A stretch of 64,000 nt of DNA from Porphyromonas macacae DSM 20710 = JCM 13914 (GTDB lineage: Bacteria > Bacteroidota > Bacteroidia > Bacteroidales > Porphyromonadaceae). The position numbers were made by a program, and so were the translations under genes. Every line of letters begins with the position of its first letter. Positions within the stretch are counted from its first letter, which is position 1. The stretch is taken from contig NZ_KB904147.1 in the NCBI RefSeq assembly GCF_000379945.1, positions 1-64,000 of the forward strand, given 5' to 3'. Below the pieces are notes generated by a model. It made no database searches, was not told the DNA's origin, and saw only the letters and a program-made list of their open reading frames with translations. Below, one piece after another: positions 1 through 64,000 of the stretch.

Positions 1-225
1 AACATGGGGTATCGGCGTTTCAGACATATGGGCTTAGAGCAGGTCAAGATGGACTTCGCCTTTCTAGCTATGGCCTTTAATCTGAAGAAACTATGTGCTA
101 AGGTTGCTCGAAAGGCGAAAAACACTCCCAAAAGACCTATATCAACCCTCAATCTCGGCCTCATGCGCTTCCACCTCCTCGAAAAACACAAAAATATCCC
201 TCAAAGGCTAAAACCGGTGGCTTAA
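1..225 (+). CDS. IS1182-family transposase, C-terminal fragment
   Basis: The reading frame is open from the first base and runs to a stop at 223-225. It encodes the last 74 residues of a DDE transposase. The segment reading GYRRFRHMGLEQVKMDFAF followed by LAMAFNLKKL is the conserved C-terminal block of IS1182-type transposases, which ends with an AxNLKKL-like helix. The catalytic residues would lie upstream, outside the window. I assign the family from this block alone. Whether the full gene is intact cannot be seen. Confidence 0.75.
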   Translation, partial: NMGYRRFRHMGLEQVKMDFAFLAMAFNLKKLCAKVARKAKNTPKRPISTLNLGLMRFHLLEKHKNIPQRLKPVA

Positions 226-282
226 CCAACCACAAACCAAAACTAAAAGGAGCTGCGCCAAAATTCATTTTGACACAGCCCC
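1..282 (+). mobile_element. Right end of an IS1182-like insertion sequence (truncated by window start)
   Basis: This piece holds the C-terminal end of a transposase (to 225) and then a terminal sequence ending TTTTGACACAGCCCC at 268-282. The reverse complement, GGGGCTGTGTCAAAA, looks like an IS terminus. The terminus lies inside a short palindrome (about 249-282, GGAGCTGCGCCAAAA against TTTTGACACAGCCCC). The rest of the element lies outside the window, so its length and target duplication cannot be judged. The next gene starts only about 50 bp beyond the end. Confidence 0.75.
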
Positions 283-331
283 TTTTTTATATTTGACTGT
301 TCATACAATAATTAACCCACTCTTAAACCAA

Positions 332-1105
332 ATGAATACGACACATAAACCCATAGCCCTGATTACCGGGGCGACTTCCGGCATAGGGCTTGCCACTGCA
401 TACAAATTATCCGAATTGGGATATAACCTGATTATCACAGGAAGACGGAAAGACCGTATAGATGATATTACCCGTCAACTTATATCAAAAGGAACAGATG
501 TTTTGCCTCTCATTTTTGACGTAAGAGATCCGCAAGCCGTAGCAAAATCGTTGGGAGATTTGCCCGAACCGTGGGAGCATATAGAAGTGCTGGTAAATAA
601 TGCCGGCCTGGCTGCCGGCCTGGAGCCAATACAGGAAGGCTTGTTGGACGATTGGGAGCGGATGATCGATACCAATATCAAAGGATTGCTGTATGTTACC
701 CGCACGGTCAGTCCCGGTATGATCAAACGCGGCAAAGGGCACATCTTCAATATCGGTTCGATTGCCGGAAAAGAGGTTTACCCGAACGGTAACGTGTACT
801 GCGCCACGAAGCATGCGGTAGATGCTCTGTCGCAAGCTATGCGTATCGATATGCTCCCGTACGGTATCAAAGTCACACAGATATGCCCGGGAGCCGTAGA
901 AACAGAATTTTCTCTGATACGTTTTCACAATGACCGGAACAAAGCCGACGCAGTCTACAAAGGTTTCACCCCGCTCAAAGGAGAAGACATTGCCGAATGT
1001 ATTGCTTCGGCATTAACTTTACCGGCAAATATCTGCATCAACGACATGGTGGTTATGCCCGTGGCACAGGCAAACAGCAGGAATTTCTTCAAAAAAGAAG
1101 TGTAG
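332..1105 (+). CDS. Short-chain dehydrogenase/reductase (YdfG-like)
   Basis: A 257-residue classical SDR oxidoreductase, probably cytoplasmic and NADP-dependent. The cofactor motif TGATSGIG is at residues 12-19, the NNAG motif starts near residue 89, and the catalytic YxxxK pair is Tyr156 and Lys160. It resembles YdfG-type 3-hydroxy acid (serine/allo-threonine) dehydrogenases, but the substrate cannot be read from sequence. An upstream in-frame TTG at 293 would add 13 residues. I prefer the ATG at 332 because the core fold begins right after it and the TTG lies almost against the IS end at 282. A strong terminator follows. Confidence 0.88.
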   Translation: MNTTHKPIALITGATSGIGLATAYKLSELGYNLIITGRRKDRIDDITRQLISKGTDVLPLIFDVRDPQAVAKSLGDLPEPWEHIEVLVNNAGLAAGLEPIQEGLLDDWERMIDTNIKGLLYVTRTVSPGMIKRGKGHIFNIGSIAGKEVYPNGNVYCATKHAVDALSQAMRIDMLPYGIKVTQICPGAVETEFSLIRFHNDRNKADAVYKGFTPLKGEDIAECIASALTLPANICINDMVVMPVAQANSRNFFKKEV

Positions 1106-1142
1106 TTTGTCAGCAAGGGAATACAGATAAAACTAAAAATAA

Positions 1143-1180
1143 GAAAAAGCAGTGGGTATCGATACGCTTGCTGCTTTTTC
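1143..1180 (+). terminator. Rho-independent terminator of the SDR gene
   Basis: A perfect 10-bp stem, GAAAAAGCAG (1143-1152) with CTGCTTTTTC (1171-1180), has a T-rich 3' arm. It lies 37 bp after the SDR stop codon. Confidence 0.75.
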
Positions 1181-1254
1181 TCTATCCGCTCCGCATCCAA
1201 AGAAAATGTTCTAACAGTTATCCGACGATTTCTCAATAAGAAGTATGAAGTTGT

Positions 1255-1262
1255 TATATTTG
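1255..1262 (+). promoter_or_regulatory. -7 box (TATATTTG) for the dtxR/feoA-feoB cluster
   Basis: It matches the Bacteroidota -7 consensus TAnnTTTG. A weak TTTC stands near the expected -33 position. Transcription would begin around 1269, which supports a translation start at 1305 rather than at the upstream ATG 1245. Confidence 0.5.
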
Positions 1263-1304
1263 TATTCAATATTTATATTATATCCATACCATCAGCCTGC
1301 AGTT

Positions 1305-2405
1305 ATGAGTTGGATTATCATTACGGCCATCATCATTATTTTGGCTCTTTGGTGGTTAATAAACAGCACCAATACTCCAAAATCCGGGATAAAATCTTCG
1401 GCTGAAAAAATCTCCGTACAAGGTCCCTTGAAACATATACGCTCTCAGAAAAAACGAGAGCGTTTGGAGGATATCATAAAAGATCTCTATCACGAAATTG
1501 CCGCCGGGCATGAGGAAACAAAACCGATTATCGACTCTTTGTCTCAAAAGCTGGGCGTGAAAGTTCAGAAACTAAACAAAGACATCGATATCCTGCGTGA
1601 GGCAGGGTTCGTTTCATCTTCATCTTTAGAACTCACATCCCAGGGAAAAGAATATGCGTTAGGATTGATACGCAAACACCGACTTTACGAACGATATCTG
1701 GCAGAACACTCGGGTTATAGCCCTGCAGAATGGCACAAGGTCGCCCATCAAATGGAGCACAGGGTCAATCTGAACGAACTGAGAGTCATATCGGAGAAAT
1801 TACACAATCCGCAAATCGACCCGCACGGAGATCCTATTCCGTCCAATGAAAATACAAACATTGAACCTGAAAACGGGTTAAATATAGAGGAGCTGAAACC
1901 TAACGAATATCTGCGCATTCTCCATCTGGACGATGCCAATGCCGAAATATTGAGCAAACTGGCAGGCATCGGTCTCTTTCCGGGAGCTTTGATACGCATT
2001 ATCTCGAACAACAAGGACAAGGGTATCGGCTTTCTCTTTCAGGGAGAAATTTTCAACATAACGAAAAGAGAAGCAATGTCTCTGACTTTTATACATCCAA
2101 GTGTATTGCCTCAAAGCAATATGCCTGATATATACGGCGCGTTCTTGCCGGATGCCGTCAAAAGGCTGACAAGTCTACCGAAAGACAAAAGTGCCGTAAT
2201 CTGCGGTATAGATGTAAATTGCAGAGGATCTGCAAGAAGACGACTTCTGGATCTCGGCTTCGTAAGAGGCAGTAAAGTCTCTATTTACCTCCAAAGCCCG
2301 TTGGGCAATCCGAATGCATATCTGATCAGAGGCTCAGGCATAGCTCTGAGGTATGATCAGGCAAGACATATTCTTATAGACCCGCAATCTCTGAATCCTC
2401 TATGA
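1305..2405 (+). CDS. Membrane-anchored DtxR-type winged-helix protein with two FeoA domains
   Basis: A 366-residue protein. Residues 2-20 form a hydrophobic N-terminal membrane anchor ([18 protein letters not shown]). The middle is a DtxR/MntR-like winged helix with its dimerisation helices; the family's metal ligands are recognisable in RKHRLYERY and [11 protein letters not shown]. The C-terminal half holds two FeoA-like SH3 folds, the second ending [14 protein letters not shown]. The family as a whole does iron-dependent repression and FeoB partnering. Here the FeoA modules are joined to the regulator and feoB follows with a 4-bp overlap. An ATG at 1245 would add 20 residues, but the -7 box at 1255-1262 argues for 1305. 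Whether it still binds DNA from the membrane is unknown. Confidence 0.8.
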
Positions 2406-4558
2406 CAAAAGACAATGATAAAAAACTCTCTCAGAGCGAAAAAAGAACGGTTTCGGGTAAATTGAAACAAAGACATCAGGATAACGTCGAAGCACGTTAT
2501 CAAATAGCTCTGGCAGGCAATCCGAATACCGGAAAAAGTACCGTTTTCAATGCCCTGACCGGTCTTAAACAGCACACCGGTAACTGGCCGGGAAAAACTG
2601 TGGGACGAGCAGAAGGAGCTTTCGATTATAACGGTGCCACATATTCGATTGTGGATTTACCGGGGACATACTCTCTCCTTTCGACGTCGGAGGATGAAGA
2701 AATTGCGCGAGATCACATCCTCTTCGGTAAGCCTGATGTAACCGTTATTGTGGCGGATGCCATGCGACTGGAACGCAATCTGAACCTTGTGCTTCAGATT
2801 TTAGAGATAACCAATAAAGTTGTCCTTTGCGTCAATCTTATGGACGAAGCCAAAAGGAACGGAATCAAAGTGGATTTGGAAAAACTCTCTAAAATCCTTG
2901 GGGTTCCGGTCGTTGGCACAAGTGCCCGTTCGGGTAAAGGCATATCCGAACTACTAAAAACAATCGAACAGATTGCTACTCAAAGTGTAGCTTGCATCCC
3001 CCACAGTATAGGGGGATTGCCCGCAGAAGCTGAGAGAGTCGTCTCGGCTCTGACACAGTCCATCATGGAAAAGAACCCCGGAGTGCCAAACAGCAGATGG
3101 ATTGCTTTCAGAATGATCGAAGGGGATAAGGCTGTTTTGAAACAATATGCTGCCGATGAAGAACTGAAAGAAGAGGCGAAAAAGGCTGCACAAAGCATCG
3201 GGGATGGTTTCCACGACCGTTTATCCGAATTTATCTATGCAGACGTTGCAAAAATATGTGCACAGATTATACGTGCAGAAGACGGAAAGAAAAGTTCCGT
3301 TTCAATGGATCAGAGAATAGATCGTATCGTTACGAGTAAAAAGTGGGGATTCCCGATTATGGTGTTTTTACTTGGCATCGTATTATGGCTAACCATTATC
3401 GGCTCCAACTATCCATCAGCCTGGTTGAGCGATATTTTGGTCGGTACGATTCATCCCTGGCTAAAAACGGGGGCATTATCAGCAGGTATGAATAGCTGGA
3501 TTGCAGGATTACTGATAGACGGAGTATATCTTTCTACCGCATGGGTCGTTTCAGTAATGTTGCCCCCGATGGCTATTTTCTTTCCATTGTTCACATTATT
3601 GGAAGACTTCGGTTACCTGCCACGTGTTGCCTTTAATCTGGACGAATTATTCAGACGCTCGGGCGCCCATGGCAAACAAGCCCTGACGATGAGTATGGGA
3701 TTCGGTTGTAATGCTGCAGGCGTTGTGGCTACGCGCATCATAGACAGCCCGAGAGAGAGACTGATAGCCATTATTACAAATAATTTTTCTCTCTGCAATG
3801 GCCGCTGGCCTACGCAAATCATGATTGCGTCCATCTTTTTGGGAGCTATCGTACCACAAACATGGAGCGGTCTGGTAAGTGTGGGAGCAGTTATAACCAT
3901 AGCTTTATTGGGCATCGGATTCATGTTCCTGTCATCGTGGATACTGTCCCGAACCGTACTGAAAGGCGAAGTTTCCACTTTCAATCTGGAACTGCCCCCC
4001 TACCGTCCCCCGCAATTCTGGCAAACAATCTATACTTCTCTGATAGATCGCACGTTGATTGTTCTTTGGCGTGCCATTATCTTTGCCGCACCCGCCGGGG
4101 CTTTTATCTGGCTTTCGTGCAACATCGGCATAAACGGTACGAGTATAGCCGAACATCTGATAAATCTGCTCGAATATCCCGGATGGTTAATGGGACTTAA
4201 CGGCATTGTCTTACTGGCCTATATTTTGGCCATACCGGCCAATGAGATTGTTATCCCCACAGTACTGATGCTGACTGTTTTGGCTGCAGGAATACCCGTG
4301 GATGTCGAAAGCGGAGTTATGATAGACGCCGATAATATCAACCAAACCAAAGCTTTATTATTGGCCGGAGGGTGGACTACTTTGACAGGAGTCAATCTCA
4401 TGCTCTTTTCTCTTTTGCACAACCCCTGCAGCACAACCATCTACACTATATATAAGGAAACAGGTAGCAGAAAATGGACTGCTGTTGCCACTTTCATGCC
4501 TCTCATCATGGGGGTTCTGATAACTGTGATAGTGGCTTTCGTATGGCGATTATTTTAA
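2402..4558 (+). CDS. feoB: Ferrous iron transport protein B
   Basis: An inner-membrane Fe(II) transporter of 718 residues with an N-terminal G domain. G1 is GNPNTGKST (residues 39-47), G3 is DLPG (85-88), G4 is NLMD (near 148) and G5 is TSARSGKG. The membrane part follows, with two gate repeats and the core motif [13 protein letters not shown] plus a CNGRWP segment, typical of the FeoB type found in Bacteroidota and clostridia. It is a little shorter than the 773-residue Escherichia coli protein. Its ATG overlaps the stop of the upstream DtxR-FeoA gene (ATGA at 2402), so the two are probably translationally coupled. No separate feoA or feoC is present. Confidence 0.95.
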
Positions 4559-4579
4559 CAAAATCAAAACTTTTGAACG

Positions 4580-6247
4580 ATGATTTTAGAAACAAGCTGG
4601 GAGGTCTGTAACAAAATAGGCGGCATTTATACCGTTTTAAGTACAAGAGCACGTCAAATGACAGAAATCCACGGAGAAAAGGTGATTTTTCTCGGCCCCT
4701 ACCATACCGATGAAGATTCTCTGCCGGATGATTTTATCCCTGAATGCCCGACCATGCTAAAAGAATGGATGGGAAAAAAGGCCTGTACGCTGAAAACACC
4801 GGTTATTGCAGGGCGATGGGATGTGCCGGGTAAGCCGGCAGCTATTTTGATAGACTTCAAACCGATATGGGAAGATAAGGCTTCCATATACTTTCAGATA
4901 TGGGAAAAATATGGCATTCAACCGGAAAAAGGTTACGGCGATTACGATGAAACATCGCTCTTCAGCGTAGCGGCTGCAAGGGTAATGCACAGTCTTTACA
5001 ATTACCTTCATCAATCTTACCCCGAAAAGTGGATTGCCATCTTCAATGAATGGCAAACAGCCATGGGATTGCTATACACGAAAAAACACTGTCCGGATTT
5101 AGGAACGATGTTTATAACCCATGCGACAACTGTGGGACGCTCGATTGCCGGCAATGGTAAAGCCCTCTATGCTTATATGGACAAATATAATGGCGACCAG
5201 ATGGCTCAGGAACTGAATGTGGAAGCCAAGCACGCGGTAGAAAAGAAAGCGGCGCATGAGGCAGACTGCTTTTCCTCGGTCAGCGATCTCACGGCCATAG
5301 AGTGCGGACAATTGCTGGACAAAATACCGGATGTGATCACCCCCAACGGATTTGAACCGGACTTCGTACCTCAAGGAGCGGATTATACGAAAAAACGAAA
5401 TCTGGCAAGAAAAAACCTCCTGGATGTAACAAACAGACTAACAGGATGCAAAATAGATGAAAAGAATGTTTTCTTCATCGCTCTGGGTGGCCGGTACGAA
5501 TATCGCAATAAAGGCATCGACGTATATCTTGATGCGCTGAATCGTTACAAAGAGAAATACGATGGAGAAAAACAGGTTATCGCTTTCGTGCTGGTGCCCG
5601 GATGGGTTGCCGAACCGAGAGCAGATCTCAAATATTTGATAACCAACAAAAGAAAGCCCTATGCAGAACCGCTGCAATATCCCGTACTTACACACTGGCT
5701 GCACGAGATGGATAAAGACAAGGTGATCAATCAACTTTCCCGACTCGGTATAAATAACCTCTCCGAAAACAAACTGAAAGTATTCTTTGTACCATGCTAT
5801 CTGAACGGACAGGACGGTATCTTCAATGAAACGTATTACGACTTGCTGATCGGTGCAGATCTGACCGTATTCCCGTCTTATTACGAACCCTGGGGATATA
5901 CACCGCTGGAAAGTATTGCTTTCGGCATTCCCACCATTACGACAAATCTGTCGGGTTTCGGGCTATGGGCAATAAAAGAAAAAGAAACGCACCCTGAAAA
6001 AGCTTTGACAAATGCCGTTCAGGTAGTGGAACGCAAGGATTTTGAAGAATCGTTATCTGTAGAAACCATTGCCGATCATATTCATAACTATGTATCCGGC
6101 ATATACGGTACGCCTGAAAAGCTGAAAGAAGAAAGCCAACGTTTCGCAGGCTGTGCAGAATGGAAAAAGTTTTATACCCACTACCAAAAAGCTTATGATT
6201 TTATAAACAACCGGCGAAACGAACGGAAGAACGAAGGTATAAAATAA
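4580..6247 (+). CDS. Glycogen synthase, GT3 (eukaryote-like) type
   Basis: A 555-residue glycosyltransferase that would add glucose to glycogen from a nucleotide sugar. The N-terminus MILETSWEVCNKIGGIYTVL and the C-terminal block PSYYEPWGYTPLESIAFGIP are those of the GT3 glycogen synthases of Bacteroides-like bacteria and eukaryotes rather than the GT5 GlgA of enterobacteria. ALGGRYEYRNKGID marks the start of the second Rossmann domain. The gene starts 21 bp after feoB with no terminator between, so it probably shares the feo transcript. The sugar donor (UDP- or ADP-glucose) cannot be told from sequence. Confidence 0.9.
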   Translation: MILETSWEVCNKIGGIYTVLSTRARQMTEIHGEKVIFLGPYHTDEDSLPDDFIPECPTMLKEWMGKKACTLKTPVIAGRWDVPGKPAAILIDFKPIWEDKASIYFQIWEKYGIQPEKGYGDYDETSLFSVAAARVMHSLYNYLHQSYPEKWIAIFNEWQTAMGLLYTKKHCPDLGTMFITHATTVGRSIAGNGKALYAYMDKYNGDQMAQELNVEAKHAVEKKAAHEADCFSSVSDLTAIECGQLLDKIPDVITPNGFEPDFVPQGADYTKKRNLARKNLLDVTNRLTGCKIDEKNVFFIALGGRYEYRNKGIDVYLDALNRYKEKYDGEKQVIAFVLVPGWVAEPRADLKYLITNKRKPYAEPLQYPVLTHWLHEMDKDKVINQLSRLGINNLSENKLKVFFVPCYLNGQDGIFNETYYDLLIGADLTVFPSYYEPWGYTPLESIAFGIPTITTNLSGFGLWAIKEKETHPEKALTNAVQVVERKDFEESLSVETIADHIHNYVSGIYGTPEKLKEESQRFAGCAEWKKFYTHYQKAYDFINNRRNERKNEGIK

Positions 6248-6258
6248 AGCTATTTCGC

Positions 6259-6266
6259 TATCTTTG
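6259..6266 (+). promoter_or_regulatory. -7 box (TATCTTTG) upstream of glyA
   Basis: An exact match to TAnnTTTG, 63 bp before the glyA start. It overlaps the region just after the glycogen synthase stop. No clear -33 TTTG was found. Confidence 0.5.
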
Positions 6267-6329
6267 TCAGGATACATAAACAAAAAGAATTACTGAGAAT
6301 AAAAAACATAACATCTTAAACTAATTAAA

Positions 6330-7607
6330 ATGAAAGATTCAGCAATCTTTAATCTGATTGAAAAAGAGCACAAACGCCAGTCAAAAGGCATCGAGTTAAT
6401 CGCTTCGGAAAACTTCGTGAGCGAACAGGTTATGCAGGCCATGGGCAGCTGCCTAACGAATAAATACGCAGAAGGATACCCTGCTCACCGTTATTACGGC
6501 GGTTGCGAAGTGGTGGACGAAGTAGAAAATCTGGCTATCGAACGCCTGAAAAAACTATTCGGAGCCGAATACGCAAATGTTCAGCCTCACAGTGGAGCTC
6601 AAGCCAACATGGCCGTGCTTCTGTGTTGCCTAAACCCCGGAGATAAGTTCATGGGATTGAATCTGGCACACGGCGGCCACCTGTCTCACGGTTCTCCTGT
6701 AAACAGTTCCGGTCTGATTTATACCCCTGTTGCATACAACCTGCGTGAAGACACCGGTATGGTGGATTACGATGAAATGGAGAAAATTGCCCGCATCGAA
6801 AAGCCTAAACTGATTATCGGCGGTGGCTCGGCATATTCCCGTGAATGGGACTACAAACGTATGCGCAAGCTGGCGGATGAGATCGGCGCCATTTTATTGG
6901 TAGACATGGCCCACCCGGCAGGTCTTATTGCTGCCGGTTTGCTGGAAAACCCCGTTAAGTATGCACACATCGTAACTTCTACCACTCACAAAACTCTCCG
7001 TGGCCCCAGAGGAGGTATCATCCTGATGGGTAAAGATTTTGAAAACCCGTGGGGTAAAAAGACTCCGAAGGGCGAAATCAGAATGATGTCTGCTCTGTTG
7101 AACTCGGCAGTATTCCCCGGCGTACAGGGAGGACCGCTGGAGCATGTAATCGCAGCCAAGGCAGTCGCTTTCGGTGAAGCATTGGAGCCTTCGTTCAAAG
7201 AATATCAGGTACAGGTTAAGAAAAATGCCGCAGCATTGGCTCAGGCATTTATCAAACGCGGTTATAAAATCATTTCTGACGGTACGGACAACCACAGTAT
7301 GCTCATCGACTTCCGTCCCAAATTCCCCGAACTGACAGGTAAAGTGGCAGAAAAAGCTTTGGTGCTGGCCGATATCACGGTAAATAAAAATATGGTTCCA
7401 TTCGACTCTCGTTCTGCTTTCCAAACATCCGGTATGCGCGTAGGTACACCTGCCATTACCACCCGCGGTGTGAAAGAGGATATGATGGAAACCATCGTCG
7501 AACTGATCGATCGCGTACTCCACGCACCCGAAGATGAAAATGTTATAGCTACTGTCAGAGGTGAGGTTAACGAGCTTATGAGCAAGTTCCCCATCTTTGC
7601 ATGGTAA
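6330..7607 (+). CDS. glyA: Serine hydroxymethyltransferase
   Basis: A 425-residue PLP enzyme of the cytoplasm that interconverts serine and glycine, loading one-carbon units onto tetrahydrofolate. The PLP-binding lysine is Lys221 in [14 protein letters not shown]. The N-terminal [11 protein letters not shown] block and the [15 protein letters not shown] substrate loop are intact. Length is normal for the family. It has its own -7 box upstream and a strong terminator downstream, so it is probably monocistronic. Confidence 0.96.
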
Positions 7608-7650
7608 ATAATTCGGTTATAGCTCAGGTTATAACTCATACTTTTATCCC

Positions 7651-7683
7651 GGGGCGTATCGGCTTAAACTGTTGATGCGCCCC
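7651..7683 (+). terminator. Terminator of glyA
   Basis: A 10-bp stem, GGGGCGTATC (7651-7660) with GATGCGCCCC (7674-7683), containing one G-T pair. TTTCTCTTTATTTT follows. Confidence 0.8.
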
Positions 7684-7712
7684 TTTCTCTTTATTTTATA
7701 AAATCAAAACAA

Positions 7713-10058
7713 ATGAATGTAAGGACTATTTTAACTACATTTTATGCAGTTCTCTTCGTTTTCGTTGCTTTTTCATGTAAAGCTCCGAAAACAAAAACAC
7801 TCCCCGTATACGATCAGGGGGTACACGTTATCCCCGTACCGATGGAACTGACCAAGGTCGAAGGTGAAAAACCTTTCGTTTTAGGGAAGTCAACCTCTTT
7901 TGTGGTTAATGGAGAAGAAGCTAAAACCATTGCTGAATTTATTGTTGCTAAGATGCGCAAATCCACCGGTCTCGAGCTTTCGGTTCGAGAGGGAGACAAA
8001 GCTCCCAAAGGCGGTATCTATTTAGCTCTGGATGCAAATTTGGAACTGAAAAACGAAGGTTACACATTACATTCGACACACAATAGTGTTCAAATCATCG
8101 GGAAGACAGCCCACGGCCTGTGGAATGGCGTAATGACGCTGCTCCAACTGTTGCCGGCCGAAATCGAAAGCCCGAACAGAATTGACACCATCTTATGGGA
8201 GATGCCTGCCGTTTCCATTAAAGACGAGCCTCGCTTCGAATACAGAGGCGTACACCTCGATCCCTCACGTCACTTCCTGACCATAGAGGATGTAAAACGC
8301 CAGATAGACGTAATCGCCCTGTTCAAAATAAACAGACTGCACTGGCACTTGACTGACGACCAGGGCTGGCGTATAGAAATCAAAAAATATCCCAAGCTGA
8401 CGGAAATCGGCTCTAAACGCATCGAAGGAGACGGTACAGAATATGGCGGCTTCTATACGCAGGAAGATATCAAAGAAGTTGTAGAGTATGCACAGAAACA
8501 TTTCATCACCATTGTACCCGAAATAGAGATGCCGGGGCATGCAATGGCTGCACTGACGGCATATCCCGAACTGGCTTGCTTCCCGCGCGAATTCAAAGTG
8601 CGCAATATTTGGGGTGTCGAGCCCGATGTTTATTGCGCCGGAAAAGAAGAAGTTTTTGCTTTCATTGAAGATGTCATCGCAGAAGTGGCTCCCCTTTTCC
8701 CCGGCGAATATTTCCATATCGGCGGAGACGAGTGTCCGAAAGATCGCTGGGAAGTTTGTCCGAACTGCAAAAAACGCATGCAGGAAGAAAAACTGAAAAA
8801 CACGCACGAACTCCAAAGTTATTTCGTTCAGAGAGCCGGAAAAATACTGGAAAAACATGGTAAGCGAATGATCGGTTGGGATGAAATACTCGAAGGCGGA
8901 TTGGCTCCTTCGGCAACCGTTATGAGTTGGAGAGGCGAAGACGGCGGCATCGAAGCGGCCAACATGAACCATAATGTTATCATGACTCCTAACAGCGGAG
9001 GCTTGTATATCGATCATTATCAAGGCGATTCCAAAATAGAACCGGTTGCTATCGGCGGTTATTCCACACTCAGCAAAGTTTACAGCTACGAACCGTTGCC
9101 TGAAAAACTGAATGCCGAAAAGCATCAGTACATCATGGGAGCACAGTGCAATTTGTGGAGCGAATATTTCTATACCACCCCGATTATGGAATATCGCGCC
9201 TATCCCAGAGCCATTGCTTTAGCTGAAGTAACCTGGTCTGCGAAAAAGAACAAAGACTTCGAAAACTTCTGCAAACGTCTTGATAATGCTTTTGTTCGAC
9301 TGGATCATCACAAAGTGAATTATCACATACCTCTACCCGAACAACCTAATGGATCCATCAACTTTGTTGCTTTCATAGACGAGACCAAGCTGGAGCTCAA
9401 AACAACGCGCCCTGTCAAAATGGTTTATGCCTTAGGTGAAGAGGAGTTGACAGCCAACAGTACCGAATACACAGAGCCGATTGCCATTAAGGAAAATACG
9501 ATTGTTAAAACGGCATCGGTGCTCCCAAGCGGCAAACTCAGCGAGGTAAGAACGATAACCTTTGAGAAACAGCAACCGGCAGCCTCTGTAGAAGTAGAGA
9601 ACAAGAAACCCGGTCTGCACACTCAAACGATTATGGGAGATTTCTACACGGCAATGGACATTCCGGAAAACAGTAAGGGAACGGAAGGTGTCATCAAAGG
9701 ACTTAATGAACTCATCAACGATGGTATGAAAAACTCCATAGATGAAGTAAAACGTAAAGCTGTTATTGCCACCGGATATGTTATGATTCCCAAAGATGGC
9801 GTTTATTACTTCAGCACAAACAACGATCAATTCTGGATCGATGGGGTAAAACTGATTGACAACGGAGATGAAGTAAAGAAGTTCAGCCGTCACGACAGCA
9901 GTCGTGCTCTCAAAGCCGGTTTGCATCCCATTAAAATCGTTTGGGTGGGAGCCATAACAGGCGGATGGCCGACTTATTGGAATGACGGTTCGGTTTCATT
10001 CAAGATGGCATCGGATAAAGATTATACGAAGATCGGCAACGATATGCTGTTTTTCTAA
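7713..10058 (+). CDS. nahA: Beta-N-acetylhexosaminidase, GH20 lipoprotein with C-terminal PA14-like domain
   Basis: A 781-residue exported enzyme that removes terminal N-acetylhexosamine from glycans. The signal peptide ends in a lipobox (VAFSC, Cys near residue 22), so it should be a lipoprotein. A GH20 N-terminal domain is followed by the catalytic barrel, with the Asp-Glu pair at 339-340 in HIGGDECPK. Residues about 640-770 look like a PA14 carbohydrate-binding module (GYVMIPKDGVYYF, then FWIDGVKLID, then LKAGLHPIKI). Size and layout match the Porphyromonas gingivalis enzyme called NahA. A terminator follows. Confidence 0.9.
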   Translation: MNVRTILTTFYAVLFVFVAFSCKAPKTKTLPVYDQGVHVIPVPMELTKVEGEKPFVLGKSTSFVVNGEEAKTIAEFIVAKMRKSTGLELSVREGDKAPKGGIYLALDANLELKNEGYTLHSTHNSVQIIGKTAHGLWNGVMTLLQLLPAEIESPNRIDTILWEMPAVSIKDEPRFEYRGVHLDPSRHFLTIEDVKRQIDVIALFKINRLHWHLTDDQGWRIEIKKYPKLTEIGSKRIEGDGTEYGGFYTQEDIKEVVEYAQKHFITIVPEIEMPGHAMAALTAYPELACFPREFKVRNIWGVEPDVYCAGKEEVFAFIEDVIAEVAPLFPGEYFHIGGDECPKDRWEVCPNCKKRMQEEKLKNTHELQSYFVQRAGKILEKHGKRMIGWDEILEGGLAPSATVMSWRGEDGGIEAANMNHNVIMTPNSGGLYIDHYQGDSKIEPVAIGGYSTLSKVYSYEPLPEKLNAEKHQYIMGAQCNLWSEYFYTTPIMEYRAYPRAIALAEVTWSAKKNKDFENFCKRLDNAFVRLDHHKVNYHIPLPEQPNGSINFVAFIDETKLELKTTRPVKMVYALGEEELTANSTEYTEPIAIKENTIVKTASVLPSGKLSEVRTITFEKQQPAASVEVENKKPGLHTQTIMGDFYTAMDIPENSKGTEGVIKGLNELINDGMKNSIDEVKRKAVIATGYVMIPKDGVYYFSTNNDQFWIDGVKLIDNGDEVKKFSRHDSSRALKAGLHPIKIVWVGAITGGWPTYWNDGSVSFKMASDKDYTKIGNDMLFF

Positions 10059-10078
10059 GAAATACATTCTTTTTTAAC

Positions 10079-10116
10079 AAAAAGGCTGTGGCATTAAATT
10101 GCTGCAGCCTTTTTGT
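10079..10116 (+). terminator. Terminator of the hexosaminidase gene
   Basis: The hairpin pairs AAAAAGGCTG with CAGCCTTTTT around a short loop, and further T residues follow. Confidence 0.75.
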
Positions 10117-10170
10117 TTTGTCCTGAAAACGCCTTTCCTCCCATAGGACAATAAGCTCAGGAAGTTTTTC

Positions 10171-10283
10171 AAAAATCTTTTGCCTGATGGTTGAAAATTC
10201 TCTGCCTGACGGATTTTTATTCAAGTTAACTTCGTTGAAAATCCTTTGCGCTAAGAATTTTCAACCATCAGGCAGAGAATTTC
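10171..10283 (+). repeat. Dispersed palindromic element, copy 1
   Basis: Outer arms GCCTGATGGTTGAAAATTC (10182-10200) and GAATTTTCAACCATCAGGC (10255-10273) are perfect inverted repeats. Inside is CTGCCTGACGGATTTT, a central AAGTTAACTT and AAAATCC. The same sequence recurs at 24405-24516 in the same orientation and at 46089-46202 in the opposite one. It looks like a REP- or MITE-like element. No flanking target duplication is obvious. Confidence 0.85.
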
Positions 10284-10620
10284 CGTATCCTGTTTTAACT
10301 AAAACCCGCTTATTACCTTGTTGAATATCTAAAAGCATAAAGACAGACAGATAACCGCACTTAAAAGCCGGATATCTTTCCCATAGATGAGGTCTGAAAA
10401 AAGCTCTTTGAGAAGCATTCTCATCGAATGAAAAAGTAAGATGAAACAGAAAGACAATAACCTTTAACAGGTATTGAATACATGGCCTTACGTCGAATTA
10501 ACATAAAAATAGTATCGTAATATATCTGATATAGGTTTTATTACTAAATTTATTAGAAAATAATGGAGCATTTATTACCCTGTTCATAAATTCTGTATAT
10601 TTTTTTATTTTACACGAATT

Positions 10621-13476
10621 ATGCAATCTATTGAAGTCTATGGTGCCAAAGTGCACAATCTGAAAAATATATCCGTAACCATTCCACGCTATTCTCTGAC
10701 GGTTATCACCGGTATGAGCGGTAGCGGGAAATCCAGTTTGGCGTTCGATACACTGTTTTCCGAAGGACAACGACGATATATAGACACATTCGGAGCCTAT
10801 GCTCGCGGATTTCTGGGCGGAGGGATGGAAAGACCCGATGTGGAAGAAATCAATGGATTAGGACCGGTTATTTCAATAGAACAAAAAACGACAAATCGCA
10901 ATCCCAGATCGACCGTCGGCACGGTAACCGAAATCTACGACTATTTCAGATTGCTTTATGCCCGTGCAGGAATTGCCTACTCCTGGAAAACAGGATTACC
11001 TATGGTCAAATATACCGAAACGGAAATTCTGGAAACCATCTGCAAACACTTCGATAAAAAGAAAGTGAGAATTATGGCTCCGGTCGTCAAGCAGCGAAAA
11101 GGACACTATAAGGAACTGTTCGAGCGTTTGAGAAAAAAAGGTTATCTGACAGTTAATGTAGACGGAGAAATACAGGAGATTGTCCACGGAATGAAACTGG
11201 ATCGTTACAAAATCCACAGCGTGGATGTACAGATCGACAAACTGACGGTTAACGAGGCAAACCGGACACGATTGGGCGAAAGCCTCCGCATGGCTATGCG
11301 TGAAGGCGACGGGGTTATGCTGGTGGCAGATATGGACACTGCCGAATCCCGTTTTTACAGCAGATCTCTGATGTGCCCCGAAACAGGTCTTTCGTACAGT
11401 GACCCTGCTCCACATAATTTTTCTTTCAACAACCCCAACGGATATTGTCATAAATGTAAAGGTTTAGGAGAAGTAAGCATCATCGACATAGACAGTATCA
11501 TCCCCAATAAAAAACTAAGTATCTATCAGGGAGGTATAGAACCTTTGGGACGCTATAAGAACTCTATGATCTTTTGGCAATTGGATGCTTTGTGCGAGAG
11601 TTACGGAAAATCGCTTAAAGATCCTATTGAAGAGTTGCCGGAAGAATTGATAGACGACATCATCAATGGCAGCTCTGAAAAGTTAATCCTGAAAGCAGAC
11701 AGTCTGGGGGGCAGTTCATTCCCATCCACATTCAATGGTATAGGAAACTATATCGTACAACTGGCAGAAAGCTCCGAATCCTCTGCAACAGCTGAGAAAT
11801 GGGCGCTGAAATTCATGAAAACGCAGCCATGCCCCGAGTGCAATGGATACCGGCTGAACAAAGAAGCGCTTCATTATCTCATCGATGGAAAAAATATCGG
11901 AGAAATAAGCCGATGGGATTTCAACAACCTGAGGGCATGGCTCGAAAACATAGAGCAAAGACTCAGCACAAAGCAGGCAGCCATAGCAACCGAAGTTCTG
12001 AAAGAAATACGCACGCGCATCGACTTTCTGCTGGATGTAGGATTGGGATATTTGACCATGAACAGAACAGCCGAAAGCCTTTCGGGAGGCGAAAGTCAAC
12101 GTATTCGATTAGCAACTCAAATCGGAGCCCAGTTGGTGGAAGTTTTATATATACTGGACGAACCGAGCATCGGGCTCCACCCTGTCGACAACATGCGTCT
12201 GCTGCACTCGCTGAAAAATCTCCGGAATATCGGCAATACGGTTATCGTAGTGGAGCATGACAGAGACATGATGCTCAATGCCGACTATCTGATCGATATG
12301 GGACCTGAAGCCGGAAGACTGGGAGGAGAAGTGGTATTTGCCGGTAATCCGAAAGAGTTAGACAAAGCAAAAACGCTGACGGCGGACTATCTTAATGATA
12401 TTAAGATGATTGCCGTACCGCAAACGAGAAGAAGAGGAAACGGAAAAACCCTTACATTGACAGGAGCCTCGGGAAATAATCTGAAGAACGTTACGCTAAA
12501 CATCCCGCTCGGCACATTTATCTGTGTAACAGGCGTTTCCGGAAGTGGAAAAAGCTCTCTGATAAACAACACTTTATATCCTGCAATCAGCCAAAAACTG
12601 TATAACTCATTACAGGACCCGCTTCCTTACTCGAGTTTATCCGGTCTTGAAAATATCGATAAAATCGTATCGATAGACCAATCGCCCATAGGACGTACAC
12701 CACGTAGCAACCCGGCCACTTATACCGGTCTTTTTACCGATATCAGAAATATTTTCGTTTCTCTGCCGGAGAGCAGGCAACGAGGATACAAACCGGGGCG
12801 TTTTTCTTTCAATGTAAAAGGCGGACGATGTGAAGAGTGTAAAGGAAACGGGTATAAAAAACTGGAAATGAATTTCCTTCCGGATGTATATACCCCCTGT
12901 GAAGTGTGCCGGGGAAAAAGATACAATCGTGAAACGTTGGAAGTTCGTTATAAAGGGAAATCCATTGCAGACATTCTGGATATGACAATCAACAAGGCGA
13001 TTGATTTTTTTGAGAATGTACCTGCAATTCTCAAGAAACTAACGGTTCTAAAAGAAGTCGGTTTAGGTTATATCAAATTGGGACAGCCTTCCAGCACCTT
13101 ATCCGGCGGTGAAAGCCAGAGAGTAAAACTTGCTTCGGAATTGAGTAAAAAAGATACCGGCAAAACTTTATATGTTCTGGATGAACCGACTACAGGTTTG
13201 CACTTCGAAGACATCCGCATGTTGCTCAAAATTCTGAACAGGCTTGTAGACAGAAACAATACGGTTATCGTAATCGAACACAATTTGGATGTAATCAAAT
13301 GTGCAGACCATATCATCGACATCGGACCGGAAGGAGGAGAAAAAGGCGGGAAAATTATTTTTAACGGAACGCCGGAAGAACTTATACACTGCACAAAAAG
13401 CCTGACAGCTCCTTTTGTAAAAGAAGAATTGGAAAGAATTCAAAAGTTGACTAATAATCGTGAAAAATATGAATAA
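10621..13476 (+). CDS. uvrA: UvrABC excinuclease subunit A
   Basis: A 951-residue DNA-damage recognition ATPase of nucleotide excision repair. It has two ABC modules: Walker A GMSGSGKSS near residue 32 and GVSGSGKSS near 640, with two LSGGESQR signatures. Zinc-binding cysteines are seen in CHKCKGLG, CPECNGYRL and CEECKGNGY. The first zinc motif is reduced (CPETG in place of CPxCG), which I recall as usual for Bacteroidota UvrA. The gene overlaps the following SWIM protein gene by 8 bp. Confidence 0.95.
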   Translation: MQSIEVYGAKVHNLKNISVTIPRYSLTVITGMSGSGKSSLAFDTLFSEGQRRYIDTFGAYARGFLGGGMERPDVEEINGLGPVISIEQKTTNRNPRSTVGTVTEIYDYFRLLYARAGIAYSWKTGLPMVKYTETEILETICKHFDKKKVRIMAPVVKQRKGHYKELFERLRKKGYLTVNVDGEIQEIVHGMKLDRYKIHSVDVQIDKLTVNEANRTRLGESLRMAMREGDGVMLVADMDTAESRFYSRSLMCPETGLSYSDPAPHNFSFNNPNGYCHKCKGLGEVSIIDIDSIIPNKKLSIYQGGIEPLGRYKNSMIFWQLDALCESYGKSLKDPIEELPEELIDDIINGSSEKLILKADSLGGSSFPSTFNGIGNYIVQLAESSESSATAEKWALKFMKTQPCPECNGYRLNKEALHYLIDGKNIGEISRWDFNNLRAWLENIEQRLSTKQAAIATEVLKEIRTRIDFLLDVGLGYLTMNRTAESLSGGESQRIRLATQIGAQLVEVLYILDEPSIGLHPVDNMRLLHSLKNLRNIGNTVIVVEHDRDMMLNADYLIDMGPEAGRLGGEVVFAGNPKELDKAKTLTADYLNDIKMIAVPQTRRRGNGKTLTLTGASGNNLKNVTLNIPLGTFICVTGVSGSGKSSLINNTLYPAISQKLYNSLQDPLPYSSLSGLENIDKIVSIDQSPIGRTPRSNPATYTGLFTDIRNIFVSLPESRQRGYKPGRFSFNVKGGRCEECKGNGYKKLEMNFLPDVYTPCEVCRGKRYNRETLEVRYKGKSIADILDMTINKAIDFFENVPAILKKLTVLKEVGLGYIKLGQPSSTLSGGESQRVKLASELSKKDTGKTLYVLDEPTTGLHFEDIRMLLKILNRLVDRNNTVIVIEHNLDVIKCADHIIDIGPEGGEKGGKIIFNGTPEELIHCTKSLTAPFVKEELERIQKLTNNREKYE

Positions 13477-14887
13477 AGAAAACAAACTATCGAACAAAAT
13501 CTGCCCCGATGGAATGACCATAGAGGAATGGCAGATAGCGCTAAGGCGAGAAAATGCCCTGGAATCGAAATTCGACGTTCAACACCTGGATGACAACCGT
13601 ATCTGGGGCGATTATATGGTTACAAGCAATAACGGCAGATATCGTGTGGCTTTCAGAGGCGTTTTGAGCGACAGGAACTTTTGCTCCTGTCTGGATTTCA
13701 GAACAAACGGATTGGGAACATGTAAACATCTGGAAGCCGTAACTCTCTATCTGCAAGAGCATGTAGACGGCTACCCTTGGGCCGGGATGCAGTATAGCCC
13801 GCCTTACTCATCCATATACGTAAGTTATAAAGGCGGACGATCTATTAAGTTCAGAATCGGAGAAACACAACAGAAAGATTTCTTGCGCCTGGCAGAGTAC
13901 TACTTTGACGAAAACTATATTTTGCCTGAAAACAAGTACGATTTGCTACCCGAAATTGTGTCGAGAGCACAAGCCATATCAAACACATTTCGCTGTTACG
14001 ACGATGTCTACGAGGTTGTGGAAAGCCAGCTGATAAAGAGAAAATGGGAAAAGCAGATTACAGATAAATATCCGGAGCATAGAGTTCCTCTGCTGCGTAC
14101 CACTCTTGAGTTGGCCGAGAATCACTCCATCACTCAAGAGCTGGAGTCCGAATTATATAAAATCATATTCAACGGTTTCGGCTTAATCGTTTCCCCGCCC
14201 GAACAATATTTTCCTTTATTCATCCTAAGACTGGCCGAAGTAATCCTTGCCCACTCATCGGGTAATAAATACGGCCTGATTATTCTTGAAAATGATGCAC
14301 ATGTGAAAGAATGGACAAGTTTCAAGAAATTTTTTCCCGGCATGGAAAATCAGGCCGAAATCATTACCGTATCCGAATTTACAAACCGGGTAACAGCCGG
14401 TTTAATGAGTGCGGAATTCGTTTATATAGACAAAGCAAATTGCCTGAAAGAATGGAGAGACCCTCTCTCAATGGGTATAAAAAGGATGTCCATAGATCAC
14501 CTTTATATGCACATAGAAACAATGGCCTATCTGACTCCTGTTCAGCTAAGTTCGATACTGCAACATATCAGTCCCTTTATCATCGGACCGTTTTACAAGT
14601 TCATACATACTTACAGACCTATATTCCCATTAAAAGACAACGGGTCTAACCTACCCCCGGAAACACGGCACACGATATTTCCGATTAACTCGGGTGTTAT
14701 AAAAAATATCGAACAGGTAGCTATACCTCACATATTAGGAATAAATAACATCATAAGTTCGATCGAGAAAAAGATTGAAAAAAGCCCGGATCAAAAAGTC
14801 CTTTCTTTATTTAAAAGTTTACAGGATGTTATCGAAGACCCCGCAGCTCTGGAAATCCTTAGAGAGAAACTGAGTTCTATTAAATAA
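13469..14887 (+). CDS. SWIM zinc-finger protein with a degenerate SNF2 ATPase lobe
   Basis: A protein of about 472 residues. Near residue 75 is a SWIM motif, FCSCLDF followed by TCKHLEA (CxC...CxH). SWIM fingers of this type in Bacteroidota usually precede a full SNF2 helicase. Here the later part only echoes the first helicase lobe: IDKANCLKEW stands where DEAQxxKN is expected, YLTPVQLSSIL where a TGTPxxNxL motif belongs, and ISPFIIGPFYKFIHTY resembles the LNPxxLGxxxxFxxxY block. Walker A and the second lobe are absent. ATP hydrolysis is therefore unlikely. The ATG at 13469 is preferred over a GTG at 13460. The gene lies between uvrA and uvrD (2-bp gap), which suggests co-expression with repair genes. 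Confidence 0.7.
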   Translation: MNKENKLSNKICPDGMTIEEWQIALRRENALESKFDVQHLDDNRIWGDYMVTSNNGRYRVAFRGVLSDRNFCSCLDFRTNGLGTCKHLEAVTLYLQEHVDGYPWAGMQYSPPYSSIYVSYKGGRSIKFRIGETQQKDFLRLAEYYFDENYILPENKYDLLPEIVSRAQAISNTFRCYDDVYEVVESQLIKRKWEKQITDKYPEHRVPLLRTTLELAENHSITQELESELYKIIFNGFGLIVSPPEQYFPLFILRLAEVILAHSSGNKYGLIILENDAHVKEWTSFKKFFPGMENQAEIITVSEFTNRVTAGLMSAEFVYIDKANCLKEWRDPLSMGIKRMSIDHLYMHIETMAYLTPVQLSSILQHISPFIIGPFYKFIHTYRPIFPLKDNGSNLPPETRHTIFPINSGVIKNIEQVAIPHILGINNIISSIEKKIEKSPDQKVLSLFKSLQDVIEDPAALEILREKLSSIK

Positions 14888-14889
14888 AA

Positions 14890-17235
14890 ATGAATACTTT
14901 TTACCCCTCATATATAGAAGAGTTAGACGAAGCACAAAAAGAAGCCGTCCTTTACGATGGAGGCCCTGCGCTGGTTATTGCAGGTGCAGGAAGCGGAAAG
15001 ACCCGTGTACTGGTGGCCAAGGTACTCCACTTAATAGATTTGGGGTATGCTCCCTCTCAAATAATGGCTCTGACCTTTACCAATAAAGCAGCCCGGGAAA
15101 TGAGGGCACGCATATATACCCATGCCGGAGCAGCAGCCCGCCAGGTCATGATGGGTACTTTCCACTCTGTTTTTTCACGAATATTGCGTACTTATGCCGA
15201 TCGTTTGGGGTATCAGGCATCATTCTCCATTTACGATACGACCGATAGTAAGAACCTGGTAAAAGCGATTATCAAAAGATTAGAACTTGACGATAAAACA
15301 TATAAACCGAATGTCGTAGCAAACCGGATTTCGAACGCGAAAAACAGGCTACTATCACCACAGGCTTACCTTTCGAATAAAGAAATTTCCATCTACAATA
15401 CGCAGTCTCATGTACCGCGTATCGGTGAAATCTACGTAATATATCAGGAGGAGTTGAAGAAAAACAATTCCATGGACTTTGACGACCTGTTATTTCAAAC
15501 CAATATTTTGCTCAGAGATCATCCGGACGTATTGCAGGAAGTTAAACGACACACAGGCTATTTGCTCATCGACGAATATCAGGATACGAACTTTGCTCAG
15601 TACATGATCGCACGCCAAATTATGGGTGAAACGGGAAATATCTTTGTGGTTGGAGACGATGCCCAAAGCATCTACTCTTTCAGGGGGGCAAACATCAGTA
15701 ACATCCTGACTTTTCAGCAAACATTCAAAGGAACGAAACTTTTCAAGCTGGAACAAAACTATCGCTCCACTCAAACGATCGTGCAAGTGGCAAATTCCCT
15801 GATCAGCCACAATGAAGCCCAAATACCGAAAGAAATCTATTCCGAAAATGAAACGGGGGAACTGATCCAAATACACGAAGCTCTGACAGCCGATGCAGAA
15901 GCGGAATGGGCTGCCGACTGCATCAAACGAGAAGCCGGTAAAGGTTTGCCTTTTTCCGAATGTACTGTTTTATACCGCACGAATGCCCAAAGTCGCATTA
16001 TCGAGCAGGAATTCAGGCGTATGCGTATCCCCTTCAGAATATACGGCGGACATGCTTTTTTCGACTATAAAGAGATAAAAGATGTTATCGCCTATCTGAA
16101 ACTCGCCGTAAACCCTTCTGACAACGAGGCTTACAGCAGGGTAATAAACTATCCGCGCAGGGGTATTGGCGATGTTACGATCAATCGATTAAAAGAAACT
16201 GCAACGAATCAAAACCGATCTCTTTACGAACAAACCTCCTCGGAAAACATTTCACAAGTTCCGGTAAATGCAGCTACAGCCAAAAAACTTACGGCATTTC
16301 ATGAACTGATTAGAAATTTTGTGGACAAGGCTTCCGAAGAGATCTCTTTCTCTGAAATAGCACGGAATATCATCTCGGAAAGTGGTGTGGCAGCAGATAT
16401 ATTGGGCGATAACACACCGGAGGGATTAAAACGTCAGGAAAATTTCAAGGAGTTACTTAACAGCATAGACGAATACCAGGTTAAGATAACAGAAAACGAG
16501 CAGGTGCCAAGCCTTCAGAATTATCTGTCGGAAGTGGCTTTGATGACGGATCAGGACACACAGCAGGCCGACCAAAAAGATGTTGTCACTTTAATGACAA
16601 TACATTCGGCCAAAGGGCTGGAATTCGACCATGTTTATATTTTAGGACTGGAAGAGCAATTATTCCCATCGGCTTTGTGCACGACGCCACCGGAATTGGA
16701 AGAGGAAAGACGTCTTTTCTATGTGGCTATAACCCGCGCAAGAAAAAAGTGCCGTATTTGTTATGCCAGACAACGGTATAGAAACGGTTCTTTGGAAATT
16801 ATGAGACCAAGCCGCTTCCTGGGAGAACTGAGTCCCACGCTAATCGAACGCACAAGAGACAGTATGATAGACCCGTACGGAACGATGCGAGGATCTCCGC
16901 ACAGCAGAAAACACGGAGATTTTCTACCAACAGATTTCCCTCAGGCAGCTTCGGACAAATACCTGCAAAATTTCGATAAAAAATCGCCCTCCAAAAGCCC
17001 CGGTCGTTCCGGGCAAAAAATACATGTAGGTACCAGAAGCGAGCATGACACGCTACGTTCGTATGACTCTATAGGCAGCTTGAATGTGGGAGATACCGTT
17101 ATGCACAATAAATTCGGGATAGGTACAATCAATGCTTTGGAGGGAGAAGGAGATAATGCGCGGGCAACAGTAAACTTCAATGAATACGGTATAAAGAAAA
17201 TGATGCTGAAGTTTGCAAAGCTCAGTAAATTATAA
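14890..17235 (+). CDS. pcrA: UvrD/PcrA-type ATP-dependent DNA helicase
   Basis: A 781-residue superfamily 1A 3'-5' helicase used in excision repair and in clearing proteins from DNA. Walker A is GAGSGKTR near residue 33, motif II is DEYQDTN, and VGDDAQSIYSFRGA and the later MTIHSAKGLEFDHVY are family hallmarks. The C-terminal Tudor-like domain (GDTVMHNKFGIGTI) that contacts RNA polymerase in PcrA/UvrD is present. The gene starts 2 bp after the SWIM protein gene, so uvrA, the SWIM gene and this helicase form one operon. Length is a little above the family's usual 720-750. Confidence 0.93.
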   Translation: MNTFYPSYIEELDEAQKEAVLYDGGPALVIAGAGSGKTRVLVAKVLHLIDLGYAPSQIMALTFTNKAAREMRARIYTHAGAAARQVMMGTFHSVFSRILRTYADRLGYQASFSIYDTTDSKNLVKAIIKRLELDDKTYKPNVVANRISNAKNRLLSPQAYLSNKEISIYNTQSHVPRIGEIYVIYQEELKKNNSMDFDDLLFQTNILLRDHPDVLQEVKRHTGYLLIDEYQDTNFAQYMIARQIMGETGNIFVVGDDAQSIYSFRGANISNILTFQQTFKGTKLFKLEQNYRSTQTIVQVANSLISHNEAQIPKEIYSENETGELIQIHEALTADAEAEWAADCIKREAGKGLPFSECTVLYRTNAQSRIIEQEFRRMRIPFRIYGGHAFFDYKEIKDVIAYLKLAVNPSDNEAYSRVINYPRRGIGDVTINRLKETATNQNRSLYEQTSSENISQVPVNAATAKKLTAFHELIRNFVDKASEEISFSEIARNIISESGVAADILGDNTPEGLKRQENFKELLNSIDEYQVKITENEQVPSLQNYLSEVALMTDQDTQQADQKDVVTLMTIHSAKGLEFDHVYILGLEEQLFPSALCTTPPELEEERRLFYVAITRARKKCRICYARQRYRNGSLEIMRPSRFLGELSPTLIERTRDSMIDPYGTMRGSPHSRKHGDFLPTDFPQAASDKYLQNFDKKSPSKSPGRSGQKIHVGTRSEHDTLRSYDSIGSLNVGDTVMHNKFGIGTINALEGEGDNARATVNFNEYGIKKMMLKFAKLSKL

Positions 17236-17289
17236 CGGACCTCAATAACAAAGATTTCCATTCGAAATCTCATCATACTGAATGAAACA

Positions 17290-17318
17290 GAGGCTGCCCG
17301 CAAAAAGTGAGCAGCCTC
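17290..17318. terminator. Terminator between convergent uvrD/pcrA and pepO
   Basis: An 8-bp perfect stem, GAGGCTGC (17290-17297) and GCAGCCTC (17311-17318). It lies between two convergent genes and could serve both, although no long T run follows in either direction. Confidence 0.55.
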
Positions 17319-17362
17319 TATCATATACTTAAATTAGAACTTATGCCTCGGAAAGGAATCAA

Positions 17363-19414
17363 TTACCAAATGACAACTCTTTCTTCCGGGGCAAGATACA
17401 TTTTATCTTCCGGCTGAATATTGAAAGCCTTATAAAAATCTTCAACATTTCTCAAGGTAGCATTCACACGCCACATTCCGAGACTGTGAACATCCAGTTT
17501 GGTTAAGCGGAGTATCTCTTCCTTTCGGATATTTTGTCCCCAAATCCTTGCATACGCAATATAGAATCTTTGAGCAGGCGTAAATCCGTCAATCGGTTCT
17601 ATTTCTTTGCCTTTCAGTGCATTTTGGAGTGCTGCATAGGAGATCAACAATCCACCCTGATCTGCAATATTTTCACCCAAAGTAAGCGCACCATCGGCAT
17701 GTACATCATCGGCTACGATAATCTGATTGAACTGATTAACCAGAACCTTGGTAGATTCTTCAAACTTCTTGCTATCCTCATCGGTCCACCAGTTATTCAG
17801 ATCGCCTTTCTTGTCGAAATTACGTCCCTGATCATCAAATCCGTGTGTCATCTCGTGACCGATAACCACACCGATAGCACCATAATTAACCGCATCATCG
17901 GCATCCACATTGAAGAACGGAGGTTGCAAAATACCGGCCGGGAAACAGATTTCATTCGTGCTGGGATTGTAATAGGCATTCACGGTCTGCGGGTTCATCA
18001 ACCATTCATCACGGTCTACTTTTTGACCAAGACGTTTGATGTTGTCTTCCTGCCAATAAGCCTTGGCTGCTTTGAGATTCTCTATGTAACTCTTGCCGGC
18101 GTCTATATCCATCGAAGAGAAGTCTCTCCAAGTGTCCGGATAACCTATCTTAACAACAAAACTGGCTAACTTCTCAAGAGCTTTCTCCTTAGTGGCACCG
18201 GTCATCCATGTCAAACTTTCGATGCGCTCCTTAAGAGCTACTTGCAGATTTCCAACGAGGTCTAACATACGTTGTTTGGCTTCGGGTGAAAAATATTTCT
18301 CCACATAAACTTTTCCGAGAGCCTGTCCCAAAATACCTTCCACAAGACCGACGCTACGCTCCCAACGTGGCTTCATTTCTTCCTGCCCTCTCAACCTCTT
18401 GCTGTAAAAATCAAAACTTGCCTGAGCAAAATCGTCACTCAAAAAACCGGTATTGTCGTCAATATAACTTGCCAGCAACCAGTCTTTCAACTCTTCGATA
18501 CCCACCTTCTTATACCAAACGGCAAATTCCTTAAAGAAATCGAGTTGGGCTACATTCAAACTGTCGAGTTTCAATTCCCGTTCATCAAAATAAAGCTTCC
18601 AGTCAAAATCGGCCTGCTTGTCGATCAACTCTGAAAGTTTAAGCATATTATAGTTACGGTATGTGTCGCGTAACTCCTGACTGCTATAAGAAAACTGAGC
18701 TAACTGTTTTTGAACTTTGAGATTGTTTTCCGCAACTCTCTTGGCCATGGCATCGTCATAACCGGCCATCTTCACGATTTTCTCTATATAAGCGGTATAG
18801 TCTTTCAATATACTCTCATTCTCCGGAGTCTTTTGAACGTAGTAATCACGATTTCCCAAACTTAAACCCGTTTGAGAAATATGAAATACATTCAAATCAC
18901 TGTTTTTTGCATCTGCATAAACATAAGATCCGAAAAGTGTACCGTATCCTTCGTTATCGCGATCCGCAGCATATTTTATGATTTCAACCTTATCTTTCAG
19001 CTCAGACAATTCTTTCAAATGATCCATAATGGGTTTAGCACCAAGTTGATTTCTGGTGGTACTGTCCATTGCCTGACGGTAGAGTACTGCAATACGATAC
19101 TCGTCAGTACCTTTTGAAAAGTCGGATTTTGCAAGATTTTCCACGATCTGATGAATACGAGCCGTGCTGGTATCTCTCAAAATATCGAAAGAGCCGAATC
19201 TGCTGTACGCCGGTTTAAGAGGGTTATTTTTAATCCAGTTGCCATTGGCATACATATAAAAGTCATCTTGTGGTCTGATGGTTGTATCCATAGCTGTCAA
19301 ATCTATGGCCGGAACAACCGTGCGGTCTGCCGTCTCTTTTTTTGCATTACCGCCACACGCTCCCAAAAGCAAAACAGCCCCCAGGGCAGATACAGTAAAG
19401 ATTGTTTTTTTCAT
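17363..19414 (-). CDS. pepO: M13-family zinc endopeptidase lipoprotein (PepO/neprilysin-like)
   Basis: A 683-residue metallopeptidase that cleaves oligopeptides, anchored outside the cytoplasm. The signal peptide ends in LLLGACGG, a lipobox. The catalytic zinc site is HEMTH at 520-524, with the third ligand in the downstream ENIADQGG motif. The N-terminal half is the usual M13 helical lid, and NAYYNPSTNEICFPAGILQPPFF is the family's substrate-binding block (seen here as two pieces, NAYYNPSTNEICF and PAGILQPPFF). The enzyme resembles PepO of Porphyromonas gingivalis, which processes endothelin precursor. It appears to be a single-gene transcript. Confidence 0.93.
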   Translation of the reverse strand: MKKTIFTVSALGAVLLLGACGGNAKKETADRTVVPAIDLTAMDTTIRPQDDFYMYANGNWIKNNPLKPAYSRFGSFDILRDTSTARIHQIVENLAKSDFSKGTDEYRIAVLYRQAMDSTTRNQLGAKPIMDHLKELSELKDKVEIIKYAADRDNEGYGTLFGSYVYADAKNSDLNVFHISQTGLSLGNRDYYVQKTPENESILKDYTAYIEKIVKMAGYDDAMAKRVAENNLKVQKQLAQFSYSSQELRDTYRNYNMLKLSELIDKQADFDWKLYFDERELKLDSLNVAQLDFFKEFAVWYKKVGIEELKDWLLASYIDDNTGFLSDDFAQASFDFYSKRLRGQEEMKPRWERSVGLVEGILGQALGKVYVEKYFSPEAKQRMLDLVGNLQVALKERIESLTWMTGATKEKALEKLASFVVKIGYPDTWRDFSSMDIDAGKSYIENLKAAKAYWQEDNIKRLGQKVDRDEWLMNPQTVNAYYNPSTNEICFPAGILQPPFFNVDADDAVNYGAIGVVIGHEMTHGFDDQGRNFDKKGDLNNWWTDEDSKKFEESTKVLVNQFNQIIVADDVHADGALTLGENIADQGGLLISYAALQNALKGKEIEPIDGFTPAQRFYIAYARIWGQNIRKEEILRLTKLDVHSLGMWRVNATLRNVEDFYKAFNIQPEDKMYLAPEERVVIW

Positions 19415-19474
19415 TGGTTTTATAGTTTGAAGTTAAACTCATCCGCCATCGGAAGAATGTGCGGACAGTCGCCA

Positions 19475-20380
19475 TTAAAAAAGTTTTTTCGGATATTCGC
19501 CCGCCTCTACCAATCGGTTCAGCTTTTCTACCACTCCGGGTCTGTCATCGGCATAAGTAACACCGAACCATTTGGAAGGAGTGTCCAATACTTTACAGGT
19601 AGCTGTTCCTTCGTTAATCAGATTATTCACCACCAACGGAATATAAAACTCTCCCTTAGGTTCGTCAATATGTTTTTTAAGGAAATCCACAAACATCCTT
19701 GTGCTGTGCTCGAAATAATCCGGAGTAAAGCCCCACATATTCATAGATACCGGTGTATTCTCCTCAAGATGTCGTTCACGTCCGTTCTCATCCTTGAAAC
19801 TGATTACACCCTCCTTATTCCTTTCGATTGCAGTACGCTCGACTACGCCGGTCAGGAATCCTTTCTCATTAACTTCGCAAACTCCGCGTGCCACGGTGCC
19901 GCTCTCGCTCAACGTATTGCCTACACGATACCCTACCATGCAGTATTCGTTTTTATGCCCTTCAAGCCTTTTCAATTCATTGGCCAGCACTTCAAAACTC
20001 TCCCGCCCGTAGAAATCGTCCGCATTGATTACGGCAAAAGGTTCATCGATCACACCCTCGGCCATCATCACGGCATGATTGGTTCCCCACGGCTTCTCAC
20101 GCCCCTCCGGGCAAACAAAACCTTCCGGAAGATTATCCAAGTCTTGAAAAACGATAGAAACAGGAATAAGGTCTTTATATTTAGAAACTATTTTATCAAG
20201 AAAATCTCTTTCGAAAGAACGTCTGATTACAAAAACGACACGACCAAATCCGCACCGGACAGCATCATAAATAGAATAGTCCATAATCGTTTCTCCGCTC
20301 GGCCCCACGCCATCCAATTGTTTAAGACTTCCGTAACGGCTACCCATACCGGCAGCCAACACATATAAAGTTGGTTTCAT
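19475..20380 (-). CDS. Sugar-phosphate nucleotidyltransferase family protein
   Basis: A 301-residue Rossmann-fold nucleotidyltransferase. It opens with TLYVLAAGMGSRYGSLKQLD, the nucleotide-binding loop of NTP transferases that make NDP-sugars. The metal-binding region reads AVINADDFYG. The C-terminal third lacks the hexapeptide repeats of GlmU- or RmlA-like enzymes. The substrate cannot be deduced; the family is common in Bacteroidota, often near sugar kinases. A -7 box sits upstream on the minus strand. Confidence 0.8.
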   Translation of the reverse strand: MKPTLYVLAAGMGSRYGSLKQLDGVGPSGETIMDYSIYDAVRCGFGRVVFVIRRSFERDFLDKIVSKYKDLIPVSIVFQDLDNLPEGFVCPEGREKPWGTNHAVMMAEGVIDEPFAVINADDFYGRESFEVLANELKRLEGHKNEYCMVGYRVGNTLSESGTVARGVCEVNEKGFLTGVVERTAIERNKEGVISFKDENGRERHLEENTPVSMNMWGFTPDYFEHSTRMFVDFLKKHIDEPKGEFYIPLVVNNLINEGTATCKVLDTPSKWFGVTYADDRPGVVEKLNRLVEAGEYPKKLF

Positions 20381-20422
20381 AATAATTTATTATTCTAAAT
20401 ATCAATGGATTCTAATTAGATA

Positions 20423-20430
20423 CAAAGATA
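20423..20430 (-). promoter_or_regulatory. -7 box (TATCTTTG on minus strand) for the nucleotidyltransferase gene
   Basis: The plus strand reads CAAAGATA, the complement of TAnnTTTG, 43 bp before the start codon at 20380. Confidence 0.5.
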
Positions 20431-20496
20431 ATTAATTGATATTTGTTTGTCTTAACCATATAAGATAAACATCCGAAACTTCAGGCTTTGAGGCTC

Positions 20497-21216
20497 TTAT
20501 TTTATATAGAGCTCCTTAACTAAATCATGATATTCCTTTGTCCGTCTGCCCGTCTCATCTGTCAGAAAAAGAGTTTCTTCAACCTGTATGGGAGGTAATT
20601 CCACAAGAGGAGCAAGTACGCAAATCATTCTTTTAGGTATATCCGAAGCAGACGTATAGACCCAACAAACTTTTTCAAGTCCCAAACCATTGAGAACAGC
20701 ATATTGTCTCATCTCTTCCAACCTGTCTGCCGGAAGGATAAGGTTAATACGCCCATGCAATTTAAGCAGTTTACGGCTTTGTTTTAAGAAAAGCCCCAAA
20801 GGCATGCTTTCATCGTGGCGTGCTATGGCTCTATTCCTCTCAGGAGCAGAAATACCGCAGGAAAAATACGGCGGATTACTGACAATTAAATCGAATTTTC
20901 GGAAAGATGCCGGCAACTCCAGGAAATCGGCACATACAACATGTATTCGATCCTTAAATAGAGACAAAGCGACATTCTCTGCAGCTTCTTCTGCTGCACT
21001 CCGGTCTATTTCGACAGCGGTAATGTGTGCCCCGGCATATCTCTGAGCCAGACATAAGGCTATAAGCCCTGTTCCTGTTCCTACGTCAAGGATGTCGCAT
21101 ATTTCACACGGAGCTTTTACCCAAGCCCCGAGCAATACACCATCCATGCCCACTTTCATGGCATTGTGCTCTTGCTTGACGCTAAAATGCCTGAATGTAA
21201 AGCTGTTTTTCCTCAT
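20497..21216 (-). CDS. trmN6: tRNA1(Val) (adenine(37)-N6)-methyltransferase
   Basis: A 239-residue SAM-dependent methyltransferase that modifies A37 of tRNA-Val. It has the family's N-terminal FRHFSVKQEHNAMKVGMDGV block, the SAM-binding loop DVGTGTGLIALCLAQ and the N6-adenine catalytic motif SNPPYF. Length agrees with YfiC/TrmN6 proteins. The gene starts 34 bp after the stop of the upstream transporter gene on the same strand, so the two are probably cotranscribed. Confidence 0.9.
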   Translation of the reverse strand: MRKNSFTFRHFSVKQEHNAMKVGMDGVLLGAWVKAPCEICDILDVGTGTGLIALCLAQRYAGAHITAVEIDRSAAEEAAENVALSLFKDRIHVVCADFLELPASFRKFDLIVSNPPYFSCGISAPERNRAIARHDESMPLGLFLKQSRKLLKLHGRINLILPADRLEEMRQYAVLNGLGLEKVCWVYTSASDIPKRMICVLAPLVELPPIQVEETLFLTDETGRRTKEYHDLVKELYIK

Positions 21217-21250
21217 CGATGCGGAAAAGGATTTTGCCGGTATCGCTTAT

Positions 21251-22930
21251 TTATGCGACACAGTAAAGCAAAATGAGCAACTGGGCTGTAATCACCCTCA
21301 TAAACATAGTCAAAGGATAAACCGTGGCATATCCGATCATGGGTGCGCCGTTCTGAGACGTGACATTTGCATAGGCCAAAGCAGGAGGATCGGTAGTACT
21401 CCCGGCCAAAAGTCCCATCAACGTGTAATAGTTGATCTTCAAAATCTTAACAGCCACAATCCCCATAATCAATAAAGGAAGAACGGTAATGACCACGCCA
21501 TAACCGACCCAGACCCAACCGCCATTGTTAAGGGTTTCCACAAAAGTACCTCCGGCATTCAGCCCCACACATGCAAGGAAAAGCGTGATACCGATTTCCC
21601 GCAACATTTTATTGGCACTCTGGGTCGTATAAGTAACGATGTGGCAAGTATGCCCGAAACGCCCCATTATGATGGCCACAATGAGAGGACCGCCGGCCAA
21701 CCCTAATTTAACGGACTGCGGTACGCCCGGCACATCAAACGGAATGCTGCCTAAAAGAATACCCAAAGCTATACCGAAGAAAATACTGATCAAATTAGGT
21801 TCGTGAAGGTGTTTGACAGAGTCTCCGAGTATCTGTTTTATCTTCGGCATGGCAGCTTCACTGCCGACTACGGTAAGCTTATCGCCCAATTGCAGCGGCA
21901 TATTAGGTGTGGCCACCAAATCTATACCGGCTCTGTTTACACGGGTTATATTCACCCCTTCCAACTGACGAAGTTTCAGGTTACCGAGTTTTTTACCGTT
22001 CAACTCCTTATTAGTGATAACGAAACGGTTACTGATCAGCTTTGAGTCGGTCGGTATCCACATTTTCCGGTCCAGATCCATTTCTTCTCCCACAAAACTT
22101 TTCAGAAACTCATGATCCTGCTCCGTGGTGATAACAAAAATACGGTCTCCATCATGCAGTACGGTTTGGGAAGAAGCTACGGTAATTTTATTGGTTTGAA
22201 TATTCCAGTGACGAGAAATGACGAATGAATAATTCGAAAGATTCTTATTCATCTGCGCTATGCTCTGCCCGAAAAGAGAAGGGTTCTTGACAACCAGAGA
22301 CAATGCTATGGCAGACTGTGCAGAATCTTCATCCTCGTTTTCGAGTTTTCTCTGTTCTTCCTTTAGATTGATGCGAAGGATATAACGTAAAACGATCGTT
22401 GTCATAATGATACCGATAACTCCCAAAGGATAGGCCACGGCATACCCCATAGCAATACTGGGATTCATGGAGCCCATTACATCGGAATAAGCCTGCTGGG
22501 CTGCACCCAATCCGGGGGTATTTGTCACGGCGCCACTCAGTACGCCAACCATAGTTGCCATATCCACACCCGTAACATAATGCAGCGCAATGGTGGTAAA
22601 TACACCAAGAAATACAACCCCCAACGCCGTAAGATTAAGCTTAAGACCTCCTTTTTTCAATGAGGAGAAGAAACCGGGGCCGACTTGCAATCCTACAGAA
22701 TAAACAAAGAGTATCAACCCGAATTCCTGAAACAGATGTAATAATTCCGGGTTCATGGTCATCCCCAAATGACTGAATAGAATGCCGGCAAATAAAACAA
22801 ACGTAACGCCCAACGATATCCCGAAAATACGAATACGACCCATCAAAATACCAATGGATATCGTCATTGCCAATAAAAAAATAGAATGGGCTGTTCCCGT
22901 GCCCATAAAAAGATTTGTAAACCAATCCAT
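21251..22930 (-). CDS. AspT/YidE-YbjL-type transporter with paired RCK_C domains
   Basis: A 559-residue inner-membrane protein. Two blocks of about five membrane helices each (residues 1-190 and 380-559) look like a duplication of the AspT/YidE transporter half. They flank two cytoplasmic TrkA-C (RCK_C) domains near residues 210-370, with the conserved beginnings [16 protein letters not shown] and [16 protein letters not shown]. Known members exchange aspartate for alanine or move succinate; most are uncharacterised. The substrate here is unknown. It lies upstream of trmN6. Confidence 0.87.
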
Positions 22931-23108
22931 AAGATCAGATTTTATTTATGCCTTGTATAAAATAATGGTATTATCTTCTTCCAATAATGGATTATAAATT
23001 TAACAGTCAACAACGGTCATATAGCTCAGAATCGAAATCCCGCAATGAGACAGAATCACCGCTAACCGTATCCAAAGGTAATAAATATATAGTAGTGGCT
23101 AAAAAAGA

Positions 23109-23129
23109 CAGAGCATCGCTATCGCTCTG
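23109..23129 (-). terminator. Terminator of the CDF transporter gene
   Basis: The stem CAGAGC (23109-23114) and GCTCTG (23124-23129) has a loop of nine bases. The minus strand runs into T residues (CTAAAAAAG on plus), 46 bp after the CDF stop. Confidence 0.55.
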
Positions 23130-23174
23130 AAAAGATTGAGAGAATATAAAAATGGTTTGAAAGAGAATAAAGAG

Positions 23175-24140
23175 TTAACAGTTTTCCATATGACAGCTGT
23201 AACCCATCGGATCCATTTCTATGGTGGCGTGTTTAAGCCCGAACGCTGTCAGTCGCTCTCTCACTTTTTCTTTCAATTCGAATAAATGTACGGGAGTCGA
23301 TATAGCATTGCTGTCATACACCACATGAATGGTTATGATATGGTTTTCCCCGTCCAAAGTCCACAAGTGTATATCATGCAAACTGATAACATGTTCGATC
23401 TCCTGTATTTCGCCAACAATTTTATCGACATCCACATCCGAAGGAATCCCCTGTAACAAAATCTTAAAAGAATCCCGGATATTGAAATAAACATTGTAAA
23501 GAATCCATGCCGTAATGCCCAAAGACAATAAAGGATCTAAAATCGGGACATTCCAAAAGAGCATAACGATGCTGACAATCAGCACGGCAATCCAGCCAAG
23601 CAAATCCTCCAGCATATGCAATCTGACAGAGCGTTCATTCAAAGAGTGGCTACCGCTCAGCCTGAAAGCAGCAAAACCATTGACCAAAACTCCAACAACA
23701 GCCAAAATAACCATCCCCTGTACGTTCGGTTCCTTCGGAGCCATCAATCGCTGAATACTGGCATATATAACAAATACGGAACCTATGATAAGAACACTTG
23801 AAATGAAAATGGCACCCAACAGGGAAAATCTTTTATAACCATAGCTGTAATGGCTATCTCTGCCCTTTTTAGCCAGATGTTCCAGCCTCCAGGCAACGCC
23901 CAAAGAAATCGAATCGCCGAAATCATGCAGAGCATCGCTAAGGATAGCTATACTTCCGGTCAGAATGCCTCCGATAAGTTCGATTAAAGCAAATCCCAGA
24001 TTCAGAAAGAATGCCAGTAAAATATTTCCCTCCGTATTGTGTGTGTGGTGATGGTGACCATGATGATGCCCATGATGGTGATGAGCATGATGAGCGCAAT
24101 GAGCATGATCGTCATGAATATGTTTTCTGTTGCTACCCAT
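23175..24140 (-). CDS. Cation diffusion facilitator (zinc/cadmium/cobalt exporter, CzcD/ZitB-like)
   Basis: A 321-residue inner-membrane exporter of divalent metal driven by protons. The first 35 residues are extremely His-rich (HHAHHHHGHHHGHHHHTHN), a probable metal sensor or chelating tail. Six membrane helices follow, with the binding residues of helix 2 (SDALHDFGDS) and helix 5, where a second HxxxD is read as HMLEDLLG. A C-terminal cytoplasmic domain ends with Cys and His. Zinc is the most probable substrate. A second metal exporter, the RND operon, lies at the end of the window. Confidence 0.92.
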   Translation of the reverse strand: MGSNRKHIHDDHAHCAHHAHHHHGHHHGHHHHTHNTEGNILLAFFLNLGFALIELIGGILTGSIAILSDALHDFGDSISLGVAWRLEHLAKKGRDSHYSYGYKRFSLLGAIFISSVLIIGSVFVIYASIQRLMAPKEPNVQGMVILAVVGVLVNGFAAFRLSGSHSLNERSVRLHMLEDLLGWIAVLIVSIVMLFWNVPILDPLLSLGITAWILYNVYFNIRDSFKILLQGIPSDVDVDKIVGEIQEIEHVISLHDIHLWTLDGENHIITIHVVYDSNAISTPVHLFELKEKVRERLTAFGLKHATIEMDPMGYSCHMENC

Positions 24141-24404
24141 ATAACTAACCTCCGTTTATCGTTGGATAAACAAATTTATGCAAACAATCTCATCCATTCC
24201 CTATTATTCATCCGATATGTACCACAAATACCTACTGTTAATTAGAGAGATAAGACTGCATGGATAACCGTCCATACTTCCCGGATTTCAAAAGATTGAT
24301 TCCATGTCGATATCGTGGGCTTCATACCGGGAGTTTCCCCGTTCATCAAATAAATCTAATCCGGAAGAAGAAAGCAACTCTGACACAGCCTTTTAGAAGT
24401 AGGA

Positions 24405-24516
24405 GAAATTTTCTGCCTGATGGTTGAAAATTCTTTGCCTGACGGATTTTTAACCAAGTTAACTTGGATTTTTTTTCTTTGCCTGAAGAATTTTCAACCA
24501 TCAGGCAGAGAATTTT
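24405..24516 (+). repeat. Dispersed palindromic element, copy 2
   Basis: The arms GCCTGATGGTTGAAAATTC (24415-24433) and GAATTTTCAACCATCAGGC (24488-24506) are perfect inverted repeats. The inner part holds TTTGCCTGACGGATTTT, the central palindrome CCAAGTTAACTTGG and a further CTTTGCCTGA. It is close to the reverse complement of copy 3 along its whole length. Confidence 0.85.
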
Positions 24517-24590
24517 CGCTCTATGTAAAATGAGGTAATTTTATCGTTTTCCTGAAAGCCGATTGGGTTTAATAATCTGTAAATTAGCTT

Positions 24591-24598
24591 TAACTTTG
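24591..24598 (+). promoter_or_regulatory. Promoter (-7 TAACTTTG) of carboxynorspermidine synthase
   Basis: It matches TAnnTTTG. A GTTTA lies about 20 bp upstream (24567-24571) at the expected -33 position. The start codon is 91 bp downstream. Confidence 0.55.
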
Positions 24599-24688
24599 TA
24601 AATGGAATAATATGCCAAGGTATGTATGAAAAATCCGGTGTATGGCATATTTCTTTTATGAAAATCAAACTAAAAGTAAATAAATAGT

Positions 24689-25891
24689 ATGGGAAGAGTC
24701 CTGATAATCGGTGCCGGAGGTGTTGGCACCGTGGTAGCCAAAAAAGTGGCGATGAATGCGGATGTTTTTACAGACATCATGCTGGCAAGCCGAACAAAAA
24801 GTAAATGCGACAAGCTGGCCAAAGAAATCGAAAAGCAGTTGGGAGTAAAAATAGCCACAGCAGCAGTGGATGCAGACAATGTACCGGAGTTGACCGAATT
24901 GATGAAAAGCTTCAAACCGGATCTCTGCATCAACGTGGCTCTGCCCTATCAGGACCTGCACATCATGGATGCCTGTTTGCTGGCAGGCGTGAACTATCTG
25001 GATACGGCAAACTACGAACCTCTGGATGAGGCTAAATACGAATACAGCTGGCAATGGGCTTATCAGGACAGATTTAAGGAAGCCGGCCTAACCGCAATTC
25101 TGGGTTGCGGTTTCGACCCGGGAGTAACCAGTGTCTTCACAGCACATGCAGCCAAACATCATTTCGACGAAATCCACTATCTGGATATTGTGGACTGCAA
25201 CGGCGGCGACCATCACAAGGCTTTTGCCACGAACTTCAATCCGGAAATCAATATCCGCGAAATTACTCAGAAAGGCAAATATTACGAAAATGGCCGATGG
25301 ATCGAAACCGAGCCTCAGGAAATCCATAAGGGACTGACCTACCCCAACATCGGAGAACGGGAAAGCTATCTGCTCTATCATGAAGAGTTGGAAAGCCTGG
25401 TTAAAAACTTCCCTACCATCAAACGCGCACGCTTCTGGATGACATTCGGCCAGGAATATCTGACCCATCTGCGCGTGATGCAAAATATCGGTATGACACG
25501 TATCGATCCGATCATGTACAACGGTATGGAGATCGTACCCATCCAATTCCTCAAAGCAGTATTGCCCGACCCGGGAGATTTGGGTGAAAATTACTCGGGA
25601 GAAACCAGCATCGGTTGCAGAATACGCGGCATCAAAAATGGCAAAGAACACACTTATTATATATGGAACAACTGTAGCCATGAAGCTGCATATAAAGAAA
25701 CAGGGGCACAGGGTGTAAGCTATACGACCGGCGTCCCCGCCACCATCGGGGCCATGATGTTTATGAAAGGGTTATGGCGTAGACCGGGCGTCTTTAATGT
25801 GGAAGAGTTCGACCCGGATCCGTTTATGGCCGAATTGCCCAAACAGGGATTGCCCTGGCATGAAGCCCACGATATCGACATAGAATTATAA
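24689..25891 (+). CDS. Carboxynorspermidine synthase (saccharopine dehydrogenase-like)
   Basis: A 400-residue NADPH-dependent enzyme. In the alternative polyamine route it condenses aspartate semialdehyde with a diamine to give carboxy(nor)spermidine, which NspC decarboxylates. The N-terminal VLIIGAGGVGTVVAKK is the dinucleotide loop. DTANYEPLDEAKYEY and LGCGFDPGVTSVF are blocks I associate with the carboxynorspermidine type rather than with lysine catabolism. nspC is not in the window. The gene is followed by parC after 30 bp. Confidence 0.87.
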   Translation: MGRVLIIGAGGVGTVVAKKVAMNADVFTDIMLASRTKSKCDKLAKEIEKQLGVKIATAAVDADNVPELTELMKSFKPDLCINVALPYQDLHIMDACLLAGVNYLDTANYEPLDEAKYEYSWQWAYQDRFKEAGLTAILGCGFDPGVTSVFTAHAAKHHFDEIHYLDIVDCNGGDHHKAFATNFNPEINIREITQKGKYYENGRWIETEPQEIHKGLTYPNIGERESYLLYHEELESLVKNFPTIKRARFWMTFGQEYLTHLRVMQNIGMTRIDPIMYNGMEIVPIQFLKAVLPDPGDLGENYSGETSIGCRIRGIKNGKEHTYYIWNNCSHEAAYKETGAQGVSYTTGVPATIGAMMFMKGLWRRPGVFNVEEFDPDPFMAELPKQGLPWHEAHDIDIEL

Positions 25892-25921
25892 CATACCAAA
25901 CCAACTTATACGAATAATCTG

Positions 25922-28555
25922 ATGATAGAAGATGAAATGTCTGAAAACCCTCTGGAAGACTTATCTGTAGAAAGCGACCGACAACCTAAGCAACCGATGA
26001 TACATCAGCTTAGCGGAATGTATCAGAACTGGTTTTTGGATTATGCGTCTTACGTGATACTCGAACGGGCCGTACCCCACATAGAGGATGGTCTCAAGCC
26101 GGTACAACGGCGAGTATTGTATGCCATGAAAACGTTGGACAACGGGCGGCGTATCAAGGTGGCAAAAATAGTGGGTGCGGCCATGGCCTTCCACCCGCAT
26201 GGCGATGCTTCTATCAATGATGCTCTGGTACAATTGGGGCAAAAAGGTTATTTGATCGACACACAGGGAAACTGGGGAAATATACTGACCGGCGACGATG
26301 CTGCCGCCGGCCGGTATATTGAAGCCCGCTTGTCGCAATTTGCGTTAGAAGTGGTCTTCAACGATCAGATAACAAAATGGAAAAAAACATACGATGGCAG
26401 CACGGACGAACCGATAGCTCTGCCCCTGAAGTTCCCGCTGCTACTTGCACAGGGAGCAGAAGGTATTGCCGTGGGTTTGTCATCAAAAATACTGTCGCAC
26501 AACTTCAACGAATTATGCGATGCGTGCTGCCTTTATCTGAAAGGGCAGGACTTTAAGCTGTATCCGGATTTCCCGACCGGAGGATTGATAGACGTGTCTC
26601 GCTACAACGACGGCGAACGCAGCGGAACAATCAAAAGCCGCGCTTTGATAACCAAAATAGACAATCGCACATTGAGTATCACCGAACTGCCGGCCGGGAA
26701 AAACACATCTACGCTCATCGAATCTATCCTCAAAGCAAACGAAAAAGGTAAGATAAAAATCAAAAAGGTAGATGACATGACGGCCTCTACGGCCGATATT
26801 CGCATACACCTTGCAGCCGGTACTTCCTCCGATAAGACGATAGATGCCTTATACGCCTTTACAGATTGTGAAGTAAGCATCTCTCCGAATGCGTGCGTAA
26901 TCTATAACGACAAGCCGGTTTTTACCTCTGTGAGCGAGATCCTCAAATTTTCGGCAGACCGAACCCGGCAACTTTTGCACGATGAACTGAAAATTCGTTT
27001 GGGAGAGAAACAAGAGCGTTATTTGCTCGCTTCACTGGAATGTATCTTTATTGAACAACGTATTTACAAAGACAAAGCTTTTGAAGATGCCAAAAACGAA
27101 GAAACGGCATTAGCTCATATCGATAAGCGTCTGGAACCGTGGAAGTCGCAATTTATTCGCCCTGTTACGAACGACGATCTCAAAAAGTTGCTGGAAATAA
27201 GAATGGCCAGCATTCTTAAATTCAATATCCCCAAACACGAAGAGATGATGCTGCGTCTGGAGGATGAGATTGCAAAATTAAAACATAACATAGAGCACAT
27301 CACGGAATATACGATCAAATGGTTCGAATATCTGAAAGATCGTTACGGGCATCTTTTCCCCCGGATGACTCAAATAACCAATTTCGACACCATAGAGGCC
27401 ACGAAAGTGGCAGAGCTGGACGAAAAGCTCTATATAAACCGCCACGAGGGTTTTGTGGGCACTTCGCTCAGAAACGATGAGTTCGTATGTAATGTTTCCG
27501 TAATAGACGACATTATTATTTTCTTCAGATCCGGTAAATATATGATCACGAAAGTGGAAGACAAAAAATTTATCGGTAAAGAAGAAGTAATCCATATAGC
27601 CCGTTTTGAGAAAACGGATGACCGCACTATTTACAACGTAATTTACCGGGATGGGAAACACGGAGCTTATTTTATCAAGCGTTTCAATGTAACCTCGATG
27701 ACTCGCGACAAAGAATATGATTTAACTCCCGGCAAAGAAGGCTCAAAAATCATCTATTTTACAGCCAATATGAATGGAGAGGCGGAAATTGTGCGTGTAC
27801 GCCTGAAACGCAAACCCAAACAGCGGATAGACGAATTCGACAAAGATTTTTCTGAAATCCTCATCAAATCGAAAGCGGCGAGAGGAAACCTGTTAACGAA
27901 AAACGAAATTAAGGGTGTTTCTCTCAAAGCTCAGGGATCGAGCACATTGGGTGGACGTTCGGTATGGTTCGATCCGGATATAAACCGGATCAACTACAAT
28001 GAGCAGGGACGCTTTTTGGGTGAATTTTATGCCGATGACCGGATTTTGGTAATTCTTAAGAATGGAGAATGCTATACCACAGACTTTAATGAGACCAATC
28101 ATTATGAACCGAATATCCGTTGTATCGAAAAATTCATTCCGGAAAAAGTGTGGACAGCGATTTACTATGATGCGGAACAAAAGTATCACTACTTGAAGCG
28201 TTTCCGTGTGGAAGAAGATAAACGGGAACTGATTATGGGAGAAACTGCAGGCAACTATATCGAGTTGCTTACAGATAAGTATTATGCCCGATTTGAAGTT
28301 TTATTCGGTGGCGAAGACGAACATCGCAAACCTTTGGAGATAGATGCAGACGAATTTATCGGAGTTAAAAGTGTTCGGGCAAAAGGAAAACGATTGACCA
28401 CTTATCGAATAGATCATATTCTTGAGTGCGAGCCGTTGCATCCGGATCCTGAATTCGAGAAAGAAAAGAATGAAGACAAAGAGGAAACGGAATCTATCGC
28501 TTTGAATAATCATGAGGATGAAGAGGTTACAGATTTGTTTAAAGACTTCCAATAA
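25922..28555 (+). CDS. parC: DNA topoisomerase IV subunit A
   Basis: An 877-residue type IIA topoisomerase subunit that decatenates chromosomes together with ParE. The breakage-reunion domain begins with DYASYVILERAVPHIEDGLK, and the quinolone-determining region and catalytic tyrosine are in DDAAAGRYIEARL. The C-terminal part has beta-pinwheel-like repeats and an acidic tail. The 15-residue acidic extension before the conserved start may be real; an ATG at 25934 is an alternative start. parE is not in the window. Its 3' end lies 10 bp before the next gene, so they may share a transcript. Confidence 0.92.
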   Translation: MIEDEMSENPLEDLSVESDRQPKQPMIHQLSGMYQNWFLDYASYVILERAVPHIEDGLKPVQRRVLYAMKTLDNGRRIKVAKIVGAAMAFHPHGDASINDALVQLGQKGYLIDTQGNWGNILTGDDAAAGRYIEARLSQFALEVVFNDQITKWKKTYDGSTDEPIALPLKFPLLLAQGAEGIAVGLSSKILSHNFNELCDACCLYLKGQDFKLYPDFPTGGLIDVSRYNDGERSGTIKSRALITKIDNRTLSITELPAGKNTSTLIESILKANEKGKIKIKKVDDMTASTADIRIHLAAGTSSDKTIDALYAFTDCEVSISPNACVIYNDKPVFTSVSEILKFSADRTRQLLHDELKIRLGEKQERYLLASLECIFIEQRIYKDKAFEDAKNEETALAHIDKRLEPWKSQFIRPVTNDDLKKLLEIRMASILKFNIPKHEEMMLRLEDEIAKLKHNIEHITEYTIKWFEYLKDRYGHLFPRMTQITNFDTIEATKVAELDEKLYINRHEGFVGTSLRNDEFVCNVSVIDDIIIFFRSGKYMITKVEDKKFIGKEEVIHIARFEKTDDRTIYNVIYRDGKHGAYFIKRFNVTSMTRDKEYDLTPGKEGSKIIYFTANMNGEAEIVRVRLKRKPKQRIDEFDKDFSEILIKSKAARGNLLTKNEIKGVSLKAQGSSTLGGRSVWFDPDINRINYNEQGRFLGEFYADDRILVILKNGECYTTDFNETNHYEPNIRCIEKFIPEKVWTAIYYDAEQKYHYLKRFRVEEDKRELIMGETAGNYIELLTDKYYARFEVLFGGEDEHRKPLEIDADEFIGVKSVRAKGKRLTTYRIDHILECEPLHPDPEFEKEKNEDKEETESIALNNHEDEEVTDLFKDFQ

Positions 28556-28565
28556 AAGAACAGAG

Positions 28566-29501
28566 ATGAAAAACACTCGTTTTATTTTTCATATAATTCT
28601 TCTTTCCATCGGTCTGGCTGTGTCGGGCATATTTTCTTATGCACAGGAAGGTCTGAAAAGAGATACGGTATTTGAACGCAAATCCAAACAAAATTTTTGG
28701 CAAAGACTGTACGAACCATCGGACATTAAACCCATAACAAGATACAGCTCTACCCTCTTCGGTATAGGAGGCTTGCTCTTGAAAGACACGTATCTTTCTC
28801 CGCTGAAATACGGGGGTATCCGTTTTTCTTTACAGAATGAAATTTTCATTCCCATGGTTCGTAAGGGAACAGAAACGAGATGGATGCGTAACTATTGGAG
28901 CGAAATAGATTTGGGAATCACTGACAATCCTGCACGGAATGCTTCTATTTATGCCGTTTCCGGCAATTTTAGAGGCACGTATCTTTATTGCTGGCAATTC
29001 GACCGGATACAGTTGTTTGCAGGCCCCGGGTATCGTCTCGGTTTAGGTGGTTTATGGAGTACGCGTAATGGCAATAATCCCGGTACGATACGTATCTACG
29101 GAGATATTGTGGCACAAGGTACGATTGCCTATCGTCTAAACTCGGCACATTGGCCTTTGCTATTCAGATTGACGGAAAATCTCAGTCTTCTCGGTTGCGG
29201 ATTTTCACAGGATTACGGCGAAAGCTATTATGAATATTTCTTGCTGAACCCGGGCACCAACACATCCGGGCTATATTTCAGGCACCCGGGTTCGGGATTT
29301 TCCAACCGTTTATTGCTTACTGTGGATGTACCCGTATTCGATTGGGCTACCTTAGTCACCGGGTATAAATGGGCATACGAACGGTCAAATGTTAATCATC
29401 TGAAAACTTTTGATTCATCGCATTCTTTTGTTATCGGATTCAGCGTGTATCTGCAAACCCTAAAAGGGCGTAAAAACAGTTTTAACAGAGTGATACTATG
29501 A
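28566..29501 (+). CDS. Exported outer-membrane beta-barrel-like protein, function unknown
   Basis: A 311-residue protein with a Sec signal peptide (hydrophobic residues 6-23, probable cleavage after FSYA). The mature part alternates aromatic and polar residues and is rich in Gly, Tyr and Trp, as in small outer-membrane barrels. I do not recognise the family. The ATG at 28566 is chosen because a signal peptide starts there; longer in-frame forms would run into parC. Its stop overlaps the start of the S41 protease gene (ATGA), so the two are coupled and may act together at the envelope. Confidence 0.7.
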   Translation: MKNTRFIFHIILLSIGLAVSGIFSYAQEGLKRDTVFERKSKQNFWQRLYEPSDIKPITRYSSTLFGIGGLLLKDTYLSPLKYGGIRFSLQNEIFIPMVRKGTETRWMRNYWSEIDLGITDNPARNASIYAVSGNFRGTYLYCWQFDRIQLFAGPGYRLGLGGLWSTRNGNNPGTIRIYGDIVAQGTIAYRLNSAHWPLLFRLTENLSLLGCGFSQDYGESYYEYFLLNPGTNTSGLYFRHPGSGFSNRLLLTVDVPVFDWATLVTGYKWAYERSNVNHLKTFDSSHSFVIGFSVYLQTLKGRKNSFNRVIL

Positions 29502-30553
29502 CAAGAAAGATATTTAGATATTCCCTTGTGTGCTTATTGATAAGCATGCTCTTTTCCTGCTCCACGGAAAAATACTATACGGAAGATCCCAAAGAAAACT
29601 TCGATATGCTTTGGGAAATTTTAGACCGGAATTACTGTTTTTTTGACGAAAAATTGCCGGCCAATACTACTTGGAGGGATATGTATGATAAGCACGTTGC
29701 CAAAATCCATAAGAAAATGGGAGTGGATTCGCTCTTTCTGGTAATGACACAACTCATGGCCGAACTGAAAGATGGACACGTAAATTTATACTCGAATTTC
29801 GATATCGGACGTTATTGGAACTGGCGCGACGATTACCCGTCGAATTATAGCAGAGAGATTATCGACGAATATCTGGAAAAAGATTACCATATCGCCGGTT
29901 CGGCTTTCTATCGCTATCTCAAGTATAACGGCCACACCAAAGACAGTATCGGTTACATTCGCTATTCATCATTCTCCGGCACCTTATCCCACTCCAATAT
30001 CAATGCCATGCTCAGCCGTCTGGCTTTCTGCAAAGGCTTGATTATAGATATACGGGATAATGGAGGGGGCAATCTGACGACTTCTGACGTTTTTCTGCAA
30101 CATTTTCTTCCGGAACGAATGCTTACCGGCTATATTTCGCACAAAAAAGGTCCGGGACACAATGACTTCTCGGATCCTCTTCCGATTTATGTTGATACGC
30201 TCAAATACGGGGTAAAATGGTTCAGACCGGTTGTCGTACTCACCAACAGAGGTGTTTTCAGTTCTGCCAATGATTTTGTAATGAAAATGAAACCGCTGAA
30301 ACTGGTCACCATCATGGGCGATAAAACCGGAGGAGGAGCCGGTCTGCCGGCTTCCAGCGAACTCCCCATCGGCTGGGCTGTTCGATATTCTTCAAGTCGA
30401 ATGACGGATGCAAACTTTTACAATGTGGAGTTCGGCATAGAGCCTGAGATTGAAGTTTCTCTAAAAGATGAAGATAAAGCAAAAAAAATCGATACGCTGA
30501 TCGAAGAGGCCATTGCCCATATCAATAAAATCTATAAGAAAAAGGGTCAATAA
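29498..30553 (+). CDS. S41-family (tail-specific protease-like) lipoprotein peptidase
   Basis: A 351-residue exported serine peptidase. The signal peptide ends in the lipobox MLFSC (Cys near residue 21). DGHVNLYS and the block IDIRDNGGGNLTTSD are typical of S41. The catalytic serine is probably within GVFSSANDF, followed by the GDKTGGGAG loop that carries the lysine region. No PDZ domain is evident between the N-terminal helical part and the core, unlike CtpA/Prc. It is coupled to the preceding outer-membrane protein. Its 3' end overlaps the convergent chromate transporter gene by 7 bp. Confidence 0.87.
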   Translation: MTRKIFRYSLVCLLISMLFSCSTEKYYTEDPKENFDMLWEILDRNYCFFDEKLPANTTWRDMYDKHVAKIHKKMGVDSLFLVMTQLMAELKDGHVNLYSNFDIGRYWNWRDDYPSNYSREIIDEYLEKDYHIAGSAFYRYLKYNGHTKDSIGYIRYSSFSGTLSHSNINAMLSRLAFCKGLIIDIRDNGGGNLTTSDVFLQHFLPERMLTGYISHKKGPGHNDFSDPLPIYVDTLKYGVKWFRPVVVLTNRGVFSSANDFVMKMKPLKLVTIMGDKTGGGAGLPASSELPIGWAVRYSSSRMTDANFYNVEFGIEPEIEVSLKDEDKAKKIDTLIEEAIAHINKIYKKKGQ

Positions 30554-31137
30554 AGAATCAAACCGGCAATACCAGCCAAGATAATAATCAGTATCGGATG
30601 GATTTTCTTGGAAACAGTTGCCCAAAATCCCAAAACAAAAAGAACGAGACTTTTCCAGTCTATAAAATTTTCTTTGACAACCATCCGGTCCAAACCGGAG
30701 AATGACGGTTGGGCGAAAAAGTTTATAACGGCATCCGGATTAAGAGCCAATAATAAGGCAGCCGATGCAATCAGTCCTATGGTAGCCGGTCTGACACCTA
30801 CGAATATGGCTTCCACATATTTATTGTGTCTGAACCGCATGAAAAAGAAGCTGATCAAAAGGACTAAAATAAAAGAAGGCAGCATAACAGCGAAAGTGCT
30901 CAAAACAGATCCCCAAACACTCCCGGTAACAGTGTAACCTATATAAGTGGCGCTATTGATACCGATAGGCCCGGGAGTCATCTGGCTGATAGCTACGATG
31001 TCCGTGAATTTGGCAGCAGAGATCCATCCGTAATGGGTAACGACCTCTCCCTGAATAAGAGAAAGCATGGCATACCCCCCTCCGAAACCAAACAGTCCGA
31101 TCTGAAAGAAAACCCAAAAGAGCTGCAAGTATATCAT
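30547..31137 (-). CDS. Chromate transporter family protein, half-size (second gene)
   Basis: A 196-residue membrane protein with one CHR domain: the start reads FGFGGGYAMLSLIQGEVV, followed by SQMTPGPIGINSATYIGY. Short-chain CHR proteins work in pairs encoded by adjacent genes, and the partner lies 4 bp upstream. Characterised members export chromate; in bacteria without chromate exposure the natural substrate is unclear. Its 3' end overlaps the convergent S41 gene. Confidence 0.87.
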   Translation of the reverse strand: MIYLQLFWVFFQIGLFGFGGGYAMLSLIQGEVVTHYGWISAAKFTDIVAISQMTPGPIGINSATYIGYTVTGSVWGSVLSTFAVMLPSFILVLLISFFFMRFRHNKYVEAIFVGVRPATIGLIASAALLLALNPDAVINFFAQPSFSGLDRMVVKENFIDWKSLVLFVLGFWATVSKKIHPILIIILAGIAGLILY

Positions 31138-31141
31138 AGTG

Positions 31142-31729
31142 TTATCGGATATGAGGTTTTATGTATTTCTTAATATAGAATGTATATAAGACACCTCCCA
31201 GAGCAGAAATAATAATTACCCAAACGGGAGAAATCTTTAACAACCATACGAGCAACGCTGCCAATATGGGTATCCATAGCTGACGCTGTTTCATCTTCAT
31301 GGATTTCCATGTGGTAATAACCGGAGCTGCAATCATAGCCACAACAACCGGTCTGATACCATTGAAAATACGAACTATCACCGGCTCGTGTGCCATTTGT
31401 TCGAAAAAAAGAGCAATAGCCAGTATGATCAGGAAAGATGGGAGCGTGCATCCGATAGCGCTAAATAAAGCCCCCTTGAAACCTTTAAGCCGATAGCCCG
31501 TAAAAATGGATATGTTTACGGCAAAAACACCGGGAAGAGACTGTGCAACGGCGAAAAGATCCATAAACTCTTCATTCGTCAGCCATTTCATACGGTCTAC
31601 CACCTCACGTTGTATCAAAGGCAACATCGCATAACCGCCTCCAAAGGTAAAGCCTCCTATCTTGAAGAAAACTTCAAATAGTTGCCAGAGTCTAACTGTA
31701 TTCTTGATTTTTATACCGGTCATTGTCAA
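31142..31729 (-). CDS. Chromate transporter family protein, half-size (first gene)
   Basis: A 195-residue membrane protein homologous to its neighbour: GGFTFGGGYAMLPLIQREVV and AQSLPGVFAVNISIFTGY are the matching CHR motifs. The two halves probably form a heterodimer equal to one long-chain ChrA. The gap of 4 bp to the second gene implies cotranscription and coupled translation. The start at 31729 gives the motif a normal N-terminal lead of about 25 residues. Confidence 0.87.
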   Translation of the reverse strand: MTMTGIKIKNTVRLWQLFEVFFKIGGFTFGGGYAMLPLIQREVVDRMKWLTNEEFMDLFAVAQSLPGVFAVNISIFTGYRLKGFKGALFSAIGCTLPSFLIILAIALFFEQMAHEPVIVRIFNGIRPVVVAMIAAPVITTWKSMKMKQRQLWIPILAALLVWLLKISPVWVIIISALGGVLYTFYIKKYIKPHIR

Positions 31730-31752
31730 AAAACTTTAGGGTAAAAGTATAA

Positions 31753-31787
31753 AGAGGTATTGGCAGTCTTTTTCTGCCAATACCTCT
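31753..31787 (-). terminator. Terminator of the DUF2795 gene
   Basis: A perfect 14-bp stem, AGAGGTATTGGCAG (31753-31766) and CTGCCAATACCTCT (31774-31787), with a 7-base loop. It lies downstream of the minus-strand gene at 31854 and upstream of the chromate pair. Confidence 0.8.
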
Positions 31788-31853
31788 CTATATTCAGTTC
31801 TTAGCAAGAAAAATGATCGTATTCTGCGCTCTTGCCTTTGCTTTATTAATCGT

Positions 31854-32078
31854 TTAGTATTCGTCTTCGTTAAAGAAGAAATCTTCCTTACTCGGATAGT
31901 CCGGCCAAATATCTTCTATCGATTCGTATACTTCACCTTCGTCTTCAATCTCCTGGAGGTTTTCGATCACCTCTAACGGCGCACCCGAACGTTGAGCATA
32001 GTCAATCAATTCATCCTTCGTTGCAGGCCATGGTGCGTCTTCAATCTTAGAAGCCAATTCTAAAGTCCAATACATCAC
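31854..32078 (-). CDS. DUF2795-type small acidic protein
   Basis: A 74-residue acidic protein found widely in Bacteroidota. It carries the conserved WTLELASKIEDAPWPATKDE beginning, PLEVIENLQEIEDEGE, and the end DIWPDYPSKEDFFFNEDEY. Function is unknown. It has its own -7 box (32134-32141) and a strong terminator, so it is expressed as a single gene. Confidence 0.85.
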   Translation of the reverse strand: MMYWTLELASKIEDAPWPATKDELIDYAQRSGAPLEVIENLQEIEDEGEVYESIEDIWPDYPSKEDFFFNEDEY

Positions 32079-32133
32079 ATTTAGATATTAAGATTAGAGA
32101 ATATAGAAGAAAAATGACTCTTCCAAATCGGCG

Positions 32134-32141
32134 CAAAAATA
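32134..32141 (-). promoter_or_regulatory. -7 box (TATTTTTG on minus strand) of the DUF2795 gene
   Basis: The plus strand reads CAAAAATA. It lies 56 bp before the start codon. Confidence 0.45.
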
Positions 32142-32156
32142 ATGAAATAAATAATA

Positions 32157-32729
32157 TTAACCATTATATCTGGCATCCCAACAGATTTCTTCTCCGTTGG
32201 TACGATAGACTTCTTTTCGAGCCAGAGCAAAGAAATAGTCGCTCAAACGGTTTACATATTTCAAAACCAAATCGTTGAGCGGAGCTTCTTCGTTCAATCT
32301 GTACATGATTCGCTCGGCGCGACGGCACACCGTTCTGCATACATGCGCCACCGATGCGGATTTGCCTTCGCCGGGCAATACAAAAGCTTTCATCCGGGGC
32401 ACTATACCGTCCAAACGGTCTATCTCACGTTCCACTTTTTGAACGTCTTCTTCATGTATTTTGCTTTTCTCGGTAATAAATTCCGTAGAATCGCTTTCCG
32501 TAGCCAAATAGGAACCGATGTTGAAAAGCTTATGCTGTACACGGAGTAGAAACTCATAATCCTGTTCTTCGATATCTTGAGCCATAAGCATACCGACGAA
32601 TGAGTTAAGCTCATCAATGGTACCATAACTTTCGAGTCTGATATGGTGTTTCGGCACCCTTTTACCGCCAACCAAACTGGTCATGCCTTTATCTCCGGTT
32701 TTTGTATATAAGAGGCTTTTCTTATCCAT
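32157..32729 (-). CDS. Cob(I)alamin adenosyltransferase, PduO type
   Basis: A 190-residue enzyme that transfers the adenosyl group of ATP to cob(I)alamin, giving adenosylcobalamin. It starts with YTKTGDKGMTSLVGGKRVPK, the ATP-binding motif of PduO-type transferases, and contains RVQHKLFNIGS, HVCRTVCRRAER and LNDLVLKYVNRLSDYFFALAR (given here as family blocks; the last one is the C-terminal helix ending in SDYFFALAR). Length is standard. In this group it would serve methylmalonyl-CoA mutase, which is not in the window. Confidence 0.9.
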   Translation of the reverse strand: MDKKSLLYTKTGDKGMTSLVGGKRVPKHHIRLESYGTIDELNSFVGMLMAQDIEEQDYEFLLRVQHKLFNIGSYLATESDSTEFITEKSKIHEEDVQKVEREIDRLDGIVPRMKAFVLPGEGKSASVAHVCRTVCRRAERIMYRLNEEAPLNDLVLKYVNRLSDYFFALARKEVYRTNGEEICWDARYNG

Positions 32730-32758
32730 AAATCATCTTGTTTATATAATGATAATTG

Positions 32759-32766
32759 CAAAAATA
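32759..32766 (-). promoter_or_regulatory. -7 box (TATTTTTG on minus strand) of the adenosyltransferase gene
   Basis: The plus strand reads CAAAAATA, 30 bp upstream of the start codon at 32729. It lies just inside the gap after the next upstream gene. Confidence 0.4.
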
Positions 32767-32770
32767 ACAT

Positions 32771-33361
32771 TTACAACGAAGTAACAAAGCGTCCTTCGGT
32801 AATATTTCGACTATTAAATGCTATACCGATCCTCCGCGTGCGAATTGTAAGCCTCCAATTTCCTACTCTTCTCTTACCCGACCAAAGTTCATTAATCGCA
32901 TTATTATTCCTCAGATTACCGATTAAAACACCTCCATCGGCACAATCTATTATCTCTTTTTCCAGATTTCCGGTATAATCTTTTTTTTCAACTACAATCA
33001 GCAGCTTTTTCCCGGGTTTTATCTTCTTATGTTCGGTAATGATTTGAATTCCGGAATAAGCGCGTACAATATAATCTAAAACGAAGGTGTCTGCCGGAGA
33101 GTAGATCAAGACCTGTTCGATTCGGCAGTAAACAATAACACGAAAAATAAGTTCCAAATCCTTGATATTCACAATCATATCCGAATTGCTATACCTGTAC
33201 TTCCTTCTTTCTTCCAAAACCGTCTTTCTCAAAGGAGCAAAAGCATAATAAGGCAATTTGCACTCCACTGCATTACGAATAAACGAATAAGCAAAAGGCG
33301 AATGTACACCATGGCCGTGTCTATGTTCGGGAAAAAAGAACCAGCTTTTCAAAAAACTCAT
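32771..33361 (-). CDS. Methyltransferase-related protein of unknown function
   Basis: A 196-residue protein. The beginning, FPEHRHGHGVHSPFAYSFI, is the N-terminal signature of a Bacteroidota group of class I SAM-dependent methyltransferases. The remaining sequence has the alternating strand/helix pattern (RIEQVLIYSPADTF, GIQIITEHK, KLLIVVEKKD) but lacks a glycine-rich SAM loop. It may be a degenerate member that no longer binds SAM, or a structural relative. It ends 41 bp before the adenosyltransferase start on the same strand. Confidence 0.6.
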   Translation of the reverse strand: MSFLKSWFFFPEHRHGHGVHSPFAYSFIRNAVECKLPYYAFAPLRKTVLEERRKYRYSNSDMIVNIKDLELIFRVIVYCRIEQVLIYSPADTFVLDYIVRAYSGIQIITEHKKIKPGKKLLIVVEKKDYTGNLEKEIIDCADGGVLIGNLRNNNAINELWSGKRRVGNWRLTIRTRRIGIAFNSRNITEGRFVTSL

Positions 33362-33499
33362 AACTATTCTATATGAAGTAAAAAACCGTACCGTGCTGCA
33401 ACGCAGATCAAATATATAAAACCTTTGGCGTGTATTCTATTTTATTTTATTTATTCGACCATATTTCGCTCCGTTAGAGTAACTTCTACCTCCTATTCG

Positions 33500-33507
33500 T
33501 ATCTTTG
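33500..33507 (+). promoter_or_regulatory. -7 box (TATCTTTG) upstream of rlmN
   Basis: An exact TAnnTTTG match, 33 bp before the ATG at 33541. It supports that start codon. Confidence 0.5.
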
Positions 33508-33540
33508 CGCAGAAACGGTTCATAACACCGGGTTATTTTT

Positions 33541-34602
33541 ATGGCGGAAACGACACTTCAACGGAAACCCGCATTATTGGGTAAAACAAAAGAAGAACTT
33601 ACAAATATTGCTTTGGAATTAGGTTTGCTGAAATTCACCGGCAACCAATTGGCTCAATGGCTTTATGTGCACCGTGCAGAAACTTTCGACCGGATGACCA
33701 ATCTGTCGAAAAAAGCACGTTCGTTATTGGCAGAATATTATACAGTCGGGCGTGAAAAGCCTGTCACGATACAAACCTCTGCCGATGGGACGCGCAAATA
33801 CCTTTTTCCCGCCATTGACATGCGGGGCGATCAGGGATGGGTAGAAGCAGTGATGATACCGGAGGGAGATCGTGCCACTCTCTGCATCTCCTCACAGATC
33901 GGTTGTAAGATGAACTGTCTTTTCTGTATGACAGGCAAACAAGGCTGGCGTGGAAATCTTACTGCCGGGGAAATTATCAATCAAGTGCTTTCGGCAGAAG
34001 AAGCCGATAAATTGACCAATATCGTTTTCATGGGCATGGGTGAACCGTTGGATAACGTGGAGCAAGTACTCAGAAGCATCGAAATACTTACCTCGGAGTG
34101 GGGGCTGGCTTGGAGTCCTAAACGCATAACACTCTCTACGATAGGAGTAAGAGCCGGATTGATCCGCTTTCTCAATGAAACACGCTGTCATTTGGCTGTC
34201 AGTTTGCACAATCCTTTTGCACAGGAGCGTGCACAGATTATGCCCGTAGAAAACAGTATGCCGTTAAAAGAAACTTTATCTTTAATACGCTCGGCCGACT
34301 TTAGCAGTCAACGTCGGGTTTCTTTCGAATATATTGTTTTTGAAGGAGTAAATGACAGCCTGCGCCACGCTGAAGAATTGACACGGCTGTTACGTGATAT
34401 TCCCTGCCGTATCAATTTAATTCGTTTTCACAAAATACCTGATGTGGAGTTGAATCCGGTGAATGATTCTAAGATGGAGGCTTTTAGAGCACACTTGGAA
34501 AAATCGGGCTTTACAGCAACCATTCGTGCATCACGGGGAGAGGATATCAGTGCAGCCTGCGGCATGCTCAGCACCAAGGAAAAACTCAAACAGCAACAAT
34601 AA
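33541..34602 (+). CDS. rlmN: 23S rRNA (adenine2503-C2)-methyltransferase / tRNA A37 methyltransferase
   Basis: A 353-residue radical-SAM enzyme that methylates C2 of A2503 in 23S rRNA and of A37 in some tRNAs. The iron-sulfur cluster cysteines are Cys122, Cys126 and Cys129 (GCKMNCLFCMTG). GMGEPLDN is the SAM-binding block. The catalytic C-terminal cysteine lies in ISAACGML. Length is typical. It has its own -7 box and is convergent with the L25 gene. Confidence 0.95.
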   Translation: MAETTLQRKPALLGKTKEELTNIALELGLLKFTGNQLAQWLYVHRAETFDRMTNLSKKARSLLAEYYTVGREKPVTIQTSADGTRKYLFPAIDMRGDQGWVEAVMIPEGDRATLCISSQIGCKMNCLFCMTGKQGWRGNLTAGEIINQVLSAEEADKLTNIVFMGMGEPLDNVEQVLRSIEILTSEWGLAWSPKRITLSTIGVRAGLIRFLNETRCHLAVSLHNPFAQERAQIMPVENSMPLKETLSLIRSADFSSQRRVSFEYIVFEGVNDSLRHAEELTRLLRDIPCRINLIRFHKIPDVELNPVNDSKMEAFRAHLEKSGFTATIRASRGEDISAACGMLSTKEKLKQQQ

Positions 34603-34827
34603 CGAGCATTCGGAGTGGATTTGGACTGCACTCAAGCAAAGAACGAATCCCGGCAGCACTTTTAATTCACAAAAATCGAGTGGACTGCAACTCTTACAGG
34701 GTCAAAATACATCCATCCAGTTTCAATTCGATTTGCACAACACCCGGAGAAATTGCAACTGTACATCGATTGCTTGCCCCTCATCGTTGCAAACACAGCT
34801 TCCATTCAGATGTATATATATAGAAAA

Positions 34828-34855
34828 ACAGCCCGAGAATGATTCTCGAGCTGTT
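34828..34855. terminator. Hairpin between convergent rlmN and L25 genes
   Basis: The arms AACAGC-CCGAGAATG and ATTCTCG-AGCTGTT form an almost perfect stem. It lies 26 bp after the L25 stop on the minus strand and about 225 bp after rlmN. Between 34603 and 34827 I see no gene. Confidence 0.6.
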
Positions 34856-34880
34856 AATCCGATATAATTCAAAATATTGA

Positions 34881-35450
34881 TTATGCTTTGGCCGCTGCAC
34901 CACGAGCTGCACGGGTCAGACGAACAGAGCAAACGACTGCATTCTTGGCATTGGCCAGTTCCAAACCCTCAAAATGCAAAGCACCTACTTGCAGAGTTTT
35001 TCCCAAACCAAGATTTGTAACGTCGATGTTCAAACGCTCGGGAATATGCGTATAAGGAGCTTTAACCTTCAGTTTTCTCATCTCTAATTGCAACTTACCA
35101 CCGGCTTTCACACCTTCTGCGTGACCAACCAATTCCACAGGAACTTCCATAATAATAGGCTTGTTCTCAAACACTTCGAGAAAGTCGATGTGTAACAAAT
35201 TGTCTGTTACAGGGTGGAATTGTAATTCTTTGATTACAGCCATGCATTTTTTACCATCCAATGTAAGCTCAACGGCAAAGATATCGGGGCTGTAAATAAG
35301 ATTACGTACCGCTTTTTCCGTTACATAAAAGTGAACCGACGTTTCACCACCATAGATGATACATGGGATCATTTCTTCCGCTCTCAGAGCTTTAGAGGCT
35401 TTTTTGCCAAGTTCGGTACGCTCGGTACCTTGAAGTTCAAAAGTTTTCAT
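34881..35450 (-). CDS. rplY: Ribosomal protein L25 / general stress protein Ctc
   Basis: A 189-residue long-form bL25 protein that binds 5S rRNA. It begins MKTFELQGTERTELGKKASK and carries PCIIYGG and the HIDFLEV block, then the C-terminal CTC beta domain and an Ala-rich tail (RAARGAAAKA). The ATG at 35450 is chosen because it begins the conserved N-terminus; an ATG nine codons upstream has no support. A -7 box lies about 105 bp upstream. Confidence 0.93.
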   Translation of the reverse strand: MKTFELQGTERTELGKKASKALRAEEMIPCIIYGGETSVHFYVTEKAVRNLIYSPDIFAVELTLDGKKCMAVIKELQFHPVTDNLLHIDFLEVFENKPIIMEVPVELVGHAEGVKAGGKLQLEMRKLKVKAPYTHIPERLNIDVTNLGLGKTLQVGALHFEGLELANAKNAVVCSVRLTRAARGAAAKA

Positions 35451-35554
35451 CTGTTTGAAAATAATTGTGTTACTCAAAATTAGTTTGTTCTAATTTCCCA
35501 TCACACGGATACAGATTTTTCTGCAACTGTTGTGTAGAGTCATCTAAAACGGTG

Positions 35555-35562
35555 CAAAGGTA
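35555..35562 (-). promoter_or_regulatory. -7 box (TACCTTTG on minus strand) of the L25 gene
   Basis: The plus strand reads CAAAGGTA, close to the 3' end of the neighbouring phosphatase gene. It implies a 5' untranslated region of about 100 bases. Confidence 0.5.
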
Positions 35563-35569
35563 ATGGTTT

Positions 35570-36316
35570 TTATTGGATTTTTGTTATCCAGGGCTCTTTC
35601 AGAGTGCCTGTTACACCATATACACCTTCTTTTGTATCCATTTTCAGACAATAAGGTACCGCATTTGCTAAGCGGTTCTCTTCAAGACGTTTGTAATGTT
35701 CGCACTTTTTCAGATAATCAAGACGTTGAGTTTCATCCGAACAAAAAGTATTCCAAAGGTCTTTTGCCATGTAAGCACCATCATTGCATGCATCGCCTCG
35801 GTTGTTTTTTAACAGTATGGATACAAGAGCACCGGCATAAAGAGAATCTTCCATACACATCTGTCCTTTCCAGCCGGCAGCCAATACAATCACTTGTTTA
35901 TATTGTTTTTTCTGTAAATAATCTATCGTAGCAGAAAGGTTAATAAAAGCTCCCACCAATATCTCTTTGGCTCCGTTCTCCAAAGCTATGCGAATTGACT
36001 TCGTACCGTTAGTCGTTGTAAAAACAATACGTTTTTCTTGAATTACCTCAGGTCGGTATTCAGACGGGTCATTGCCTAATAAGGCAAAATCGCATTTGCG
36101 TACATTCCGTTCTGCTGCTATGAGGTAATTGTTTTTTGTTCCGATTATTCGGGCTTCTTCAGTGGTTGTAACCGGCAAGATACCTTTAGCTCCGTTACTC
36201 AAAGCTGTGACAATGGTAGTACTTGCTCTGAATATATCTACCACAATAACCGCTGCTCCGCTGCGATGATAAAGTTCATATAAATCAGGACTGGGACAAA
36301 GGTGTATTTTTAACAT
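35570..36316 (-). CDS. 2-phosphosulfolactate phosphatase family protein (ComB-like)
   Basis: A 248-residue protein of the ComB family. Recognisable blocks are VVDIFRASTTIVTAL near the start, FTTTNGTKSI, and VLAAGWKGQMCMEDSLYAGA. In methanogens ComB removes phosphate from phosphosulfolactate on the way to coenzyme M. In bacteria lacking that route, as here, the substrate is unknown. No sulfonate or coenzyme M gene is in the neighbourhood. It stands alone between L25 and malate dehydrogenase. Confidence 0.85.
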   Translation of the reverse strand: MLKIHLCPSPDLYELYHRSGAAVIVVDIFRASTTIVTALSNGAKGILPVTTTEEARIIGTKNNYLIAAERNVRKCDFALLGNDPSEYRPEVIQEKRIVFTTTNGTKSIRIALENGAKEILVGAFINLSATIDYLQKKQYKQVIVLAAGWKGQMCMEDSLYAGALVSILLKNNRGDACNDGAYMAKDLWNTFCSDETQRLDYLKKCEHYKRLEENRLANAVPYCLKMDTKEGVYGVTGTLKEPWITKIQ

Positions 36317-36475
36317 CTCATAGAGTGATTTTAGAATACCTACCGGAATAAACTCGTTTCGAGGACAAGCGAATACAACTCCAACGCAATGGTATTTATA
36401 ATTTGTTATTTAACAAACAAAACTTATTTGCTTCCGGAAGGTAAAATCTGCAGTTCCTAATAAAAATATAAAGCA

Positions 36476-36517
36476 AGGGCAGCTCAGACAAGTTTAACAA
36501 CCTACGAGAGCAGCCCC
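36476..36517 (-). terminator. Possible terminator of malate dehydrogenase gene
   Basis: An imperfect hairpin with arms GGGCAGCTC and GAGCAGCCC, 60 bp after the mdh stop on the minus strand. The loop is long, so this call is weak. Confidence 0.35.
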
Positions 36518-36576
36518 TGCAAATATGGATTTTGCTTTTTTGTTATTTAACAGCGTTAATCCGGAAAAGGTATGTT

Positions 36577-37575
36577 TTACAAATTCGGGTTAATGGTATT
36601 CCATTTTTCCACAGCAGGAATAATACCCATATCGATAACCTGATCGCGCAGTGCCGTCAAGTGCTTGTAGCTTGCATCCAGTTCCGCATGTTCTTCCGGT
36701 GTTCCTTTAATCTCTTTATAATGTACACCGTTTTTATCGATAGAGGTTTCCATCGCCATCATGATGTTTTGATACTTTTCATTTTTAACAAAACACCCTG
36801 CCGGCCAGCGGAAAGCTTCTCCGCCCATAGCAGCACGAATCATCTCGATTGAAACATAAGCCGGGCTTTGGAAAGAACTGCGTCCGCGAAGTTTGATAAT
36901 ATTGGCTCCGCCCTTAATTACACGCTGACGAAGATCATTCCACTGTTCTGTAGTCAACTTATCAGTACCGATAAGGTCTGTAAGCGGTGTGCCTTTAACT
37001 TTCGCCGTACTTGCAAAAACGGCCATTTGTTCGCCATGACCGCCATAGGTACGCGTATTGGTCACTTCACTTTGTTTAACACCAAAATGTTTCGCCAGTT
37101 CACTTTGCAAACGAGTGCTGTCCAAACCGGCTAAGGTCGTTACCTGAGTCGGTTTCAAACCGCTATGAATCAATGTTACCAAGCCTGTAATATCTGCAGG
37201 ATTGAAAATAATAACCACATGGTTTACATCGGGGCAATAAGCCTTAATGTCTTTACCCAATTGCGCTGCAATTTCTGCATTTCCTTTCAACAAATCTTCA
37301 CGTGTCATTCCTTCCTTGCGAGGGGCTCCACCTGAAGAAACGATATATTTGGCACCGGTAAGAGCTTCTTTGATATCCGACGTAAAAGTTACATTAAGAC
37401 CTTCGAATCCGCAGTGACGTATTTCCTCTGTTACTCCTTCCAGTCCTACGGCAAACGGGTCATACAGACAAATGTTCGGAGTAAGACGCATCATCGCTGC
37501 TGTTTGAGCCATATTCGAACCGATCATACCGGCTGCGCCAATAATAGTGAGCTTTTCTTCTGTTACAAAATTCAT
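36577..37575 (-). CDS. mdh: Malate dehydrogenase
   Basis: A 332-residue NAD-dependent dehydrogenase that interconverts malate and oxaloacetate, on the reductive branch to fumarate and succinate in anaerobes. The nucleotide loop is LTIIGAAGMIGSNMAQ, the Asp/Arg substrate region includes SSGGAPRKEGMTR and LAGLDSTRLQSELA, and the catalytic His is in TYGGHGEQM. The loop residues suggest malate rather than lactate as substrate. A -7 box lies 70 bp upstream. Confidence 0.92.
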   Translation of the reverse strand: MNFVTEEKLTIIGAAGMIGSNMAQTAAMMRLTPNICLYDPFAVGLEGVTEEIRHCGFEGLNVTFTSDIKEALTGAKYIVSSGGAPRKEGMTREDLLKGNAEIAAQLGKDIKAYCPDVNHVVIIFNPADITGLVTLIHSGLKPTQVTTLAGLDSTRLQSELAKHFGVKQSEVTNTRTYGGHGEQMAVFASTAKVKGTPLTDLIGTDKLTTEQWNDLRQRVIKGGANIIKLRGRSSFQSPAYVSIEMIRAAMGGEAFRWPAGCFVKNEKYQNIMMAMETSIDKNGVHYKEIKGTPEEHAELDASYKHLTALRDQVIDMGIIPAVEKWNTINPNL

Positions 37576-37644
37576 AGTGTTGTTGTTTTATTGAATTATT
37601 AAAAAAGAATAATATCAGGAATAATCTGTCATTTGGCAGATATA

Positions 37645-37652
37645 CAAATATA
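37645..37652 (-). promoter_or_regulatory. -7 box (TATATTTG on minus strand) of mdh
   Basis: The plus strand reads CAAATATA. It lies 70 bp upstream of the mdh start at 37575. Confidence 0.5.
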
Positions 37653-37757
37653 CTTTAATTGTTTTTTATTCCAATATGATATAATTGGGAGTTTGAATGC
37701 AATGCGAATCTTGAGAGATTTTATATTTCCAAACCCGAAACGAAACATAACAGAGAA

Positions 37758-38198
37758 TCAAAGGCCTTTCTCCTTTTTGTATGCAAGATAACCTCCGGAA
37801 AGATTATATACAGGTCCGGAGAAACCATTATTTATCAACAGTTTTGCAGCCTTTGCACTCCTTGCACCGGAACGGCAATAAACAGCTACCGGCAAATTTT
37901 TATTTAATTTCTTTTCAACATCTTTCACGAAACCCGTGTTTTTAACATCAAACAGAATAGCCTTATCGATATGTCCGACTCTATATTCTTCCGGGGTGCG
38001 CACATCGACCAACTGAACATTCTTCCTTTCTAATAAAGCCATGAATTCTTTTACATTGCAATCGATAATGGAAGAGTTGCTGCCCGGAGTCTCTTTGGAT
38101 ACTGTTCTGCTGCTTTTGCAAGACACCATTCCCTCGAAAAAAATCAATATTAAAGAGAGAAAACCTAAAAAGATATTTTTCTTCTTCATCATCATCAA
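37758..38198 (-). CDS. Rhodanese-domain lipoprotein
   Basis: A 146-residue exported protein. The signal peptide ends in the lipobox EGMVSC (Cys near residue 27). A single rhodanese domain follows, with VDVRTPEEYRVGHIDKA and the active-site loop VYCRSGARS holding the persulfide-forming cysteine. It may move sulfur or reduce oxidised sulfur species in the periplasm. The first residues include four Met codons in a row, so the exact start is uncertain. It begins 10 bp after hflX, so they are cotranscribed. Confidence 0.85.
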   Translation of the reverse strand: MMMMKKKNIFLGFLSLILIFFEGMVSCKSSRTVSKETPGSNSSIIDCNVKEFMALLERKNVQLVDVRTPEEYRVGHIDKAILFDVKNTGFVKDVEKKLNKNLPVAVYCRSGARSAKAAKLLINNGFSGPVYNLSGGYLAYKKEKGL

Positions 38199-38207
38199 CC
38201 TCTGTTT

Positions 38208-39437
38208 TTATATTTCGCTCTCGCTTAAATTATCATAATCTTGAAACAGGAAATCATTATACGGGTATCGTTGTACATGTATTTCTTTCACTCTTTCATA
38301 GAGTATTCGTTTTAGCTCTTCTACGCCTGTTCCGTTCTTGGCCGATATAAACAAACAATCCGGCCCGAGCTTGGCCATCCATGTTTTTTTAAGTTCTTCC
38401 GGTGTAATGTTTTCCCGCTTTACAGGAGAAAGATCATCATCTTCTTTAGGAACCCAACTAAAAGCATCGAGTTTGTTAAAAACCAATAAATACGGTTTTT
38501 CTTCTCCTGCCGTTATTTCTCGCAGCGTATTTTCCACAACAGTTATCTGTTCTTCAAAATTAGGATGCGACACATCCACCACATGTACTAACAGATCGGC
38601 TTCTCGAACCTCATCCAAAGTACTTTTGAAAGATTCGATCAGCTCTGTGGGCAGTTTGCGAATGAACCCCACTGTATCGGTCAATAAGAAAGGCAGATTA
38701 TGGATAACCATCTTTCGCACAGTGGTATCAAGTGTGGCAAACAATTTGTTTTCGGCAAAAACCTCGCTTTTGGCAAGCAGATTCATTAAAGTGCTTTTAC
38801 CCACATTGGTATAGCCCACAAGTGCCACACGCACCATTTTCCCTCTGTTTTTCCGCTGCACGCTTTTTTGTTTGTCGATATCTTTGAGTTGCTGCTTCAA
38901 TAAGGAAATTTTATCTAATATAATCCGCCGGTCAGTTTCCAGCTGCGTCTCGCCCGGTCCGCGCATGCCTACACCTCCCCGCTGTCGTTCCAGGTGAGTC
39001 CACAAACGCGTCAGTCGTGGCAACATATAGCGATACTGTGCCAGCTCTACCTGTGTTTTTGCATGAGCCGTTTGAGCTCTGCGTGCAAATATATCCAATA
39101 TCAAACCGGTACGGTCTAATATCTTGATTTTCAATACCTGCTCTATATTTCTGATCTGTTTGGGGCTTAGTTCATCATCGAAAATAGCGACTCCGATTTC
39201 ATTTTCTTCCACATATTGCGCTATTTCGGACAACTTTCCCTTTCCCACAAAAGTAACGGAGTTCGGCTGATCTATCTTCTGAGTAAACCGCTTCAGAGGT
39301 TCAACTCCGGCTGTTTCAGAAAGAAAAGCCAACTCATCAAGATACTCGTTGACCGCAACTTCATTCTGCTCCGGAGTTACGATACCGATAAGTACAGCTC
39401 GTTCTGTTTTTGTTTCTGTTATAATAAACTCTTTCAT
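38208..39437 (-). CDS. hflX: Ribosome-associated GTPase HflX
   Basis: A 409-residue GTPase that splits or rescues stalled ribosomes. The N-terminal HflX domain includes AGVEPLKRFTQKID and the loop RGGVGMRGPGETQLE. The G domain follows with G1 GYTNVGKST, G3 DTVGFIRKLP and G4 NKLD. The C-terminal part is as usual. The -7 box lies only 6 bp upstream of the start codon (39443-39450), so the transcript may be nearly leaderless. Confidence 0.93.
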   Translation of the reverse strand: MKEFIITETKTERAVLIGIVTPEQNEVAVNEYLDELAFLSETAGVEPLKRFTQKIDQPNSVTFVGKGKLSEIAQYVEENEIGVAIFDDELSPKQIRNIEQVLKIKILDRTGLILDIFARRAQTAHAKTQVELAQYRYMLPRLTRLWTHLERQRGGVGMRGPGETQLETDRRIILDKISLLKQQLKDIDKQKSVQRKNRGKMVRVALVGYTNVGKSTLMNLLAKSEVFAENKLFATLDTTVRKMVIHNLPFLLTDTVGFIRKLPTELIESFKSTLDEVREADLLVHVVDVSHPNFEEQITVVENTLREITAGEEKPYLLVFNKLDAFSWVPKEDDDLSPVKRENITPEELKKTWMAKLGPDCLFISAKNGTGVEELKRILYERVKEIHVQRYPYNDFLFQDYDNLSESEI

Positions 39438-39442
39438 ATATA

Positions 39443-39450
39443 CAAATATA
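39443..39450 (-). promoter_or_regulatory. -7 box (TATATTTG on minus strand) immediately upstream of hflX
   Basis: The plus strand reads CAAATATA. Only five bases separate it from the ATG of hflX, which begins at 39437. Confidence 0.45.
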
Positions 39451-39524
39451 CGTTATACGCTTATTTTATAAACAATAAGCCGGTTGCATAATATCCCTCC
39501 GCACCTTGGTTACAATGAAAAATT

Positions 39525-39570
39525 AAGGGCACACCATAAATCTGCTCAAAGCAATTTATGATGCACCCTT
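39525..39570 (-). terminator. Terminator of the CoA-transferase gene
   Basis: The imperfect inverted repeat AAGGGCACACCATAAAT against ATTTATGATGCACCCTT pairs over about 15 bp. T residues follow on the minus strand. It lies 23 bp after the stop codon. Confidence 0.65.
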
Positions 39571-39592
39571 TAATTTTATTGTCAAAGAGATA

Positions 39593-41086
39593 TTATTTAT
39601 ACTCTTCCCATTTTACATTCCTCATATCACCGCTTTTCGCCATTTCCAGATGGAAAGCAAAGCATGCTTTGAGGTTTTGAGGTGTTTGTCCCTTAATACC
39701 CATATTCAGATAATCCGTCAGGAGTTCACGGTAATCCGGATGTACACAATTTTTGATAATTTCTTCGGCGCGTTCACGAGGGGTTTTGCCACGTAAGTCG
39801 GCAATGCCGTATTCGGTAATAATAACCTTTACAGAATGCTCCGAATGATCCATGTGTGAAACCAAAGGAACAAAAGCACTGATTTTCCCGTCCTTGGCTG
39901 TACTGGGTGTTGTGAAAATAGAGATATAACCGTTGCGGGTGAAATCGCCGGAACCACCGATACCGTTCATCATGCGCACACCGTTTACATGAGTAGAATT
40001 GATGTTTCCGAAAATATCGGCTTCCAAAGCCGTATTGATGGTGATAACCCCTAAACGACGTACAATTTCCGGGCTGTTGGAGTATTCTTGCGGACGAAGC
40101 AACAGCTTATCCTTAAAGAAATCGAGGTTGGAATATATATCGCGAATAACTTGGCGGCTTACACTTAACGAACAACCGCTGGCAAATTTAACACGACCCT
40201 TTTTCATCAAGGCAATAACAGCATCCTGAATAACTTCCGTATAAACATTGAATGCCGGAATTTCGGGATTGTCACCCAAAGCTCCCAATACGGCATTAGC
40301 CACATTGCCTACACCGCTTTGCAATGGTAGAAATTCGGCCGGAATACGGCCGGCTTTCAATTCGCCAACAAGGAATTTTGCTACATTGTCACCAATGGCT
40401 TTGGTAACATCGTCAAGCGGAGCAAAACCGCTATCGTCATTTGGCTCGCTGGTACGCACCACGCCTACAATTTTAGCAGGATCGACTTTCAAAACATCAC
40501 AACCGGCACGATCGCTCGGAGAGTATACAGGCAATTCTTTACGGTAAGGAGGGTCGGCCGGTTCGCACAAATCATGTATACCACGTATTTCTTTGGGATG
40601 CTTGTCATTCAACTCCACTATGATCTTATCGGCCAGACGACAGATGGTAGGTGTGATACCTACACCGCTCGTCGGCACTATTTCCCCTTCCTCTGTCACA
40701 TCGGCAGCCTCAATAATAGCCACATTGACCGGTCCCAGAAAACCGTAACGTATTTCCTGAGCTTCCATAGAAAGGTGCATGTCAAAATAGTTTACCTCGC
40801 TGTTATTAATGGCTGTTCGCATATCTTTGTTAGACTGATACGGAGTTCGAAACTTTACGGCATGGGCACGAGCTAATTCGCCATCCAAACGATCTCCGGT
40901 ACTTGCACCGGTAAACATCCCGATTTTAAACGGTTTTCCTTCTTTGTGAAAAGATTCTGCACGTCTGGCAATAGCCGCAGGAATCACTTTGGGGCATCCT
41001 GCCGGAGTAAATCCGCTAAACCCCACATTGTCATTGTGCTGAACATACTCAGCAGCTTCATCGGCTGTAATAAATTTCAGTGCCAT
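39593..41086 (-). CDS. Succinyl-CoA:acetate CoA-transferase (acetyl-CoA hydrolase/transferase family)
   Basis: A 497-residue enzyme that moves CoA between succinyl-CoA and acetate, feeding fermentation to acetate, propionate or butyrate. The catalytic glutamate is Glu284 in NVYTEVIQD. The GFSGFTPAG opening, the GSGGSGDF-like loop (read here as NGIGGSGDFTRNGYISIF) and the C-terminal ITEYGIADLRGKTPRERAE block fit class I CoA-transferases of the ACH1/SCACT type. It has its own promoter box and terminator. Confidence 0.9.
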   Translation of the reverse strand: MALKFITADEAAEYVQHNDNVGFSGFTPAGCPKVIPAAIARRAESFHKEGKPFKIGMFTGASTGDRLDGELARAHAVKFRTPYQSNKDMRTAINNSEVNYFDMHLSMEAQEIRYGFLGPVNVAIIEAADVTEEGEIVPTSGVGITPTICRLADKIIVELNDKHPKEIRGIHDLCEPADPPYRKELPVYSPSDRAGCDVLKVDPAKIVGVVRTSEPNDDSGFAPLDDVTKAIGDNVAKFLVGELKAGRIPAEFLPLQSGVGNVANAVLGALGDNPEIPAFNVYTEVIQDAVIALMKKGRVKFASGCSLSVSRQVIRDIYSNLDFFKDKLLLRPQEYSNSPEIVRRLGVITINTALEADIFGNINSTHVNGVRMMNGIGGSGDFTRNGYISIFTTPSTAKDGKISAFVPLVSHMDHSEHSVKVIITEYGIADLRGKTPRERAEEIIKNCVHPDYRELLTDYLNMGIKGQTPQNLKACFAFHLEMAKSGDMRNVKWEEYK

Positions 41087-41574
41087 AAAATGAAATTATT
41101 GGATTTTTTATATGATTAGAATGATTTTCAATCGTACTTAACTGTTGTATAATTACCTAAAACAAGAAAAGATTCGATTTACCTCTTTTCCAAGACAAAT
41201 GATGTAGTTTATTTATTTTTGTGATACCAAAGATATAGATTATTCTATGAAAAAACATCTTTATTAAATCGGAATCCCTTTATCAGGAAAATCTTGAACA
41301 ATATTATATGCTAAAGTTTTATAATAATTATTCAAAAGTTTCATTTTGTATAGAGGGTACAGGTAAAAATGAAAATTGGAGCAAACTTCCCAGCCTACTC
41401 CAATTTGATTTAACCAAAACCTTAACTATGAAAAATCTTACCTTTTTCATAGGCAAATATAGTATGGAAGTTTTAACAAACCAAATATTTACAAAACAAA
41501 ATCAAACGAAAATGTTGTTTTTTAATAAAATAGCAAAATAAAGTTGCATATAATTAAATTAGAAGAAAGAAAAA
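41087..41574. other. Intergenic stretch between divergent CoA-transferase and miaB genes
   Basis: This AT-rich 488-bp gap contains the CoA-transferase -7 box near 41228 and must contain the miaB promoter. A 77-codon open frame (41308-41541) lacks gene-like composition and is not called. Nothing else was recognised. Confidence 0.6.
41228..41235 (-). promoter_or_regulatory. -7 box (TATCTTTG on minus strand) of the CoA-transferase gene
   Basis: The plus strand reads CAAAGATA, about 140 bp before the start codon at 41086. Confidence 0.5.
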
Positions 41575-42903
41575 GTGAATAAGCTATTGTATATAGAAAC
41601 TTACGGATGCCAGATGAATGTGGCCGATAGCGAAGTGGTTGCTTCTATCATGCAGATGGACGGTTATGCACTGACAGAAGATCCAGCCCAAGCCGACGCT
41701 ATATTGATCAATACGTGCTCTGTAAGGGATAATGCAGAACAAAAAGTGTTAAACCGCCTCGAGTATTATAACGGCATGAGACGTAAGTCGGGTAAAAAGG
41801 TTGCACTCGGGGTACTGGGCTGCATGGCTGAGCGCGTACAGGACGAACTGATTAAAAATCATCATGTGGATTTGGTCGTGGGGCCCGACAGCTATCTGGA
41901 TCTGCCCAATCTGATCGGTGCAGTAGAGCGTGGAGAAAAAGCCATCAATATAGAACTATCCACTCAAGAAACGTATAAGGATGTAATGCCGCTGAAAATA
42001 GGCGGCGTGCATATTTCCGGATTCGTTTCTATTATGAGGGGCTGCAATAATTTTTGCACCTACTGTATCGTACCTTATACCAGGGGACGTGAAAGAAGCA
42101 GGGAGTTGAACAGCATTATTCGTGAAGTTCGAGATCTGCGCGATAAAAACTATCGTGAAGTAACCCTCCTCGGACAAAACGTAAACTCCTATGCCTACAA
42201 TAATAATGGACACATTGTGAACTTTGCAGAACTTCTGGATGCAGTGGCACGTGAAGTACCGGATATGCGCATTCGTTTTACATCCCCTCACCCCAAAGAT
42301 ATGGATGACGAAACAATAGCCGTAATGGCCCGCCACCACAATATATGCAACCATATTCATTTGCCGGCACAGTCCGGAAGTAACAAAATCCTAAGACTGA
42401 TGAAGCGCAATTATACCCGTGAGTGGTATCTGGAGCGCGTAGCTGCCATTCGCCGCCGGATACCCGACTGCGCCATCAGTTCAGACCTGTTTTGTGGTTT
42501 TCATGACGAAACGGAAGAGGATTTTCAAGATACTCTCTCGCTGATGCGCGAAGTCGGTTTTGACAGTTCATTCATGTTCAAATACTCCGAGCGCCCCGGC
42601 ACCTACGCAGCCCGTAAACTGGCAGATAATGTGCCGGAAGAAATCAAGCTGAGACGACTCTCCGAAATGATCGACCTGCAAAATCGGTTAAGTTTGGAAA
42701 GTAACCTTAGAGATGTGGGCAAAGAATTTGAAGTTCTGATCGAAGGCTTCAGCAAGCGTTCGCGCGAACAGCTCTTCGGCCGCACACAACAGAATAAAGT
42801 AGTTATTTTCGACAAGAAGAATTACAGAGTAGGACAGTACATCAAGGTGTGCATAGACTCCGTATCTTCTGCCACACTTATCGGGCACCCCGCAGAGAAG
42901 TAG
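41575..42903 (+). CDS. miaB: tRNA-2-methylthio-N6-dimethylallyladenosine synthase
   Basis: A 442-residue radical-SAM methylthiotransferase acting on A37 of tRNA. The N-terminal domain has its own cluster cysteines beginning with Cys12 (ETYGCQMN). The radical-SAM cluster is Cys157, Cys161 and Cys164 (GCNNFCTYCIVPYTRGRE). The C-terminal TRAM domain is present. The start is GTG, preceded by the purine-rich AGAAGAAAGAAAAA. No ATG in this frame lies nearby. A terminator follows. Confidence 0.93.
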   Translation: MNKLLYIETYGCQMNVADSEVVASIMQMDGYALTEDPAQADAILINTCSVRDNAEQKVLNRLEYYNGMRRKSGKKVALGVLGCMAERVQDELIKNHHVDLVVGPDSYLDLPNLIGAVERGEKAINIELSTQETYKDVMPLKIGGVHISGFVSIMRGCNNFCTYCIVPYTRGRERSRELNSIIREVRDLRDKNYREVTLLGQNVNSYAYNNNGHIVNFAELLDAVAREVPDMRIRFTSPHPKDMDDETIAVMARHHNICNHIHLPAQSGSNKILRLMKRNYTREWYLERVAAIRRRIPDCAISSDLFCGFHDETEEDFQDTLSLMREVGFDSSFMFKYSERPGTYAARKLADNVPEEIKLRRLSEMIDLQNRLSLESNLRDVGKEFEVLIEGFSKRSREQLFGRTQQNKVVIFDKKNYRVGQYIKVCIDSVSSATLIGHPAEK

Positions 42904-42919
42904 GCATCTCATAATTATT

Positions 42920-42955
42920 AGCCACAAGGAGCCTTAGAAACAGTTCCTTGTGGCT
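42920..42955 (+). terminator. Terminator of miaB
   Basis: A perfect 11-bp stem, AGCCACAAGGA (42920-42930) and TCCTTGTGGCT (42945-42955), then ATTTTATT. Confidence 0.8.
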
Positions 42956-42962
42956 ATTTTAT

Positions 42963-42970
42963 TATCTTTG
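42963..42970 (+). promoter_or_regulatory. -7 box (TATCTTTG) of the trpS operon
   Basis: An exact match to TAnnTTTG directly after the miaB terminator and 28 bp before the trpS ATG. Confidence 0.5.
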
Positions 42971-42997
42971 CCCAAAAGGTTTTAGTAAATATACAAT

Positions 42998-43984
42998 ATG
43001 GAAACAGTAGTAAGCGGTATCAGGCCGACAGGCAATTTGCATCTTGGTAATTATTACGGCGCAGTACGTGCATTCGTTCAGATGCAACATGAATATAATT
43101 GTCTTTTTTTTATTGCCGACTGGCACTCCCTGACTACACACCCCAAACCCGATAATATTGTTAAAAGTGCACATACCATCCTGGCCGAATATCTGGCCTG
43201 TGGCATCGACCCTGAAAAAGCAACCATATATATACAGAGCGATGTGCCCGAAGTGCTGGAGCTATACCTTTACCTGAACATGAATGCCTATTTGGGCGAG
43301 TTGGAGCGGACAACGACATTCAAGGAAAAAGCCCGCAAACAACCGGATAATGTAAATGCCGGATTGCTTACGTATCCTACTCTGATGGCTGCGGATATTT
43401 TACTTCACCGGGCTGTCAAAGTACCCGTGGGCAAGGATCAGGAACAAAACATGGAAATGGCACGCAAATTCAGTCGTCGCTTCAATAATATATACGGCGT
43501 CGAGTTTTTCCCCGAACCCCAATCTTTCAGTCTGGGCGAACGGGCTTTGAAGATACCGGGACTGGACGGATCTGGTAAAATGGGCAAAAGCGAAGGTAAT
43601 GCCATTTACCTGATAGACGACGAAAAGACCCTTACGAAAAAGGTAATGAGAGCGGTTACGGATGCCGGCCCCACAGAGCCGAACAGCAAAATGCCGGAGC
43701 CGATCCAAAACCTCTTTACACTGCTGGGCATTGTCTCCACACCTGAAACTTATGAGTATTTCATCGGCAAATACAACGATTGCAGCATCCGGTACGGTGA
43801 TCTGAAAAAGCAGTTGGCTGCGGATATCGTAGCAGCCACGGCTCCCATACGCCGGCGCATCATGGATTTGAGTGCAGATGAAGAGTATCTCAAAAAAGTA
43901 GCTGTGCGAGGTGCGGAGAAAGCACGTGAAAGTGCACGTACTACAATAGATGAAGTAAGAAAGATTATCGGCTTCGGCAAATAA
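42998..43984 (+). CDS. trpS: Tryptophanyl-tRNA synthetase
   Basis: A 328-residue class I aminoacyl-tRNA synthetase that charges tRNA-Trp. The HIGH-type motif is in RPTGNLHLGNYYGAV near residue 12 and the KMSKS equivalent is GSGKMGKSEGN near 190. GKDQEQNME contributes to tryptophan recognition. Length is standard. It heads a set with the DUF3127 gene (39-bp gap) and rlmH. Confidence 0.95.
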   Translation: METVVSGIRPTGNLHLGNYYGAVRAFVQMQHEYNCLFFIADWHSLTTHPKPDNIVKSAHTILAEYLACGIDPEKATIYIQSDVPEVLELYLYLNMNAYLGELERTTTFKEKARKQPDNVNAGLLTYPTLMAADILLHRAVKVPVGKDQEQNMEMARKFSRRFNNIYGVEFFPEPQSFSLGERALKIPGLDGSGKMGKSEGNAIYLIDDEKTLTKKVMRAVTDAGPTEPNSKMPEPIQNLFTLLGIVSTPETYEYFIGKYNDCSIRYGDLKKQLAADIVAATAPIRRRIMDLSADEEYLKKVAVRGAEKARESARTTIDEVRKIIGFGK

Positions 43985-44023
43985 GAATCGTAAAAACAGT
44001 AACACAAAATAAAAAACTAAACA

Positions 44024-44440
44024 ATGGAAATCAAAGGAAAAATCATTCAGGTAATGGAACCAATCGGCGGCATAAGCAAAAGCACCGGTAAAGAGTGGAA
44101 AAAACAAGAATATATTCTGGAAACGACCGATTCGCAATATCCGCGTAAAATCTGTTTCAATCTGTGGGGTGATGTTATAGACCGGGCAAACATTCAATTG
44201 GGCGAAGATGTAACCGTCCAAGTCGATATAGAAAGCCGGGAGTTCAACGGCCGTTGGTACACAGACGTAAAGGGATGGCGTGTAGACCGCGGAGATCAGA
44301 CTCAAGCCCCCTCTGTATCGGATTATAACCAACCATATGCCCAACCGGCAACAGGCTATGCCGCACCCAATAACTATAATGCTCCCCAACAGCCATCATC
44401 GGGCTTAAGCGAAGGAGCCGGGGATGACCTGCCCTTCTAA
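44024..44440 (+). CDS. DUF3127 OB-fold protein with SSB-like C-terminal tail
   Basis: A 138-residue protein. Residues 1-90 match the DUF3127 family, a small OB-like beta domain common in Bacteroidota, with EWKKQEYILETTDSQYPRK and CFNLWGDVIDRA as landmarks. Residues 95-125 are a flexible Gln/Pro/Ala/Tyr-rich linker. The protein ends GAGDDLPF, close to the DDDIPF tip of single-stranded DNA-binding protein. This suggests a single-stranded nucleic-acid role with partner recruitment through the tail, but no function is established here. It ends 16 bp before the rlmH start. Confidence 0.8.
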   Translation: MEIKGKIIQVMEPIGGISKSTGKEWKKQEYILETTDSQYPRKICFNLWGDVIDRANIQLGEDVTVQVDIESREFNGRWYTDVKGWRVDRGDQTQAPSVSDYNQPYAQPATGYAAPNNYNAPQQPSSGLSEGAGDDLPF

Positions 44441-44456
44441 AAACCGTTCCATTATC

Positions 44457-44930
44457 ATGCGCATAACACTCCTCGTAGTGGGAAAAACAGACAGCCGTCC
44501 GGTAGCAGACCTGACGGCTGTTTACATTGAAAGACTTAAACACTACATACCGTTCGACATGCAGATAATACCCGACGTCAAGAAGTCGGCACGTACGGAC
44601 GAACAAACTCAAAAACGATCTGAGGGACAAGAAATTTTGAAGGCACTGACACCTTCTGATACGGTAATCTTATTGGATGAAAACGGTAAACAATATAGCA
44701 GCATGGAATACGCCTCACTGCTACAAAAATATATGCTCAGCGGCATTAAACGACTCGTATTCATAGTAGGTGGTCCTTACGGATTCAGCGATGAAGTATA
44801 CAAACGTGCCGATGGAAAAATATCTTTAAGTAAAATGACGTTCTCTCATCAAATGATTCGGCCTTTTATTACAGAACAAATCTACCGTGCCTATACCATT
44901 TTGAACAACGAACCATACCATCATGCATAA
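44457..44930 (+). CDS. rlmH: 23S rRNA pseudouridine(1915)-N3-methyltransferase
   Basis: A 157-residue SPOUT methyltransferase acting on helix 69 of 23S rRNA in the assembled ribosome. It begins MRITLLVVGKTDSRPV and contains the knot motif VFIVGGPYGFSDEV and the tail SHQMIRPFITEQIYRA. The ATG at 44457 starts the conserved region; an earlier in-frame ATG at 44424 overlaps the DUF3127 gene and lacks conservation. Confidence 0.94.
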   Translation: MRITLLVVGKTDSRPVADLTAVYIERLKHYIPFDMQIIPDVKKSARTDEQTQKRSEGQEILKALTPSDTVILLDENGKQYSSMEYASLLQKYMLSGIKRLVFIVGGPYGFSDEVYKRADGKISLSKMTFSHQMIRPFITEQIYRAYTILNNEPYHHA

Positions 44931-45057
44931 CCGGCCGAGGCACTACCCTTTTGTTAACAACCCCAATATTGATTAACAGAAACAAATTGCTTACATCATC
45001 ACATTAAACTCAATATTACAATACAAAAGAAACACCATTGTGCCTTTAATCAATGAC

Positions 45058-45720
45058 TTATGCATTAATCTCTTTATCTTTATCACTTACAAATATAGAA
45101 GCAATATAAGCTGTAAAAGTTCCAAAAAGTCCAACCCCGGCAGTCATTAAAAACAAAGCAATAATCCTTCCTTCAATTGTTATAGGATATCTATCTCCAT
45201 AACCAACGGTCGTAATTGTTGTAAAAGCCCACCAAACAGCATCTTCTGCTGTTCGTATATTGCTTTCAGGCATATTTTCTACTTGAAGAATAGCGATAGA
45301 TGAAAAAATAATCATCAGTATGGCCAAAATAGCAGCAGAACTGAAAGAACCTTTTGCTTTATCTTTAAAAATGTATGATATAAACTCTTTGGTTGTATGA
45401 AAAGCTTTAACAATTCGAATCAAACGTAATAACCTGAAAATTCTACCAAATCTCAAAAAATTTATCATCGGAATACTGGATATCAAATCAATCCAGCCCC
45501 AACGCATAAATTTTAATTTATTATGAGACTTATGAAACCTGATACAAAAGTCGGCAAAAAAGAACAGGCAAATAGCCATGTCAATATAATTTAACAATAT
45601 AGATGTCTGCTCCGGCAATTTGAATAAAGTATCGACGATTAATGCAATCAAAACATATATTGATAAAACAAGAACGGCCAAATTTAGAAAGCTAAACCTA
45701 TTTGAGAGATTATTTTTCAT
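45058..45720 (-). CDS. Voltage-gated-type potassium channel (six membrane segments)
   Basis: A 220-residue inner-membrane channel subunit. S1 spans about residues 11-33, S2 is LLNYIDMAICLFFFADF, S3 is WIDLISSIPMI, and the S4 sensor RFGRIFRLLRLIRIVK has positive residues at every third position. S5, a pore helix and the filter TTVGYGD (170-176), and S6 follow. The charged S4 supports real voltage sensing, as in KvAP-like channels. It has no cytoplasmic RCK domain. The tetrameric state is assumed from the family. Confidence 0.9.
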   Translation of the reverse strand: MKNNLSNRFSFLNLAVLVLSIYVLIALIVDTLFKLPEQTSILLNYIDMAICLFFFADFCIRFHKSHNKLKFMRWGWIDLISSIPMINFLRFGRIFRLLRLIRIVKAFHTTKEFISYIFKDKAKGSFSSAAILAILMIIFSSIAILQVENMPESNIRTAEDAVWWAFTTITTVGYGDRYPITIEGRIIALFLMTAGVGLFGTFTAYIASIFVSDKDKEINA

Positions 45721-46088
45721 GTTTTAATCACCTAAGTAAATCTAAAAATTGATATTCCATTACATATCTATCTTAAAAAGATTTTTTACTATACCAAATG
45801 AATAAGACGACTTACAAAAATAAGAAATCCCCCGTCTCTACTGAAATATCCAGCATTATTTCTTCATTAGAATATGCTGATTAAAAAACACATTCCAGAG
45901 AACAGGATAAATAGAAAGTAAAATTATAGTGTTTTCTACTCCGGAATATGAATAATATTTTATTGGATAAAACAATATTTATGTTTGTTTTTCATATTCA
46001 TTTTCTCTCAAAATAAGGACAAAAACCGAATTTCGACTCTCTACTTTTTATGCATCAAAAATACTGTTTTTGCTCAATCTTAAGAAGT

Positions 46089-46202
46089 TCAAAATTCTCT
46101 GCCTGATGGTTCAAAATCCATCAGGCAAAGAAAAAAAATCCAAGTTAACTTCGTTGAAAATCCGTCAGGCAAAGAATTTTCAAGCATCAGGCAGAGAATT
46201 TT
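46089..46202 (-). repeat. Dispersed palindromic element, copy 3 (opposite orientation)
   Basis: The outer arms are AAAATTCTCTGCCTGATGG and, at the other end, CATCAGGCAGAGAATTTT. Inside are two copies of CAGGCAAAG facing the opposite way from the TTTGCCTG in copies 1 and 2. The reverse complement of this stretch aligns with 24405-24516 nearly base for base. It lies 158 bp from the end of htpG. Confidence 0.85.
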
Positions 46203-46283
46203 AATACGTGTCGAAATGAAATGAACGAGAATATATACGCGGAAATAAAACAGTCATCCGAATTCCTTGCCTCTTCAATAAAA

Positions 46284-46320
46284 AATTGCCCGAACCGCAT
46301 GGGAAGGCGGCCGGGCAATT
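46284..46320 (-). terminator. Terminator of htpG
   Basis: A strong hairpin with arms AATTGCCCG and CGGGCAATT plus inner GC pairs. The minus strand ends in a T run (AATAAAAAATT on plus). Confidence 0.85.
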
Positions 46321-46360
46321 CTTTTTATTATCTTACTTAAAAATAACTAAACGGGAAGTC

Positions 46361-48421
46361 CTATTTCAGCAACTGTTGACTGCGATGGATAAATTGCGCC
46401 AAGGCTTCGCCCGTCAATAAACCGCTACCCAACATAGCCAAGTCTACGAGCTGGCCGACCAAATCGTTTTCCGCCCCAAACTGTTGCAGCTTTTTATTAA
46501 GCTCTCCCTCTGTTTCAGCCTGAGAAGCAGCTGCATCACTCAGCGTATTACGCTCTTCTTCTGTTACCTCATCGGCTTTTTTAGCATTTTGCGCCTCACG
46601 GAGTTTAGTCACCTCAGCTGTACGCTCTGCCAATGTTTTGCGTATATCGATCAGCTGTTCCTCTAAAACAGCTTTTTCATCGTTTAATATCCGGCTGATA
46701 AGAGAATGATCTGTGTTGAGCACAAGATTGTGGCTTTCGGGCATTTGACCGTAAAATCCCATTCCCGGCTGCATCTTGGCCATATCCTGCATACGACGCA
46801 TAAATTCGCCCTGAGTTACAAGTACCGCATCGGCATCGGCTCCCATGGATTCAAAAGCAACCTGATAGATTCTTTTCTCGTCTTTGGGCAGACGACCGTT
46901 AAAAATCTGTTTCAATGTATCCTGCTCTTCTGCAGTCAGTGTAACCTTACCGGCATCTTCTTTAACGATGAGACGGTTAATCGAATCGCTATCTACTCGA
47001 ACAAAGCGAGTTTTCTCATTTTTCTGCTCCATCTGGCTGATGGCATGCACATCGAACGGGCTATCCATCATGAGCACACTGTAGCCTTTGTCCAACGCTT
47101 TCTTTATATAGTTGTACTGGCTGTTTTTTTCTGTGGCATAAAGGTAAACCACCTGTCCGTCTTTATCAGTCTGTTCTCCTTCAATTAAAGTACGGTACTC
47201 TTCCCACGTATATTTCTTATCATCGATATCGGTAAGCAGGCAGAATTTATTGGCACGGTCGTAAAATTTCTCATCACTGAGCATACCGTATTGAATGAAT
47301 ATTTTCAGGCTCTCCCATTTTTCCTCAAAAATCGAACGCTCATTTTTGAATAATTCCTCCAGACGATCTGCTACTTTCTTTGTAATGTGGCTGGAAATTT
47401 TCTTAACATTGCTATCGCTTTGCAGGTATGAACGAGACACGTTTAGAGGAATATCGGGCGAATCTATCACACCGTGCAACAAGGTGAGATATTCGGGTAC
47501 GATACCTTCCACTTCTTCCGTTACGAACACCTGATTGCAATAGAGCTGAATTTTATTACGCTGCAGGTCGAGCTGATTCTTAATGCGGGGGAAGTACAAA
47601 ATACCCGTAAGATTGAATGGATAGTCTACGTTGAGATGTATCCAGAAAAGAGGCTCTTCCATGCTCATGGGATAGAGTTCACGGTAGAACGCTTTGTAGT
47701 CTTCATCCTTCAAATCGCCCGGTTTTTTAGTCCAGGCTGGGTTGGTATTATTTATCTGGTTATCCTCGTCGGTATCCACGTATTTGCCATCTTTCCATTC
47801 CTGTTTTTTACCGAAAATAACAGGCACGGTGAGAAACTTGCAATACTTATTGAGCAAACCCTCCAATCGTTCTTTGTTGAGGAAATCCTTGTTTTCTTCG
47901 TCTATGTGAAGTATAATATCCGTGCCTCTGACACTGCGCTCTGCAGGTTCTATGGTATACTGAGGCGAACCGTCGCAGCTCCATTTTACGGCAGGAGCAT
48001 CTTCCCGGTATGATTTGGTAATAACATCCACACGCTCCGAAACCATAAATGCAGAGTAGAAACCCAAACCGAAATGACCGATAATAGAGGCTCCGTTGTC
48101 TTTATATTTATCTAAAAACTCTTCTGCACTTGAGAAAGCGATCTGATTGATGTAGCGTTCGACTTCATCCTCCGTCATACCGATACCCTCGTCGCTCACC
48201 GTAATGGTCTTTGTTTTCGGGTCGAAGCTCACAGTGACTTTCGGAGTGCCGATATCTCCTTTTACTTCGCCTCTGGTTGCCATGGTTTTAAGTTTTTGCG
48301 TGGCATCTACCGCATTGGATATAAGCTCACGAAGGAAAATATCATGATCGCTGTAAAGAAACTTCTTGATAATAGGGAATATGTTTTCACTTGAAACCCC
48401 AATGTTACCTTGTTTACTCAT
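46361..48421 (-). CDS. htpG: Chaperone HtpG (Hsp90)
   Basis: A 686-residue cytoplasmic Hsp90. The GHKL ATP site includes LRELISNAVDAT, DEGIGMTEDEV and GHFGLGFYSAFMV. The middle domain carries the catalytic arginine region (LPLNVSRSYLQ is read here as IPLNVSRSYLQSD). The C-terminal dimer domain is present, and there is no MEEVD tail, as expected for bacteria. Length is in the upper range for bacteria, near that of other Porphyromonas HtpG. Confidence 0.95.
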   Translation of the reverse strand: MSKQGNIGVSSENIFPIIKKFLYSDHDIFLRELISNAVDATQKLKTMATRGEVKGDIGTPKVTVSFDPKTKTITVSDEGIGMTEDEVERYINQIAFSSAEEFLDKYKDNGASIIGHFGLGFYSAFMVSERVDVITKSYREDAPAVKWSCDGSPQYTIEPAERSVRGTDIILHIDEENKDFLNKERLEGLLNKYCKFLTVPVIFGKKQEWKDGKYVDTDEDNQINNTNPAWTKKPGDLKDEDYKAFYRELYPMSMEEPLFWIHLNVDYPFNLTGILYFPRIKNQLDLQRNKIQLYCNQVFVTEEVEGIVPEYLTLLHGVIDSPDIPLNVSRSYLQSDSNVKKISSHITKKVADRLEELFKNERSIFEEKWESLKIFIQYGMLSDEKFYDRANKFCLLTDIDDKKYTWEEYRTLIEGEQTDKDGQVVYLYATEKNSQYNYIKKALDKGYSVLMMDSPFDVHAISQMEQKNEKTRFVRVDSDSINRLIVKEDAGKVTLTAEEQDTLKQIFNGRLPKDEKRIYQVAFESMGADADAVLVTQGEFMRRMQDMAKMQPGMGFYGQMPESHNLVLNTDHSLISRILNDEKAVLEEQLIDIRKTLAERTAEVTKLREAQNAKKADEVTEEERNTLSDAAASQAETEGELNKKLQQFGAENDLVGQLVDLAMLGSGLLTGEALAQFIHRSQQLLK

Positions 48422-48775
48422 TGTTTTTGAAAATATTTTGGTTGTTTTTGAAATCTTTTATTACAAACAAAGTGCCACACATGCAAGAGTAAATCTTCAA
48501 CTGACATTCTGACCGATTAATATCCCAATTAAGCCTAAAAGACAGTTAACAATACATTAGAACGTATTTATCACAATTTTATAATAAGAAAAATAAAACC
48601 TCTTTTTTGCACACACGAATAAAGAATAAAAACTTACGAAAAAAAATGACGGTGTGTCATCATGCGCAAATTACTACGTTGCTTGCGACATTCGGCTTCG
48701 GTCACATACTTTGGTACGCTCCCTTGAGCCTCAGTCTTATCATCTTGTACTTTAGGGATTCTGACGCACATGAAA

Positions 48776-48810
48776 GGGGTTGCGTCAAAAATGAATTTTG
48801 ACACAGCCCC
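48776..48810 (+). mobile_element. Solitary IS-end-like palindrome upstream of the cas operon
   Basis: GGGGTTGCGTCAAAA (48776-48790) faces TTTTGACACAGCCCC (48796-48810). The second arm is identical over 15 bases to the terminus at 268-282 of the IS at the window start, which also has an opposing arm of GGAGCTGCGCCAAAA. No transposase sequence is attached, so it looks like a remnant or a non-autonomous relic. Confidence 0.65.
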
Positions 48811-48992
48811 CAGACATTCAGAATAAATACTGAATTAAAGCATATTTCAATTCAAGAGAGCTTATCATAATGCCTCTCTAAAAATCAAAGTTAGTGATCA
48901 TTGGCTAAAAACCTAACAGATTTTAAACTATGAAAATAAAAATGCTAATCAATGTTAATTACTAATTAAGCATGAAGTTGAAAATTTATTTT

Positions 48993-49000
48993 TATATTTG
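48993..49000 (+). promoter_or_regulatory. -7 box (TATATTTG) of the cas operon
   Basis: An exact TAnnTTTG match 34 bp before the cas3 ATG at 49034. It argues against an in-frame start at 48998. Confidence 0.55.
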
Positions 49001-49033
49001 CATCAAAATAGACAGAATAACATTTTTCTCTTA

Positions 49034-51394
49034 ATGAATAACACTAATACACAAAAATATCTGGCACACATCGGTAAAGATTTAAGCCAACAGACAATGC
49101 TTGAGCATGAAAACGGAGTTTCCGATTTGGCAAAAAACTTTGCCTCCTCTGCTCTTGGCAAAGAATGGGGCGACTTTGCAGGTATTCTTGGCAAATGGCA
49201 CGACCTTGGCAAATACCAGAAAGAGTGGCAAAAATACCTTAAAAGAGCTGCCGGTATAGAAACGGGTACACCTGTATCTGTTCGACATAGTGCCACCGGG
49301 GCCCTACATGCTCAAGAAGTGCTACCCAAAAAACTTGGCAAAGTAGCTTGCTACTGTATTGCCTCACATCATAGAGGCCTCTATGACTACAAAACTCTTA
49401 ACGATCGGCTCAAAACATGCAGAGAAATGCAATCTTACAGAGAGATCAAATCAATACTCCATAACATACCTTCTCTACCCGATGATATACAACAAGAATT
49501 AGAGAAAATATTAAACAATAAAAAAGGATACAAAGACTTACAGCTGACTATCCGTATGCTTTTCTCGTGCCTTGTAGATGCCGATTCATTAGATACAGAA
49601 TTATTTATGAATCGGGAAAAAGGTATGAAAAGACAAAACCTTCGGCAAGAAAAATCACAAGAACTTTGGGCTAAATTCAAAATCATGCTTCAAAAGAAAA
49701 CAGATTCTTTTGTGGCAGACACAGAAATCAATAAAGCTCGTGCCGGCTTCCTGTCTCAGTGTAGAATACACGGGAAAACTTGTTCGAAAGGCATCTACTC
49801 TTTACACCTGCCTACCGGAGGAGGTAAAACGCTTTCATCTATAGCTTGGGCACTTGAAACAGCAGAAAGACATCAACTGGAACGTATTTTTATAGTTCTC
49901 CCTTATACCAGCATTATTACTCAAACAAGTCAAATTTTAAGAGATATTTTCGGCCCGGAATATATTTTAGAGCATCACTCCGATGTCAATCTGGAACAAA
50001 ATTTCAATCTGTTACAAAAACAAAAGGAAGGGAAAAAGACTTTTACCGCAAAAGAAGAGGAAGAAGAGTATGATCGCCTAAAGCTATTGGCCGAAAACTG
50101 GCAAAATGTACCAATAATCATTACCACGAATGTTCAATTCTTCGAATCTCTGTTCACAAACAAACCATCAAGATCTCGTAAAATACACTCGATAGCCAAT
50201 TCCGTTTTAATTTTTGATGAATGCCAAGTTTTTCCATTACGGCATCTCGCCCCCATGCTTTGCTCTATTGAGAGTCTTTATCGCAGATTCGGCACTCAAA
50301 CTCTTTTATGTACCGCCACGCAGCCGGTATTTAACGAAAAGTTTACATTCATGAGTAGAAAACAAACATTCCATACTATCGAAGCAACTCCGATTACCGA
50401 TGTAGTTCCATATGATAAAAAGTTCTTTAGTCTTTTCAACCAAGTAGAATATCACTTGGATGAAGGTGAATACACATGTGAAGAATTAGCCAATCGGCTG
50501 ACTGTACATGAATCTGTTCTCTGTATTGTAAATACACGCAAGGATGCATATAATATCTATCAAACACTCAAAAAGAAAGAGCAACAAGAAAATTGCGAAC
50601 TGATCCATCTCTCACGCAAAATGTGCTCTCTGCATCTTCAAGAAAAAATTAAAACGATAATAAGCCGGATAAAAGAGGGAAAGCCAACCAAAGTAATCAG
50701 TACCCAGCTCATTGAGGCCGGGGTCGATCTTGATTTTCCAGTTGTATACCGTGCCTCTACAGGTTTGGATTCAATCATTCAAGCCGGGGGAAGATGTAAC
50801 AGAGAAGGGAAATTACCGAGTAAAGGACATGTTTATGTATTTAGCTTAATAAGCGACAGCTCACAATACTTCTCAAAAAAAATAGATCCAGTATTGAGTG
50901 CTACAGCAACCACCATAAACCAAAATGGATTCAGTATCAACAACCCGGAATCGATAAAAAACTACTATCGCTATCTCTTCCAAAAAGTAAGCAGTTTCGA
51001 TACTGCTGAAATCAAAAAAGATCTTTGGGATAACGATAAAGTAAAGATTCTTGGATTTAACTTCGAAAGTGTACAGGAAAAATTCAAACTTATCGATGAA
51101 AAGGGGGCTTTCGATATTTTTGTTCCATATTCTATTTCAGGTGCAGAAATCATAAAAAAAATAGAGCGGAACGAATGGTTATCGAGATCCGAAGTTCGAT
51201 ATCTTCAAAGGTTAAAAGTAGAAATACACGAAAAAGATTTACTCCATTTGCTCTTCAGAGGCAGTGTTTCGGCTATAAAATTCTGGGGTGAAGAAAAAGA
51301 TCCTGTTTTCATTCTTATTGATGATAAAAGCTACAGTTCAGAAACAGGAGTTGTTGATGAAAACCATTATCAGGAAAATCCTCAAATAATATAA
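49034..51394 (+). CDS. cas3: CRISPR-associated helicase/nuclease Cas3 (type I-C)
   Basis: A 786-residue effector nuclease that unwinds and degrades target DNA after Cascade binding. The HD nuclease includes His25, the His56-Asp57 pair in KWHDLGKY and SHHRGLYD. The helicase has Walker A PTGGGKT (about 260-266), motif II DECQ (395-398), TATQ, and the motif VI QAGGRCNREG. It is a fused HD-helicase, as in type I-C. The ATG at 49034 is preferred because of the -7 box. It is the first gene of the cas operon, 10 bp before cas5. Confidence 0.94.
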   Translation: MNNTNTQKYLAHIGKDLSQQTMLEHENGVSDLAKNFASSALGKEWGDFAGILGKWHDLGKYQKEWQKYLKRAAGIETGTPVSVRHSATGALHAQEVLPKKLGKVACYCIASHHRGLYDYKTLNDRLKTCREMQSYREIKSILHNIPSLPDDIQQELEKILNNKKGYKDLQLTIRMLFSCLVDADSLDTELFMNREKGMKRQNLRQEKSQELWAKFKIMLQKKTDSFVADTEINKARAGFLSQCRIHGKTCSKGIYSLHLPTGGGKTLSSIAWALETAERHQLERIFIVLPYTSIITQTSQILRDIFGPEYILEHHSDVNLEQNFNLLQKQKEGKKTFTAKEEEEEYDRLKLLAENWQNVPIIITTNVQFFESLFTNKPSRSRKIHSIANSVLIFDECQVFPLRHLAPMLCSIESLYRRFGTQTLLCTATQPVFNEKFTFMSRKQTFHTIEATPITDVVPYDKKFFSLFNQVEYHLDEGEYTCEELANRLTVHESVLCIVNTRKDAYNIYQTLKKKEQQENCELIHLSRKMCSLHLQEKIKTIISRIKEGKPTKVISTQLIEAGVDLDFPVVYRASTGLDSIIQAGGRCNREGKLPSKGHVYVFSLISDSSQYFSKKIDPVLSATATTINQNGFSINNPESIKNYYRYLFQKVSSFDTAEIKKDLWDNDKVKILGFNFESVQEKFKLIDEKGAFDIFVPYSISGAEIIKKIERNEWLSRSEVRYLQRLKVEIHEKDLLHLLFRGSVSAIKFWGEEKDPVFILIDDKSYSSETGVVDENHYQENPQII

Positions 51395-51404
51395 ATAAAA
51401 CAAT

Positions 51405-52085
51405 ATGGAATATTTTGACAAAGAGTATTGCATTAAAGTGTGGGGCAACTACGCCTGTTTCACACGACCGGAAATGAAAGTCGAACGTGTAAGTTATGAT
51501 GTAATAACACCGTCGGCTGCACGTAATATTTTTCAGGCGATTTTCTGGAAGCCCGCCTTCGACTGGGAAATTACGCGAATCGAAGTAATTAATCCTATAA
51601 AAAAAACCTCCGTGAGACGTAACGAGGTAGCCAGTGTAATGAGCCTTAAAAGTGGGCCTATCACTGTTGGGAATAATCGCACTCAGCGAACGGCATATAT
51701 TTTACAAGATGTATGTTATCGCATATTTGCCAAACTGATTTTCAAACCAATTTCCGAACGCAGTGCCAATGAGCAGAAAAAGGTTGAAAAACCCGAATGC
51801 GAAACACCAAAAAAATATCAGGAAATGTTTGAGCGCAGGGCATCCCTTGGCCAATGTTTCGCTCAACCTTACCTTGGTTGCAGAGAATTCACCTGTCACT
51901 TCGAATACGAACCCGATGCCGTATATGAGCAAGGTATCGATGATACTCGCAGTTTAGGTTTCATGCTTTATGACCTGGACTTCAAGAATAATCCAAAAGC
52001 TCCACAGCCAATGTTTTTTAATGTAGAAATGCAGCATGGAGTAATAGAAGTACCTTCACCTAAAAGCACTCTAATACTGAAATGA
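51405..52085 (+). CDS. cas5c: Cas5c (Cas5d) pre-crRNA endoribonuclease
   Basis: A 226-residue RAMP protein. In type I-C systems this protein replaces Cas6, cuts the repeat RNA and caps the 5' handle. It opens YCIKVWGNYACFTRPEMKVE, and SYDVITPSAARNIFQAIFWKP is the family block (shown here in two overlapping pieces, SYDVITPSAARN and IFQAIFWKP). The candidate catalytic Tyr, Lys and His region lies in the middle but I did not assign exact residues. The stop overlaps the cas8c start (ATGA). Confidence 0.92.
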   Translation: MEYFDKEYCIKVWGNYACFTRPEMKVERVSYDVITPSAARNIFQAIFWKPAFDWEITRIEVINPIKKTSVRRNEVASVMSLKSGPITVGNNRTQRTAYILQDVCYRIFAKLIFKPISERSANEQKKVEKPECETPKKYQEMFERRASLGQCFAQPYLGCREFTCHFEYEPDAVYEQGIDDTRSLGFMLYDLDFKNNPKAPQPMFFNVEMQHGVIEVPSPKSTLILK

Positions 52086-53932
52086 TATTACAAGCTTTAT
52101 ACAATTATTATTGGAACCTAAGTTCTTATCAGGAATCTCTTGGTGATGAAGGAAGAAGAGTTCCACCCCCCGGTATGGAATGGAAAACAGTTCCTTTCTT
52201 GATAATTATCAAATTAGATGGAACTTTTGTACGCATAGAATATACTGACAACAAAGAATTTCTTATACCGAAGGATAATGCACGTACAAGCAAAATAGAG
52301 GCACAAACGTTATGGGATCACTGCGGATATCTGCTCGGTATTCCAAAAACAGATGAAAAAAGTGACAAAGAAAATTTTACTAAACAATTCGATGCTTTTC
52401 AAAAAAAGATATATTCTCTTCCCGAATCAGATGAAATCAATGCAGTAAAACTTTTTTACAAAAAAAAGGAATATCTCAAAGCAAGAGAACATAAATACAT
52501 TCAGAATATACAAGAGTCTAAAGGTGGGCGTATCACATTCTGCATAGAGGAAAACCTCGTACAGGTCGCATCGCTACCAATAATACAGGATTTTGTTAAT
52601 CCTGTCAATAAAAGCAACGGAAAGGAAGATACAAATATGAGATGCCTGGTAACAGGGGCTCCCTCAAGACCGGTGGCGATAACTCACGAAAAGATTGCAA
52701 TAGGACGAGATAATGCCCCCTTTATAGGTATTCAAAAGGGATGCGGTTTTGACTCCTATGGAAGGATCCAAGGATTTAATGCACCAATTTCATTTGAGGC
52801 TTCGGACGCCATCGGATCTGCTTTGAAAGAATTATTGAGAAAAGGAGGAGATACAAGCATGCGTATTGGGAACACCGTTTATGTGTTCTGGAGCAGCCTG
52901 CAAGATCCGAATTTCATCAAAAATTATAGAAAACTGGCATTCTACACAGAAAAAAATCAGGATAACAATTCCGAAGAAGAAAATGATGATGATGACACAG
53001 CAAACCCGGAAAAGGATGCAGAAGAGCTCCTATATGCCATGAAAATGTATATAAGCGCTTCCGGTGCCAGTAGGAACTTCGAAGATGAAGGGCGCTTCTT
53101 TATGTTAGGTTTAATGCCGAATTCAGGACGCATAGCAGTAAAATTTTGGGCAGAAGGTTCTATCTCGGAGATAGTACAGAATGCTCTTATACATTTAGAA
53201 GATCTCAATATAATCCAATGGGATGGAAATATTGAAAATTCTGCACTTCCGAAATCTCTATACGGAATTCTCCATTCCCTAAAACCTAAAGGGAAAAAAA
53301 TAGAAAAAATGCCCGGAAGTCTTCTCGAAGGCATTATAGAAAGTATTGTGAAAAACAAACCCTACCCTGCTCTCGTACAACAAATGTGTCTTGAAAGAAA
53401 CAGAAGAGAACGCAATGTAACAGAAATGAGAGCCGCTATACTAAAAGCCTACAACAATAGAAAAAACCGTCATTTAAATAAGACTACAATTATGCAAACA
53501 GGTTTAGACAAAACTCAAACAGACGTGGGGTATCTTGCAGGACGGCTATTTGCCCTGTATGAATATACTCAACGACAAGCACTTGGTGAAGTAAATTCAT
53601 CTATCACAGATCGTTACTTCTCTCAAGCCTCTCTTACACCCACAGCAGTCTTCCCAAAACTAAGAAGACTGAATATGAAACATTTAAAAAAACTCCGGAC
53701 AAACAAAAAGGGGTTGGCCTTTAAAATGGCCAAAGAAATTGAAAGTATCCAACTACTTATCCCGTGCTCCGGTACAGGATTCCCTCAAAGATTTTCCTTA
53801 GATCAGCAAACTACATTCGGCAATGGCTACTATCACCAAAGAGTAGAGTTGTGGAATCGACCTCAAAAAGAAACCGACATTGTTGAAACAAGTACGACAA
53901 ATACGGATCTTTCTGACAATGAAAATGAATGA
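52082..53932 (+). CDS. cas8c: Cas8c (Csd1), type I-C Cascade large subunit
   Basis: A 616-residue large subunit that recognises the PAM in target DNA. It starts MILQALYNYYWNLSSYQESL and has CLVTGAPSRPVAITHEKIAI, IGIQKGCGFDSYGRIQGFNA and FWSSLQDPNF, all typical of Csd1. Residues about 300-320 are an acidic low-complexity linker (EEENDDDD). The last 145 to 170 residues probably are also made as a separate small subunit, listed below. It overlaps cas5c by 4 bp. Confidence 0.93.
   Translation: MILQALYNYYWNLSSYQESLGDEGRRVPPPGMEWKTVPFLIIIKLDGTFVRIEYTDNKEFLIPKDNARTSKIEAQTLWDHCGYLLGIPKTDEKSDKENFTKQFDAFQKKIYSLPESDEINAVKLFYKKKEYLKAREHKYIQNIQESKGGRITFCIEENLVQVASLPIIQDFVNPVNKSNGKEDTNMRCLVTGAPSRPVAITHEKIAIGRDNAPFIGIQKGCGFDSYGRIQGFNAPISFEASDAIGSALKELLRKGGDTSMRIGNTVYVFWSSLQDPNFIKNYRKLAFYTEKNQDNNSEEENDDDDTANPEKDAEELLYAMKMYISASGASRNFEDEGRFFMLGLMPNSGRIAVKFWAEGSISEIVQNALIHLEDLNIIQWDGNIENSALPKSLYGILHSLKPKGKKIEKMPGSLLEGIIESIVKNKPYPALVQQMCLERNRRERNVTEMRAAILKAYNNRKNRHLNKTTIMQTGLDKTQTDVGYLAGRLFALYEYTQRQALGEVNSSITDRYFSQASLTPTAVFPKLRRLNMKHLKKLRTNKKGLAFKMAKEIESIQLLIPCSGTGFPQRFSLDQQTTFGNGYYHQRVELWNRPQKETDIVETSTTNTDLSDNENE
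53492..53932 (+). CDS. Candidate internal Cas11c small subunit inside cas8c
   Basis: Type I-C systems studied elsewhere translate a small Cas11 subunit from an internal start near the 3' end of cas8c. Here an in-frame ATG at 53492 (residue 471 of Cas8c) is preceded by AAATAAGACTACAATT and would give 146 residues starting MQTGLDKTQTDVGYLAGRLF. A second in-frame ATG at 53426 (168 residues, MRAAILKAY) is an alternative. The region is helical in character, as expected for Cas11. This is inference from known systems; no direct evidence of initiation is visible. Confidence 0.4.
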   Translation: MQTGLDKTQTDVGYLAGRLFALYEYTQRQALGEVNSSITDRYFSQASLTPTAVFPKLRRLNMKHLKKLRTNKKGLAFKMAKEIESIQLLIPCSGTGFPQRFSLDQQTTFGNGYYHQRVELWNRPQKETDIVETSTTNTDLSDNENE

Positions 53933-53967
53933 ATAAACTTTAATACAACTTATAAATTTTAATTATT

Positions 53968-54903
53968 ATGAATAACAAAATTATTAGCAATCGTTATGAG
54001 TTCATCTTTCTTTACGATGTAATTGATGGCAATCCGAATGGAGATCCCGATGGTGGCAATACACCGAGAACGGATATAGAAACCGGACATGGACTCGTTA
54101 CAGATGTATGTCTCAAACGTAAAGTGCGTAACTACATAGAGCTTTGGGCTCAGGAACAAGAGGCCGATATACAAAACACGCATAAACTCTTCATTCGTCA
54201 AGGTTCATTGCTGAATGATACACTTAAAGAAAATGCAATAGAAGTGGAATCGCATCCCGAGGGGAAAAAACTTAAAGGAGAAGAAAAAGAAAAAGCTAAT
54301 CAAGCCTCCATGTGTCATCACTACTACGATGTACGTACTTTCGGCGCGGTAATGTCTACAGGCGAAAACTCAGCTAAAGCAGGCCAGGTGCGAGGAGCTA
54401 TACAAATGACCTTTTCTCGCAGTATCGACCCGATTTTCGAACACGAACACAGCATTACCAGAATGGCTAAAACAAATAAAAAAGAAGCAGATAAGGCAAA
54501 AGAAGGGGAAGACGGTAACGTAGCCAATCAGGCTATGGGAACGAAATACACTGTTCCCTACGGTTTGTATTGTTGTTATGGATTTGTAACTCCGGCCTTT
54601 GCTGAAAATACCGGATTCACGGAAGCTGATCTTGAACTGTTTTGGGAAGCATTGGAAAATATGTTCGAAACAGATAGATCCGCAGCCAGAGGTCTGATGT
54701 CTTCTCGTCGTCTTATTATTTTCAAACATCCAAGCAAGTTGGGCAATGCCCCCGCACATAAACTTTTTGATCTTATAAAAATTGAAAATAAAACCCCAGA
54801 AAAACCGGCAAGATCCTTCGAAGACTACACCATCACCGTTGACTGGGACAAGTTTGAAGAATACTATAAAACAAAAGGTATAGAAATTATAGAAAAACTT
54901 TAA
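53968..54903 (+). CDS. cas7c: Cas7c (Csd2), Cascade backbone subunit
   Basis: A 311-residue RAMP-fold protein that polymerises along the crRNA. The start RYEFIFLYDVIDGNPNGDPD followed by GGNTPRTDIETG is the hallmark of Csd2. FGAVMSTGEN and GQVRGAIQMTFSRSIDP are further blocks, and GLYCCYGFVTPAFAENTGF follows. A gap of 35 bp separates it from cas8c, with an A-rich leader that may set its higher translation. Confidence 0.94.
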   Translation: MNNKIISNRYEFIFLYDVIDGNPNGDPDGGNTPRTDIETGHGLVTDVCLKRKVRNYIELWAQEQEADIQNTHKLFIRQGSLLNDTLKENAIEVESHPEGKKLKGEEKEKANQASMCHHYYDVRTFGAVMSTGENSAKAGQVRGAIQMTFSRSIDPIFEHEHSITRMAKTNKKEADKAKEGEDGNVANQAMGTKYTVPYGLYCCYGFVTPAFAENTGFTEADLELFWEALENMFETDRSAARGLMSSRRLIIFKHPSKLGNAPAHKLFDLIKIENKTPEKPARSFEDYTITVDWDKFEEYYKTKGIEIIEKL

Positions 54904-54915
54904 TTTTCATAGCCT

Positions 54916-55596
54916 ATGAAGATCAGGTATACAGACGATGAACTACTGATGCTTTCAGGTTTACAACACTTTGTATTTTGTCCGAGACAATGGTCCCTAA
55001 TACATATCGAGCAGCTTTGGGATGAGAACGAACTTACTATTCTCGGACAAATATTACATCAGCGAGTTAATAAGCCCGAACAGAGTGAGCGACGAGGTAA
55101 TATAGTAACTCTTCGTTCTGTTTCTTTAGTTTCGTATGAACTTGGTCTATACGGATTGTCCGATGCAGTGGAACTACACCCTGCATCGGTATCCGATGGC
55201 CCTTCATTTACCCATCCCAAATATCCGGGTCATTGGGATATTATTCCTGTTGAGTATAAAAAAGGTCGGCCAAAGAGGCATAATGCAGATCGACTCCAGC
55301 TGTGTGCAGAAGCTGCTTGTCTGGAGGAAACATATAGCGTGCATATTCCTTTCGGTTATCTGTTTTATGGAGAGATCCGCCATCGGGAGCAAGTCATCTT
55401 CGATCAGTATCTCCGCTCCGAACTTATCGAAACAACAGAACGTATGCATGAAGTATTCGCCAATAAGGAAACCATCCCGGCTGTTTATTCGGGCAAATGC
55501 CGTTCCTGCTCTCTTATAAATCAGTGTCTCCCCAAAATGAATCAAAAAGGCTCTACCTCCTCTTATTTGAAACGTAATAAACTATTTACCCCATGA
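54916..55596 (+). CDS. cas4: Cas4 exonuclease of the adaptation module
   Basis: A 226-residue RecB-like nuclease that selects and trims PAM-bearing spacers before integration. The iron-sulfur cluster cysteines are Cys22 (FCPRQW) and Cys195, Cys198 and Cys204 (GKCRSCSLINQC). The nuclease motifs are WDIIPVEYKKGR and QLCAEAACLEE. It starts 12 bp after cas7c and its stop overlaps the cas1 start (ATGA). Confidence 0.93.
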   Translation: MKIRYTDDELLMLSGLQHFVFCPRQWSLIHIEQLWDENELTILGQILHQRVNKPEQSERRGNIVTLRSVSLVSYELGLYGLSDAVELHPASVSDGPSFTHPKYPGHWDIIPVEYKKGRPKRHNADRLQLCAEAACLEETYSVHIPFGYLFYGEIRHREQVIFDQYLRSELIETTERMHEVFANKETIPAVYSGKCRSCSLINQCLPKMNQKGSTSSYLKRNKLFTP

Positions 55597-56621
55597 GACG
55601 TCTACTCAACACTCTTTACATCCTCACCCCTGACGCCTACTTGCAAAAGGACGGTGAAAATGTAGTTGTACGAATCAACAATACAGAAGCAATGCGTATC
55701 CCTATTCATAATATTGAGAGCATTATCTCATTCTCTCGCGTGGGTGCCTCACCCGGGGTAATGCATCTATGCGTACAGAATGGGGTTAAACTAACCTTCC
55801 TTTCTCCAACAGGCAGGTATATAGGTAGTCTGGAAGGTGGTATCAAGGGAAATGTTTTACTTAGACGTACACAATATCGTATTGCCGATGATGAAGTATG
55901 TTCATCCCATATTGCCTCCATTTTTATTGCAGGGAAAATTGCTAATCACCGGGCTGTTTTAGCTCGTTACGTTCGAGATCATCAACCAAGTGAACTTGTT
56001 TATCACGAGATCAAAGATGTTATTGAAGAATTAAAATCTGAACAAAAAAAACTTTCTGCAATTACAGATCGTAAATCAGTTATGGGAGTAGAAGGACATT
56101 CGGCTAAACTGTATTTTTCCGTTTTTGCTCATCTCCTCCTCAATAATGAATTTTCTTTCAACGGGCGATATAAACGCCCTCCGAAAGATATGGTTAATGC
56201 CCTGCTCTCATTCTTCTACACCTTGTTAGCCCATGATGTACGTGCAGCCTTGGAAAGCGTCGGTTTAGATCCTTTTGTCGGTTTTCTACATGTCGATAGA
56301 CCCGGTCGGCCAAGCCTCGCTCTTGACTTAATGGAAGAATTGAGAGCCTACCTTGTAGACCGATTTGTACTGTCAGTCATCAATAAAAGACAAATATCAC
56401 CCCAAGATTTCTTACCCCAAGGAGAAAATAGTATTATACTTAAAGAAGAAACTCGCAAAACCCTCATAACACTTTGGCAAAAACGAAAAAAAGATGAGAT
56501 TACACATCCCTTCTTAGGTGAAAAAACACCTGTTGGTTTACTTCCATATATACAAGCACAATTATTAGCCCGTCATCTCAGAGGAGATCTTGATGAGTAT
56601 CCGGTTTTCTTAATCCAATAA
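55593..56621 (+). CDS. cas1: Cas1 integrase
   Basis: A 342-residue integrase that, with Cas2, inserts spacers at the leader end of the array. The metal-binding residues are Glu167 (GVEGHSAKLYF), His233 and Asp245 (LHVDRPGRPSLALDLMEE). The N-terminal beta domain begins LLNTLYILTPDAYLQKDGE. The subtype fits I-C Cas1. Overlap with cas4 and a 3-bp gap to cas2 show one transcript. Confidence 0.96.
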   Translation: MRRLLNTLYILTPDAYLQKDGENVVVRINNTEAMRIPIHNIESIISFSRVGASPGVMHLCVQNGVKLTFLSPTGRYIGSLEGGIKGNVLLRRTQYRIADDEVCSSHIASIFIAGKIANHRAVLARYVRDHQPSELVYHEIKDVIEELKSEQKKLSAITDRKSVMGVEGHSAKLYFSVFAHLLLNNEFSFNGRYKRPPKDMVNALLSFFYTLLAHDVRAALESVGLDPFVGFLHVDRPGRPSLALDLMEELRAYLVDRFVLSVINKRQISPQDFLPQGENSIILKEETRKTLITLWQKRKKDEITHPFLGEKTPVGLLPYIQAQLLARHLRGDLDEYPVFLIQ

Positions 56622-56624
56622 ATC

Positions 56625-56915
56625 ATGTATTTACTTATTACTTATGATGTCTGCACCTCAAGTCCTTCAGGAGCTAAACGCCTTCGTCAAGTTGCACGTA
56701 TCTGTCAAAACTATGGACAACGAGTTCAAAATTCTGTTTTTGAGTGCTTAGTCGATCCCACTCAATTTATCTTAATGAGGCAAGCTCTTCTTAATACTAT
56801 AGATGAAGAGCTTGATAGTTTACGGATTTATCAACTTGGCAAAAATTATCGTAATCAAATCCTTTTTTACGGTCGAGTTACTTCTTTCGAGTTAGAAGGA
56901 GAATTAATTATATAA
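56625..56915 (+). CDS. cas2: Cas2 adaptation protein
   Basis: A 96-residue ferredoxin-fold dimer subunit that forms the Cas1-Cas2 complex. It begins MYLLITYDVCTSSPSGAKRL, with Asp8 at the dimer centre, and has RVQNSVFECLVDPTQF. Length is normal. It is the last gene before the leader and array. Confidence 0.95.
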   Translation: MYLLITYDVCTSSPSGAKRLRQVARICQNYGQRVQNSVFECLVDPTQFILMRQALLNTIDEELDSLRIYQLGKNYRNQILFYGRVTSFELEGELII

Positions 56916-57089
56916 TCGCTCTGCGAACCTCAAGTACACAGTAAAAGCACACCCCTTTCGCATCTCTTCATTACCAGTAGATTAGATCGAATTTGTCAAA
57001 ATTATAGAAGTGCGTTCTTTGAAATATTTAGATATTCGCATTTTACCTCTCTATATGTCCTATAAATAATATATATTTACATACTTACA
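56916..57089 (+). promoter_or_regulatory. CRISPR leader
   Basis: An AT-rich, non-coding 174 bp between the cas2 stop and the first repeat. It would hold the array promoter and the integration signals. No exact TAnnTTTG box was found; the stretch TTTGAAATATTTAGATA near 57018 is a weak candidate. Its place beside intact repeats, with decayed repeats at the far end, supports the leader call. Confidence 0.7.
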
Positions 57090-58140
57090 GTCGCAACCCG
57101 TCCGGGTTGCGTGAATTGAAATACTTAAGGACACGGGCGTTACAGCTATGTTACGCGCGTCGCAACCCGTCCGGGTTGCGTGAATTGAAATAAAAATCTA
57201 TCTAAAATCGAAATAGCCTCAGAAACGTCGCAACCCGTCCGGGTTGCGTGAATTGAAATCTTCCAAACTCTTCCACGACTTTGTTTGTATCAGGTCGCAA
57301 CCCGTCCGGGTTGCGTGAATTGAAATGATTACTTTGCCCCAGGGGCATACATGGGAGAGTTATGTCGCAACCCGTCCGGGTTGCGTGAATTGAAATTTAC
57401 CCATCCTCTGTGCCGGGCACTACGAAAACAGTCGCAACCCGTCCGGGTTGCGTGAATTGAAATCCTGATGGCGGGGGGTTGTTGCTGCCAGCGATGAACG
57501 TCGCAACCCGTCCGGGTTGCGTGAATTGAAATAGGTCAATGATGCCGGCACGCAATTTCGCTGGCTGGTCGCAACCCGTCCGGGTTGCGTGAATTGAAAT
57601 ATCTTACGTTTGTGCTCGATGACCGTGATGTGCTGTCGCAACCCGTCCGGGTTGCGTGAATTGAAATACTTATTCCATCCGTACTTAGATACCCGGCTAT
57701 GGTCGCAACCCGTCCGGGTTGCGTGAATTGAAATATGTGAAATCTTTGTGCCAGAAGAGGCTTCTGGTGTGTCGCAACCCGTCCGGGTTGCGTGAATTGA
57801 AATGATGGTGTCGACTTCGGCGCTGGCCAGTATCGCGTCGCAACCCGTCCGGGTTGCGTGAATTGAAATAAAATCGCAAAACAAATCGATATCGTCTATA
57901 TTAAGTCGCAACCCGTCCGGGTTGCGTGAATTGAAATGCCATTATTCCGTGTCTTTATATAAGTCGAGGATACGTCGCAACCCGTCCGGGTTGCGTGAAT
58001 TGAAATTTGAGTTACACCTCCGCAAACCAGTTTGTCCATTGTCGCAACCCGTCCGGGTTGCGTGAATTCAATTACTTCACTGCCTACGATGGAAACGCCA
58101 TAACGTTGTCGCAACCCGTCCGGGTTGCGTGAATTCAATT
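57090..58140 (+). CRISPR. Type I-C CRISPR array, 16 repeats and 15 spacers
   Basis: The 33-bp repeat starts GTCGCAACCCGTCCGGGTTG and ends CGTGAATTGAAAT. It contains the 7-bp inverted pair CAACCCG/CGGGTTG (6-bp core with a TC loop) and the GAATTGAAAT end usual for I-C. Repeats start at 57090, 57159, 57227, 57294, 57364, 57431, 57500, 57568, 57635, 57702, 57771, 57837, 57905, 57974, 58041 and 58108. Spacers are 33 to 37 bp and all differ. The first 14 repeats are identical; the last two end GAATTCAATT instead. That marks the right side as the old, leader-distal end. The array is on the same strand as the cas genes. Confidence 0.98.
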
Positions 58141-58208
58141 TGCAATTAGATTTTGTAACGAATGTACTTATTTAAAGCAAATTCAAGAAAAGAAAAAGAG
58201 ATAAGAAG

Positions 58209-59387
58209 CTATAATTCAACGGAGGAGAATTCGGCAAAAGCCTTTTGAAAGTCTCTTTCGGCTTCCAGAGTTCGGTTAACCGTGTCGTAATACAACCCTA
58301 TCTCCAGGATATAATCCAAAAGGGAAATGTGCCCGGCATCAAGCGCTTTCTTTAGCAGTTGTGTGCTGTTTACATCCACAAGCGTTCTACGATAGCTCTC
58401 GGCTGTATCCTTCAACCCTCGGGCACGTTCATATAAAATTTTAAGCCGGCTGTAATATTGCTGTTTGGTGTCAATTGTCTTCAATTCAGCTGTCCGGACA
58501 ACTGCTTTTGCCTGTTTGACACGGTTTTTATTCGCCCAAAGAGGAAGCGATATACCCAAAGAAATACCATGGGAACGCTCTCCAGCCTCTTTTTCACTCA
58601 TATAACCGGCCGAAAACGCAGGTAACCCATTTGCTTTACTGAGCGAGAGCAGCCTTTTACTGACTTCTATCTCCTGTCCGGCGTACGCCAATGCCGGATT
58701 TTTCCCTTCTATCTGTAAATACCATTCATCAAAATCCGCAGGGAAATCACACAATGTATACTGCGAACCATCGAAAACAATATCGACTCCGCCGTTCAAT
58801 CTTTTCAGCTGAGAGAGCAATGCCCGGCGTTCGACCTCTATGCGCAACATTTCGCCCTGAACCATGGAGAGGTTAAGTTTTACCTTGTTGTACTCCAAAA
58901 TGTTGGTACTACCCTTTTCCAGCCCTTCCTTATACCCTTCTGCTATGAGTACGGCATGCTGTAAACGAGTGGTCAACTCTTTTTTCAAAGCATTACAGTA
59001 TACCAGCTCTATGCAATAAAGTTTTGCCTCCAGCAATATATTCATCCGATCCGAACGGTATTGCCAGTCTATCAAACTGTTTTTGCTGTCAGCCAGCCTG
59101 CTCTTCATCCCGGTAATTGTGGCAATATCAAATGACTGGGAAACACTGAAATTGGTACGATTACCTTTTTCCCGAGGACTTCTCCACATATAGCCAACGC
59201 CGACTTCGGGATCGGAAAGCGTTATGCCGGTTTTGTTTTCCAGCTTCTGAGCTTCGAAGTTTTTTCGAAGCATCTTTAATGTCGTATTGTTTTCCTCAAT
59301 CGAATGCAATACGGAGTTTATATCATTCTGAGCAAAAATCGAAAGATTTGTCAGTATTGTTATTATACAGATTATGATTGTTCTCAT
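58209..59387 (-). CDS. TolC-family outer-membrane efflux protein (CusC/CzcC-like)
   Basis: A 392-residue outer-membrane channel for metal efflux. The signal peptide ends near SIFAQ. Two coiled-coil repeats of the TolC type follow, with the family block GITLSDPEVGVGYMWRSPRE and, later, SLSKANGLPAFSAGYMSE. It is the third gene of the RND operon, 9 bp after the pump gene. The end of the array lies 69 bp beyond its stop, in convergent orientation. Confidence 0.87.
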   Translation of the reverse strand: MRTIIICIITILTNLSIFAQNDINSVLHSIEENNTTLKMLRKNFEAQKLENKTGITLSDPEVGVGYMWRSPREKGNRTNFSVSQSFDIATITGMKSRLADSKNSLIDWQYRSDRMNILLEAKLYCIELVYCNALKKELTTRLQHAVLIAEGYKEGLEKGSTNILEYNKVKLNLSMVQGEMLRIEVERRALLSQLKRLNGGVDIVFDGSQYTLCDFPADFDEWYLQIEGKNPALAYAGQEIEVSKRLLSLSKANGLPAFSAGYMSEKEAGERSHGISLGISLPLWANKNRVKQAKAVVRTAELKTIDTKQQYYSRLKILYERARGLKDTAESYRRTLVDVNSTQLLKKALDAGHISLLDYILEIGLYYDTVNRTLEAERDFQKAFAEFSSVEL

Positions 59388-59396
59388 TTTTTGTCT

Positions 59397-62300
59397 TTAT
59401 TCGTTTATCTTTTCAGTCTTTGCCATATTGGCTCTGCGTGCGGTCAAAAGATACATGATGGGAATAATAAAACCATTCAGGAAGGTAGAAGTCAAAAGTC
59501 CTCCGAGAATAACCTTTGCCATGGGACTTTGTATTTCATTTCCCGGCAAATCTCCACCTAATGCAAGCGGAATTAAAGCGAGTCCGGAAGTCAGTGCCGT
59601 CATCAGAATCGGGTTCAACCGATCCAGAGAACCGCGCATAACACTGTCCTGCACGGACAATCCTTCTTCGCTCTGCAAGTCGTTATATCTCGAAATAAGC
59701 AACATACCGTTCCGTGTAGCTATGCCGAAGAGCGATATAAAACCGATAATGGCCGGAATACTAAGAATACACCCAGTAAAGGAAATAGCAAAAACGCCAC
59801 CGATGAGGGCCAACGGAAGATTCAGCATAATCACCACCGATTGGGTTATGCTCCTTAACTGATTGAACAGCAACAGGAATATGACCAGTATGGAAAATAT
59901 GGAAGTGATAAACAATGTACGCGACGCAGCCTGTTCGCTCTCGAACTGGCCATCGTACTCGATATGATAACCCTCCGGCAAAGAAATTTCATTTCTCACC
60001 GTCTGCTGAATATCATTGACCACACCTCTTAAATCTCGTCCCGCCACATTGGCCGAAACGACAATCTTACGCATTACATTTTCCCGGTTAATCGTATTGG
60101 GTCCTGTCGAAGAAACAATTTGTGCAATATTGCTCAAGGGTATTTTTCTTCCATTGGCATCGACGATCAAGTCTTTAATTCTATCCATCGTTTCACGGCT
60201 TGCATCATTGACTTTCAGCGTAAGATCGAAAGATCGATTACCTTCATAGACTTGCGAAACAATTTCCCCGGCCAGCATTACGTTAACAATCTCTGCAAAT
60301 TCGGGTAACGTTACACCGTATTTTGCCAATACCTCCCGTTTGGGTACGATCTTCAGCTGCGGCCGTTCTATCTGCTGCTCCACATTCAGATCGGCAATAC
60401 CTTCGATGTGCTCGATGGCTGTTTTGATCTTATTCCCTATGGCAAACATATTGCCGAGGTCTGTGCCAAACAATTTGATGGCAATATTCGCTCTTGTGCC
60501 GGAAAGCATTGCATCAATACGGTGCGAAATCGGTTGTCCGATCTCTATATTTACCCCCGGCAGCACTTTCAGCTTTTCCCGAACTTCTTTCAATAACTCA
60601 TCTTTAGAACGTTTACCAAGTACAAATGGGGCTTCGATTTCCGAAACATTGACACCCAAAGCATGTTCGTCGAGTTCGGCACGTCCGGTTTTACGACCCA
60701 CAGTCTGTATTTCGGGAACAGACAAAAGAATTTCTTCTGCAATCCGCCCCATTTTATCCGATTCTTCCAAAGAAATGCCGGGAAGCGTGCTTATATTGAT
60801 CGTAAACGAACCTTCATTGAAAGATGGCAGGAAACTGCGTCCGAGGGAGAAAAACACGGCAATGGCAAAGATCAGAACCAAACCCGTTACGCCAAGTGCC
60901 CATTTCTTATGCGTCAATACCCAGGCCAAAGCCTTTGCATAAATATCTTTCAACCGTCTGACCAAATAAGGCTCCCTGTCTGTTTTATCATTTCTCACAG
61001 GTTTACCGAGCAGATAACTGCATAAAACAGGTGTAAGAGTCAGTGCAACCAAAGTAGATGCAACAAGAGCTACAATAAAGGCAATCCCCAGAGGTACAAG
61101 CATACGCCCTTCCATACCTGAAAGAAAGAATAAGGGCACAAAACTTGCAATAATAATCAGAGTGGAATTGAGAATGGGCATACGTACTTCTTTTGAAGCT
61201 TCGAAGACCGTTTCCATAATCGTTTTCTGCTCTTCTTTGGGTTTCTTCCTGTTTTCCCGTAAACGGTTGAACACATTCTCGACATCCACAATAGCATCGT
61301 CCACCAAAGAACCGATGGCAATCGCCATCCCGCCCAAACTCATCGTATTGATGGTCAAACCCATGAGCTTGAGTGTCAAGATGGAGCAAATCAGCGCAAG
61401 AGGAATGGTCACAAGGGAAATTACCGTTGTTCGCACATTCATCAAAAAGAGGAACAGGACTATAACGACGAAAATCCCTCCTTCGTATAAACATTCTTTT
61501 ACATTATTGATGGAGCTTTCAATAAAACGAGATTGCCGGAAAATGTCTGTGGAAACTTTCACATCCGGCGGAAGAGTCTGTCTCAGTTCAACAAGAGAAG
61601 CATCCAGCTTTTTCGTCAAATCCAATGTACTGGAAGCCGGTTGCTTCGTTACCGTTATCAACACCGCAGGTTTAGCATCATTGGAGGCGATACCCAGTTT
61701 GGGCGCCTTATTTCCGATTTGCACATCTGCGATATTTTCTATCAGTACGGGAACATCGTTTATCGTTTTAACAACGGCTTTACCCAGTTCAGAGGGTTTA
61801 TTTGTAGAAAGAAGCCCCCGGATGATGTACTCATTTCCGTATTCATACAGCACTCCTCCGGCTGCATTCCGGTTCATATCCTGTACTACGGTTCTTACTT
61901 CGTTCAGTCCTATTCCGTAGTGTTTCATTTTTTCAGGATTGAGCAGAATCTGATACTCTTTAATCTCTCCTCCAAGCACTGTAACTTGCGCTACCCCTCC
62001 GGTCGAAAGCAGACGCGGGCGTATCCTCCAGTCGGCCAGCGTTCGAAGTTCCTGCAATGAAGTCGTATCGGACGTAAGCCCTATAATCATCAATTCTCCT
62101 AAAATAGAAGACTGAGGACCCAGTGTGGGATTACCGACATTTTTTGGCAAAGCATCCTTTACCACGGCTAATTTTTCCGATACGATCTGGCGGGCACGGT
62201 AAACATCAGTTCCCCAATCGAACTCCACCCAAACAATAGAGAATCCCGTTGTCGAAGATGAACGAACGCGTCTCACATCCGTTGCCCCGTTCAAGGCCGT

Positions 62301-62510
62301 TTCGACCGGAAAAGTTACCAGACGTTCCACTTCTTCGGGTGCCATGCCCGTAGCCTCCGTCATCACCACAACGGTCGGAGCATTCAAGTCGGGAAACACA
62401 TCCACTTCCATCTTTGCAGCTGTATAAATACCGGCTATCATCAGCAAAACGGAAGCCACCAAAACAACCAGACGATTGTTCAGCGAAAACCTTATAATCT
62501 TATTTAACAT
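59397..62510 (-). CDS. Heavy-metal RND efflux pump (CusA/CzcA family)
   Basis: A 1037-residue inner-membrane antiporter with 12 membrane helices and two large periplasmic loops. The N-terminus reads LNKIIRFSLNNRLVVLVASV and DVFPDLNAPTVVVMTEATGM follows. The proton-relay helix is AIGSLVDDAIVDVENVFNRL. These place it in the HME subgroup that exports metal ions, but I cannot tell Cu/Ag from Zn/Co/Cd. Part of the adaptor-pump-channel operon. A gap of 17 bp separates it from the adaptor gene. Confidence 0.93.
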   Translation of the reverse strand: MLNKIIRFSLNNRLVVLVASVLLMIAGIYTAAKMEVDVFPDLNAPTVVVMTEATGMAPEEVERLVTFPVETALNGATDVRRVRSSSTTGFSIVWVEFDWGTDVYRARQIVSEKLAVVKDALPKNVGNPTLGPQSSILGELMIIGLTSDTTSLQELRTLADWRIRPRLLSTGGVAQVTVLGGEIKEYQILLNPEKMKHYGIGLNEVRTVVQDMNRNAAGGVLYEYGNEYIIRGLLSTNKPSELGKAVVKTINDVPVLIENIADVQIGNKAPKLGIASNDAKPAVLITVTKQPASSTLDLTKKLDASLVELRQTLPPDVKVSTDIFRQSRFIESSINNVKECLYEGGIFVVIVLFLFLMNVRTTVISLVTIPLALICSILTLKLMGLTINTMSLGGMAIAIGSLVDDAIVDVENVFNRLRENRKKPKEEQKTIMETVFEASKEVRMPILNSTLIIIASFVPLFFLSGMEGRMLVPLGIAFIVALVASTLVALTLTPVLCSYLLGKPVRNDKTDREPYLVRRLKDIYAKALAWVLTHKKWALGVTGLVLIFAIAVFFSLGRSFLPSFNEGSFTINISTLPGISLEESDKMGRIAEEILLSVPEIQTVGRKTGRAELDEHALGVNVSEIEAPFVLGKRSKDELLKEVREKLKVLPGVNIEIGQPISHRIDAMLSGTRANIAIKLFGTDLGNMFAIGNKIKTAIEHIEGIADLNVEQQIERPQLKIVPKREVLAKYGVTLPEFAEIVNVMLAGEIVSQVYEGNRSFDLTLKVNDASRETMDRIKDLIVDANGRKIPLSNIAQIVSSTGPNTINRENVMRKIVVSANVAGRDLRGVVNDIQQTVRNEISLPEGYHIEYDGQFESEQAASRTLFITSIFSILVIFLLLFNQLRSITQSVVIMLNLPLALIGGVFAISFTGCILSIPAIIGFISLFGIATRNGMLLISRYNDLQSEEGLSVQDSVMRGSLDRLNPILMTALTSGLALIPLALGGDLPGNEIQSPMAKVILGGLLTSTFLNGFIIPIMYLLTARRANMAKTEKINE

Positions 62511-62527
62511 AACTATGAGGTATAAGA

Positions 62528-63775
62528 TTAATGACTGTGCCCCTCAGGCATAACGGAAGAAATCGCCGCCAGCTTGATTTGGTACACTCCTTTGGTAACA
62601 ATCTTATCTCCGACCTTTAACCCAGACAGGATTTGGACTCTTTCTCCATTGCTCTGACCAAGAGAAACCTCCTGCTTCTTATACCCTTCTTCATCCAGTT
62701 GCAAATAGACGAAGTTCAGCCCCTGCTCCTCCGTCACGGAAGATATAGGAACGGAAATAACATCGTTTTGCGGGTTTGCCAATAAAAAGATTTCAGCAAA
62801 AACACCCGGAATAATATCTCCGACGTTATCAAACTCAAATGTGACAGGAATGTAAAAAGATTGCTGATCGGCAGTTTTCCCAAACGATAATAGCCGACCG
62901 TTCAAGTCAGAAAGTTTGTAAACCGTATAATCGTCGTATGCAAGCTTAAAGTTGGCTGTGTTAATATTCTTAAGCATTTTGTAATGATTTTCCGAAACTT
63001 CAGCCCTTAGCTGCAAACGTTTGTTTTGAGAAACCGTAGCAACAGGTTGCCCTACCGATACGTATTCTCCCTGAGCCACTAATCTGTTTTTTATATATCC
63101 ACCAATAGGAGAAACGACGTTTACACCGCTTTTAGTAATGTTGGATGCCTGTGCCTGATAAATAGTTTTAGCCGTTTCGTAGCGCTGTTTTATCTGCTCG
63201 AAATCTTTTGCCGACACGATACGGTCTTTCACGAGGCTTTCTGCTCGCTGATATTCTTTCAGAGCAGTTTCGTATTCTATTCTGACCTTTGTATTCGGAT
63301 CTCCCTCCGGCAATTTCCTCGCAGAGATAGTCACAATAGGTTGACCGGCCTTGACCGGAGTTCCATCCGTAATCGAAGGATCGGCAAACGATACGATTCC
63401 GTTTGCCGTAGCGGCAACTACCACTTCATCGCCCTGCGATGCTAAAATGCGTCCGCTTGTTTTTATAACATGCCGAAATATACCGGGGGTTATGCTTTCT
63501 GTGGTTAATCCTGCCAAATCGGCTTGTTCCCTTGTGAAATGAATTTCATCTTCGTGAGCGCTATCTTTCTTTTCATCTCCGGGGTGCAAGTGATTATGAT
63601 CTGTTTCTCCTGTATGATCATGATTATGGTCATGATCACGATTTTGGCCAAGACTCTCTTCATGAATGTGTTCATGGTTATTTTCCAATAAATGAGTCTC
63701 TTTATTTTGTTTTGAATTACACCCTGTCAGCAGTACGGACGCAATGGTAAATACGGCTATTATGTGCTTTTTCAT
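62528..63775 (-). CDS. RND periplasmic adaptor lipoprotein with His-rich N-terminus (CusB/CzcB-like)
   Basis: A 415-residue membrane-fusion protein. The signal peptide ends in the lipobox VLLTGC (Cys near residue 19). Residues 30-75 are very rich in His and Asp (DHDHNHDHTGETDHNHLH), a probable metal-binding segment. The lipoyl and helical hairpin domains and a beta-barrel follow (GIVSFADPSITDGTPVKAGQ and NKRLQLRAEVSENHYKML). It is the first gene of the efflux operon. Upstream lies a cluster of inverted repeats (63797-63856). Confidence 0.9.
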   Translation of the reverse strand: MKKHIIAVFTIASVLLTGCNSKQNKETHLLENNHEHIHEESLGQNRDHDHNHDHTGETDHNHLHPGDEKKDSAHEDEIHFTREQADLAGLTTESITPGIFRHVIKTSGRILASQGDEVVVAATANGIVSFADPSITDGTPVKAGQPIVTISARKLPEGDPNTKVRIEYETALKEYQRAESLVKDRIVSAKDFEQIKQRYETAKTIYQAQASNITKSGVNVVSPIGGYIKNRLVAQGEYVSVGQPVATVSQNKRLQLRAEVSENHYKMLKNINTANFKLAYDDYTVYKLSDLNGRLLSFGKTADQQSFYIPVTFEFDNVGDIIPGVFAEIFLLANPQNDVISVPISSVTEEQGLNFVYLQLDEEGYKKQEVSLGQSNGERVQILSGLKVGDKIVTKGVYQIKLAAISSVMPEGHSH

Positions 63776-63796
63776 CTTGTCATTTTTTATAGTTAT

Positions 63797-63856
63797 CCCA
63801 TAGATTTATGGGTATAGGATATACCCTTCTCTTCTGTATCAAAGGATATTTGATAC
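63797..63856 (-). promoter_or_regulatory. Cluster of three inverted repeats upstream of the metal-efflux operon
   Basis: CCCATA-GATT-TATGGG (63797-63812), GGGTATA-GGA-TATACCC (63810-63826) and GTATCAAA-GGATA-TTTGATAC (63836-63856) follow one another between the upstream gene and the adaptor start at 63775. They could be operators for a metal-responsive regulator, or hairpins in the RNA. No regulator gene is in view. Confidence 0.45.
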
Positions 63857-63882
63857 ATACTCACAAAACATACAGACCTTAT

Positions 63883-64000
63883 TTAAGCCTGTATTTCAGA
63901 AAAAATGACAGGAGGGGCACGTAGACCCTGAAACCGGTAGGTTTCGGCAGATTTGTAGAAAGAAATATACTCGCCGGGGCCGACATCGTTCAGGAAATCA
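63883..64000 (-). CDS. C-terminal end of an unidentified gene, cut by the window edge
   Basis: Reading the minus strand from the last bases gives an open frame of 38 residues to a TAA at 63883-63885. It encodes NDVGPGEYISFYKSAETYRF, then QGLRAPPVIFSEIQA at the end. The coding look and its position 108 bp upstream of the adaptor, on the same strand, suggest it belongs with the metal-efflux genes. I cannot name the family. Confidence 0.55.
   Translation of the reverse strand, partial: DFLNDVGPGEYISFYKSAETYRFQGLRAPPVIFSEIQA

What the first reader, a model, noticed from the sequence alone, without database searches (positions are those of the whole stretch)
24405..24516. Family of about 110-bp palindromic elements, three copies in intergenic DNA
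Copies at 10171-10283, 24405-24516 and 46089-46202 share arms of about 29 bp around GCCTGATGGTTGAAAATTC and a central AAGTTAACTT. Inner TTTGCCTGA motifs recur inside each copy. All three lie in gaps between genes. Such elements resemble REP/MITE families, but the internal repetition of the same motif in arms and core is unusual. They could be moved by an IS or a RAYT-type transposase elsewhere, or act as RNA hairpins.
Basis: seen in the sequence. Interest (0 to 1): 0.6.

Follow-up and report, generated by a model that had tools for sequence, protein, structure and literature searches.

The report
Species-specific 22-bp-phased palindrome repeats
A 112-bp palindromic DNA repeat occurs at least 85 times in the genome of one Porphyromonas species, and other members of the genus carry different-looking repeats built on the same roughly 22-bp (two-turn) spacing, so the spacing seems to be kept while the sequence changes from species to species.

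Summary
The three copies belong to a sharply bounded 112-bp inverted-repeat family with at least 85 copies in the own genome. No full-length match was found in 25 same-genus, 11 same-family or 294 sampled order-level genomes (overlapping sets, few candidates scored per genome). No RAYT gene, no target duplications and no partner element were found. The 'internal repetition' is a strict 22-bp register: arms start 22, 44 or 66 bp from the core (66 of 66 left arms found; 71 of 72 right arms end at such multiples). Other Porphyromonas genomes carry sequence-unrelated intergenic arrays of near-palindromic words with variable spacers at a 22-23-bp period (45 of 56 periodic intergenic loci; 4 of 79 inside ORFs); words differ by species (one word: 138 sites in one genome, 0-2 in 25 others). 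P. gingivalis BrickBuilt (23 nt) fits this class. Best reading: helically phased dyad arrays, probably binding sites for dimeric DNA-binding proteins, here closed into a hairpin; a decayed IS3-like element lies beside many (38 of 44 IS-end words). Function and cognate protein are inferred, not shown. A MITE of a lost transposase, or a mutational satellite, remain live rivals.

The parts
24405..24516 (+). Reference copy of the 112-bp inverted-repeat element
   Evidence: family boundary (arm complementarity 57% at position 51 from the core, 21% at 52)
24405..24435 (+). Left arm, about 31 bp
24422..24433 (+). AT-box 1 GGTTGAAAATTC
   Evidence: register
24434..24443 (+). Inner brick TTTGCCTGAC, the most variable segment between copies (also GTAGCGCTAC, TTAGCGCAAT, TTAGCGCTAC, TTCAGGCAAA)
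   Evidence: mean entropy 0.87
24444..24455 (+). AT-box 2 GGATTTTTAACC (commonest form in the family GGATTTTCAACG)
24456..24465 (.). Central palindrome AAGTTAACTT
24466..24477 (+). AT-box 3 GGATTTTTTTTC
24478..24487 (+). Inner brick TTTGCCTGAA (TCCTTAACAA in subtype B copies)
24488..24499 (+). AT-box 4 GAATTTTCAACC
24486..24516 (+). Right arm, about 31 bp
10172..10283 (+). Second copy, with a variant right half, between a GH20 hexosaminidase gene and uvrA (tandem)
46091..46202 (-). Third copy, in opposite orientation, 94% identical to the reference, between htpG (its 3' side) and an ion-channel gene (its 5' side), both on the - strand
   Evidence: one search missed the ion-channel gene

Best explanation
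The element is one species' version of a genus-wide class of intergenic DNA arrays in which short dyad-symmetric words repeat every ~22 bp (two helical turns). SHOWN: in this species four AT-boxes and the bricks between them, on a 22-bp register, are closed into a 112-bp inverted repeat present in at least 85 copies; other Porphyromonas genomes carry arrays with the same period, often with dyad words, conserved words and variable spacers, but different words. INFERRED: each word is the operator of a homodimeric DNA-binding protein, and the two-turn spacing puts successive dimers on one face of the helix so that they bind side by side and shape local nucleoid structure or promoter access. INFERRED: arrays grow and shrink by whole 22-bp bricks through slippage or template switching and spread by occasional copying, not by RAYT; the IS3-like element used them as preferred landing places.
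For: 22-bp quantisation over 84 copies: left-arm starts 50 at 44, 12 at 22, 4 at 66, 18 with no arm found; right-arm ends 68 at 44, 2 at 22, 1 at 66, 1 at 43, 12 none. Periodicity: in nine samples (seven relatives, the own genome, and six loci of Porphyromonas or Porphyromonadaceae pooled) 45 of 56 intergenic periodic loci have best lag 22 or 23, against 4 of 79 in ORFs, where 69 of 79 lags are multiples of 3; other Bacteroidota: 11 of 58 intergenic. Fresh gene-anchored sample: of 7 intergenic periodic loci in 32 loci, one (L237) proved to overlap COT-239 sequence already used; the other six have lags 22 (4), 23 (1), 24 (1), and three of them come from genomes not sampled before (G014, G016, G021). 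Dyad symmetry: 25 of 46 arrays at p<=0.05 against column shuffles; 6 of 20 in other Bacteroidota. Words conserved, spacers less: unit-to-unit identity 0.69-0.84 up to 6 bp from the axis, 0.41 at 9-10 bp (the 25 arrays with dyad p<=0.05). Species-specific word: 138 sites in G003, 0-2 in each of 25 other genomes. No G.U preference (24 vs 23).
Against: No cognate protein was found or sought, and no binding data exist. In the window's own family the outer spacers are as conserved as the boxes (entropy 0.20-0.21 vs 0.27-0.43), so 'conserved word, variable spacer' holds only for the inner left brick (0.87) and weakly for the right one (0.48). Direct-lag detection sees few G000 loci (4 arrays in 400 kb, 1 with a dyad signal), since the words are inverted. 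G004 (80 kb) gives no intergenic locus. 21 of 46 arrays lack a significant dyad. Several words coexist in one genome (G025), which one regulator would not explain. In the fresh sample 2 of 5 loci inside open frames also have lag 22. In other Bacteroidota lags of 21-23 are also common (20 of 58 intergenic, 21 of 75 in ORFs). Divergent-gap enrichment of the window family depends on the gene caller: 28 of 77, p=0.0002 against gaps of 100 bp or more and 0.024 against 200 or more; 25 of 66, p=0.014 and 0.053 with a second caller. In other genomes it is not significant (15 of 35 vs 48 of 171, p=0.11).
Confidence: 0.43

Rival explanations
1. A MITE family mobilised by a transposase now lost or unrecognised: sharply bounded 112 bp with 31-bp terminal inverted repeats, amplified recently in one species.
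For: Boundary at position 51-52 and ~31-bp terminal repeats; at least 85 copies in one species and no full-length match in relatives; 86-98% identity of the other 39 scored copies to the reference.
Against: No target duplications: matches of 3 or more bp at the ends in 5 of 36 copies vs 4.9 with re-paired flanks, 2 of 19 vs 2.4 for copies with the IS3-like end; shared words of 5 or more bp in 7 of 36 vs 4.3 (108 of 1000 shuffles reach it). No DDE_Tnp_1 locus carries the arms as ends; other transposase families were not searched. Size changes in 22-bp steps.
Confidence: 0.25
2. Purely mutational satellites: hairpin-prone DNA that expands by template switching in steps set by the replication machinery, with no function and with dyads kept by intra-hairpin correction.
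For: Whole-brick length changes; some spacers are duplicated with the word (seen in a G003 array); at positions 22-44 the two arms match within a copy slightly better than when re-paired (861 vs 846 +/- 5; 15 of 2000 shuffles reach it).
Against: Duplication alone would copy spacers as well as words, yet spacers are less alike; 85 or more dispersed copies need more than local slippage; over positions 1-44 the arm test shows nothing (1866 of 2000).
Confidence: 0.17
3. RNA-level element: a long hairpin in transcripts acting as terminator, stabiliser or regulator (BOX-like).
For: Very stable predicted hairpins on both strands of the three window copies; T-runs after the right arm in many copies.
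Against: No G.U over A.C preference on the presumed RNA strand (24 vs 23, 16 copies); convergent gaps not enriched (14 of 77, p=0.24; 10 of 66, p=0.75); no Rfam match in the window, and in six sampled loci only tRNAs and riboswitches.
Confidence: 0.1
4. IS3-derived MITE: the palindrome rides between ends of the decayed IS3-like element (TGACGTGTACTGAAAAAAGTTGACA...).
For: 38 of 44 exact IS-end words lie within 130 bp of a copy against 0.44 expected; 25 of 84 copies have the IS end as right boundary, 19 of them at offset 52 and 3 at 51.
Against: Only 2 of 84 copies have the end on both sides within 100 bp of the core, and 40 have none. The same IS end sits beside unrelated arrays in G025 and COT-239, so the IS seems to follow arrays rather than make them.
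Confidence: 0.05

Closest known systems
BrickBuilt MITE / 23-nt minisatellite of P. gingivalis (PMC4596501; abstract, sections 5, 8, 12 and part 1 of section 7 read)
   Same: Intergenic, species-limited, built from a 23-nt brick with a conserved and a less conserved half, long stem-loops predicted. The 23-bp array at G025:40294 lies beside a gene with a thioredoxin motif, as listed for BrickBuilt_1; G009 has what looks like the same brick in nine units.
   Different: Different sequence; BrickBuilt has leader and tail segments with IS5-like ends and up to 22.8 direct repeats, while the window element is a closed inverted repeat, mostly of one size.
BOX / RUP / SPRITE repeats of S. pneumoniae (PMC3049150, abstract read)
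   Same: Interspersed repeats with extensive secondary structure, nearly confined to close relatives, judged parasitic by the authors.
   Different: No 22-bp register in what I read; the modular make-up of BOX is recalled.
REP / BIME with RAYT (PMC3733652, passages; PMC2817692, search listing only)
   Same: Short palindromes, many copies, mostly extragenic, in BIMEs regularly spaced in alternating orientation.
   Different: No RAYT here; GTAG/CGTC tags were not looked for; the word is species-specific and phased at 22 bp.
IS targeting of REP sequences (PMC1525189, abstract read)
   Same: IS elements concentrated at palindromic repeats.
   Different: Here the IS3-like element lies beside the palindrome at several offsets and was seen only as fragments.
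TIGR arrays (PMC12045711, passages read)
   Same: Short repeats with short variable spacers; the paper also describes stem-loop arrays with palindromic sequences and 8-12-nt spacers.
   Different: Dual-repeat TIGR alternates two repeats with 9-nt spacers beside a tas gene; ours has one dyad word per ~22 bp and many dispersed loci. The stem-loop variant was not tested against our arrays.

Membership tests
REP/REPIN with RAYT | Y1 tyrosine transposase (RAYT) in the genome | tested here: not met
   PF01797: 0 matches at E<=0.001 in the own genome (3 candidates scored); 5 of 14 control genomes ring
REP/REPIN with RAYT | Many intergenic palindromic copies | tested here: met
   a cruder caller puts 12 of 83 in some open frame
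MITE (DDE transposase) | Terminal inverted repeats with sharp ends | tested here: met
   42 standard-length copies
MITE (DDE transposase) | Target-site duplication | tested here: not met
   no clear excess over re-paired flanks in 36 + 19 copies
MITE (DDE transposase) | Full-length partner element with the same ends | tested here: inconclusive
   none of 5 DDE_Tnp_1 loci has the arms as ends; other transposase families not searched
BrickBuilt | 22-23-bp brick register | tested here: met
BrickBuilt | Leader/tail segments with GAGACC-type ends | tested here: not met
   copies end in AAAATTC...GAATTTT
Porphyromonas 22-bp dyad arrays (class proposed here) | Period of 22-24 bp | tested here: met
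   window family by arm offsets; class
Porphyromonas 22-bp dyad arrays (class proposed here) | Word conserved, spacer variable within the window family | tested here: inconclusive
   inner bricks vary, outer spacers are conserved
TIGR array | Two alternating repeats, 9-nt spacers | tested here: not met
   single ~22-bp period; TIGR layout from passages
TIGR array | Adjacent tas (Nop-domain) gene | not tested
Intrinsic terminator | Preference for convergent gaps | tested here: not met
   14 of 77, p=0.24; 10 of 66, p=0.75 with a second caller
Known RNA family | Rfam match at gathering score | tested here: not met
   window: 0 matches

The most novel reading that the evidence does not exclude
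Porphyromonas genomes, and perhaps other Bacteroidales, carry an undescribed layer of chromosome organisation: tens to hundreds of intergenic operator arrays with a near-invariant two-helical-turn pitch whose recognition word is replaced from species to species, implying rapidly co-evolving DNA-binding proteins that bind side by side along one face of the DNA. The window element is the hairpin-closed version of such an array.
Probability: 0.32. Interest if true: 0.82.

Novelty: new variant of a known kind. Interest (0 to 1): 0.6.

Why it matters
Intergenic repeats in bacteria are usually filed one species at a time by sequence similarity, which hides any feature that survives sequence turnover. 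Here the conserved trait is a spacing, visible only when unrelated repeats are compared. If it reflects phased protein binding, it points to an unknown DNA-binding system with fast-changing specificity; if it reflects a mutational process, it gives that process a characteristic length. It also offers a common frame for BrickBuilt and for the 22- and 23-nt repeats that PMC4596501 mentions for P. gingivalis W83.

Tried and rejected
RAYT mobilisation: no Y1_Tnp. DDE partner: no arms as ends at five DDE_Tnp_1 loci; one (L225) has a copy 0.9 kb away. Target duplications: none. Rfam: nothing in the window, only tRNAs and riboswitches in six sampled loci. Phages and plasmids: no match. Viral contigs: no exact match to a 23-base core pattern. 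Named genome collection: no exact match to a 31-base pattern, with the tool's note that near records may be left out. Orthologous gaps: among 84 copies against seven relatives' samples of 40-200 kb, no copy had both flanking genes adjacent (its one line, L152, was overlapping weak hits); the listed hits show no syntenic pair around 24405 or 10172. So empty sites could not be tested. TIGR: dual-repeat layout differs. Literature: nine searches listed nothing whose title or abstract start describes 22-bp-phased dyad arrays across Porphyromonas; papers not held, and the bodies of papers not opened, are not covered.

One of the seven 'fresh' arrays (L237) duplicates COT-239 sequence already sampled. 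One search miscalled the neighbours of the copy at 46091. The divergent-gap signal is weaker with a second caller. For these reasons I lowered the best explanation from 0.45 to 0.43 and the novel case from 0.33 to 0.32. Three positions typed into (on C14, C27, C29) are approximate; the C29 one is a copy without the core (L222). The window length, threshold and lag range are my own choice, with a stricter threshold, shows the same peaks.

Full report
OBSERVATION. The three palindromes are real and in place. The repeat finder groups them as one family (D3) with long inverted arms. In the own genome (G000, 2,214,526 bases, 31 contigs) BLAST with the copy at 24405 scored 40 of 100 first-look candidates, all 40 of them copies. 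The core AAGTTAACTT occurs 89 times against 4 for the reversed control. I fetched 87 sites (84 from the window), dropped L154, L155, L169 and L180 as chance cores, and added L217: 84 copies. C27:36577 is a further copy; two single-arm remnants without core lie in 400 kb of C1, and one core-less copy is at C29:1-330.

RESTRICTION TO ONE SPECIES. No match in 25 same-genus and 11 same-family genomes; 2 of 24 further order-level genomes have 23-24-bp matches only (up to 14 candidates scored per genome). In 295 order-level genomes including the own, and overlapping those, four others have matches, of 23-28 bp only (only 3 candidates scored per genome, so a single weak copy could be missed). The closest relative by one gene, G005 (82% DNA identity over that gene; 87% complete), has no match. 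The genus is Porphyromonas by named relatives (COT-239, COT-290 and others); no tool names the species.

ANATOMY. In 42 standard-length copies the two halves pair at 55-100% of copies from position 21 to 51 from the core, 57% at 51 and 21% at 52, giving 112 bp with ~31-bp arms; most of positions 1-20 do not pair. The outline is box-brick-box on a 22-bp register: GGTTGAAAATTC, GGATTTTCAACG, GGATTTTTTTTC and GAATTTTCAACC, with bricks such as TTTGCCTGAC, GTAGCGCTAC, AAGTTAACTT and TTTGCCTGAA between them. The inner left brick is the most variable segment (entropy 0.87), the inner right brick 0.48, the boxes 0.27-0.43, and the outer bricks 0.20-0.21, which does not fit a simple 'word constant, spacer free' picture. 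Over all 84 copies the left arm starts 44 (50 copies), 22 (12) or 66 (4) bp before the core, 18 with none found; the right arm ends at 44 (68), 22 (2), 66 (1) or 43 (1), 12 none. Predicted hairpins of the three window copies are strong as RNA and DNA.

LOCATION. With the codon-scored caller none of 83 sites lies inside a gene; with a cruder caller (any open frame of 100 aa) 12 of 83 do. Of 77 with both neighbours called, 28 are divergent, 35 tandem and 14 convergent. Gaps of at least 100 bp in 464 kb are 110 tandem, 30 divergent, 22 convergent; divergent gaps are enriched at p=0.0002, or 0.024 against gaps of 200 bp or more, and convergent gaps are not enriched (p=0.24). With the cruder caller: 25 of 66 divergent, p=0.014 and 0.053; 10 convergent, p=0.75. 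The first caller missed the ion-channel gene beside the copy at 46091, so its errors are real.

MOBILITY. No RAYT-type transposase. Five DDE_Tnp_1 matches, two with a stop inside and one short piece, none with the arms as ends. No target duplications: 5 of 36 vs 4.9 and 2 of 19 vs 2.4; shared words of 5 bp or more 7 of 36 vs 4.3, 108 of 1000 shuffles. At positions 22-44 arms of one copy match each other slightly better than re-paired arms (15 of 2000 shuffles reach the value); at 33-44, 130 of 2000; at 1-44, 1866 of 2000.

THE IS3-LIKE NEIGHBOUR. The word TTCAGTACACGTCA occurs 44 times; 38 lie within 130 bp of a copy, 0.44 expected. It is the end of a decayed element running from TGACGTGTACTGAAAAAAGTTGACACTCG to CGAGTGTCAACTTTTTTCAGTACACGTCA (579 bp at C14) with an OrfA-like frame. 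Searched with that piece, the own genome gave 37 matching pieces (40 of 60 candidates scored), the next longest 321 bp; no intact copy is evident in the list. Pfam found no family in the frame, so 'IS3-like' rests on the TG...CA ends and the look of the frame, recalled features. Within 100 bp of the core (12-base end, up to 2 mismatches) 43 of 84 copies have such an end: 25 with the end as right boundary, 13 pointing outward on the right, 7 on the left, 2 of these in the first class as well; one more (L213) has an outward end on the left. The same end lies beside unrelated arrays in G025 (2 of 3 occurrences within 110 bp) and in COT-239 (1 of 1); the eight other samples and loci looked at had none, G001 and G011 among them. 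This recalls IS elements that target REP sequences (PMC1525189, abstract).

THE GENUS-WIDE PATTERN. Self-comparison of samples from other Porphyromonas genomes showed dispersed repeats of the same look and unrelated sequence: GACCAGTACTGGTC and GACCTATATAGGTC with 8-bp spacers in G003; TGAGGGATATCCSTCA with 6-bp spacers in G011; GACCTATCCTATACGG in G022; GGCGCG words in G025; ATTGATGGAC words in G001. G025 has 2,354,886 bases, which I recall as P. gingivalis ATCC 33277; its 23-bp array at 40294 sits next to a gene with a thioredoxin motif, as BrickBuilt_1 does in Table 1 of PMC4596501. I scanned lags 12-40 in 66-bp windows at 55% identity. In nine samples 45 of 56 intergenic periodic loci had best lag 22 or 23 (41 of 48 without the own genome), against 4 of 79 inside open frames of 120 aa or more, where 69 of 79 lags are multiples of 3. 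Two of the six pooled loci are named only Porphyromonadaceae; all their arrays come from records named Porphyromonas. Other Bacteroidota, 1.23 Mb: 11 of 58 intergenic at 22-23 and 9 more at 21; in frames 10 of 75 at 22-23 and 11 at 21, so the control is not flat. G004 gave no intergenic locus. A second sample, 32 loci held only because they encode relatives of two window genes, gave 7 intergenic loci (22 four times, 23 twice, 24 once) and 5 in frames, 2 of them at 22. Two loci of that sample (L234, L237) overlap sequence used before, and one of the 23s (L237) is such a duplicate; the other six stand, three from genomes not sampled before (G014, G016, G021). In a column-shuffle test 25 of 46 arrays have dyad symmetry at p<=0.05 (6 of 20 in other Bacteroidota). 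In these 25, identity between units is 0.69-0.84 up to 6 bp from the axis, 0.53-0.58 at 7-8 and 0.41 at 9-10 bp; the axis was chosen by symmetry, not by conservation, but the arrays were chosen for overall identity at the lag. Genome-wide, GACCNRTAYNGGTC occurs 138 times in G003 and 0-2 times in each of 25 other genomes; the reversed control gives 0-2.

HOW IT MOST LIKELY WORKS. A fixed pitch of two turns, dyad words and freer spacers are what one expects of side-by-side dimers on one face of DNA. RNA function is less likely: no G.U excess on the presumed transcript strand (24 G.T vs 23 A.C in 16 tandem-context copies) and 25-28 copies upstream of both neighbours. That a protein binds is inference; several words in one genome (G025) would need several proteins. 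A mutational origin is the main non-functional rival, and a lost transposase the main mobile-element rival for the window family, because its sharp 112-bp form and high copy identity look like recent amplification.

KNOWN AND NEW. BrickBuilt (PMC4596501; abstract, sections 5, 8, 12 and part 1 of section 7 read) is the nearest named element: a 23-nt brick whose latter half holds most non-conserved sites, intergenic, in P. gingivalis and P. gulae, with promoter activity of its leader and tail measured in E. coli. The paper also mentions 22-, 23- and 41-nt repeats in strain W83. What nine searches did not list is the window's family or the shared 22-24-bp dyad design across the genus.

Noticed in passing
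window 57064-58140: CRISPR array: 16 repeats listed (GTCGCAACCCGTCCGGGTTGCGTGAATTGAAAT) at 66-70-bp steps.
   Followed up: no
window 24299-24331: Inverted 91%-identical fragment of the 3' end of the gene at 24689-25891, just upstream of the element; looks like a rearrangement scar.
   Followed up: no
window 249-282 and 48788-48810: Another palindromic repeat, GGGGCTGTGTCAAAATTCATTTTGACACAGCCCC type, also in flanks of some copies and in C1.
   Followed up: partly
L217:778-1356 and fragments across the own genome: Decayed IS3-like element, 37 matching pieces listed; two diverged pieces at C13:20449-20871.
   Followed up: partly
L122:7087, L117:2713, L096:840, L091:2306, L131:2353: 22-bp repeats of palindromic or near-palindromic words in other Bacteroidales, e.g. 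GAACATATGTTC with 10-bp spacers and AAACAATATAGTTT with 8-bp spacers.
   Followed up: partly
G001 sample (L280-L289), 13 loci: Words ATTGATGGAC / GTCCACCAAT seem to change together in some copies while the 7-8-bp spacers differ freely; read by eye only.
   Followed up: no
G003 sample (L316-L319) near 430, 6330, 32170, 52410: A ~250-350-bp repeat beside which GACCTATATAGGTC-type words lie.
   Followed up: no
G004 sample (L301, L303) near 21840, 25590, 60960: A ~120-bp repeat with GTGTCATAAAG-like ends, apparently a separate MITE-like family.
   Followed up: no
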